Positions 1 through 39,572 of a stretch of DNA of 39,572 nt are shown one piece after another. The notes beneath the pieces are model-generated. The model was not told where the DNA came from and ran no database searches. It saw nothing but the letters and a program-made list of their open reading frames with translations. This DNA is from Candidatus Cloacimonadota bacterium (lineage in GTDB: Bacteria; Cloacimonadota; Cloacimonadia; Cloacimonadales; TCS61), in NCBI GenBank assembly GCA_030445745.1, contig JASUTE010000018.1, positions 1 through 39,572 of the forward strand, read 5' to 3'. Numbering within the stretch: the first letter of the stretch is position 1; each line of letters opens with the position of its first letter. Position numbers and translations under genes: made by a program.

Positions 1-2490
1 ATAAAGATCGGCTGTATCGCCCGGATCTAAACGACCATTATCACCATCATCTACGGTTATATTAGTTGCTACTTCCAATACTGGCGCATAGGCGGTTAAA
101 CTTATTTCGCTACTCCAATTTCCCTCGTCCGAACTAGTTGCCAAATTTATATTGAAATTATGTGCATCGGGCACCTGATTGGAAACTGCAAATATGAATG
201 GCTGAGTAAAGGTCGCTGTTTCACCAGCTGCAATCGTAGTAAGCTCAAGCTCGTCTTCCAAAATGGCAATATACTCATCACCACACTGCACAGAACCCAA
301 AATATTATTAGCTGGCTGATTTCCTACATTTTTTAAGGTTATAGTAATTTCAGTATTTTCACCAAATTCTATCACTTGATCATCACCAGAATTTATTTGC
401 ACATCATCGATAACTAAATAAGGTATATCACCAGTGACAATTACAGGAATTTCGACATATTGCGGTAAACAATTGTAGCCGCTTACAATTAATTCAGCTA
501 TTCCTGGTTCGGTAAATTCTTGTTCAAAAATTATCGTAGCGTTTCCAGATCCGTCTGTCTGCCCGCGACCATAGAGGATACCATCTTTCACTACAGCACA
601 GTAAAAATTTCCCAGTCCATTGCCACCATCACTGACCTCTACTTGGAAGCTTTCACTACCCATCACAATTACTTCATCGCTGTTGATATCTATATCTACA
701 GGTTCAGCTGTCCATACCGAGGTCATCACATCACCCAATACATTGCAATCGTAGAAACACCAGCGTAAAGCACCTTCTTCCCATTGATCGGGTGCTTCCA
801 CCCAAGGAGCTGTTTCTATCTTAGATTCCATATGAGTTGCACCCAAGCGGTTGTTTTTACTTCTGTATAAAGCATCGACAAATTCACGGTGGATATGCGG
901 GGAAGGGCCTTCAGTTTGACCTTCATTGAACCAGCCATAACGTGAGTTTCCTATAAAGGCTGTTAAGAAATTCTCGATCTTCACCATATGTTCGGCTATG
1001 CAGTCATCATTATCGAAAGAGGCACAAGTGCAACCATGGCTATACATAAGGGTGTAGTTATGATCTTCTCCATTCAAATTATAAAAATTAGAATTAGTGA
1101 TATCGCTTATATAGAGATTGGCAACTGTGCTTTCATTAGCATGCCCCACATGATGCAAAAATGATTTCCCCTGGTTTAATTTATTTATCAAAGTGCTAGC
1201 ATTCCAGTAACCTGTATCTCTGGCATACAAAGTTTCATAGTTATCTGTCTCTGGTATACCTTCGGTTGTATAGCCATTATCTTCATGATAACCAATAAGA
1301 AGATCTAAATAATCTCCTCCCCAAGTTTCGGGATTGTCGTAGAGGTGTTCGCCTGCCAACAGCGGTTTATCTAGTTCTCCTAGAACAGGATCATTCTGAT
1401 AATCGAAAGTTTTATTCAACATATTATTAAGTTCAGTTTCATCACTAAAGGAAAATCTAGCTACTGCTACATCAGGAAGCAAATCATCTTCTTCTGGCTC
1501 TCCCCAATTGTTATCGCCATCATCATTCCAGTTGCCATCTAAGGCTGAGAAATAGATATCAGCAGGAATATCATCGCTTTCGTAAACACTGCTGGATTGC
1601 ACCTGGCAATAAAACCCGCGATAAGGTACAATTTCCACATCTCCAGCTAAAAGTACATAAGCAAGGTTGTGATCTTGATATTCTTGAATAATATAATTTC
1701 GCATTCGTTCCTGAACATCTTGTCCGCTAACATTATTATTTATATAGTTTAAAGTAACCACTTCAGTGCGAGTAGCTCTTTCCAAATAAAAATCTATGTA
1801 ATCTGCAAAATTATCTGAATACTCTTCGGAAGTAATTACCAGAAGTTCATAATCATCACTGCGTGTATTCCTAACTGAATAGCGGAAGAGCATTTCGGGA
1901 TTTTGAGCAAAATTTTGCACACGTTGCAATACTTCCGGGCGACTGCTTAAATTTTGCCGTTGGTATTGGGAATCGATAGCTGTTTTAATTTTTATAGTAA
2001 CAGAAGAATAGTAGCTAAGCTGCTGTTGAGCAGGAATATATTCTGCTGGAGTAAAAGTAGTTAAAGCAAACCCGTAACCATTCATATACTCTGTAGAAAC
2101 CTTACCATTTTTTTCTGAGGGATATGGTTTATATGAACTGTAAACTTTTGTACTGTAAGCAAAACCACCACTTTTACCATGGGAAACTGGCTGTACAAAC
2201 TGTTTAGGATACAACTTTAATTTTTTATCTATGGTTTTAAGGTCATTCCATTCATATTGCACTGAAATAGCCTTATGCCCTTGTGGTAAAAGTAATTTAA
2301 CAGCTCGATATGGTAAAACCGGTTCTCCAGTTTTCCCTACTTGCCGAGTATTTTCAAAGCTTACAATGTTATAATTTCCATTTTTTTCAATCTGTGGATT
2401 TTCAAAATTGTAGGTAAATTCGATTATTTCTGCTGACAGTAATGTAGAAATAATTATAAAAGCTAAAATTATCATTAATTTAATTCTCAT
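1..2490 (-). CDS. Secreted gingipain-like C25 cysteine peptidase, partial (3' end outside window)
   Basis: The frame is open from the ATG at 2490 down to base 1, so at least 830 residues are present and the C-terminus is missing. The start follows a GGGAGAAG ribosome binding site and encodes a signal peptide (MRIKLMIILAF..., cleavage near LLSA/EII). An N-terminal pro-region is followed by a peptidase C25 domain at about residues 210-600. The likely catalytic His450 lies in HHVGHANES and the likely catalytic Cys487 in SHGCTCASFD, with spacing like gingipain R and like the two paralogues at 28673 and 31719. Ig/CARDB-like beta domains follow; the last visible residues, DNGRLDPGDTADLY, resemble the same part of the second paralogue. 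By analogy the missing end probably carries a YPNPFNP-type sorting domain, but that is inference. It lies 93 bp downstream of the antiporter gene on the same strand. Confidence 0.88.
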   Translation of the reverse strand, partial: MRIKLMIILAFIIISTLLSAEIIEFTYNFENPQIEKNGNYNIVSFENTRQVGKTGEPVLPYRAVKLLLPQGHKAISVQYEWNDLKTIDKKLKLYPKQFVQPVSHGKSGGFAYSTKVYSSYKPYPSEKNGKVSTEYMNGYGFALTTFTPAEYIPAQQQLSYYSSVTIKIKTAIDSQYQRQNLSSRPEVLQRVQNFAQNPEMLFRYSVRNTRSDDYELLVITSEEYSDNFADYIDFYLERATRTEVVTLNYINNNVSGQDVQERMRNYIIQEYQDHNLAYVLLAGDVEIVPYRGFYCQVQSSSVYESDDIPADIYFSALDGNWNDDGDNNWGEPEEDDLLPDVAVARFSFSDETELNNMLNKTFDYQNDPVLGELDKPLLAGEHLYDNPETWGGDYLDLLIGYHEDNGYTTEGIPETDNYETLYARDTGYWNASTLINKLNQGKSFLHHVGHANESTVANLYISDITNSNFYNLNGEDHNYTLMYSHGCTCASFDNDDCIAEHMVKIENFLTAFIGNSRYGWFNEGQTEGPSPHIHREFVDALYRSKNNRLGATHMESKIETAPWVEAPDQWEEGALRWCFYDCNVLGDVMTSVWTAEPVDIDINSDEVIVMGSESFQVEVSDGGNGLGNFYCAVVKDGILYGRGQTDGSGNATIIFEQEFTEPGIAELIVSGYNCLPQYVEIPVIVTGDIPYLVIDDVQINSGDDQVIEFGENTEITITLKNVGNQPANNILGSVQCGDEYIAILEDELELTTIAAGETATFTQPFIFAVSNQVPDAHNFNINLATSSDEGNWSSEISLTAYAPVLEVATNITVDDGDNGRLDPGDTADLY

Positions 2491-2583
2491 ATTTGTTCTT
2501 CTCCCTTTTTTATTTCTAATTTATACGCAAAAATTGAACCAAAAGTACAACTATTTCTGAATTTTTCCCTAAATCCTAATATT

Positions 2584-3540
2584 TTAGCCTCTTAGCAAGA
2601 TTAGATATATATAACCGCCGTATAAAATTAGGAAAATTATAGCTTCCCAGCGGTCTATTTTATGTTTCTTACCTGTAAACATAGTAAGCAATAGGAAAAA
2701 AGTAACAACTATTAGGAATGAAAAATCGGGATTCAAACTTGGATCATAATTAAGTGGATGAATCATAGAGCTAACCCCGAGTACCAAAAATAGATTGAAA
2801 ATATTTGAGCCTACCACATTTCCTATGGCAATATCGGAATGGCCGCGGACCACAGCAACTACGGAAGTTACCAGTTCAGGTAGTGAAGTACCCAAAGCTA
2901 CTAGAGTAAGCCCAATGAAATTCTCGCTCATATTCAACAATTTGGCAATTTTCACCGCATTATTCACCACCATTTCACCGCCAATCAAAAGTCCAGCTAT
3001 TCCCAATATAAGTAACATAACCGACTTAGGAATCGAATAGAGTTTGATATCTACGTCCAGATATTGTTCTTTTGCAATAGTAAGAACATAGATTTGGAAG
3101 ACAACCAAACCCATTATAAGAAGCACTCCATCCCAAAAACTAAGGATAGAACCTGAGAGTGAAAAATTATTTGATAAACCGAAAACAAAAATCGTTCCCA
3201 TCAACATAAAGGGTATTTCTTTGCGAACTGTATTTCTTTTAACAGCAATAGGTTTTACAACTCCAGCTATCCCCAAAACCATGAGAATATTAAAAAGATT
3301 GCTCCCTAAGATATTGCCAAAGGCAATTTCAGCATGACCATCGAAACTGGCAAAAACATTCACCACTAATTCTGGCGCTGAGGTTCCAAATGCTACGATA
3401 GTAAGCCCGATAGCAATTTCGGAAACAGACAATCTTTTGGCCAAAGAGGAAGCGCCATCTACCAAGCCGATCGCTCCATAAACTAAAATTACAAAACCAA
3501 CTACAAGCAATAATATTGGTAAAATAATAGCTGTAAACAT
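2584..3540 (-). CDS. CaCA-family sodium/calcium antiporter (YrbG-like)
   Basis: This is a 318-residue polytopic inner-membrane protein made of two homologous halves, the usual size for the bacterial YrbG/CaxA branch of the Ca2+:cation antiporter superfamily. The two alpha repeats are clear. The first is GTSAPELVVN (Glu57) followed by GNILGSNLFNILMVLG; the second is GTSLPELVTS (Glu222) followed by GNVVGSNIFNLFLVLG. The paired acidic residues are the expected ion ligands. A basic loop (GKKHKIDRWE) precedes the last helix. It starts 9 bp after the WalJ-like gene and probably belongs to the same transcript. The family is certain; the ion specificity (Na/Ca or K/Ca) cannot be read from the sequence. 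Confidence 0.93.
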   Translation of the reverse strand: MFTAIILPILLLVVGFVILVYGAIGLVDGASSLAKRLSVSEIAIGLTIVAFGTSAPELVVNVFASFDGHAEIAFGNILGSNLFNILMVLGIAGVVKPIAVKRNTVRKEIPFMLMGTIFVFGLSNNFSLSGSILSFWDGVLLIMGLVVFQIYVLTIAKEQYLDVDIKLYSIPKSVMLLILGIAGLLIGGEMVVNNAVKIAKLLNMSENFIGLTLVALGTSLPELVTSVVAVVRGHSDIAIGNVVGSNIFNLFLVLGVSSMIHPLNYDPSLNPDFSFLIVVTFFLLLTMFTGKKHKIDRWEAIIFLILYGGYIYLILLRG

Positions 3541-3549
3541 ATCTCCCCT

Positions 3550-4332
3550 TTAAACATCTATTAAGCTGGTACTTTTGTTTTGGTTTGCTATCACCAAATT
3601 AAGTTCATGCTTTACGTCTTTTAAAAAAGTCATCATTGTATCGCGAGCCAAATCTGGCAAATTATTATTCTCACTTAAATGTGCTAAAATCAGATTTTTC
3701 AGTTCGGGGTGTACTATCTGGCTCACCACTCCCACCGCCTGATTATTGGAAAGATGACCGTGTTTACTTTTTATCCTCTGTTTTAGATGCCAGGGATACT
3801 CTCCATTCAATAGCATCTTTTCATCATGGTTACTTTCCAGTACTAAAGTAGTGCTTTCTCGTAGTTTCATTAGCATAAGTCTGGAACTATAACCCACATC
3901 AGTTGCTACTGCTAGTTTACGGGTAGAGCCATGTTTCCTAAAAATAAAATTGCAGCTATCAACAGCATCATGAGATGAAACAAAAGGTTCAATCTCTAAA
4001 TCTTTTATATTAAATTTATTACCTATTTCAAAATGTACCTGTCCAGCTGGCAGTTTTCCTAATTTGTGATAACAGCTTTCGTATGTTTTCTGGGAAATAT
4101 AGAGCGGTACCTGCAAACGGCGACAAATGATACCAGCTCCGCGAATATGATCGTTGTGCTCGTGGCTAACTAGAACAGCATCTATTTTTTGCGGATTTAA
4201 CCGCAATTCTGCCAAACTGCTAAGTATACGTTTACCGCTTAGGCCAGCGTCTAAAAGTATCTTTGTTTTTCTGGTGCGAATAACAGCGCTATTACCCTTA
4301 CTACCACTGGCTAAAAGTGCTATCTGGAACAT
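3550..4332 (-). CDS. MBL-fold metallo-hydrolase, WalJ/YycJ-like
   Basis: This is a 260-residue cytoplasmic metallo-beta-lactamase-fold protein. The N-terminus ALLASGSKGNSAVI followed by LLDAGLSGKRI is characteristic of the WalJ/YycJ subfamily, and the metal motif is SHEHNDH (His57, His59, Asp61, His62). More ligands are likely in VSSHDAVDS and near ATDVGYSS and AHLSENN. In Firmicutes this family is a 5'-3' DNA exonuclease linked to cell wall and replication control; here the exact role is unknown. The gene is separated by one base from the upstream YhaM-like gene, so the two are probably translated from one mRNA. The pairing with a nuclease supports a nucleic-acid-processing role, as inference only. 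Confidence 0.9.
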   Translation of the reverse strand: MFQIALLASGSKGNSAVIRTRKTKILLDAGLSGKRILSSLAELRLNPQKIDAVLVSHEHNDHIRGAGIICRRLQVPLYISQKTYESCYHKLGKLPAGQVHFEIGNKFNIKDLEIEPFVSSHDAVDSCNFIFRKHGSTRKLAVATDVGYSSRLMLMKLRESTTLVLESNHDEKMLLNGEYPWHLKQRIKSKHGHLSNNQAVGVVSQIVHPELKNLILAHLSENNNLPDLARDTMMTFLKDVKHELNLVIANQNKSTSLIDV

Positions 4333-4333
4333 A

Positions 4334-5293
4334 TCACTTCAAAAAATAATATCGATTATTAAGCCGATCATATTCCGACCATTCAGCTTCATCATTTTGA
4401 ACAGAAGCTATAAGTTGTTTTACTCCAACTGTTTGGGCATCCAAATTGTCGGCATGGTGCAATACTATAGCTTCCAAAGTTTGCGGTAATCGTGCTGCTC
4501 CTTTTTCGTATTCACCATGATGTGCTAGAATAAGATGACGCAATTTCATGCTGATATCTTTGGGAAAATTATCGATCTGTTTAGCACGTTCACAAATAAA
4601 CTCATCGGCAATTGGAATATGGCCTACCAAGCGGCCATAAGTGGTAAATTCTATCGCTCCTTGTATATTGTATTCCCATACTTTGCCAATATCGTGCAAC
4701 AAAGCTCCGCTTATAAGTAAATCTCTGTTTACAGGATATTGTAAACTTATAAAATCGCATATCTTAGTAACAGCTATGGTGTGTTCCAAAAGCCCGCCCA
4801 GATAATTGTGGTGCCAACTTTTAGCAGCAGGTGCTTTGGCAAACTTAGTGTAAAACTGTTTATCGTCAAAAATATTTAACAACAGTTTTTTCAAATATTC
4901 ATTTTTGATATTTTCTATGTAATCATATAATGTATCGGAAAGTTTGTTAATATCTTTGGAAGTAGTTTCTAAATACTGAGCCAGGTCATATTCATCTTCT
5001 TCCAACTTACGCACTTTTTCCACGGACAGCTGAAGCTGAGAATTATAGGAAGTTACTTTGCCGCGAACCCGAATTACGTCACCAGTTTCAAATAATTTAC
5101 TAATAGGCTGGGCATTGTTCCATACATTTGCAGTTATATCGCCTGTTTTGTCTGCTAGCTTCAACCGTAGATATGCATTACCATTTCTATCTTCACGTAG
5201 CTCTTTTTTGGTAACTAAAAATGTAGAATTCACTTCGCTGTTTAAAAAACTGCTTAACTCGTTGATAAATATTTTTTCGTCCATCAATTCCAT
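4334..5293 (-). CDS. YhaM-like 3'-5' exoribonuclease (OB fold + HD domain)
   Basis: This 319-residue protein has an N-terminal OB-fold nucleic-acid-binding domain (about residues 22-98, with DKTGDITANVWN) and an HD metal-dependent phosphohydrolase domain (about 155-300). Visible metal motifs are SWHHNYLGGLLEHT (His161/162, His171), ALLHDIGK (His200-Asp201) and LILAHHGEYEKG. The order and length match the YhaM 3'-5' exoribonuclease family. The ATG at 5293 has a well-spaced GGGAG and lies 8 bp after the PHP gene. Family members act on RNA and single-stranded DNA; the substrate in this organism is not shown by the sequence. Confidence 0.9.
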   Translation of the reverse strand: MELMDEKIFINELSSFLNSEVNSTFLVTKKELREDRNGNAYLRLKLADKTGDITANVWNNAQPISKLFETGDVIRVRGKVTSYNSQLQLSVEKVRKLEEDEYDLAQYLETTSKDINKLSDTLYDYIENIKNEYLKKLLLNIFDDKQFYTKFAKAPAAKSWHHNYLGGLLEHTIAVTKICDFISLQYPVNRDLLISGALLHDIGKVWEYNIQGAIEFTTYGRLVGHIPIADEFICERAKQIDNFPKDISMKLRHLILAHHGEYEKGAARLPQTLEAIVLHHADNLDAQTVGVKQLIASVQNDEAEWSEYDRLNNRYYFLK

Positions 5294-5301
5294 AAAACTC
5301 C

Positions 5302-6345
5302 CTATTTTACATAAATATTATTTGTGTAGATCCAACCGCGTCCCCAGTTAGATATTTCTAAACGATAATTTCCAGGGCTGTTTATCGAGAAAAATCCTTT
5401 TTCATCTCTTTGTTGATCTACTTTTTGTCCATTTTTTCTTAATTTTACTTTAGCAATTTTGGGAAGATAGTAATAAAATTTTAAATCTGGGGAAAATTCT
5501 ATCTCTTCTCCTAAAATTGCAGTTTTTTTCTGATTAGAAATTCCAGCAAAAAACTTGTATGGATAACCATTTTTATAATTCACTATGTAAGAATTGCCAT
5601 TTTTCAGTGCTTCCAAAATTGATTTCTGGTTAATTTTCTTTTCTACTGGAATAAAAATATTGGTTCGGATCGTTTTGAAAAAGAATTTGTGACTGAGATA
5701 ACGAAACTTTATACCAAATTTGGTATAACTATCATGATGCGCATCTACGCTACCGATAGCAGCTTTACGTTTTCCCAGTAAATTCAATTTATCCCAGTAA
5801 TTTATTGCTGCACGAGAGGGTTTTTTTATAAATAGTGAAGGGAAAATTAAAAAAAGCAATCCATTTATATTTGGCCTAATCTTCCCCACCCAGTCTGAAA
5901 GTCCATTCCAAATCTCTAATCCATCAAATTTGTCATTTTTTTTATTTGTCCAAATATATTTTCGCAGTTTAGAAGTTACTCTCTTTTCGAAAGGATGAGC
6001 GGCAAAAGTAATAGCACCTATCTCTTTGTATTTTTGTACATACTCTTCTGCAGTAGTTTCCAGGATCTTATCAGTATTGAAAACTAATAAATGGTTGTTT
6101 CCTTTGGGATCATTTATCTCTGCCCCCACAATTATAATCGGGGTTTTTGTGTTCTGTACCACCTCATCTTGCTTAGCAGCAAAGTTCATATGGTCGGTTA
6201 GAGTGAAATAATCTAATTTATTTACTGCGGCGGCTTCCACAATTAACTGTATTGGAGTAGAAGAATCCTGGGAATATATACTATGATTATGAATACAACC
6301 AGTAAGTTCATAAAAATCTCTTTGAAATATCTTAATTTTTTTCAT
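5302..6345 (-). CDS. PHP-domain metal-dependent phosphoesterase-like protein
   Basis: The product is a 347-residue protein with an N-terminal PHP (polymerase and histidinol phosphatase) domain. Motifs in order are CIHNHSIYSQDS (His19, His21), FTLTDHMNFA, VGAEIND, FAAHPFEKR and IGSVDAHHDSY, the metal-ligand set of the fold. The last about 80 residues resemble a small beta-sandwich often found after PHP in predicted phosphoesterases. I start it at the ATG at 6345, not at the TTG at 6360, because this ATG overlaps the stop of the upstream secreted-protein gene as ATGA, which implies translational coupling. No signal peptide is seen. The substrate is unknown; histidinol phosphatase activity is not supported by any neighbouring his gene. 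Confidence 0.85.
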   Translation of the reverse strand: MKKIKIFQRDFYELTGCIHNHSIYSQDSSTPIQLIVEAAAVNKLDYFTLTDHMNFAAKQDEVVQNTKTPIIIVGAEINDPKGNNHLLVFNTDKILETTAEEYVQKYKEIGAITFAAHPFEKRVTSKLRKYIWTNKKNDKFDGLEIWNGLSDWVGKIRPNINGLLFLIFPSLFIKKPSRAAINYWDKLNLLGKRKAAIGSVDAHHDSYTKFGIKFRYLSHKFFFKTIRTNIFIPVEKKINQKSILEALKNGNSYIVNYKNGYPYKFFAGISNQKKTAILGEEIEFSPDLKFYYYLPKIAKVKLRKNGQKVDQQRDEKGFFSINSPGNYRLEISNWGRGWIYTNNIYVK

Positions 6346-8201
6346 TTTAGTAAAATACAACGCTTTACAGTATTGCTTTTAATTGATCTAATAAAATATA
6401 CTCCAGGAGCTACTTTCCGACCAGATTTATCGTAGCCAAACCATCTTTCAGTAGCAGTTAATTGCTTTATTAGCTGGCCTTTTATGTTATAAATATTAAA
6501 TTTATTTGACTTCATTTTGAGGGAAGTGCGTATCTGCAAGCCGCTTTCATAGGAAAAGGGATTAGGATAAATCTGCCATTTTTCCGGTTTGGGCACAATC
6601 CCCGAGCTGTTTGACACAACCTCTATGTCTGTAAAAGGTATGCTGTTGAAGGCATATATCTGTTTGGTGCTACTATTTTGAACCCAGTAGATCAAAGTAC
6701 AGTTTGCATAATCATCATTTATAGCGGAAATATCCAGAGTTTTATTCACAGTAAGTGTATCGGTTTCGGTTTGACCATAAGTTAAAGTTGGAAAATTCTT
6801 CTGGTAGAGAATCTCGATAAGCACAGAGCCAGAAATATCAATATCTTGGCTTACGCTATCTTGAGCAACACCAATCCATAAGTCGGTATTCAACAGAGTT
6901 GTATTGAAAACATGTGCACCTGGATTTTCTAATTCTATATCAATGAAAATCTCTTCCACATTATCAAGGTAACCAGCTGTGAAATTATTTTCTTGGATAA
7001 AAGTTGTTGGATTGGGCTGCTGTAAAAGAGTTTGCAAGCTATCGGGATAGATAGTTGGGTTGAAGCCAACAATTCTTTTTTCTCCATTCACTATGGTAAC
7101 AGGAAATCCAGTTAAGTCATAATAATTGAATCTCTGCAAGGCAGCTTGGTTATAAAAAGGCAGATCATCGGCATCGGCAAAATAGTTTATTTTGTATATT
7201 TCAGGTTGCTGTAACTCTGCTAAAACATCCCAAATTTCCTGACTCCATCCACTAATATTAACAGCATTTTCCACAACTTTTGTAGGAAACTCTAAAGTAA
7301 AATTATTGAAATTTATTTCCTGAACATTATTATCTGTTATCAATTCACCTATTGTACCCACCCGCGCAGTTATTTCATATTCAGAAGGTTCTTCTTCCAG
7401 TTGATATACAGCCGAATTTTCCGAACCATCGAAAATTAGGCTAGCTTCAGCAAGAATTGGCTCTAATACTAGTGAATCCTTCAGGGTGGTAACAGGTGAA
7501 GTAATATTTAATTTTAAATAGACAAAATCGGCTTGCATATTGCTATTATTCAGAATTTTCAACCAGGGATAATATTCATCATTTTCATTCTTTAAAAATT
7601 GGAACTCAGCCAGTTCCAGTTCAATTCCATCTATTTGGAATTCTCCGATCAAATTTACCATTAGTTCACTATTGAAGCCAAGTTCTCCCATATTTCTATA
7701 ATAGCCATCACTACCATAATTTTCATCCCAAAAATAACTGTGTTGCCCATCTACAGCCGAAGCTGCAATATATTGGTTGGAATAGTTTGTTGGGTAATCT
7801 AACACAAGCCAAAAAAGAGAATCGGTAACTGGGGAAAACTCCAACTGATTCCACCCGAACTGAGGTGAAATTGTATATGATTGTAAAACTTGAGCCGGTT
7901 GACCAGCTTGGTCTGTACATAATTTCACAGTAACGTCATCGAAGCTATCTGCTACAGGACAATAGAATTTAGCAGCTTCTGCAGTAAAATTCAGTGTTCC
8001 TACTTGCGGATATAGTGTAGTTAAATCGAATTTAACTGCCCAGCTATTGCTGCCATAGTAGTTTTGCTCGTGGATGTTGTTGTGGTAGTATAGCTGCTGT
8101 TCCTTAGTAGTTACCACTTTTGTAGGTGGCACTCTAAAAAAATCTATGGCTGCCAACTGTAAGCCTGTTAAAATTAAGAATAAACCAACTATTTTTCTCA
8201 T
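6342..8201 (-). CDS. Secreted protein with degenerate Omp28/thioredoxin-like domain and C-terminal sorting domain
   Basis: This 619-residue protein begins with a signal peptide (MRKIVGLFLILTGLQLAAI). It continues through beta-rich segments to a region at about residues 305-385 that looks like the thioredoxin-like domain of Omp28-related proteins: an opening near VNISGWSQEIWDVLAEL, then FADADDLPFY, a cis-Pro loop DLTGFPVTIVNG and KRIVGFNPT. The CxxC pair normally found at the start of this fold is missing. Residues about 542-619 form a FlgD-Ig-like sorting domain (IYPNPFSYESGLQI, NIYNIKGQLIKQL, GVYFIRS) ending in ILLK, typical of type IX-type cargo. It is probably exported to the cell surface or medium. 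It sits between lpxL-like and PHP genes and overlaps the latter by ATGA. Confidence 0.82.
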   Translation of the reverse strand: MRKIVGLFLILTGLQLAAIDFFRVPPTKVVTTKEQQLYYHNNIHEQNYYGSNSWAVKFDLTTLYPQVGTLNFTAEAAKFYCPVADSFDDVTVKLCTDQAGQPAQVLQSYTISPQFGWNQLEFSPVTDSLFWLVLDYPTNYSNQYIAASAVDGQHSYFWDENYGSDGYYRNMGELGFNSELMVNLIGEFQIDGIELELAEFQFLKNENDEYYPWLKILNNSNMQADFVYLKLNITSPVTTLKDSLVLEPILAEASLIFDGSENSAVYQLEEEPSEYEITARVGTIGELITDNNVQEINFNNFTLEFPTKVVENAVNISGWSQEIWDVLAELQQPEIYKINYFADADDLPFYNQAALQRFNYYDLTGFPVTIVNGEKRIVGFNPTIYPDSLQTLLQQPNPTTFIQENNFTAGYLDNVEEIFIDIELENPGAHVFNTTLLNTDLWIGVAQDSVSQDIDISGSVLIEILYQKNFPTLTYGQTETDTLTVNKTLDISAINDDYANCTLIYWVQNSSTKQIYAFNSIPFTDIEVVSNSSGIVPKPEKWQIYPNPFSYESGLQIRTSLKMKSNKFNIYNIKGQLIKQLTATERWFGYDKSGRKVAPGVYFIRSIKSNTVKRCILLK

Positions 8202-8251
8202 ATTTGCTCCGTTTGCAAAACTTTATTAATCAACATAATTGTAAAGAATTT

Positions 8252-9124
8252 TTATCTACGGGCTCGGTTAGGTTCCCGCCAACGGCGGTGTACCCAAAAC
8301 CACTGTTCTGGATATTGATTTATATAGTTTTCTAAAGAGCTGTTAATTTCTTTTGTATATTTTTTTATGTCTGTCATGTTGTTCTGGTAATTTGTAGGAA
8401 AAATTGGTTCTTCATAGCATATACTGTGGCTTCCATCATGTTTTCTAATAATAACAGCAGGCACTATAGGTGCTTGTGTTTTTATAGAAATTTTGGCAGC
8501 ACCGATAAAAACTGAAGCCGGTTTTCCCAAAAAATCCATTTTCATACCGTTTTTACGTGCATTTTGGTCTATTAGTAAACAAACCAGATAATTCTGCTTC
8601 AAATATTTTAATATACCGCGCAAAGCACGTTTTTTATAGATAATTTTCATGCCTCCCTGTTCTCTTATTTTATTTGTATAATCATTAAAATACTTATTGT
8701 GCTGCTTTTTAATAACCACGCTCATTGGCCAGTGTAAAGCCATTACTCTGCCAGCCAGCTCCCAATTACCAAAATGCCCAGTAGTGATGATAACTCCTTT
8801 TTGCAAACTCAAAGCTTTCTCGATATTTTCCTTACCCTTAAAAGATGTTTTGGAAACTAATTTTTTAAAATTTGCTAAATAAGTTTCTGCTGAAGTTATT
8901 CCCAAATGGTAATACATTTTTTTTAATATCTTTTTCCTCTGTTGATTACTCATTTCTGGGTATACCATTTGCAGATTTTGTTCAGCTACCCGCCTGCGAA
9001 TTCCTAAATAATAACCGCCCCAAACAAAAATTTTTGCCAGTAACTTCTCGGCTAAACTATACGGTAGAATCTTGAATAATTTAAGGAAAATAATAAATCC
9101 AACAAACTCCAGTTTATCTTGCAT
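8252..9124 (-). CDS. Lipid A biosynthesis acyltransferase (LpxL/HtrB family)
   Basis: This 290-residue protein belongs to the lysophospholipid/lipid A acyltransferase family. An N-terminal hydrophobic anchor (about residues 8-40) precedes the catalytic HX4E motif GHFGNWE (His117, Glu122). A conserved block with LLIDQNARKNG follows, and the family C-terminal signature PEQWFWVHRRWR is present. The enzyme is expected to add a secondary acyl chain to Kdo-lipid A at the inner face of the inner membrane, which implies an LPS-bearing outer membrane. It is the first gene of the leftward run and starts divergently from tsaB, with an AGAGGAA ribosome binding site. Whether it is LpxL, LpxM or LpxP in specificity cannot be told. 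Confidence 0.92.
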   Translation of the reverse strand: MQDKLEFVGFIIFLKLFKILPYSLAEKLLAKIFVWGGYYLGIRRRVAEQNLQMVYPEMSNQQRKKILKKMYYHLGITSAETYLANFKKLVSKTSFKGKENIEKALSLQKGVIITTGHFGNWELAGRVMALHWPMSVVIKKQHNKYFNDYTNKIREQGGMKIIYKKRALRGILKYLKQNYLVCLLIDQNARKNGMKMDFLGKPASVFIGAAKISIKTQAPIVPAVIIRKHDGSHSICYEEPIFPTNYQNNMTDIKKYTKEINSSLENYINQYPEQWFWVHRRWREPNRARR

Positions 9125-9159
9125 AGTTCCTCTTTTTTTCTATAATAAAAATAAGTTTC

Positions 9160-9188
9160 TTGACGTAGCCGAAAAGCTGTCAATAAAT
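9160..9188 (+). promoter_or_regulatory. Candidate sigma70-type promoter of tsaB
   Basis: TTGACG at 9160-9165 is followed after 17 bp by an AT-rich ATAAAT (9183-9188), in the divergent gap between lpxL-like and tsaB. The predicted start of transcription, near 9195, would place the ATG at 9187 upstream of the mRNA. This agrees with use of the downstream GTG start at 9214. The -10 match is weak. Confidence 0.35.
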
Positions 9189-9213
9189 GTTTGAAAAAAA
9201 TGGAGAAAGTACG

Positions 9214-9909
9214 GTGAATTTATTAGCTATAGACTGTTCGACCACAAGTGGAAGTGTAGCTGTAATGAAAGATGATAAACTCACTTTCATGAGTTTATTA
9301 GACATTCGGATTACCTATTCGGAACGCCTACTTCCCCAGATAGATTTTGGTCTAAAACAAAGTAAATTGCAGGTTTCCGACTTGGATTTACTGGTATTAG
9401 CAAACGGACCTGGCTCTTTTACCGGCTTAAGAATTGCTTTAGCTACCCTAAAAGGTTTCAGTATAGCGCATAAAATTCCTATTTTGCCGGTAAATACTTT
9501 ATTTATGCTAGCCCAAAATGTAGCTGGCACTTCCCGGGCTATTATGCCAATTTTAGATGCTAAAATGAACGAAGTTTATGCTGCCCTTTACAGTTCCGAT
9601 TTCCAAGAAATTATGGCACCACAAAACGCTAAACCAACAGAATTTCTTCAAAAAATAGACAGACCAATAGTTGCTGTGGGCAATGGATTAAAAAAATATG
9701 AAAATATTCTGCAAGAATTGAAAATAGATTACCAAAAACCTCCCTTGCAACAAAACTTTCATAATGCAGTTACCCTGCTACAAATAGCTTTACAGCAACC
9801 AGAACTACCCAAATATGATATGGAAAAAATAGCTGTTTTGGAGCCTTTTTATCTGCGCCGTTCCCAAGCAGAAATTGTAAAAGAAAATAAAGAGAAGGAA
9901 AAATTATGA
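9214..9909 (+). CDS. tsaB: tRNA threonylcarbamoyladenosine biosynthesis protein TsaB
   Basis: This 231-residue protein is an actin-like ATPase-fold member of the TsaB/YeaZ family. It dimerises with TsaD to make t6A at position 37 of ANN-decoding tRNAs. Diagnostic segments are [15 protein letters not shown] at the N-terminus and [21 protein letters not shown]. An in-frame ATG occurs at 9187, but the GTG at 9214 has a GGAGAAAG 5 bp upstream and gives the standard N-terminus, so I prefer it. The stop codon overlaps the next gene's start (ATGA), so the two are coupled. tsaD and tsaE are not in the window. Confidence 0.93.
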
Positions 9910-10376
9910 GACCAACCTGGCATCAATATTTTATGGAAATGGCTTTCTTGGCTGCGACTCGTTCCACTTGTCTGCGCCGTAAAGTAGGCGCTATTATCGT
10001 TCAAAATAATCAGGTTTTGGCCACCGGATACAATGGTGCACCCAAAAGAGTGCGACACTGTAAAGACACTGGCTGCTTAAGAAGTAAATTGCAGGTACCT
10101 TCGGGAGAACGGCATGAACTATGTCGCGGTGTGCATGCTGAACAAAATGCCATTATCCAAGCTGCTATTAACGGTACTTCTATAAAAAATGCTGACCTCT
10201 ACTGTACCAATCAACCCTGTGTAATTTGTTCTAAAATGTTGATAAATGCTGAGATTAACAACATCTATATAGCAGAAGCATATCCCGATAAATTAGCTGA
10301 ACAGATGTTGGCAGAAGCTGGCATTGGTGTGTATCTTTTAGATAGAAAAACCGCTAAAACAGATAAACTTATTTAA
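9906..10376 (+). CDS. Deoxycytidylate (dCMP) deaminase
   Basis: This 156-residue zinc enzyme of the cytidine/deoxycytidylate deaminase family (ComEB-like) converts dCMP to dUMP for dTTP synthesis. The zinc and catalytic motifs are GVHAEQNAI (His77, Glu79) and [10 protein letters not shown] (Cys105, Cys108). The N-terminus [18 protein letters not shown] and the ATGYNGAPK segment are typical of dCMP deaminases. It overlaps tsaB by ATGA at its start. At its end it overlaps the converging lipoprotein gene by 8 bp, with no terminator between them. Confidence 0.94.
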
Positions 10377-11166
10377 ACTCTACAAAGATTTCAGGAGCTG
10401 TCTCCACTTTCACACCAGGTATATTAGCCATTGTGCTTTTTATGGCAGCAGGATCTTGTTCTTTATGGGCCGCTAAGTATTTCAAAGTTTGTGGATCTTC
10501 CATTAATTTTTCAAAATCCATCTGCAGCAAACATATCTTGTTACCGCTCTGAAAGCTGGAATTAGTATTTACAATTTTCCCATCGAAAACAATCTCCATT
10601 TCCACTTTCATATTTTTGTACATTTGTTGAAGCATTTCGCGTTCTTTTTCGGTAATTTCAGTGCTATCTTCATAGTCCTCTGCTATCACATCATCTTCAT
10701 TAAATTCTTCATCTTCCCTTAGCTCATCATTTGGCATTATGATATTTAACCGAGCTGGATTACCCTTGCTAAATTGGAAATTAATGATCTCGCCAGGTTC
10801 CTGCCCCATCAATTTTTCTTCTGGCGATTCACTTATTGTAAGCTTTTCAATATTATCGAATTCATAAACAGCTTCATAGCCACTCATACTTCCTTCCTCC
10901 AATTTACGGGCCGAGACAAATCGCACCATATCTCCATATTGGGAAGCTTCCGCTTTTAGCTCCTCTTCATCGAAGAAAATATCATCTTTCTCATCGTTAG
11001 CATCAAAACTTTGTGCCATTTGTTGCATACTTTGCATGAATTCGGTACTCATCAGCACTTTCTGGGTAAGTGTACCACTACCATCTTTTTTAACCTGAAC
11101 AGTTGTTTTTACTTGGAAACATCCTGCTAAAATTAAAGCCATTAAAATATAAACAAACTTTTTCAA
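10369..11166 (-). CDS. Predicted lipoprotein of unknown function
   Basis: I place the start at the TTG at 11166, which has AAGGAGAGAAAG just upstream. It gives a 265-residue protein with a classic lipoprotein signal ([16 protein letters not shown], lipobox LAGC). The longer frame back to 11268 would run into the nitroreductase gene and bury the signal. After the Cys comes [19 protein letters not shown], then a strongly acidic, helical mid-region rich in Glu and Asp (for example [16 protein letters not shown]). The opening pattern (beta strand, DGSGT) recalls lipoproteins of the LppM/DUF3153 type, but I cannot assign a family. It is probably anchored in the periplasm or outer membrane. It is co-transcribed with the nitroreductase, 10 bp apart. 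Confidence 0.8.
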
Positions 11167-11176
11167 CTTTCTCTCC

Positions 11177-11707
11177 TTATTTTTTATAATCTTCCAAATA
11201 ACGAAATTCGGAAAAATCTTTGCGGGGTGGTCTCGCCTCTTCTTCCGCTTTTTGGGGATGTTTACCAAAGATGATCATAGCAATAATTTTATAATCTTCG
11301 GGAATATTGGTAATTTTACGAATCTTTTGGGGGCTGTAGCCGGCAATGGGATGAGCTACCAACCCTAGTTCAGTAGCTTGCAGCAACATTTGCCCAACCG
11401 CAATCCCCGTATCGAAAAGATAATATTTTCGATCATGAATAACGCAGTCATCTTCTTTTTTAGTAAAAAAAACCACAGCTATCATAGAAGCCGCGAAAGC
11501 CCAATCATTTCCTTTAGTCAATACTTGCTTAAATTCTGCCAATCGTTCTTTGCTTCTAATAAATAAAATCCGCCAAGGCTGGTTGTTGTAGCAAGATGGT
11601 GACAATTGCGCCGCTTTTGTTAATTTATCTAAAATCTCATCGGTAATTTCTGTATTTTCCAAAATAGAATAAGCACGTCTCTTTTCAATCGCTTCTTGCA
11701 CTTTCAT
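11177..11707 (-). CDS. Nitroreductase-family FMN oxidoreductase
   Basis: This is a 176-residue nitroreductase-fold protein. The FMN-contacting N-terminus is AIEKRRAYSILENTEIT; further family blocks are AAQLSPSCYNNQPWRILF, FDTGIAVGQMLLQATELGL and the C-terminal IIAMIIFGKHP. I start it at the ATG at 11707 because AGGAGG is perfectly spaced upstream; an in-frame ATG at 11752 lies inside the preceding terminator stem. Members reduce nitro-aromatics, quinones or flavins with NAD(P)H; the substrate here is unknown. The following lipoprotein gene is on the same transcript. Confidence 0.9.
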   Translation of the reverse strand: MKVQEAIEKRRAYSILENTEITDEILDKLTKAAQLSPSCYNNQPWRILFIRSKERLAEFKQVLTKGNDWAFAASMIAVVFFTKKEDDCVIHDRKYYLFDTGIAVGQMLLQATELGLVAHPIAGYSPQKIRKITNIPEDYKIIAMIIFGKHPQKAEEEARPPRKDFSEFRYLEDYKK

Positions 11708-11721
11708 AAAACCTCCTAAAT

Positions 11722-11750
11722 AAAAATGGACAGAGCAAAATGCCCTATCC
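11722..11750 (-). terminator. Rho-independent terminator between DUF4340 and nitroreductase genes
   Basis: Read on the minus strand, a 10-bp stem (GGATAGGGCA / TGCTCTGTCC, two G-U pairs) with a 3-nt loop is followed by ATTTTTATTT. It ends the GldA/F/G-DUF4340 transcript. Only a few bases separate its U-tract from the ribosome binding site of the next gene. Confidence 0.75.
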
Positions 11751-11783
11751 ATAATTTAGCAATCTCCAATAACCTATCAAGTT

Positions 11784-12704
11784 TTATTTTTTGTAATCTT
11801 CGGCTGTTTTTTGGAAGATTTTAGCAACTGATGAACTTTCTACAAACAGGTGTTTTTCCAAATCATCTTTTTGCATTAAATACTTATTTTCCTGGTAGGG
11901 AATGAAGGAGAGCACATGCTGGCTACCCTCATAAGTATGGATCTTGACGGCAAATTGAGGATTTTTAAACTTTTCAGCATATTCCTGGTAGTTGTTATCT
12001 ACGAAATTAGTAGCACGCACTTTGCTAACACCATTTAAAATAGCTTTTAAAGCCGAGTTTTGTTCCTGCACGCCAAAGCTCTGTTTCCCAGAACTGTAAA
12101 TCCATAAACTATCGCTGGCAGTAAGCTGATAGTTAAGTTCTTTTCCAGCTACTTCGATTTGTGAAATTTGTTCCTGAGGGATATTTAAGACAGTTTTGGA
12201 ACGCCAGCTATACAAAGATGGTCTGATGTTATAAGTTATGTTTTGTAATAGCTGATATACCTTGTTCTCACCTTTGTTGCGAGCATTGGCATAGTTGTAG
12301 TTAGCATTTCTGCCCACGTAAGCTGCCTGCAACTGGTTATTTTGATCATCCCAGAAACTTACCAGCGTACCCAAGCTATCGGTAACATTTAATTTTGCAT
12401 GAGAAGCTTTAGATTCAGCTATTGGTGTTTTAGAAGTTTCAACCGTCAAAACACTTTCGAACAATGCTTTAGTCATATTTTCAGCAGCTGGATACTCTAA
12501 AGGTTCTATTATCTGCCAAGTTCCCTCCTGTTTGGCTATTTTCAATGTATCTTCTGCATTTTGTAATATCACTTGGGCAATTTCGGTGGAATCTACCTGA
12601 AAAAAACGTACTCGCTTTTCTGTATTTTCATTGCTTTTTATGAATATATACACTATTACCAAAACGATTAAAATGCCTAACGAGATCAGATTTTTCTTAT
12701 TCAT
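11784..12704 (-). CDS. DUF4340-domain membrane-anchored protein
   Basis: This 306-residue protein has one N-terminal membrane helix (KNLISLGILIVLVIVYIFI), then an exported beta-rich domain opening with the typical DUF4340 pattern (FFQVDSTEIAQVIL, then GTWQIIEPLEYPA). It overlaps the end of the GldG-like gene by 8 bp. DUF4340 proteins are regularly encoded next to GldG-type ABC systems, so it is probably an accessory subunit on the outer face of the inner membrane. No catalytic residue can be identified. It is the last gene before a terminator. Confidence 0.87.
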   Translation of the reverse strand: MNKKNLISLGILIVLVIVYIFIKSNENTEKRVRFFQVDSTEIAQVILQNAEDTLKIAKQEGTWQIIEPLEYPAAENMTKALFESVLTVETSKTPIAESKASHAKLNVTDSLGTLVSFWDDQNNQLQAAYVGRNANYNYANARNKGENKVYQLLQNITYNIRPSLYSWRSKTVLNIPQEQISQIEVAGKELNYQLTASDSLWIYSSGKQSFGVQEQNSALKAILNGVSKVRATNFVDNNYQEYAEKFKNPQFAVKIHTYEGSQHVLSFIPYQENKYLMQKDDLEKHLFVESSSVAKIFQKTAEDYKK

Positions 12705-14277
12705 AAAGCTCTCCTATATATTTTCTTCTCTTAAGTTCAGCTCTATAGTGCAAAATTCCAAATATTATTAGCAGCAGTGATGGCAACAGAATATTGATCC
12801 ATTTCACAATCTTACGCGCTGAAGTTGGAATCTCTTTTAGTGGCCTATATTCGGTACCACGTGAACGGATTTCTATTAGTGCGCTTTCCGAAGCTAAGTA
12901 ATCTACTGCATTCTGAACAAAATCCAAATTGGGTTGGGCACCAGCTCCAGCATCATCGGTGATAAACTGGCTATCTGGAAGCACTACAATTTTCGCATCT
13001 TTTACCGATTTTCTAGCTTCGGGGTAAGCTGCATTATCGGCAAAATAGCTTTGAAAACTACCGCTGTACATGGCTGCTACCACTTTGGGGGAATCCTGGA
13101 ACATCTGCTTCAAATCGGCTTGCATGTACTGGTTTATGTTTATATTATAGCGCGGGCCTCTGATTTCGCCGGAATTTTCGGAAGTAAAAAGCAAAGGAGT
13201 AACTTCCAAGTCACTGGCTACGTGGGTAGTATCTATCTCGGAAACATAGATCATTTGCATTTGGTCTAAATTTTTTACCATCAAGTTATCTTCATTCACA
13301 TTGGTTATCACAGGGAAAAGTGGATATTTCACAGGAGTAGCCATGCGGAAAATTCCCTGCTGGCGCTGTACTTGCACCTGACCACACTGAGCATCTGTAA
13401 CCAGATTATTTTTGATGTGAATACCGTAATGACGTAGCAGGTCGAAAATATTACTATTTATCATGCTAGCTCTTTGCTGCTGTAAGTTTACTTCTACCCT
13501 ATCTTGCAAAAGAACTACATTACCGCCGTTCATCACAAATTGATCGAAATTGTAAAGTTGCTGCGTGTTAAGTGAATCGTTTACGCCGGTAAATACCAGC
13601 ACATCGGTTTCTGGAGCTATCTTTTCGCTGAGATCAGTTTTTTGCAGTTCGTAACTTTCGCTAAGTAGCTGCCTAATTGTGGAAAGGTTATCATTTGGAT
13701 TTCGTTGCTGCATTTGCGGTATAGCGGGAGTATCCAAGTTCTCTGTTTGGAAAAAGGCTAGCTTTTTCAAGCCCTGGCTGGTAATCTTCTTTATCTTGCT
13801 GGTAACTTCATATTCCAAACCACGTGTATTTTCTATTATTGGAATAGCTTCGGTTTCACCTTGATACATGAATGCTAAACCCATATAAACTTCCCGAATT
13901 TCCAGTTTATCGTTTTCCACTACGCGCATAGAAATTGGAAAGATCTGGTTCTTACGAGCCTCTTGCTTCAATTCTTGTTCATCGGCAGGGTCTACAAACT
14001 CGTAACTGAGTTTGCCATGGGAATAAGCCTGATATTCAGATAACAGATCTCTTGTATAACGCTTAGCATCTGCGTATTGCCCAGGTAAATTTTCCGAGAA
14101 ATAGGCTTTCACTACCAAGCGGTCTTCCAGATTTTCCACTGCTTTTTTGCTGGCATCGGCCAAGGAATATATGTTTCCTTTGGAAAAATCTAAGCGTGTG
14201 AAAACCGAAAGTGAAACTAAATTTATGAATACGATTATAGCTATGAAAACTATTAGATTAAAATTTTTGTTCTGCAT
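12697..14277 (-). CDS. gldG: GldG-family ABC transporter substrate-binding-like subunit
   Basis: This protein of about 526 residues has an N-terminal membrane helix (FNLIVFIAIIVFINLVSL), a long exported GldG-type domain and a C-terminal membrane helix (WINILLPSLLLIIFGIL) followed by a basic tail. The segments FTRLDFSKGNIYSLADASK and FDQFVMNGGNVVLLQDRV are typical of the 'ABC transporter involved in gliding motility' auxiliary family. Two ATGs are close together; the one at 14277 has AGGAGG with a 6-nt spacer, while the one at 14283 abuts it, so I use 14277. It lies 10 bp after the permease. The family is clear. A gliding role is not, because such operons also occur in non-gliding bacteria. 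Confidence 0.88.
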   Translation of the reverse strand: MQNKNFNLIVFIAIIVFINLVSLSVFTRLDFSKGNIYSLADASKKAVENLEDRLVVKAYFSENLPGQYADAKRYTRDLLSEYQAYSHGKLSYEFVDPADEQELKQEARKNQIFPISMRVVENDKLEIREVYMGLAFMYQGETEAIPIIENTRGLEYEVTSKIKKITSQGLKKLAFFQTENLDTPAIPQMQQRNPNDNLSTIRQLLSESYELQKTDLSEKIAPETDVLVFTGVNDSLNTQQLYNFDQFVMNGGNVVLLQDRVEVNLQQQRASMINSNIFDLLRHYGIHIKNNLVTDAQCGQVQVQRQQGIFRMATPVKYPLFPVITNVNEDNLMVKNLDQMQMIYVSEIDTTHVASDLEVTPLLFTSENSGEIRGPRYNININQYMQADLKQMFQDSPKVVAAMYSGSFQSYFADNAAYPEARKSVKDAKIVVLPDSQFITDDAGAGAQPNLDFVQNAVDYLASESALIEIRSRGTEYRPLKEIPTSARKIVKWINILLPSLLLIIFGILHYRAELKRRKYIGELYE

Positions 14278-14287
14278 ACTCATCCTC

Positions 14288-15001
14288 CTATTTCCACTTT
14301 CTGTTTTCCAGGGTTAGTACCGAAAATCTCAGAAAGAGAACGATAAGACTTCCAAAATAGACAAGGTTTCGGGTATCAATAACTCCACGGGTTAAATTAG
14401 AAAAATGATAACCAATACTAAGATATTGGAAAAATCCACTAAGGTAGCTAGGTAATATGAATAGAGAATATTCCAAAATAAACAGGAAAAATATTATTAA
14501 AAATGAAATGATGAAGGCTACTATTTGGTTATCGGTGAGGCTGGAAGCGAAAATTCCAATGGAACTATACACAGCGCCCAGCAATATTAATCCCAAATAA
14601 CCACAAATTATTGCCCCGTAATCGATGTTCTGACCTAATATAATTATCGTAAGAAAGTGAACTAGGGTGAATAGCAAACCTACCGCAATTAGTCCCAAAG
14701 AAGCCCAAAATTTCCCCATCACAATTTGCGATTCTTTAATAGGAAAAGTGGAAAGTTGCTCAATAGTTCCTATGTTGCGTTCTTTGGCAATTAGCCCCAT
14801 GGTGATAGCTGGCACAAAGAATATGAAGATCATGGGAACTATGTTGAAAAGTGTTCGCAATTCAGCTTGATTATTAATAAAAAGCGGACTGGCAAAAAAC
14901 CATCCGGCAATCAGCAAAAATACCACCAGTACGATGTAGGCTGCTGGTGAGTTGAAATATGATTTCATTTCTTTATTAGCAATTATTTTGGTTGCGTTCA
15001 T
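14288..15001 (-). CDS. ABC-2 type transporter permease (GldF-like)
   Basis: This 237-residue protein has about six membrane helices. It begins with a cytoplasmic TKIIANKEMKSYFNSPAAYIV segment, followed by FFVPAITMGLIAKERNIGTIEQLSTFP, the coupling-helix block of ABC-2/NosY/GldF permeases. It overlaps the upstream ATPase gene by ATGA and precedes the GldG-like gene, giving the usual ATPase-permease-GldG order. The substrate is unknown. Confidence 0.9.
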   Translation of the reverse strand: MNATKIIANKEMKSYFNSPAAYIVLVVFLLIAGWFFASPLFINNQAELRTLFNIVPMIFIFFVPAITMGLIAKERNIGTIEQLSTFPIKESQIVMGKFWASLGLIAVGLLFTLVHFLTIIILGQNIDYGAIICGYLGLILLGAVYSSIGIFASSLTDNQIVAFIISFLIIFFLFILEYSLFILPSYLSGFFQYLSIGYHFSNLTRGVIDTRNLVYFGSLIVLFLRFSVLTLENRKWK

Positions 15002-15936
15002 GCTTGGCCTCCTTCCTCGATAGTTAAGTTGCGGAATACAGCTTCTAAGCTCATACTTTCACGTTTCATCTCTAAAAGAACCCATTCCTGTTGTTTTATA
15101 AATTCATAAATCTCTTTACGTTTATCCTGTTCGACGCTGTATTCCAAAACAGCCTTATTGATGTGAGCTGTAACAGGTTCTAGGGAAAGCAGTTCCACAC
15201 CTTCCACAGCATCTGCCAAGCTGCCAAGCTCATCTTTTGTAGCCATGATTTCCAAAACTAATTTATTCTTATTTTGGAAATTATTTTGCAGTTGTTGAGT
15301 AGAACCATCTGCCACTATCTTACCTTTGTTGATAATTACGATTCTATCACAAACAGCTTGCACTTCTTGCAAAATATGACTGGACATGATAAGAGTTTTC
15401 TCTTTCCCCAATTCTTTTATTAGCTGGCGAATTTCCACGATTTGGTTGGGATCTAAGCCGGTGGTAGGTTCATCCAAAATAAGAATTTTGGGATCATGGA
15501 TAATGGCTTGGGCCAAACCTACCCGCTGACGATAACCCTTAGATAATGTTCCGATAGGTTTGCTAACCACCCCATGTAATCCGCATTTATCTGTCACCTC
15601 TTTCAATCTCTGTTTAAAATTGGAAATTTTGCGGATATCTGCCACAAATTTTAGATAGTCGTAAACTGTCATATCGGTGTAAAGCGGATTTGTTTCGGGA
15701 AGATAGCCTATCATCTCACGAATTTCTTTAGAATTGTCGTACACATTACGGTCTTCTACAGTTATATTGCCAGCAGTGGGAGTAAGAAAACAGGTGATCA
15801 TTTTTAAGGTAGTAGATTTTCCAGCTCCGTTTGGACCCAAAAATCCTAAAATTTCACCTTCGTTGATCTCGAAATTGATATGATCCACTGCACGCAAGTT
15901 GCCATAATCTTTCACTAAGTTCTGAAGCTGAATCAT
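14998..15936 (-). CDS. ABC transporter ATP-binding protein (GldA-like)
   Basis: This is a 312-residue ATPase of the ABC-2 drug/gliding class. Walker A is GPNGAGKST (residues 34-42), the signature is LSKGYRQRVG (131-140), and Walker B is ILILDEPTTGLD (151-162), followed by an H-loop in IMSSHILQEV. About 80 residues after the nucleotide-binding core form the extra C-terminal domain common in this class. An AAGGAGAGAAAC ribosome binding site precedes the ATG. It is the first gene of a four-gene operon and energises the GldF-like permease. Confidence 0.94.
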   Translation of the reverse strand: MIQLQNLVKDYGNLRAVDHINFEINEGEILGFLGPNGAGKSTTLKMITCFLTPTAGNITVEDRNVYDNSKEIREMIGYLPETNPLYTDMTVYDYLKFVADIRKISNFKQRLKEVTDKCGLHGVVSKPIGTLSKGYRQRVGLAQAIIHDPKILILDEPTTGLDPNQIVEIRQLIKELGKEKTLIMSSHILQEVQAVCDRIVIINKGKIVADGSTQQLQNNFQNKNKLVLEIMATKDELGSLADAVEGVELLSLEPVTAHINKAVLEYSVEQDKRKEIYEFIKQQEWVLLEMKRESMSLEAVFRNLTIEEGGQA

Positions 15937-16199
15937 AGTTTCTCTCCTTTGATCAGTTCGAATTTTGCGACTTTTTCCAAAAAAAATATTGTTTTGTCAA
16001 GCAAAAATTAGCGGCTATGCCTGGTGGCTGCTAAAAATCATGAATCTTGGGATATTTCAGTTTCCCTGTTAATTGTTAAATATAGAAATTTTATTCTAAA
16101 TAAACACCTGAACCTATAAAGTGACCAGGAATCATTTCTACGTAATCCATTTTCCTAGGTTCTGTTTTATCAGCCAATTTTTGCCAATAAAATTCCTAA

Positions 16200-16304
16200 A
16201 AACCACTGAACTACCGTTTGTTGGCAGGCGGTGGTCATAACGACGAAGTTTACACCTTTAACTGGTTCAATTACCTAGCGCGGGGATTGGTAGATTTTAT
16301 ATGA
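16200..16304 (+). pseudogene. Possible remnant of an RHS/YD-repeat protein C-terminus
   Basis: A 34-codon open stretch between two stops reads ...GGGHNDEVYTFNWFNYLARG... and ends at TGA 16302-16304. The NWFNYLAR block resembles the NWYDYGARMYD motif at the end of RHS core proteins. There is no start codon and no continuation on either side. The match is short and could be chance. Confidence 0.25.
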
Positions 16305-16742
16305 AAGATTAGAAGCTCCCTTTAAATTAAACTCTTTCGTCAACAAGAAATTCCGTCTGCTGCTATCAGTAAACCAGAAACTACGTAGAAAAAATATACT
16401 TAACCATATTTTACTTGTTACTGGAATAGTAATGATGATTTTTTTAATAAGCTTAAGTTCGCCTATTCCCATCTAAAATAGTAATTTATCTACTATAAAC
16501 TCACTTTAGTTGTTAGCTATTGCTTTCATCAAGTAAGGCTATATAGAAAATTAGCAAGGATTAACAAATATAAACTTAGGATGCCCCCGGCGTGTCATTC
16601 TATTGAAAAATTTTCGGGGTATGCCAGAATTATTTTTTTTATTTGACAGATGCTAATAAAAACCAAATTTTTTGTTGTTAGTGGAGAGGTTTTTTTGAGG
16701 GTTGAAACAAAAGTTAGAAGATAAATAATATCGTAATTAAGG

Positions 16743-16818
16743 AAAAGTTCACATATACGACTAATTTGGAGGTATCCACGAACTTTTTGGAAAATCTAAT
16801 TGAAATATCCACGAACTT
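16743..16818 (+). repeat. 13-bp direct repeats upstream of the orphan secreted gene
   Basis: TATCCACGAACTT occurs at 16773-16785 and again at 16806-16818, a spacing of 33 bp or about three helical turns. An inverted part-copy, AAAAGTTC at 16743-16750, can pair with GAACTTTT at 16780-16787. The set ends 50 bp before the start codon, a position suited to an operator, though it may be debris of a repeat element. Confidence 0.4.
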
Positions 16819-16868
16819 GTTCGGACCATTAGTGGAAATAAGTAGTAAATATCAATTGGAGTATAAAT

Positions 16869-17894
16869 ATGAAAAAGAAGCAATTAAGAATTATTCTCTC
16901 GTTTTGTTTTGTTTTATTATTTGTAAATTCTTATGCTCTTGAAGAAAACAAAAAACCTTTCGTTGAAATAAATATTAACAATAATCCGTCATGTAATACT
17001 TCTTTAGAAAATATTGCAAAAGCAGAAATATGGAATTTGGAGAATGAACCCAACATTTTAATAAATGGAAAGAATTTTTCGGATGGTTTTCACATAATTC
17101 AAATCATTATTGATGGTAAAATAATCGCAGAAGAGAAAATTAATCCTATAAACAATATTTTCGAGAGGAAATTCAATTTAGAAAAACCATTAAAAAACTT
17201 AAATCCAATAATTAAGATAAAAATTGATGATGATTTTACACAAATATTTAATGTTCAATTAAATAAGCTCTATGGCAATGTTAAATATTTTAACGGAAAA
17301 CCTGTAAGTGAGCCAATAATAATTGCAGACGATATACTCACTATTGGAGATAGTTTAGGTTATTTTGAGATTTGCCTTTCTAAAAAGAAATACACCGTAT
17401 CGGTCTTTGATAAAGATTACTCAAAAAAAACATTAGAATGTTATCTATATGATGTCAATTTATCAAAAGACACAAACGTAAATATTTTAATTGATAAATT
17501 AGAAGTATACCAATTACATTGCTGGCAAGGCTTCTCATCAACATACTTACATTTTATTCCGATGTCTGTTAGCCGGGCTAATCGTATTGATAAAGAGAAA
17601 TTTGGTAATCAGAAATTAATTGCATCTCAACCAGATGTTTGGCCTGAAATAAAAAAGGATGAAATAAAAGTATTTGTAAATGAAAGCGAAGTATCCGTAT
17701 TAACTTTTTGTGTTAGTGATGATTTTTTATATGACGTAGATAGTAAATCTATAACTCGACCAGCCTATTTAATTTCAATTCCAAAAGTAAAAAACTCAGG
17801 TCAAATTATTAAAGTCCAAGTACAAGATAGTTTGCTAATAGATGGTAAAAAAATTATTGAAAAAGGTGAAGGCTATTATTTTGGTTTTTATTAA
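16869..17894 (+). CDS. Hypothetical secreted protein
   Basis: This 341-residue protein has an N-terminal signal peptide (MKKKQLRIILSFCFVLLF..., cleavage probably after NSYA). A GGAG lies 9 bp before the ATG. The middle (about residues 135-215) reads as a carboxypeptidase-regulatory-like beta-sandwich: LYGNVKYFNGKPVSEPIIIA, then SLGYFEICLSKKKYTVSVFD. The rest is beta-rich with no motif I recognise. It lacks the YPNPFNP sorting domain of the other secreted proteins in the window. It is visibly more AT- and Lys/Asn/Ile-rich than its neighbours and stands alone between long non-coding stretches. This fits an acquired or fast-evolving gene. Confidence 0.72.
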   Translation: MKKKQLRIILSFCFVLLFVNSYALEENKKPFVEININNNPSCNTSLENIAKAEIWNLENEPNILINGKNFSDGFHIIQIIIDGKIIAEEKINPINNIFERKFNLEKPLKNLNPIIKIKIDDDFTQIFNVQLNKLYGNVKYFNGKPVSEPIIIADDILTIGDSLGYFEICLSKKKYTVSVFDKDYSKKTLECYLYDVNLSKDTNVNILIDKLEVYQLHCWQGFSSTYLHFIPMSVSRANRIDKEKFGNQKLIASQPDVWPEIKKDEIKVFVNESEVSVLTFCVSDDFLYDVDSKSITRPAYLISIPKVKNSGQIIKVQVQDSLLIDGKKIIEKGEGYYFGFY

Positions 17895-18546
17895 CTGTAT
17901 TATGATAATTAAAATTCCACTAACATACGTGCTTTCGTTGGGGCATGAAAAGGAATTGTAGATTTAGCGCACGCTGGACATTATATGAAATGACGGCTAG
18001 CTTAAATATTATTGTGTGAAATATTAAATTGTTGGATTGAAAGTTATAAATACAAGATAAATAAATTTATGAGGGTGTTTTATGGATATAAGTAAAGATA
18101 AGAACATAAAAAAGTTTAGTTTTATGGTATGTTGAAAAACCTCAAATTTTTTGAACCATTTTTATATATTTTCTTTTTAAGTATAGGATTTTCATATTTT
18201 AGCTTGGTAGTTTGATTTCTATTAGATAAATAACAAAAAATATTTTTGAAGTGTCCAGTATCATTTTGGAGAGAGAAGTATTTTGAGCATTTTCCTCTTG
18301 GTTTGGCTAGAGTAGGGATTTTTTAATATTTTTTTTGTTGAATATGAAGGCTAAATAGATTTCCTAACAAGCAGAATATAAAAGCTAATTCATATAGCCT
18401 CATTACTACTTATTTTAAATTAGAAAAAATCATCGGAAATATTACAGACATCTGTGCCAACTAAATTATAAAATTTCTTGACTTTAAACTTCGAAACCGA
18501 AGCTTGGCAATCAGCAATATAGAAAACTAAGATAAGGAGTAGCAAA
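17895..18546. other. Non-coding AT-rich gap
   Basis: About 650 bp with no supportable gene. A GC-richer patch at about 17928-18002 has short complementary ends (GTGC and GCAC) and may be an insertion scar. A 17-codon frame at 18082-18135 has a GAGGG in front but is too short to support. A small CTTCG/CGAAG hairpin lies at 18489-18502 in the leader of the next gene. Confidence 0.45.
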
Positions 18547-19860
18547 ATGAAGAAAAAAGTAATTATTATGGGTGCAGCCGGCAGAGATTTCCACAATTTC
18601 AATCTCTACTACCGCGATAACGAAGATTTCGAAGTTGTCGCTTTCACAGCCACACAAATTCCCGATATTGAAGGAAGAAAATATCCCGCAGAATTGGCAG
18701 GAAAATTGTACCCCGAAGGCATTCCTATATATGCTGAAAAAGAAATTGTTTCTCTTATCAAAAAATATGATGTAGACCAAGTAGTTTTTGCCTACAGTGA
18801 TGTTCCCCACGAAAGAGTAATGCACAATGCTTCTCTGGTAAATGCTTCCGGAGCAGATTTCGTGCTGATGGGTGTGAAAAACTCTCGTATTAAAACCACT
18901 AAACCGCTTATTACGATTTGTGCTACCAGAACTGGTTGTGGCAAAAGCCAAACAACTCGTAAAGTTGTACAAATTCTCAAAGATAAAGGCCTGAAAGTTG
19001 TTTCCATTCGTCATCCTATGCCTTATGGCGACCTGGTGAAACAAAAAGTACAAAGATTTGCTTCTCTGGAAGACCTGGAAAAATACGAATGTACTATTGA
19101 AGAGATGGAAGAATATGAACCACATATTAAAATGGGAAGCATTATCTATGCTGGTGTAGATTACGAAGCAATAATAAGAGAAGCTGAAAAAGAAGCTGAT
19201 GTTATTATTTGGGATGGTGGTAACAACGATACACCATTCTATACTTCCGATAAAGAAATTCAAATAGTAGTGGTAGACCCACACAGACCTGGAAATGAAT
19301 TAACTTATTACCCTGGTGAAACCAACCTGCAAATGGCCGATGTTGTGATTATCAACAAAATCGATACTGCAGATCCTGAAGGAATTCAAATAGTGCGCGA
19401 TAATATTCGCGAACTAAATCCTGATGCAACCGTTATCGATGGCGCTTCGCCTATAACAGTAGATAATCCAGACCTTATTAAAGGAGCTGTGGCATTGGTA
19501 GTGGAAGATGGACCCACCCTAACCCATGGTGAAATGACCTATGGCGCTGGCGTGGTAGCTGCCGAAAAATATGGTGCTGCCGATTTAGTAGACCCGCGCG
19601 AATGGGCTGTGGGCACTATTAAAGATACTTATGATAAATATCCTGAAATTGGCATTCTGTTGCCCGCTATGGGATATGGAAAACAGCAGATGAAAGATCT
19701 GGAAGATACTATCAATGCTTCCGATTGTGATGTTGTGATAATCGGAACTCCCATCGATCTGCGCCGTGTAATAAACATCAATAAACCAACTGTACAGGTT
19801 GGTTATGAACTTCAGGAAATTGGTAAACCAACCCTGGAAGATGTACTGAAAGATTTCTAA
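18547..19860 (+). CDS. COG2403 P-loop NTPase, cyclic 2,3-diphosphoglycerate synthetase-like
   Basis: This is a 437-residue cytoplasmic protein. The N-terminal Rossmann-like part (VIIMGAAGRDFHNFN) is followed by a P-loop, ICATRTGCGKSQTT (Gly130-Ser134 region), a DGGNND motif at about 223-228 and an NKID guanine-specificity-like motif at 270-273. The end of the protein forms another alpha/beta unit (DCDVVIIGTPIDLRRVI). The full length matches the family containing archaeal cyclic 2,3-diphosphoglycerate synthetase and its bacterial homologues, often labelled predicted GTPases. The bacterial function is unproven. It starts after a TAAGGAG ribosome binding site and is followed by carbamate kinase, a link that suggests a role in carbamoyl phosphate or purine-nitrogen metabolism. 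Confidence 0.87.
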   Translation: MKKKVIIMGAAGRDFHNFNLYYRDNEDFEVVAFTATQIPDIEGRKYPAELAGKLYPEGIPIYAEKEIVSLIKKYDVDQVVFAYSDVPHERVMHNASLVNASGADFVLMGVKNSRIKTTKPLITICATRTGCGKSQTTRKVVQILKDKGLKVVSIRHPMPYGDLVKQKVQRFASLEDLEKYECTIEEMEEYEPHIKMGSIIYAGVDYEAIIREAEKEADVIIWDGGNNDTPFYTSDKEIQIVVVDPHRPGNELTYYPGETNLQMADVVIINKIDTADPEGIQIVRDNIRELNPDATVIDGASPITVDNPDLIKGAVALVVEDGPTLTHGEMTYGAGVVAAEKYGAADLVDPREWAVGTIKDTYDKYPEIGILLPAMGYGKQQMKDLEDTINASDCDVVIIGTPIDLRRVININKPTVQVGYELQEIGKPTLEDVLKDF

Positions 19861-19878
19861 AATAAAAATTAGATAAAC

Positions 19879-19913
19879 AGAGACTCACTTTCGGGTGAGT
19901 CTCTTTATTTTTT
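19879..19913 (+). terminator. Terminator-like hairpin between the COG2403 gene and arcC
   Basis: AGAGACTCAC / GTGAGTCTCT forms a perfect 10-bp stem with a 6-nt loop and is followed by TTATTTTTT. The U-tract runs directly into the CGGAGG ribosome binding site of the carbamate kinase gene, so it may act as an attenuator or mRNA-stabilising hairpin as well as a terminator. Confidence 0.8.
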
Positions 19914-19926
19914 CGGAGGTTTTTAT

Positions 19927-20871
19927 ATGAACAAAAAAGCAGTTATAGCCCTGGGCGGCAATGCCATCATCAAAGCTGGCCAAGATGGTAATATTCATCA
20001 GCAATTTGCTAACACCCGCGAAAGCCTGAGCGCAATTGTAGAACTTCTTAAACAAGGCTACAAGCTAGCTATAACACATGGAAACGGCCCTCAAGTAGGA
20101 AATTTGCTCATTCAGCAATTGGCTGGAATCGAACAGCATATTTCGCCTTTACCACTGGGTGTTTTGAATGCAGCCACCGAAGGAACTATGGGCTACATGA
20201 TAGAACAGAGTTTGCAGAACAGTCTGCGAGCTGCCAAGATGGAGAAAGATGTGGTTACCATTATTTCCCAAGTAAGAGTAGATAAAGAAGACCCCAGCAT
20301 TAAAGAGCCATCCAAGCCGGTAGGTCCTTTTTTCGATAAGGAACACGCCGATTTCTTTTCCAAACAATATGGTTGGAAAATGATAGAAGATAGCGGTCGT
20401 GGTTACCGTCAGGTTGTGGCTTCTCCAAAGCCGCTTGACATTGTTCCTGCTGAAACTATAAAAAACTTGGTAGAAGCGAATAAAGTGGTTATTGCCTGTG
20501 GTGGTGGTGGAATTCCATTCTACATCGATGATAATGGCAACTATGAAGGTTTCGATGCTGTTATCGATAAAGATTATGCCTCTGCCCTATTGGCCAGAGA
20601 AATAGAAGCCGACTTGCTGGTTATTCTTACTGGAGTCGATAAGGTCGCAATTAATTTTGGTACTACTCAACAAACTGACCTAAATAAACTCAATATCACC
20701 GATGCTAAAAAATATTTAGCTGATGGACAATTCCCCAAAGGTAGTATGGGTCCCAAAATTTCTGCTGCTATCGATTTCATAGAAAAAGGCGGTAAGGAAG
20801 TTTTGATAACTTCTATCGATAAAGTGGTAGATGCCTTTGCTGGTAAAACAGGAACCAGGATATGTAAATAA
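19927..20871 (+). CDS. arcC: Carbamate kinase
   Basis: This 314-residue amino-acid-kinase-fold enzyme makes ATP and carbamate from carbamoyl phosphate and ADP, or the reverse. Family blocks are VIALGGNAIIKAGQDG at the N-terminus, ITHGNGPQVGNLLIQQ, VVASPKPLDIVPAETI, VIACGGGGIPF and GSMGPKISAAIDFIEKGG. The length is normal. GGAGG lies 7 bp before the ATG. No arginine deiminase or ornithine carbamoyltransferase gene is next to it; its partner is the COG2403 gene. Confidence 0.95.
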   Translation: MNKKAVIALGGNAIIKAGQDGNIHQQFANTRESLSAIVELLKQGYKLAITHGNGPQVGNLLIQQLAGIEQHISPLPLGVLNAATEGTMGYMIEQSLQNSLRAAKMEKDVVTIISQVRVDKEDPSIKEPSKPVGPFFDKEHADFFSKQYGWKMIEDSGRGYRQVVASPKPLDIVPAETIKNLVEANKVVIACGGGGIPFYIDDNGNYEGFDAVIDKDYASALLAREIEADLLVILTGVDKVAINFGTTQQTDLNKLNITDAKKYLADGQFPKGSMGPKISAAIDFIEKGGKEVLITSIDKVVDAFAGKTGTRICK

Positions 20872-20880
20872 TAAAATTAT

Positions 20881-20920
20881 AAGATCCGGAGTTGCATGGG
20901 CAGCTGCGGATCTTTATTTT
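20881..20920. terminator. Bidirectional terminator between arcC and the DUF2851 gene
   Basis: AAGATCCG and CGGATCTT form the outer stem (20881-20888 with 20907-20914), with an inner AGTTGC/GCAGCT extension and an ATGG loop. TTTATTTT follows on the plus strand and an A/T-rich ATAATTTTATT on the minus strand. It lies between two converging genes and its right arm touches the DUF2851 stop codon. Confidence 0.82.
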
Positions 20921-22221
20921 AATAATTCATTTTTCATTTTTTGGCAATCAATGCACTTGTGTTGCCGGCATTTATCGAAATAAAGCTTCAACATTCCCTG
21001 CTGGAACACTGCTTTTTTCTTCATCTTTTTTATCTGTGCAGCATCCATAAAATTCTGCATATGGCGAATAAGATGGTTAGAGGGCAACGCCTTGTAGTTC
21101 AAATAAACCTCACGCGCAGTTTTTTCCAGGTCGGAATAATTATGTTTTTGGGCATACAAAATTACCACTGGTAAAATAATGTTGATAAGAATTGTATCGC
21201 TGCGAGTTTTGCCGATTGCATATTTCTCCATTATCTTGTTCTGATTACCAAAAAATCTGTAGAGACGTTTGCGAAACTCCGTAATCGTGAATTTTTGCTT
21301 TGGAAAAGAGAATATTTGCAGCATATCTTGGAAAAATGAAGATTGCAAGTGTGGATAGAGTACTCTGGCAAATTCCATTAACCTAATCGCTGGGTGATTA
21401 TGCGGCCGAATACGAAACAAATTCCAGTTGTAATCAGCTTTCTTTTTAATAAAACTTTGCTTTTGGAAAATATCTTGTTGTTGCTTTTGCCAATTGGGAG
21501 AAAAACTAACCGGAAGATGCTTTAGAAGTCCGCTGCAATTCAAATATATTGCTATTAGCTGCTGTTTGCTCATACCAGCCGCATAAGCTTGTTTTATTTT
21601 CTTATAATTCACATCACCGGCGAATTTCAGCATAGCTAATTTATTTTTGCTGTAGCCCAATGCTTCTAAAATTCCCTGATAAAGCACTTGTTCAAAATCA
21701 GCAAATTGTAGTTCGGAAGCAAAACGCTTGATTTTGCGTTCCAATCTTTGTTTTCCTAAATCGGTAAGAATTTGCTGCACTTGTTGTGGTTGCATGCCAG
21801 CAAAGAATTCACAGAATTTAGCTTCTAATTTGAATTCATCGTACTGTTTCCTTAGTTTTTCAATGTCAGCATCCAAAAAATCTTTTATTTGGAAGATTTC
21901 GATGATAGCTCCATCTTCGCGAATTGTGTGTTGTAAGTTGGTATTATGCTGATAAACTACGTGCAGGCCAACCTGGTTGAATTCAGGATTTTCGTTGTGA
22001 TGATGCAATTTCCAGTTGTAAGTGGTCAGGTCGATCTCGATATCGGCCAGAATTTTCTTACCATCAATTTGGAACTTAGCATTCATAAAATCGGGGCCAC
22101 TGCCAGTATTCCAGCGGCCAGGAGATATTATTTCCAATTTTTTGCCAGAAACAGTTTGCAGCTGGAACTGCAGATGCCTAGCATCCCAAATATGGTATAA
22201 AAAGCGTTCCGAAAAATTCAT
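20914..22221 (-). CDS. DUF2851-family protein
   Basis: This 435-residue protein has the DUF2851 N-terminal pattern: FSERFLYHIWDARHLQFQL, then SPGRWNTGSGPDFMNAKF, then ADIEIDLTTYNWKLHHHNEN with LHVVYQHN. Family members are mostly from Bacteroidetes and relatives; no function is established, though the Asp/Glu-rich opening has been likened to nuclease folds. A C-terminal Cys cluster (CRQHKCIDCQK) may bind zinc. The start overlaps the stop of the FAD oxidoreductase gene (TAATG). It is the last gene of the dnaN-led run. Confidence 0.85.
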   Translation of the reverse strand: MNFSERFLYHIWDARHLQFQLQTVSGKKLEIISPGRWNTGSGPDFMNAKFQIDGKKILADIEIDLTTYNWKLHHHNENPEFNQVGLHVVYQHNTNLQHTIREDGAIIEIFQIKDFLDADIEKLRKQYDEFKLEAKFCEFFAGMQPQQVQQILTDLGKQRLERKIKRFASELQFADFEQVLYQGILEALGYSKNKLAMLKFAGDVNYKKIKQAYAAGMSKQQLIAIYLNCSGLLKHLPVSFSPNWQKQQQDIFQKQSFIKKKADYNWNLFRIRPHNHPAIRLMEFARVLYPHLQSSFFQDMLQIFSFPKQKFTITEFRKRLYRFFGNQNKIMEKYAIGKTRSDTILINIILPVVILYAQKHNYSDLEKTAREVYLNYKALPSNHLIRHMQNFMDAAQIKKMKKKAVFQQGMLKLYFDKCRQHKCIDCQKMKNELLK

Positions 22222-23309
22222 TATAAAAACCCTTCTACCTGCTCTGCTATTGCTAATGCAGCTGTTAAGCCCGGTGATTCTATGCCGATGAGGTTAATAA
22301 ACCGCGGCAGGCTGCGCTTTGTTTCTTCTGCGATGTAAAAATCTCTAAAAGTGTCCTGTGGCCCCTGCAGTTTTGGCCGAATGCCACAATCGTCCAAATG
22401 CAGGTCGTCTGCTTCCAAACTTAAGTAGTGATTTATGGCAGCTAGAAATTCCGGTTTAGCAGATTCGTCCATTTTATAGGAAAGTTGGTCGGTGTAGTAA
22501 GCGCTGGGGCCAAAACGTACTTCGTTGTTCAAATTTATGGTAAGGTGTATTCCCAAATAGATGCCACTGGGATTGGGCAACGGATAGATAAGATGGTTGA
22601 TGTCGCGAATTTTATTGGTTTTGTAGTATTCGCCTTTACACCAATGCAGTTGCAAATTATCATCTTCTATACCGGCCATCTGGGCAATTTCATCGCTCCA
22701 TAAACCGGCCGAATTAATAAGATATTTGCACCAAAACTTCTCGCCATCGGCAAATTCCACTACATAGCCGCTGTCTTGTTTTTCTATTGCCACCACTTCC
22801 ATATCATAAACCACAAAAGCATCGTTTTGTTCGGCTAGCTGCACCATTTTTTGCATGAATTTATGGCTATCTACAATACCGGTAGCAGGCACCCAAAGTG
22901 CTTTTTCTGCTATTATTTGCGGTTCTAAAGAATTAACTTGTTGCTTGTTGTAAATTTGCAAATTCTGCACACCATTTTTTATACCGTTTTGTTGTAACTG
23001 CTTTAATTGTGCTAGTTCATTTTCACTATTGGCCACTACCAATTTACCGCATTTTTTATGGGGAACCTGGTGTTTTTGGCAAAATTTGTACAAAAGTTGA
23101 TTTCCCCGCACACATAATTTGGCTTTTTGGCTATTTTGGGGATAATAGATACCAGAATGGATAACTTCGCTATTGCGGCTGCTGGTATGGCGACCAAACC
23201 CAGCTTCTTTTTCCACTACAACTACATCTGCATGTGTTTGTGAAAGCTGATTTGCTATTGCTAAACCAACTACTCCAGCACCAATTATAAGAATGTTTAC
23301 CTGTTCCAT
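22221..23309 (-). CDS. FAD-dependent oxidoreductase, L-2-hydroxyglutarate oxidase-like
   Basis: This 362-residue protein of the DAO/GlpA superfamily starts with a dinucleotide-binding GxGxxG (IIGAGVVGLAIANQL, residues 8-22). It continues with RHTSSRNSEVIHSGIYYPQNSQKA, a signature of the LhgO/L2HGDH branch, and further blocks PATGIVDSHKFMQKMV, LINSAGLWSDEIAQMAG and IGIESPGLTAALAIAEQV. L-2-hydroxyglutarate oxidase is the best-supported activity; other 2-hydroxyacid or glycerol-3-phosphate substrates are possible. It begins one base after panC stops and ends in a one-base overlap with the DUF2851 gene. Confidence 0.87.
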   Translation of the reverse strand: MEQVNILIIGAGVVGLAIANQLSQTHADVVVVEKEAGFGRHTSSRNSEVIHSGIYYPQNSQKAKLCVRGNQLLYKFCQKHQVPHKKCGKLVVANSENELAQLKQLQQNGIKNGVQNLQIYNKQQVNSLEPQIIAEKALWVPATGIVDSHKFMQKMVQLAEQNDAFVVYDMEVVAIEKQDSGYVVEFADGEKFWCKYLINSAGLWSDEIAQMAGIEDDNLQLHWCKGEYYKTNKIRDINHLIYPLPNPSGIYLGIHLTINLNNEVRFGPSAYYTDQLSYKMDESAKPEFLAAINHYLSLEADDLHLDDCGIRPKLQGPQDTFRDFYIAEETKRSLPRFINLIGIESPGLTAALAIAEQVEGFL

Positions 23310-23310
23310 C

Positions 23311-24144
23311 TTAGCAGATCTTCAAGTTATCTATTAATCTGGTTTTACCATACTTCACCGCTACCAAAGCGCGGCAGTTTTTATCTATTTTTTCTTTCTT
23401 TTGTAAAGTTTGGGAATCGACGATCTCGATATAATCTATTTCGCCATTGTTATTTTCTATAATACGTCGCATAGCAGTTTTTATTGCTTCTACATCTCGC
23501 TGGCCATTTTGGGCAAGTTCTTGAGCGCGTTGCAAGCTTTGAAACAGACACACAGCTCGTTTTCTATCTTGATCAGAAAGATATTCATTGCGCGAGCTCA
23601 TTGCCAGGCCATCTGCTTCCCGAACTATGGGACAGCCAACCACTTCTACATCAAAGTTCAAATCGCGGGTCATTTGCTGCAAAACTATCAGTTGTTGGAA
23701 GTCTTTTTCGCCCATGAACATTTTATCGGGCTTTACTATGTTTATAAGCTTACAAATAATTGTGGTAACACCTTTAAAATGGGTTGGACGCGAAGCTCCG
23801 CACAAAATTTGGGTTATTTCTTCTACCTGAACCCAGGTTTTATAACCTTTTGGATAGATCTCGGTAGCAGTGGGATAGAAAACATAATCTACCTGGAGTT
23901 CTTCTAAAAATTTCAGATCACGCTCAAAATTGCGTGGATATGTTTCTAAATCTTCATTGGGAGCAAATTGAGTTGGATTAACAAAAATACTAACGACTGT
24001 TGTATCGCAGTTTTTTTTAGCAGCTTCAACCAAACTAAGATGTCCCTGATGCAAATAGCCCATAGTGGGCACAAAACCAACTTGCCCCTTATATTTTCGG
24101 GTAATTTCTTTCATTTCCGCAACTGTGTTTAAAACTTTAGTCAT
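23311..24144 (-). CDS. panC: Pantothenate synthetase
   Basis: This 277-residue enzyme joins pantoate and beta-alanine with ATP. Motifs are GFVPTMGYLHQGHLSLVEAA (HIGH-like), FVNPTQFAPNEDLETYPR, FMGEKDFQQL and AMSSRNEYLS (KMSK-like). It sits one base after panD, so the last two steps of pantothenate synthesis are co-translated. panB is not in the window. Confidence 0.96.
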   Translation of the reverse strand: MTKVLNTVAEMKEITRKYKGQVGFVPTMGYLHQGHLSLVEAAKKNCDTTVVSIFVNPTQFAPNEDLETYPRNFERDLKFLEELQVDYVFYPTATEIYPKGYKTWVQVEEITQILCGASRPTHFKGVTTIICKLINIVKPDKMFMGEKDFQQLIVLQQMTRDLNFDVEVVGCPIVREADGLAMSSRNEYLSDQDRKRAVCLFQSLQRAQELAQNGQRDVEAIKTAMRRIIENNNGEIDYIEIVDSQTLQKKEKIDKNCRALVAVKYGKTRLIDNLKIC

Positions 24145-24145
24145 A

Positions 24146-24508
24146 CTATTTTACCTCGAAAAAGTTACAATTTATCTCATCCTCTACTACAATTATTTTA
24201 GCTTTATGATTCTTTATTTCTTCTTTATCCATTTGGGCATAATTGACAATGATTATTTTATCGCCAATGCTAACCAAACGTGCGGCAGCACCGTTTAAGC
24301 CTATTACACCACTGCCAGCTTCGCCTTCCATAATATATGTCGTAAAGCGATTACCGTTGCTTATATTGTAAATTTCTACCTTTTCGTCTGCTTTCATACC
24401 GCTGGCTGCCAGTAGTTTTTTATCTATTGTTATACTTCCCACATAATTCAAATCGCGAAAAGTAACAGTTGCTCTATGAATCTTAGACAAAAGCATCGTT
24501 CGTAACAT
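24146..24508 (-). CDS. panD: Aspartate 1-decarboxylase precursor
   Basis: This 120-residue pyruvoyl-dependent enzyme makes beta-alanine from aspartate for panC. The N-terminus MLRTMLLSKIHRATVT and the self-cleavage site YVGS (Gly24-Ser25) are canonical. GEAGSGVIGLNGAAARLV is the conserved active-site segment. The length is usual. It is coupled to panC. Confidence 0.96.
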   Translation of the reverse strand: MLRTMLLSKIHRATVTFRDLNYVGSITIDKKLLAASGMKADEKVEIYNISNGNRFTTYIMEGEAGSGVIGLNGAAARLVSIGDKIIIVNYAQMDKEEIKNHKAKIIVVEDEINCNFFEVK

Positions 24509-24545
24509 TTTTATCTCCTAATTTTTCCCAAATTTTTTCAGAGCA

Positions 24546-25790
24546 TTATTTTTGTAAATAATTTTCCCATTCGGAAGCAACCTGTTTGCCTTTAGATTCG
24601 TTCACAGATTGCAAGATGCTAATTCCTAATAGGAAAAAAAATCCTATGGAAAGAATTGCCCAGCGCTGGTCGGAAGTAATGCGGGCAATTTCACCATAAA
24701 CTAGGGGACCAATAATGGCAGCCATCTTGCCAGTGAAGGAATAAAAACCAAAAAATTCGGCCATCTTATCATCTGGGGTTAGTAGTGCCAGCATAGTACG
24801 GCTGCTAGATTGACTGGAACCAAGAGCTATTCCAGCTAAAAGACCTACAAAATAGTATTCGGTAACGGATTGGCAGAAAAATGCCCAGATAACTACAACC
24901 AACCAGATAACAAGCGAAATAGTAATGGTTTTTTTTGCTCCAATTTTATCGAGCACATAGCCAAAAAAGAAAGCTCCTAACATAGAAGTAGGTTGCATAA
25001 TAATAAAATATATTATCAGTTGCTTGGTGCTCATACCAAAGCGGCTGGCACCATAAATAGAGGCAAAGCTAATTACCACCACAATACCGTCGTTGTAGAT
25101 AAGGTAGCTAACGATAAATTTCAGCAGTTCTTTAAACTTACTAATATTTTGAGCGGAAGTTTTTATTCTATGCAGAGCTGTTTTGAAATAATTGGTTCGC
25201 TTGGAAGGTTTTTTTACCTCTTTGAGTAGCACGAAAGTAAACAGTGAAAAAATTGCGAAAAACAATGCAACTGCGGGAAATGTATAAACAGTCCAATTAT
25301 TATGAACCAGCGGTAGCATAAGTACTAGCGCCAGCAAACCACCGCCGTAACCCATACTCCAGCCCCAGCCCGAAACTTTTCCCATATGGTTACGCGTGAC
25401 TACTTCGGGCAAAAGCGAATTATAGAAAACATTGGCACTGTTAAAGCCAAAATTGGCAATGATAAAGAATATCATACCTTTTTGTACATCACCTTCACGA
25501 ACAAAAAACAGCAAAGCAGTAAAAATGATGGTTAAATAGGTATTGTAGAACAAAAATTTTTTCTTAGCTCTGGAATAATCGGCTACAGCACCAAAAATAG
25601 GAGCCGAGACAGCCACCAGCAGCATAGAGATACTTACAGCTCTTCCCCACAAAGCTGTGCCCACTTCTCCCTGATTTACCACTTGTTGTACAAAATATTT
25701 ACTATAGATAACTGTAACTATGATAGTGGTGAAAGAGGAATTAGCAAAATCATACATCAGCCAACCGAAAATATTTTTAGTTAATTTCAT
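24546..25790 (-). CDS. MFS transporter, UMF1/Atg22-like
   Basis: This 414-residue protein has about twelve membrane helices. The opening NIFGWLMYDFANSSFTTII is diagnostic of the UMF1 (BtlA/Atg22-like) branch of the major facilitator superfamily. Other blocks are GAVADYSRAKKKFL in the 2-3 loop, a central basic loop (KKPSKRTNYFKTALHRIK) and GSSQSSSRTMLALLTP in the second half. The start overlaps the end of recF by 14 bp. The bacterial substrate is unknown. Its place before panD allows a link to pantothenate or its precursors, as inference only. Confidence 0.88.
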   Translation of the reverse strand: MKLTKNIFGWLMYDFANSSFTTIIVTVIYSKYFVQQVVNQGEVGTALWGRAVSISMLLVAVSAPIFGAVADYSRAKKKFLFYNTYLTIIFTALLFFVREGDVQKGMIFFIIANFGFNSANVFYNSLLPEVVTRNHMGKVSGWGWSMGYGGGLLALVLMLPLVHNNWTVYTFPAVALFFAIFSLFTFVLLKEVKKPSKRTNYFKTALHRIKTSAQNISKFKELLKFIVSYLIYNDGIVVVISFASIYGASRFGMSTKQLIIYFIIMQPTSMLGAFFFGYVLDKIGAKKTITISLVIWLVVVIWAFFCQSVTEYYFVGLLAGIALGSSQSSSRTMLALLTPDDKMAEFFGFYSFTGKMAAIIGPLVYGEIARITSDQRWAILSIGFFFLLGISILQSVNESKGKQVASEWENYLQK

Positions 25791-26850
25791 TTTTATTTTC
25801 CAAATCGATGATTTCTAAGGAAAAATTTTGATAATGCTCTATATTGGGAGTAGCGATAAAGATCTGATATCTATTTTGCAACAATTCAATGATGCGTGCA
25901 GACCGATTTTTATCTAGATCGGCCAGCACATCATCGAAAATAAGCACAGGCTGGTCGGTTTTATTTTCGATTAGTTGAGCTTGTGCTAAGCGAATAGCCA
26001 CCGCTAGGGAACGTTTTTGACCCTGTGAGCCAAATTTGCGAGCAGAGTGGTTGTTTAAATAAATTTCTATATCATCCAGATGAGGTCCACACAAACTGCG
26101 CTGATAGTATAATTCTTGCTCGTATATCTCTTCCAAATAGTTACTAAAATTCTTCCAAATGCTACCATTCTCTTCTAAATTAAATGAATATTTATACTCC
26201 AGTTTTAGTTCTTCCCCCTTACCAATAATAGCGTACAAAGAGCTTAAATTTTGTTCAAAAAGTTTCAAATAATCTAAGCGTGCTTCAATTATTTGAGCTG
26301 CATATTGAGCAAATTCTCTATCCCAACTATGTTTTTCTGCCTTATTGAACTCCTCTTTCAAGAGTGCATTACGTTGTTTCAGGATACGGTTATAGTTGCG
26401 TAATAGTTCAATATAACTAAAAGACTGTTGAGAGATGGCTTGATCTAGGAAATTGCGCCGGTGCGAAGGTGAGCCAGAAACAATCTGAATATCGTTTGGA
26501 GAAAGGTAGACAACTTTGAAATAATGATAGAGTTCACTTATACGTTCTATAGTAGCTTTGTCGATCTTGATAATTTTTTTCTTATTATCAACAGCAATTT
26601 CAAAAAGATGCTGCTTATTTTCTATCATTATTTTCGCTTCTATACGAAAAAAAGCTTTTGAGAAATTTATCAGCTCGGAATCGTTCGCCTGCTGAGTAGA
26701 TTTCCCAAAAGCACTATAAGCAATAGCTTCTAAAATATTTGTTTTCCCAATTCCATTGCGCCCAGTAATAATAGCACCTTCGCTGGGAAAATTTATTTTA
26801 AAATTAAGATAATTTCTGTAATTTTCCAGTTTTAAACTTAAAATTTCCAA
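25777..26850 (-). CDS. recF: DNA replication and repair protein RecF
   Basis: This 357-residue SMC-like ATPase loads RecA onto gapped DNA. It opens with LKLENYRNYLNFKINFP and has Walker A GRNGIGKTN (residues 30-38), a signature FGSQGQKRSLAVAIRLAQA and Walker B VLIFDDVLADLDKNR. The start is TTG, immediately after the dnaN stop, with no ribosome binding site of its own, which suggests re-initiation after dnaN. The family's typical N-terminus supports this start. Confidence 0.95.
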   Translation of the reverse strand: MEILSLKLENYRNYLNFKINFPSEGAIITGRNGIGKTNILEAIAYSAFGKSTQQANDSELINFSKAFFRIEAKIMIENKQHLFEIAVDNKKKIIKIDKATIERISELYHYFKVVYLSPNDIQIVSGSPSHRRNFLDQAISQQSFSYIELLRNYNRILKQRNALLKEEFNKAEKHSWDREFAQYAAQIIEARLDYLKLFEQNLSSLYAIIGKGEELKLEYKYSFNLEENGSIWKNFSNYLEEIYEQELYYQRSLCGPHLDDIEIYLNNHSARKFGSQGQKRSLAVAIRLAQAQLIENKTDQPVLIFDDVLADLDKNRSARIIELLQNRYQIFIATPNIEHYQNFSLEIIDLENKNEIN

Positions 26851-27969
26851 TTAAGATAACCGTAGTGGCATAAGCAAATATTTTGCCTGATATTTTTCAT
26901 CTTTCTCGGTATTAAAGAAAAGCACCGGTTCATTGGATTTTCCCATGCGTATCTCAACTTCAGCTGTATCTATCACACCTAAAATTGCTAACAGGTAGCG
27001 ATAGTTAAAAGCGATAACCAAAGATTCACCAGAATATTTGAAATCTTCTATTATCTCGGTAGCTTCACCTTCTTCGCGCTTGGTAGAATTTATTTGCAGC
27101 TGTTCGTCGTTTACACTAAACTTAACTTTAAAAGTTTCTTCGGAAGCTAACAGAGAAACACGCTTAACAGCCTCTCTCAAAATGTTTTTATCGATCACAA
27201 GCACGTTGTTATTATTGGTAGGAATAGCTTTTGTATAATCGGGAAAACGGCCTTCAATGATATGGCTGAAAATTGTGTAATTACCATAACCGAACATCAC
27301 CCGATTTCTTTCCAAAAGCACATCTATTTCTGGCTTCTCGTCCTCAATTATTTTATCTAGGAAAAGTAATCCTTTGGTCGGAATTATCTGCTCAACAGGT
27401 TCAGCTATTTCGGAATTATTGAAAAGCTTGAACTCAGCAATTTTTTTGCCATCAGTTGCCACCATTAGCTGATCTTCAGCCGAAATTTTCCAATAAATAC
27501 CGGTAAAAATGGGACGATTGATTTCGGTGGAGACAGCAAAATGGGTGCTATCGATCATTTTTTTGAACATCTTAGCATCCATCTTAAAAGTGTTGGAAAG
27601 ATCCTTTTGCGGCACAAGAGGAAACTGATTTGTTTCGGCACAAAGTAAATTAAAATTAGATTTTTCACATTTAATCTTCAGCAGTTCTTCTTCCTGCATG
27701 AAATGGATCATGGCATCGGGTAACATATTGATGATCTCGTTTAAATTACGCGCAGAAACAGCAGCTTTACCGCCGGAAATTATGTTGGCGCTAAACTCTA
27801 CTATTACGGTTATTTCCAAATCTGTTGCCGTGAATTTCAGTTTATTTTCTTGGGCATCTGCTTCAATTAGATAGTTGGTAAGAATAGGCATAGTATTCTT
27901 ACTGGGAACAATATTATAGAGATAATGTATGTTTTCTTGTAGATCTTTTTTTTCAATAGAAAATTTCAT
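26851..27969 (-). CDS. dnaN: DNA polymerase III beta sliding clamp
   Basis: The product is a 372-residue clamp. The N-terminus MKFSIEKKDLQENIHYLYNI, the inner motif IPTNNNNVLVIDKNIL and the C-terminus KYLLMPLRL are typical. I start it at the ATG at 27969 with GAGGG upstream; a frame reaching back to 28008 would begin inside the hup terminator stem. It is followed without a gap by recF, the classical order, but dnaA and gyrB are absent. Confidence 0.96.
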   Translation of the reverse strand: MKFSIEKKDLQENIHYLYNIVPSKNTMPILTNYLIEADAQENKLKFTATDLEITVIVEFSANIISGGKAAVSARNLNEIINMLPDAMIHFMQEEELLKIKCEKSNFNLLCAETNQFPLVPQKDLSNTFKMDAKMFKKMIDSTHFAVSTEINRPIFTGIYWKISAEDQLMVATDGKKIAEFKLFNNSEIAEPVEQIIPTKGLLFLDKIIEDEKPEIDVLLERNRVMFGYGNYTIFSHIIEGRFPDYTKAIPTNNNNVLVIDKNILREAVKRVSLLASEETFKVKFSVNDEQLQINSTKREEGEATEIIEDFKYSGESLVIAFNYRYLLAILGVIDTAEVEIRMGKSNEPVLFFNTEKDEKYQAKYLLMPLRLS

Positions 27970-27990
27970 AATACCCTCTTTGGTTAGTTT

Positions 27991-28028
27991 TGATAAAAAG
28001 AAAAGCAAGAGCTAACAGCCCTTGCTTT
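27991..28028 (-). terminator. Rho-independent terminator of hup
   Basis: On the minus strand a 12-bp stem (AAAGCAAGGGCT / AGCTCTTGCTTT, one G-U pair) with a GTT loop is followed by TCTTTTTATC. It ends the HU gene 19 bp after its stop. The dnaN start codon is only about 20 bp beyond the U-tract. Confidence 0.8.
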
Positions 28029-28046
28029 AAATTTGCTAAAAAGTTT

Positions 28047-28319
28047 TTACTTAACAGCTTCTTTTAATTTTTTTCCGGCTTTGAAAACAGGAACTGTACG
28101 AGCAGGAATTTGGATTTTTTCACCTGTTTGTGGATTTACACCAGTACGGGCTCCTCTTTCTCTGGCCATAAATGTGCCAAAACCAACCAAGGAAACTTTG
28201 TCACCTTGGGCTAAGGCATCGGTTACACCATCAATGATTGCGTTCAAAGCAGCATTAGCTGCTTTTTTGGTTACATCTGCTTCTTCTGCAATTTTGTTAA
28301 TTAGATCTTGTCTGTTCAT
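28047..28319 (-). CDS. hup: HU-family DNA-binding protein
   Basis: This 90-residue histone-like protein matches the family length. It starts [35 protein letters not shown] and [12 protein letters not shown] form the DNA-contacting beta arm region. An AAAGGAGG ribosome binding site precedes the ATG. It bends and compacts DNA as a dimer. It is followed by its own terminator, so it is probably transcribed more than the downstream dnaN run. Confidence 0.96.
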
Positions 28320-28672
28320 GAACTATCCTCCTTTATTTAATTGGGTTAAAAACCTACGTAGGAATGTCAAGCTATAGAAAATCTTGTCAATAAAAAAATA
28401 TGATTAGTGCTTTATTTATTGCACTTCTATAACTGTTTTGCTAGCTAATTATTCCGATATGATTATCTCGATATTTCTATAACTTATTATTTTATAGCGA
28501 ATTAGCTTTTATAATTAATAAATTGGATAATCGGAAAGCTGCTACTAAAGATTTTAATATTTTTTTATTATTAATCCTATTTCTTTTGTGTATAGATAAG
28601 CAAATTTTATCGTCTATTTGGAATGAAAATTGCGTTATAATGATCAAAATTATTTAAAAAATGGAGGTCTGA
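28320..28672. other. AT-rich divergent intergenic region (hup / C25 peptidase)
   Basis: About 350 bp with no gene. Near hup it holds two TTGACA sequences on the minus strand, 20 bp apart (28365-28370 and 28385-28390), and a perfect 10-bp palindrome CCTACGTAGG at 28353-28362. Near the peptidase it holds a TATAAT box. One near-match to a DnaA box (TGTGTATAG, 28587-28595) is present; a single imperfect box is not evidence of an origin. Confidence 0.5.
28636..28641 (+). promoter_or_regulatory. Candidate -10 box upstream of the first tandem C25 peptidase gene
   Basis: A perfect TATAAT lies 32 bp before the start codon, which would give a leader of about 25 nt carrying the GGAGG ribosome binding site. 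No good -35 hexamer is visible 16-18 bp upstream. Confidence 0.4.
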
Positions 28673-31600
28673 ATGAGAAAATTATTGTTTATTACATTTT
28701 TATTATTAAGTATTTCATTTCTGGGTGCGGAAATCATAAAAACGGAAATACACTTTGATGAACCTATCATTAAAACAGAAGGTAGCGAAACTTTAATAAC
28801 TTTTACCAATTGCCACAACCTGGGAAAATTAGGTGAACCAACTCTTCCTTACTTCGGTTTGAAATTACTACTACCACCCAGTAATGTAGCACAAGATATA
28901 AAATTGATAAAAAAAGATTTCGTGCAATTACCCGATACCTACTCTTTGTTAGTATATCAGCCTCAATATCCGCTTTCCGATGCAACCTATCACCAGCCAT
29001 TACCAGCTAAACCAGAAGTATATTCTAGCAAGCAGGTTTATCCAAGTAAATCTGTTATCAATTTGAAATCTCACAAATGGGCGGGATATAACCTTGCCAC
29101 AGCAGCAATAACGCCGATCGAGTATATCCCAGCTAACGGTAAAGTTGGTTACTATTCCAAAATTGAAGTTATTTTGGAAACAAAGATGCAAAACAGTGAA
29201 TTTGACATAAATGTTAACAACACAGCACCTGATATTGTAAACTTTGTAACCAGCAATGTTGAAAATCCACAGAAAATAAATTCCTATAATATGAGTAGAG
29301 AAAGAGAAGAAATTGACCTACTAATTATTGCTGCAGAAGAAAAATTGGAAGTTTGGGAAGAATACGCAGAAATATATAACACGATGGGCTATACTGTAAA
29401 TATTCATTCTGTTGAAGATATAGAAGCTGAGATAAATGGAACCGATCTGGCTGAAAAAATTCGCCGCTATATAAAAAACGTGTATATGGAAAATAATTTG
29501 ACTAATGTGCTGCTAGCTGGCGATACAGATGTTATTCCTGAGCGTGGTTTTTATGTAGATAATGGCAGTGAGGCAGATGATAATATTCCTGCAGATATGT
29601 ACTACGCCTGTTTGGATGGCAATTGGAATGCAGATAACGACGGCTACTGGGGCGAAGCAACAGAAGCAGATTTAGCTCCCGAACTAGCTATAGGTAGATT
29701 CTGTTACAATAACGATAGTGAAATCGAAAATTTTATTAATAAGATAAATAATTACTGGCACTCACCAATTCCTAATGAGGTAACTACCTCCCTTTTTGTT
29801 GGCGAATTACTATGGAGAGATCTAACTTATGGTGGTGATTATATGGATGAACTTATTGGTTCATCTGCTACCAATGGACACGTAACAACTGGTGTACCAA
29901 CAGATTGGCAAATTTCTAAACTTTATGAGCGAGATGATATTTGGGGTACTAGCCAAATTCTTTCTGAATTAAGTAAGGGGCCTAATTTAGTAAATCATTT
30001 GGGACATTCCTCGGCTAATTATAATATGAAACTCTCTACTAGTCAGGTAACCGATAATAACATAACCAATAGCGGTGATAATCATGGATATTCCATTCAT
30101 TTTTCTCAAGGCTGCTATGCAGGTTCATTCGATAATCGTAAATCTACCGGCTATTTTGGTCCTGATTGTATTACTGAAAAATTTACCAGTATCAGTAATT
30201 CTGCTGTAAGCATGATCGCTCATTCACGTTATGGCTGGGGTATGCAAGGTAGCACTAATGGCGCTTCCCAGTTTTTACATCGTGAGTTTATCGATGCTAT
30301 TTTTGGCGAAAATATCGTAGAACTCGGTTTTGCTTTAATGGATGTTAAGTTAGATGTAATACCATTTTTAGATTCCCCCACAATGTATTGGGTAAATTAT
30401 GAAACAAACCTTATCGGTGATCCCTTATTAAAGGTAAGAACCCAAACTCCAGAAAATATTTCGGTTATACATGCAGAACAAATTGTAGTAGGAACAACTG
30501 AATTGGAAATTGATGCAGACATTAACGCTGCTAATATTGTTCTAACACAAAATGAAAATATAATTGCCATCGGCTATACCGGTCTTTATGGTCAAACTAC
30601 CTTACAATTTGAACCTATCCAGAATCTGGAACCTTTACAGTTACAAATTTCCAAATATAATTATCAAACATATACAGCAGAAATAGCAGTTTTGAATTCC
30701 ACCTCACCTTATGTAGTTGCACCTGAAGTAGAGTTTATAGAAAATGGTGCTTATAACGATGGCTATTTGCAATCAAATGACATTTTAAATATGAACGTTA
30801 CTTTCCAGAACATGGGAAACAGTAACACTATTGGCCAACCTGTAGCTAATCTGAGTTGCTCAAGTAACTTCATTACAATATTGGAAGGTGAAACAACACT
30901 GCAAAGTATTGAAGCAAATGGAACTTTAACTTTAGAAGATGCCTTCCAAATAAAGGTGGAACCTGGTATAATAGAAAATACAGAAATAGAGCTTTTAGTA
31001 GAAATTTCCTATGAAGGTGAAGTTTGGGAAAGTACTTTAAATCTGCCTTTAGTAACACCACAAATAGAATATGTGGAACCCTTACTTTCGCTTATTTCTG
31101 GTGCAGATGATCAACTAAATCCAGGAGAAAGTGCTGAGCTTTACCTAATTTACCAAAATACTGGCGCAGGAGTTTCCTATGATTTGGCTACAACTGTTTT
31201 TTGCTATGATAGTTATATAACTGTTAGTGGTAGCGATCTTATTCCCTCCATCGACCCCGGCACAGAAGTTACTACCTGGCAGCCTATTCAAATTTCTATT
31301 GCAGAGAATTGCCCTGTTGACTATGAATTTAACCTGGATGTGATGGCTTATGACAATATAGGAGCTTCAGTATTCGAAACTATTGCCTTGGAAGTGGTAT
31401 ATAATGTTGCAAACGACCAAAACCTTCCCGCTGTTACAAAACTGAACAAAAATTATCCTAATCCTTTCAACCCACAGACAAGCATTTCATATTCACTAAA
31501 ACAAGCAGGACCTGTGAAAATAGAAATTTTTAATATCAAAGGACAGCTTGTACGTACACTGGTAAACACAACCCAAAAAGCAGGTAAATATAATGCAGTA

Positions 31601-31708
31601 TGGTTTGGCCAAAACGATTCTGGTTCCAAGGTTGGTAGCGGAATTTATTTTTATAAGATGCAAACTACAGATTTTACTGATATAGAAAGAATGTTATTAT
31701 TAAAATAA
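28673..31708 (+). CDS. Secreted gingipain-like C25 cysteine peptidase with C-terminal sorting domain
   Basis: This 1011-residue protein starts after TGGAGG. In order it has a signal peptide (MRKLLFITFLLLSISFLGA), a pro-region to about residue 205, a peptidase C25 domain (about 210-590), Ig/CARDB-like beta repeats, and a FlgD-Ig-like sorting domain at about 925-1011 (NYPNPFNPQTSISYSLKQAG, IFNIKGQLVRTLVN, GSGIYFYKM, MLLLK end). The likely catalytic residues are His445 in NHLGHSSAN and Cys481 in FSQGCYAGSFDN. The protein is expected to cross the inner membrane by Sec and reach the surface through a type IX-like route. It is 7 bp upstream of a second C25 gene and clearly paralogous to it. Gingipain-type Arg or Lys specificity cannot be inferred. 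Confidence 0.92.
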   Translation: MRKLLFITFLLLSISFLGAEIIKTEIHFDEPIIKTEGSETLITFTNCHNLGKLGEPTLPYFGLKLLLPPSNVAQDIKLIKKDFVQLPDTYSLLVYQPQYPLSDATYHQPLPAKPEVYSSKQVYPSKSVINLKSHKWAGYNLATAAITPIEYIPANGKVGYYSKIEVILETKMQNSEFDINVNNTAPDIVNFVTSNVENPQKINSYNMSREREEIDLLIIAAEEKLEVWEEYAEIYNTMGYTVNIHSVEDIEAEINGTDLAEKIRRYIKNVYMENNLTNVLLAGDTDVIPERGFYVDNGSEADDNIPADMYYACLDGNWNADNDGYWGEATEADLAPELAIGRFCYNNDSEIENFINKINNYWHSPIPNEVTTSLFVGELLWRDLTYGGDYMDELIGSSATNGHVTTGVPTDWQISKLYERDDIWGTSQILSELSKGPNLVNHLGHSSANYNMKLSTSQVTDNNITNSGDNHGYSIHFSQGCYAGSFDNRKSTGYFGPDCITEKFTSISNSAVSMIAHSRYGWGMQGSTNGASQFLHREFIDAIFGENIVELGFALMDVKLDVIPFLDSPTMYWVNYETNLIGDPLLKVRTQTPENISVIHAEQIVVGTTELEIDADINAANIVLTQNENIIAIGYTGLYGQTTLQFEPIQNLEPLQLQISKYNYQTYTAEIAVLNSTSPYVVAPEVEFIENGAYNDGYLQSNDILNMNVTFQNMGNSNTIGQPVANLSCSSNFITILEGETTLQSIEANGTLTLEDAFQIKVEPGIIENTEIELLVEISYEGEVWESTLNLPLVTPQIEYVEPLLSLISGADDQLNPGESAELYLIYQNTGAGVSYDLATTVFCYDSYITVSGSDLIPSIDPGTEVTTWQPIQISIAENCPVDYEFNLDVMAYDNIGASVFETIALEVVYNVANDQNLPAVTKLNKNYPNPFNPQTSISYSLKQAGPVKIEIFNIKGQLVRTLVNTTQKAGKYNAVWFGQNDSGSKVGSGIYFYKMQTTDFTDIERMLLLK

Positions 31709-31718
31709 GGAGAGAATG

Positions 31719-34700
31719 ATGAAAAAAATTACGATTTTACTATTATTGATAGCAACGGCACTACTTTTTGCAGATTTTACTCAGTACTACGAATTCGAAA
31801 GACCGGAAGTTATAGAAAAGGGTGATTATTCAGTTTTAAATTATCAAAATTCTCGTAATTTTGGTAATGAAGGAGAACCTTTTATTCCATTATATTCTGC
31901 TGAGCTTTTACTGCCACAAAACCAAGTTTTAAAGGCTGTGAAGTTAATTAATGTGGAATATTATGACAATATCGAGAATATAAGACTACAGCCGGCGGGA
32001 AAACAGCTGCCGTTGTCTTCCAAAAATGTAAAAGAATATGTACCAATAGAAAACAGCCAGATCTATAATTCACAGGAATATCCTGCTGAAATTGTTAGAA
32101 ATATTGATACGCAATTTCTTAGTGGACATTCAGTAGGATCATTTTCCTTCTGTCCTGTGGTATACTATCCCAACCAAAACCTAGTACTTCCTGTAAAATC
32201 GGTTGAGTTCCAAATTGTTACTGAGTCTTCAGCTAATGCCTTTGAAGCAGGTAGATTCCTAAAAAAGAATAAACTGATAGTAAATAGATTACAAAATATC
32301 GTCGATAATCCTAATATGCTTTATGCTTACAATTACCCTTCTGGCAAAGATGGAGAAGAGTACGATTTACTGCTGATAACCTCTGCAGAATTGCTAAACG
32401 GCTTTAGTGATTACTTAACATATAAAAGAAATACCGGATATTCTGTGAAAACCATCACAGTTTCCGATATTTATTCCCAATACTCAGGAGCTGACGATCA
32501 AGAAAAGATAAGAAATTGTATTATAGATTATTACGAAAACCACGATGTTTCCTATGTAATATTAGGTGGAGATTCTGCTCCCAATAGTTCTGCAGATGAT
32601 ATAATTCCCCATCGTGGTTTCTATGCAGATGTAAGTAGTTATACCGACTACGACATACCTTCCGATATGTATTACGGTTATTTGGATGGTACTTGGAACG
32701 ATGACGGCGATAATCGCTGGGGCGAACCCGATGAAGCAGACCTTTTAGCTGAAGTGCATGTAGGCCGAATTTGTGTAAGCGATTTAGAACAATTAGAAAA
32801 TAATCTAAATAAAGAATTTATGTATCAAGATACACCTGTGGTAGAAGATATTTCTAAAGCTTTAATGGTAGGCGAATACTTATGGACAAATACATATGGT
32901 GGACAGTATAAAAACGAAGTGTATCAGGGCAGCAGCGCTAACGGCTATACTACAGAGGGAGTAAGTGATAATTTCAGTGTTTCCACCTTATACGAAATGG
33001 ATAGTATTTGGACTAAATATCAACTTTTCGCTCAATTTAATCAAACTGGAATAAATATTTTAAATCATGATGGACATTCCAGTACTGATTATGTTATGAA
33101 GATATTCAACCCTGATGTAAATACCACAAACTTTACAAATGATGGTGTAGAACGTGGTTACGTAATTGGATATTCCCAGGGTTGTTATGCTGGTTCTTTC
33201 GATAATCGCGATATTAATGCTGGTTCTTACATTGATGATGAAAGCATAGCAGAATATCTTACCAATATTCCTACAGCAGAGGTAGCATTTATTGCAAATT
33301 CACGTTATGGCTGGGGTATGCAAGGTAGCACAAATGGTGCTTCTCAATATTTCGACCGAGAATTTTTCGATGCTATATTTGCTGAAGAAATTACTCAAAT
33401 TGGGTTAGCCAATGACGATTCTAAAGAAGATAATATCTCTTATATTAATGAAAATTCTGTAATTCGTTGGTGTGCTTACGAACTTACTCTATTTGGTGAT
33501 CCCACTTTGGATATCTGGACAAATACTCCCACAGATATCGTAGCTGAATATCCTGCCAGTATTCCTATTGGCTCCTCCAGTATGCAAATTACTACCGATA
33601 CACCCTTCAGCAGAATAGGTTTAATGCAAGAAAACGAATTAGTAGGAAGAGCTGTTACCGACCAATTTGGTGATGCTGAACTGGAATTCTTCCAACCAGT
33701 TGATTCCGGAATGCCTTTACAAATTTCTATTATTGGCCATAATAAAAACAGACTGCAAGACGAAATTGTAGTTGTTTCCGATCAATCTTATGTTATTTAT
33801 GAAGCAGCACAATTCAACGATGAAAACGAAAATGATATGGTGGAATATAACGAAGATGTAACTATCGACCTTACACTTTGGAATGTGGGAAACCAGATAG
33901 CTAACAACGTGGAAGCCAATTTAATTTGCGCTGATGAGTATATCAATATTTACGACACAACTGAAAATTATGGCACCATAGATGCTGAAAGCACAATGAT
34001 TTTAACTGATGCTTTCGCTTTTAGTGTAGCAGATGATGTTCCAGATGAACATACCGTGCAATTCGACCTGGTAGTTACAGGAGAAGCTAAAGATGTTTGG
34101 AATTCACATTTTAATCTGACGATCTATGCACCTATATTGGAAATAGGTGATATGGTAGTAACAGATGCTGATGGCGATAATGACGGTGTATTGGATCCTG
34201 GTGAAACTGCAGAACTGCAAATTCCTGTTACCAATATAGGGCATTCTCAATCGCCAACCGCTACTGCAACCATTATCTGTAGCGATGAAGGTATCACTAT
34301 AGCTGAGACAACTGCAGAATTAGGAGCAATAGCTGTGGCAGGAACCGAAATTGCTATTTACACTATTTCGGCAGATGAATCTATAGTAATTGGTACTCCA
34401 ATTAGCCTTTCTTTTGCTGTAGAAGCTGGTGCTTATGGTGTTTCTACAGAATTTGGTCATAGTATTGGCCTAATTTTTGACGACTTCGAGAGTGGAGATT
34501 TTAGTAAATTCGATTGGCAATTTGCTGGCGATGCAGAATACGTTATCTCTACCGAGTCTTACGAAGGTGAATTTTGTGCTCAAACTGGTGATATTGGTGC
34601 CAGCTCTACTACTTCATTAATAATTGAAATGGATGTTTTGGCAAATGGTGAACTCAGTTTCTGGAAAAAAGTATCTTGCGAAGATGATTCCAATGACAAC

Positions 34701-35924
34701 TGGGATTACTTTGCCTTCTTCATAGATGGAATTGAACAAGACAGATGGGATGGTGAAGTTGCTTGGAGTGAAGAAACTTATGAAATCCAAGCTGGTAATC
34801 ATACTTTTGAATGGAAATACCGTAAAGACGGATATGTAGATTCAGGTTCCGACTGTGCCTGGATAGATTATATAATCTTCCCAGCTGTAATTCCATCATT
34901 TCCACCGCAAATTGGTTGCGATATAACTGAAATAGAGATGCAAATGGGTACAAATACAACAGAAACAACTTCTTTTGAACTAAGCAATACAGGTGGTGGA
35001 ACGCTTGAATATTCCATCTATTTAGGAAATCCAGAAGAAAAAGACAAGGGTATAACAGATTCCTACCTGGAATGTGATGCTGAAGAATTTGAACCAGGTG
35101 ACATTGCAACTTGGCATTTATCTGCATTCAATGCTAGCACCGATAACGAGTGGATACAAGATATCAACATAACTTTACCTGTGGGAGTAACATTAGAAAA
35201 TGCCACCAATTTTGAAACTGAAGGTAATACTTTGGTATGGGATGAACAAACAGGAAATGGTGTAACCACTAGTTGGAATGAAGGAGATATATTCACCCAA
35301 GATTTTGCGGAAGCTGATATTGATGTCTCTATAGACCCCAGCTACCAAGGTGATATTGTAATTCCATACACGCTTTCCGGCAATGAATATGGAAGTCCAC
35401 CCCATCAGATAGAAGGTGAAATTGTGGTAGAATCTGTAGGCGATCTTCTTACGTGGATAAGTATTGAACCTATGCAAGGCAACTTGAATGGAGGAGAAAC
35501 TCAAGATATTAACGTCACCTTCGATACGGTAGATATGGAAGTTGGTACTTACGGCTGTCAAATTGTTATTGAAGGTAATGGTATGCAACAGATAGTACCG
35601 GTGACACTTAATGTTGTTCAAACAGCAAACGAGCCTACCCTACCAGCTATTACTAAGCTAAAGAGTAACTATCCCAATCCGTTCAATCCCGAGACTACTA
35701 TCAACTTCAGTTTAAAAGAAGCTGGCCCTGTGGAACTGGCTATTTACAACATTAAAGGTCAGAAAATTAAAACATTAGTAAATGAAATACTGCCAGCCCA
35801 GAATTACAACATAGTTTGGAATGGACGCGATGACAATAACCAACAAGTTTCTAGCGGTGTTTATTTCTATCGTATGCATACACCAACTTATACATCAACT
35901 AGGAAGATGATCCTGATGAAATAG
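31719..35924 (+). CDS. Large secreted C25 cysteine peptidase with adhesion-like domains and sorting domain
   Basis: This protein of about 1401 residues starts at the second of two adjacent ATGs, which is better spaced from AAGGAG. After the signal peptide (MKKITILLLLIATALLFA) and pro-region comes a C25 domain with likely catalytic His453 (NHDGHSSTD) and Cys489 (YSQGCYAGSFDN). CARDB-like repeats follow, then an insert absent from the upstream paralogue (about 920-1055). That insert (DDFESGDFSKFDWQF ... AWIDYIIFP) is a jelly-roll, carbohydrate-binding-like domain common in secreted proteins of this group. The remainder has Ig-like modules and a sorting domain (NYPNPFNPETTINFSLKEAG ... MILMK). 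The last 262 bp are nearly identical to the end of the gene at 36783, and the stop codon lies within a 38-bp tandem repeat. Confidence 0.92.
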   Translation: MKKITILLLLIATALLFADFTQYYEFERPEVIEKGDYSVLNYQNSRNFGNEGEPFIPLYSAELLLPQNQVLKAVKLINVEYYDNIENIRLQPAGKQLPLSSKNVKEYVPIENSQIYNSQEYPAEIVRNIDTQFLSGHSVGSFSFCPVVYYPNQNLVLPVKSVEFQIVTESSANAFEAGRFLKKNKLIVNRLQNIVDNPNMLYAYNYPSGKDGEEYDLLLITSAELLNGFSDYLTYKRNTGYSVKTITVSDIYSQYSGADDQEKIRNCIIDYYENHDVSYVILGGDSAPNSSADDIIPHRGFYADVSSYTDYDIPSDMYYGYLDGTWNDDGDNRWGEPDEADLLAEVHVGRICVSDLEQLENNLNKEFMYQDTPVVEDISKALMVGEYLWTNTYGGQYKNEVYQGSSANGYTTEGVSDNFSVSTLYEMDSIWTKYQLFAQFNQTGINILNHDGHSSTDYVMKIFNPDVNTTNFTNDGVERGYVIGYSQGCYAGSFDNRDINAGSYIDDESIAEYLTNIPTAEVAFIANSRYGWGMQGSTNGASQYFDREFFDAIFAEEITQIGLANDDSKEDNISYINENSVIRWCAYELTLFGDPTLDIWTNTPTDIVAEYPASIPIGSSSMQITTDTPFSRIGLMQENELVGRAVTDQFGDAELEFFQPVDSGMPLQISIIGHNKNRLQDEIVVVSDQSYVIYEAAQFNDENENDMVEYNEDVTIDLTLWNVGNQIANNVEANLICADEYINIYDTTENYGTIDAESTMILTDAFAFSVADDVPDEHTVQFDLVVTGEAKDVWNSHFNLTIYAPILEIGDMVVTDADGDNDGVLDPGETAELQIPVTNIGHSQSPTATATIICSDEGITIAETTAELGAIAVAGTEIAIYTISADESIVIGTPISLSFAVEAGAYGVSTEFGHSIGLIFDDFESGDFSKFDWQFAGDAEYVISTESYEGEFCAQTGDIGASSTTSLIIEMDVLANGELSFWKKVSCEDDSNDNWDYFAFFIDGIEQDRWDGEVAWSEETYEIQAGNHTFEWKYRKDGYVDSGSDCAWIDYIIFPAVIPSFPPQIGCDITEIEMQMGTNTTETTSFELSNTGGGTLEYSIYLGNPEEKDKGITDSYLECDAEEFEPGDIATWHLSAFNASTDNEWIQDINITLPVGVTLENATNFETEGNTLVWDEQTGNGVTTSWNEGDIFTQDFAEADIDVSIDPSYQGDIVIPYTLSGNEYGSPPHQIEGEIVVESVGDLLTWISIEPMQGNLNGGETQDINVTFDTVDMEVGTYGCQIVIEGNGMQQIVPVTLNVVQTANEPTLPAITKLKSNYPNPFNPETTINFSLKEAGPVELAIYNIKGQKIKTLVNEILPAQNYNIVWNGRDDNNQQVSSGVYFYRMHTPTYTSTRKMILMK

Positions 35925-36017
35925 TCCTTCGTAATTTCATGAGACAGGTCCTAATGAAATAGTCCTTCGTAATTTCATGGGACAGGTCCTGATGAAATAG
36001 TACTTCGTAATTTCACA
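35911..36017 (+). repeat. 38-bp tandem hairpin repeat, three copies, overlapping the stop codon
   Basis: Units begin at 35911, 35949 and 35987; the third is shortened at its end. Each has ATGAAAT and ATTTCAT arms (35916-35922 and 35934-35940 in copy 1) around an 11-nt loop, followed by GGGACAGG or GAGACAGG. Copy 1 supplies the final codons and TAG stop of the peptidase gene. The unit length is not a multiple of three, so the array is non-coding after the stop. The same unit recurs at 39001. Confidence 0.9.
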
Positions 36018-36030
36018 TGAAAGATATGGT

Positions 36031-36056
36031 CGGAGAAGCAATTCTCCGCCTTTTTT
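36031..36056 (+). terminator. Rho-independent terminator after the tandem C25 peptidase genes
   Basis: CGGAGAA / TTCTCCG form a 7-bp stem around GCAA and are followed by CC and six T. It lies about 105 bp after the stop codon, beyond the 38-bp repeat array, and should end the two-gene peptidase transcript. Confidence 0.8.
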
Positions 36057-36158
36057 GTTTGGGAAATTGGGATTGCAGACCCCCAAACCTCTGAATGCGC
36101 CAGAGGTCGCATAAATGTGCGCTAGCGCTTCCGAGTATTGATGATATTTTTCCCAACA

Positions 36159-36193
36159 TTCCGATGATCCCGATAAATCGGGAACAATCGGAA
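36159..36193. repeat. Imperfect palindrome with nested stems
   Basis: TTCCGAT-ga-TCCCGAT pairs with ATCGGGA-aca-ATCGGAA around a 2-nt loop. A related perfect palindrome built on CCCGAT occurs at 39170-39189. These look like members of a dispersed intergenic palindrome family. Confidence 0.6.
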
Positions 36194-36257
36194 GTGTAGG
36201 TTTCATAAATCCTGCTAATCATCAAATCCTGACAATCCTGATTCTGCCTTTTTTCTT

Positions 36258-36367
36258 CCTCGAACTTCTCAGGTTGCCCTGTTAAGGGAAACTACAAAGG
36301 GTTTCATTACTCCTCGAACTTCTCAAGTTTTCTCTTGCATAAGTAAGAGAAAACTACAAAAGAGTTT
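36258..36367 (+). repeat. Duplicated hairpin element with covarying stems
   Basis: Two head-to-tail copies (36258-36304 and 36312-36367) share flanks CCTCGAACTTCTCA and AACTACAAA but have different inner stems. Copy 1 has GTT-g-CCCT with AGGG-a-AAC; copy 2 has GTTTTCTCTT with AAGAGAAAAC. A further partial structure (ACAAG/CTTGT) follows to about 36395. Confidence 0.55.
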
Positions 36368-36498
36368 GCAACAAGAGAAAATTACAACTTGTCTCGCTAT
36401 TGTGGAACAATAATGGGTTTAATCAACAAATATAAAAGCTGTTTTCTCAGGCCATGTATTGCTAATTTATTTTAAATCAGTAAAACAATATATTATTT

Positions 36499-36504
36499 TA
36501 TAAT
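36499..36504 (+). promoter_or_regulatory. Candidate -10 box of the small ORF at 36549
   Basis: A perfect TATAAT lies at 36499-36504 and overlaps a perfect TTGACA (36504-36509). The TATAAT would give a leader of about 38 nt containing TGGAGG. AATTG and CAATT arms flank the TTGACA and could be an operator. No clear partner hexamer exists for either box. Confidence 0.35.
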
Positions 36505-36548
36505 TGACATATTTCAATTGCAACATCAAATATGCTTTGGAGGTTATC

Positions 36549-36659
36549 ATGCCTGTTTATAATATAAAAATTATAATATTACACATCTATAAAAGTTTCA
36601 TTTTAAATGAACTAAAACATTTAAGAGGGGAGGGTAAATTTATTAAAAATAGGAGCTAA
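36549..36659 (+). CDS. Small basic peptide, 36 residues, function unknown
   Basis: An ATG with a strong TGGAGG 5 bp upstream opens a frame for MPVYNIKIIILHIYKSF..., ending ...KFIKNRS. The first half is hydrophobic with scattered Lys; the second half is basic (LKHLRGEGKFIKNRS), giving a membrane-active or toxin-like look. A TATAAT lies upstream and a terminator-like hairpin 17 bp downstream, so it has the outline of a complete small transcription unit. I recognise no family. It may instead be a decayed gene end. Confidence 0.35.
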   Translation: MPVYNIKIIILHIYKSFILNELKHLRGEGKFIKNRS

Positions 36660-36676
36660 TAAATTCATTTAATAAA

Positions 36677-36712
36677 AGCCTTTTCTGCTACAATGCAGTA
36701 AAGGCTATTTTC
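36677..36712 (+). terminator. Hairpin with T-rich tail after the small ORF
   Basis: AGCCTTT-t-CTGC pairs with GCAG-t-AAAGGCT around TACAAT, followed by ATTTTC. The stem is 11 bp with one internal T-T mismatch. It lies between the small ORF and the beta-propeller gene and could end a short upstream transcript. Confidence 0.65.
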
Positions 36713-36782
36713 AATAAAAATCTTATGGTTGTTAGGTTAAAACGATAAAAATGAATTGAAAAAAAAATTAAAGGAGATAAAA

Positions 36783-39014
36783 ATGTTAAAAAAGGCATTA
36801 ATAATCATGTTGTTGGGTATAGCCCTAACTTTTAGTTTAACTGCAGAAGATATAAGTTTTAACAAGGTAAACGACTTCGCCTTTGCCCAAACCTATAACA
36901 CTCCGGAATGTATAAAAATAAGAGATGGATATCTATATGCTACAACTTCACATGGCTTAGAGATTTTTGAAATAGATGGCAGTAATAATCTGGAAAAAAT
37001 TTCCATGGTAATAGCTCCCTCTCCTTATAGATTTCTTATAAAAGATAATTTTATCTATTTACATAACTACCAGCGAGATGACTATCAATTTGCTAATTAT
37101 AAAATCTATCAGATTAATATTAGTGACCCATACGATCCTTCTATCGTTAATACTTTGGACTTCGGTAATGATAAAAGAATAACTAGCATGAACATATTTG
37201 ATGACAAATTAAACTTCCAATTAATGCAAAATGGTGATATAGTTGAAAATAATATATATTCCTTACCCGGATTGGAACAGGTTGGAGAGCTGCCACTAGA
37301 TTTGGAACCTAACAAGATAAATAATAATTTAGCTTTGGATTGGAATAATGAAGTTGGACAAATCGGATATTATTCTATCTATAACACCAGCGACCTTTGT
37401 AATCCTATCTATTTAGGAGATATTGATCTGTCTCAAGTTGCCCTTCATGCTAAAACTTTAAATGATAGCATAGCTGTTATCTCCGATTCAGAGAAAGTTA
37501 CTTTTTGGAATATAAGCGATCCTGCTAACTGGGAATTGATATCTAACTACCAATCTAGTAATGTATTGCATTGGTTCGATAACTTTTCAATAATGGAAAA
37601 TTATCTACTATTATTGAATTATTCTGGTTTCGAAATACTCAACATTGAAGACTTAAACAATATAGAGCTTGTTGATGATATAATTGCCTATGATTCTGTA
37701 GTAGCAAATTGCCATACAAATAATAATATATTTCTAGCTAGTGGCCGGGATGGCATACAGAAATATTCATTTAATAATGAGTTCATAGAGTATATTGAAA
37801 GTTACTATGAATATCCATCATTTTATCATAGTTACAGTTATCAGAATTATCTTTTTGTACAAAGTAGCCGACATGGTGTCTATCTTTTTGATGTATCCGA
37901 TCCCTTACAGCCTGTGGAGATAGAAACAACTCTGTTGGCAGATAAATATAAAGTAATACAAGGAAAGAACAACCTGATTTGGGTCATGGATTTCACCGAT
38001 TATAGTTACAAGATCTTCGATATTAGTAATCCGGAAGCACCTATTCTTAGGAATACTATTCCAGTGGGCGATTGGCTTCAAATAAGTTGGTCTTGCCTCA
38101 GGTTCGATGGCTCTAATATAGATGAAGTCTATCTTTTTTTTATGGATCCCACCAGAATAGAGAAATACGATATCTCTGAACCAGGAGAACCACAATTACT
38201 ATTTGATTACTCATTATCTACCCAAGGATATGCATTTTCCGTAAAAGATGGTTACGGTTATATTGCCGAACCTACTTCCGATTCCAATAACCTGTATATA
38301 TTGGAAGGGTTAGAAGAAAATGAACCATACATTTCAACCACGCTCGAAAATTTTTCACCGTCTTACGAAGATTTTTATCTCCAACTACTAGGAGATAAAT
38401 TATTTACCAGAAATGAACCCATTAAAAGTTATGAGTTGAGTAATCCTTTGGAACCGGAATTTCTTTATCAGCTTGAATATGACACTCAAGGTAGATTAAA
38501 TTCTCATAATGACTATTTAGTTGGGAAACAAGCTAACTACTTACCAATCTATGATATTTCTAACGTTCAAAACACAATTGTACCAGCAGAAATGATACTT
38601 GAGCTAATTTCAGCGGCATATGGTTGTAATTTCTTTGAAATAGATGGGCAAGAATACATGTTTGTGGTCGAAGTCTCTGCAATTGAAGTATTTGAAATAA
38701 ATAATACCAGCAATATAGGAGAGTTAGAAGTTGTTGATATGGGAACTAATTTGAGTAACTATCCCAATCCGTTCAATCCTGAAACTACTATCAACTTCAG
38801 CCTCAACGAAGCTGGCCCTGTGGAACTAGCTATCTACAACATTAAAGGTCAGAAAATTAAAACATTAGTTAATGAAACACTGCCAGCCCAGAATTACAAC
38901 ATAGTTTGGAATGGCCGCGATGACAATAACCAACAAGTTTCTAGCGGTGTTTATTTCTATCGTATGAACACATCTACTTATACATCAACTAGGAAGATGA
39001 TCCTAATGAAATAG
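36783..39014 (+). CDS. Secreted LVIVD-type beta-propeller protein with C-terminal sorting domain
   Basis: The start is the ATG at 36783, with AAAGGAG upstream and a signal peptide (MLKKALIIMLLGIALTFSLTA); the frame extends back to a TTG at 36756, but that has no ribosome binding site. The 743-residue product contains at least seven repeats of the type DISxPxxP (for example NISDPYDPSIV, DVSDPLQPVEI, DISNPEAPILR, DISEPGEPQLL, ELSNPLEPEFL), which form a beta-propeller of the LVIVD/choice-of-anchor kind. The last about 86 residues are a FlgD-Ig-like sorting domain (NYPNPFNPETTINFSLNEAG ... MILMK), almost identical in DNA to that of the preceding peptidase gene. The protein is probably surface-exposed and ligand-binding; no catalytic residues are evident. 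Confidence 0.9.
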   Translation: MLKKALIIMLLGIALTFSLTAEDISFNKVNDFAFAQTYNTPECIKIRDGYLYATTSHGLEIFEIDGSNNLEKISMVIAPSPYRFLIKDNFIYLHNYQRDDYQFANYKIYQINISDPYDPSIVNTLDFGNDKRITSMNIFDDKLNFQLMQNGDIVENNIYSLPGLEQVGELPLDLEPNKINNNLALDWNNEVGQIGYYSIYNTSDLCNPIYLGDIDLSQVALHAKTLNDSIAVISDSEKVTFWNISDPANWELISNYQSSNVLHWFDNFSIMENYLLLLNYSGFEILNIEDLNNIELVDDIIAYDSVVANCHTNNNIFLASGRDGIQKYSFNNEFIEYIESYYEYPSFYHSYSYQNYLFVQSSRHGVYLFDVSDPLQPVEIETTLLADKYKVIQGKNNLIWVMDFTDYSYKIFDISNPEAPILRNTIPVGDWLQISWSCLRFDGSNIDEVYLFFMDPTRIEKYDISEPGEPQLLFDYSLSTQGYAFSVKDGYGYIAEPTSDSNNLYILEGLEENEPYISTTLENFSPSYEDFYLQLLGDKLFTRNEPIKSYELSNPLEPEFLYQLEYDTQGRLNSHNDYLVGKQANYLPIYDISNVQNTIVPAEMILELISAAYGCNFFEIDGQEYMFVVEVSAIEVFEINNTSNIGELEVVDMGTNLSNYPNPFNPETTINFSLNEAGPVELAIYNIKGQKIKTLVNETLPAQNYNIVWNGRDDNNQQVSSGVYFYRMNTSTYTSTRKMILMK

Positions 39015-39152
39015 TCCTTCGGAATTTCATGGGACAGGTCCTAATGAAATAGTCCTTCGGAATTTCATGGGACAGGTCCTAATGAAATAGTCCTTCGGAA
39101 TTTCATGGGACAGGTCCTGATGAAATAGTCCTTCGTAATTTCATGGGACAGG
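39001..39152 (+). repeat. 38-bp tandem hairpin repeat, four copies, overlapping the stop codon
   Basis: Units start at 39001, 39039, 39077 and 39115 without gaps. Copy 1 contains the propeller gene's last codons and TAG stop. In copies 1-3 the loop reads TCCTTCGGA, so TCC pairs with GGA and extends the ATGAAAT/ATTTCAT stem. Copy 4, like the array at 35911, has CGTA instead and loses that extension. Confidence 0.92.
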
Positions 39153-39572
39153 TCGTCGATTTGCCAAGAATCCCGATAGTTATCGGGATCAATAAGACAG
39201 GCTTTATGATACCGCGTCATTTCTGAGGAATTCTCCGAACTCGTTCGACGAAGATTCTATTAAAGGCATTAAGTCCTAAATTATAGATTGCTTCACCCAT
39301 AAAGGGTTCGCAATGACGGTTTTTGTGTCATTACGACTGGAAGCCGTAGGCTGGAATGGAGAAATCTCTCTTTCTCTTAAAACTCTTATGAGATCTGCGC
39401 CAGAGGAAGCATAAATCTCGACTCCACTTCGTTCCGCTCGAGGTGACAGTTTAGTCCTCAAGAAACCCCTCTGCTCTGCTCTGCTACGCTTGCCCTATGG
39501 AATGCAGCTATGCTGCCGGCTTTGCCGATTCCACTAGGGCAGAGCTTCTCCCCTTAAAAGGGGAGCAAAAAA
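39153..39572. repeat. Mosaic of palindromic intergenic elements to the window edge
   Basis: No gene is seen in the last 420 bp. Elements include ATCCCGATA/TATCGGGAT (39170-39189), AATGAC/GTCATT arms (39312-39332) inside a 'TTGCTTCACC...GGAGAAATCTC' type segment (about 39285-39369), and a 21-bp copy of the element at 36096 (39396-39416). They also include a long imperfect inverted repeat TGCCCTA-t-GGAAT with ATTCC-ac-TAGGGCA (39491-39541) enclosing GCAGC/GCTGC, and CTCCCCTT/AAGGGGAG (39548-39565). The minus-strand reading frame here is a by-product of the repeats. Confidence 0.7.

Follow-up and report, generated by a model that had tools for sequence, protein, structure and literature searches.

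A miniature palindromic element of Candidatus Cloacimonadota that appears to insert at the ends of type IX sorting-domain genes and to supply a replacement C-terminus

We analysed a 39,572-nt stretch of DNA from a Candidatus Cloacimonadota bacterium (contig JASUTE010000018.1, hereafter the window), in which two genes for secreted proteins end in head-to-tail arrays of a 38-bp hairpin. The repeated unit is very likely a miniature palindromic mobile element that inserts at the ends of sorting-domain genes, provides a replacement C-terminus and restores its own target; for insertion with a replacement C-terminus, taken by itself, our confidence is high. That the element is selfish and silent for the protein is likely. 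At the level of sequence, it could be established that the element is inserted, where it sits and that it provides a new C-terminus, as well as that the hairpin covaries and that two subtypes occur in one tandem. The support for movement is the comparison of genomes; no movement was observed. The original prediction holds in that the element is structured and associated with sorting-domain genes at their 3' ends, whereas its proposals of a terminator or a domain-moving recombination site are not supported as the main explanation. It took no account of the sequence downstream of the hairpin, which in most genomes is a relic of the original gene end and therefore points to insertion.

The arrays of the window and their hairpin

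Both host genes, the element copies, the terminator-like hairpin and the block shared by the two loci are on the forward strand. The first open reading frame (31716..35924) encodes a C25-family peptidase (Peptidase_C25, E=9.2e-53) with a C-terminal type IX sorting domain, recognised by the Pfam domains Por_Secre_tail and FlgD_ig, and its last codons and TAG now lie inside the first unit of array 1. The second (36783..39014) encodes a secreted protein with an LVIVD-like match and a C-terminal type IX sorting domain with the same two Pfam domains, and its TAG is inside copy 1 of array 2. In the region 28673-35924, two genes for C25-family (gingipain-type) peptidases adjoin each other; each has a sorting domain, and an array is present only at the second of them.

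Tandem Repeats Finder placed array 1 at 35911-36015 (period 38, 2.8 copies, 94% matches) and array 2 at 39001-39154 (period 38, 4.1 copies, 98% matches), and direct reading agreed with this, confirming the three units at 35911 and the four at 39001 of the original prediction. In array 1, copy 1 (35911..35948, model R1 family) and copy 2 (35949..35986, model match 35948-35986) were identified as tandem repeats and by reading the sequence, and copy 3 (35987..36016), without the 3' tail, by pattern search and reading. The four copies of array 2 (39001..39038, 39039..39076, 39077..39114 and 39115..39152) were found as tandem repeats, by reading and by model matches, copy 1 matching model R1 with 67.5 bits. 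The insertion points lie between 35910 (A) and 35911 (T) and between 39000 (A) and 39001 (T). As predicted, the arrays begin within the last codons of the sorting-domain genes and carry their stops: copy 1 supplies ILMK and TAG in both array 1 (TAG at 35922-35924) and array 2 (39012-39014). The units abut without spacers, in agreement with the earlier view that they are not CRISPR, and neither are they a protein repeat. After copy 3 of array 1, a relic of the original gene end can no longer be recognised, and the sequence 3' of copy 4 of array 2, TCGTCGATTTGCC, is a degraded relic at most.

The two loci share a block of 353 bp with 94% identity (35663..36015 versus 38753-39105, blastn) that includes the sorting domain and array sequence. 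Therefore, they count as one copied case, which rules out their use as two independent cases; to judge from this alignment, the pair was probably copied as one block. An Rfam search of the array region revealed nothing relevant. The window also contains intergenic palindromes at 36160-36195 (CCGATGATCCCGATAAATCGGGAACAATCGG) and 39161-39183 (ATCCCGATAGTTATCGGGAT), apparently of other families, and 2.1 copies of a 33-bp unit at 16773-16840 that is unrelated to the element.

In aligned copies, the hairpin has 14 bp, TCCTR-w-TGAAAT-AG-TCC-TTC-GGA-ATTTCA-YRGGA, with a 1-nt bulge (w), a 2-nt bulge (AG) and a 3-nt loop (TTC), every bulge being on the left strand. Thus, the predicted hairpin is present, but it is longer than the arms ATGAAAT/ATTTCAT given for it. 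The additional TCC/GGA pair is, as stated previously, intact in units 1-3 at 39001; it is broken in the fourth (TCC/GTA) and in the array at 35911. In general form, the fold is TCCTR-w-TGAAAT-AR-...-ATTTCA-YRGGA followed by a YARR tail, with a length of about 35-40 bp; the left arm, at its end, and the AG bulge together contain the stop codon. Units from different genomes were predicted to fold as RNA with energies of ~-6 to -12 kcal/mol. In an alignment of 85 distinct sequences fitted to the structure model, 97.1% of pair cells were standard pairs and 9 of the 14 pairs had two-sided changes, with 81 compensated cells (0/500 shuffles as high); slid controls were far lower than the true pairing. 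The cautious figure is that of a free alignment of 17 copies, with two-sided changes in three pairs (1/500 shuffles as high). Covarying pairs include G-U pairs. This covariation supports the predicted hairpin.

Displaced gene ends and empty sites

At sorting-domain genes, the element is situated in the fourth-last sense codon, between bases 1 and 2: ...AAR ATG N^TN YTN NTN AAR TAR. The arm 5' of the hairpin is stereotyped, N TCCTGATGAAATAR, and reads in frame as Ile-Leu-Met-Lys-stop. In other genera, a second gene end with codons that vary from gene to gene follows 3' of the hairpin, for example TG TTG TTG AAG TAA, TA CTT CTG AAA TAA or TA TTA ATT AAA TAA. Joining the flanks (base N plus the sequence after the element) restored K-M-x-L-x-K/R-stop in 45/52 distinct copies, compared with 12/37,200 in a shuffled control; the pattern applied was strict (K-[MV]-[ILMV]-L-[LMI]-[KR]-stop), and 7/52 joins fail it. 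Differences between relic and arm are distributed over codon positions 1, 2 and 3 as 35, 7 and 69. Of 109 codons that differ, 75 encode the same amino acid. Because of this third-position bias and synonymous excess, we regard the relic as formerly coding sequence. It is identical to the element's own arm in 9/52 copies, which partial duplication would give as well. Since the new stop codon precedes it, the relic is currently not translated as a part of the gene. Its phase is fixed relative to the 3' end of the element, although the length of the element varies (mostly 35-39 bp), and on this ground we rejected a coding or frameshift role for the relic.

For a comparison with empty sites, orthologues of filled genes were taken from the same family and the element was excised. 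Five same-genus comparisons from four orthologue groups, in which some genomes recur, matched across the join in 22-27 of 27 nt. The filled site of genome G063 (ACTAAAAAGATGA, 36 bp, TACTTCTGAAATAA) and the empty site of G031 (ACTAAAAAAATGATACTTCTGAAATAA) agreed in 26/27 nt, and the filled site of G022 (ATAAAAAAAATGA, 37 bp, TATTAATTAAATAA) agreed with the empty one of G063 (ATAAAAAAAATGATTTTAATCAAATAA) in 25/27 nt, or 88/92 with the UTR. One filled site of G062 (ATAAGAAAAATGA, 37 bp, TCTTAATTAAATAA) was identical to empty G031 in 27/27 nt; that of G033 (ACCAAGAAGATGA, 36 bp, TGTTAATAAAATAA) matched empty G028 in 25/27 nt, and another of G062 (GTTAAGAAAATGA, 35 bp, TGTTATTGAAATAG) matched empty G060 in 22/27 nt, G033 (L355) being empty there too. 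In these comparisons, the sites differ by a single clean insertion with no more than one ambiguous T duplicated, and a target-site duplication of at least 2 bp, as for a MITE moved by a DDE transposase, was not found. The subtype at a given site can vary within a genus, as two congeneric genomes of orthologue set B show. The proposed recombination site moving C-terminal domains between proteins is not supported as the main explanation by these data, since a filled orthologue differs from its empty counterpart at the site by the 35-37 bp of the element, with the flanks kept. The fixed position may reflect a preference of the mobilising enzyme, or it may be only apparent, with insertions elsewhere in the gene having been lost and those at the only silent position having survived.

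Distribution, growth and possible movement

Genome-wide counts rest on pattern and covariance-model searches and fetched stretches. The genome of the window (2.04 Mb) has 19 covariance-model matches; about 9 of 12 separate loci are at the ends of sorting-domain genes (contigs C19 twice, C14, C29, C28, C34, C10 twice and C38), a preference in line with the original prediction, and only about 9 of its 69 sorting-domain matches carry the element. Several copies are at contig ends, as expected of repeats, and the array on C38 has its own diverged sequence. Far from being limited to two loci related by one duplication, the element was detected by the covariance model in 21/40 genomes of the family and 27/125 genomes of the phylum Ca. 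Cloacimonadota. Named records with the element are nearly all from this phylum, plus one WOR-3 genome and one low-coverage Desulfitobacteriaceae contig. The WOR-3 genome (G125, L230) has 29 matches of a related palindrome, ACCCTGATGAAATAG...CAGGGTAAAC, and those read are intergenic; a recognisable sorting-gene end was found at 0/7 fetched copies. Records assigned to Armatimonadetes bin.262 (JABMPU; L204, L208, L211, L218, L229) look the same as G009 of the window's family, so that their title is apparently misassigned. In genome G006 (L043:1640-1713, L169, L054), fragments of sorting-domain ends (~13 codons, DKFVQTKKMILMK-stop) recur with the hairpin away from intact genes, with another palindrome upstream, CTTCCCGAAAA...TTTTCGGGAG.

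The first base of copies at sorting-domain genes is T, and its partner is almost always A; copies elsewhere mostly begin ACCC or AACCC, and the opposite base of their outermost pair is G or T. The outermost stem base was T in 47/47 distinct sorting-gene sequences versus 9/31 others, a test that is biased by a model built from sorting-gene copies, by relatedness and by a few of the 31 being array-internal or pseudogene copies. At this base, T gives an Ile, Leu or Val codon and C, in the ATC context, a Thr codon. Because the stem pair changes on both sides, the element is apparently adapted to silence, and the change of the outermost pair looks like an adaptation to leave the protein unaffected.

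One sorting-domain gene (L216) ends in two different subtypes in tandem (first loop AAAAAGAG, tail TAAA; second loop GCTACG, tail CAGG) followed by a relic. Insertion into a target that was restored by the first insertion would explain this tandem, whereas copying of one unit would not. For the near-identical units of the window, growth by unequal recombination is equally possible as growth by serial insertion. At five loci (L272, L285, L177, L147, L324), a second palindrome or insert is present inside the hairpin; the inner palindromes often belong to the GGAAT...ATTCC type, which would fit insertion of one such element into another.

We propose that the element inserts at (ATG)N^T in the last codons of a type IX sorting-domain gene, where its left arm would supply ILMK-stop, giving near-identical last residues and a barely changed protein. 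The original end would remain 3' of it as an untranslated relic, and the same target would be restored, so that further copies could insert and head-to-tail arrays could build up. We infer that the element persists because it is silent for the protein. We also tentatively consider that a lineage of mobile palindromes adapted its terminal stem pair to the coding sense of a host protein domain (C-G to T-A, by which a Thr codon becomes one for Ile), uses the ~70 sorting-gene ends per genome as renewable safe harbours and is moved by a single-strand nuclease preferring KM^xLxK-stop.

That the hairpin covaries and no clear target duplication exists suggests REP-like movement, in which the element would be a folded hairpin of single-stranded DNA. 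Such movement has been described for IS200/IS605 ends and proposed for REPs. Y1 transposases were present in 4/4 genomes first tested. Cloacimonadota genomes are very rich in matches to the RAYT (REP-associated tyrosine transposase) family, with as many as 24 in one genome, and many of these matches have their own distinct flanking palindromes (L116, L123, L236, L238, L242). Among the ORFs of the multi-copy stretch L179, inspected by eye, no clear candidate for a transposase gene between neighbouring copies was seen.

Is the element then a true REP mobilised by the RAYTs of these genomes? This is conceivable but doubtful. RAYT-family matches occur in 36/40 family genomes, the hairpin-bulge-hairpin shape and size are those of published REPs (PMC6006769), no more than one ambiguous base is duplicated at the target, and the covariation is as expected of a folded strand. 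Against this, 58 Y1/RAYT loci, which cover a part of the RAYT genes, gave no convincing model match (marginal scores only, E 0.12 or worse), the palindromes beside the sampled genes differ from the element, and GTAG or GTGG is absent from the hairpin foot. Another reading is a host-maintained RNA element: located at the stop codon, the hairpin would protect sorting-domain mRNAs at their 3' ends or influence translation termination, and would be kept as useful. We consider this unlikely. It would account for the strong covariation including G-U pairs and for the association with one gene class, and E. coli REPs have been reported to affect mRNA stability and termination (PMC3733652, PMC6006769). 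However, few sorting-domain genes of the genome (about 9/69) carry the hairpin, close relatives lack it at the same gene, and copies also exist away from such genes; moreover, it lacks a T run, and array 1 is followed by a terminator-like site of its own. An RNA role concerns function and is compatible with arrival by insertion; indeed, an RNA role, a RAYT mobiliser and insertion could all apply together.

The two remaining explanations are much less probable. Tandem duplication and gene conversion alone, by which homologous recombination would have carried an ancient 3' end along with the sorting domain and partial duplication would have produced the second end, would fit the 353-bp block (domain and array, 94% identity) of the window loci and the 9/52 relics equal to the arm. 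Yet most relics keep gene-specific codons that match the empty orthologue and not the arm, both flanks belong to the host gene, and the L216 tandem holds two different subtypes; the filled/empty comparisons already disfavour this explanation, which we consider highly improbable. An intrinsic transcription terminator overlapping the stop codon, also raised by the original prediction, has a negligible chance of being correct. Its hairpin would be stable (predicted energies of ~-6 to -12 kcal/mol) and at gene 3' ends, but no T run follows it, and a pattern scan located a separate terminator-like hairpin at 36031-36048 with a subsequent T run (36031..36056; CGGAGAAGCAATTCTCCG CCTTTTTTGT) 3' of array 1. 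We rejected the terminator on these two grounds.

Palindromic repeats at gene ends are usually taken as regulatory 3' hairpins, and here one appears to have arrived by precise insertion. A hairpin that imitates the protein end it displaced would be a very small example of coding mimicry making a mobile element harmless, and one that regenerates its target. With about 70 sites per genome and relics that record events, the system is countable and bears on the movement of elements shorter than 40 bp, a question also posed by REP-like DNA. Caution is called for as well, since type IX cargo proteins of Cloacimonadota can owe their final residues and their stop codons to the element.

Comparison with known palindromic elements

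No description of this element was found in the open-access literature (subscription papers were outside the scope), consistent with the original statement that no named element has this form. REPs are short, imperfect, bulged palindromes (20-65 nt) that occur in clusters and form subfamilies whose stems differ by compensating changes, and GTAG REPs often supply a TAG stop to flanking ORFs (PMC3733652, PMC6006769). The element resembles REPs and BIMEs in all these respects, being a short bulged palindrome with compensating subfamilies that forms clusters and supplies TAG. Its 14-bp hairpin with 1-nt and 2-nt bulges and a 3-nt loop also conforms to the REP shape of basal stem, 1-3 nt bulge, apical stem and short loop (PMC6006769). 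In contrast to REPs, it has no GTAG or GTGG tag in the ends read, which have the 3' tail CAGG, TAAA, CAAG or CAGA (CCTG, TTTA, CTTG or TCTG on the other strand) and, at genes, the 5' flank ATGA, ATGC or ATGG. Furthermore, it was not found beside the sampled RAYT genes, its arrays are head-to-tail, its position is fixed in one class of gene ends, and its arm encodes the residues that it replaces.

Palindromes inside protein-coding genes are known from CGTC-tagged repeats including the Rickettsia palindromic elements (RPE), which are without a known dedicated transposase (PMC3733652, PMC10969869) and are defined by a CGTC (or TGTC, CCTC) motif at one end (PMC3733652). The element likewise inserts in protein-coding genes, as seen in the filled and empty orthologues, but none of these motifs was present at the ends read, and RPE add an in-frame peptide to unrelated genes, whereas the element replaces the last residues and stop at one site. 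With MITEs, described as 70-300 bp (PMC3733652), it shares shortness, palindromic structure and the lack of an own gene; it differs in being half that size or less, in its single hairpin and in the target duplication, which comprises one ambiguous base at most.

Another parallel is offered by integrases that regenerate tRNA genes at their 3' ends: the incoming DNA copies the displaced end, and a relic is left on the far side. The element also brings a copy of the gene end and leaves a relic on the far side, but it has no integrase, measures tens of bases instead of kilobases and uses the ends of protein genes instead of tRNA genes. To summarize, we set the element apart from the REP and RPE families because of the absence of GTAG and CGTC tags, the fixed gene-end site and the apparent coding mimicry, and file it as a new variant of palindromic elements that resembles both REP and RPE and is a member of neither.
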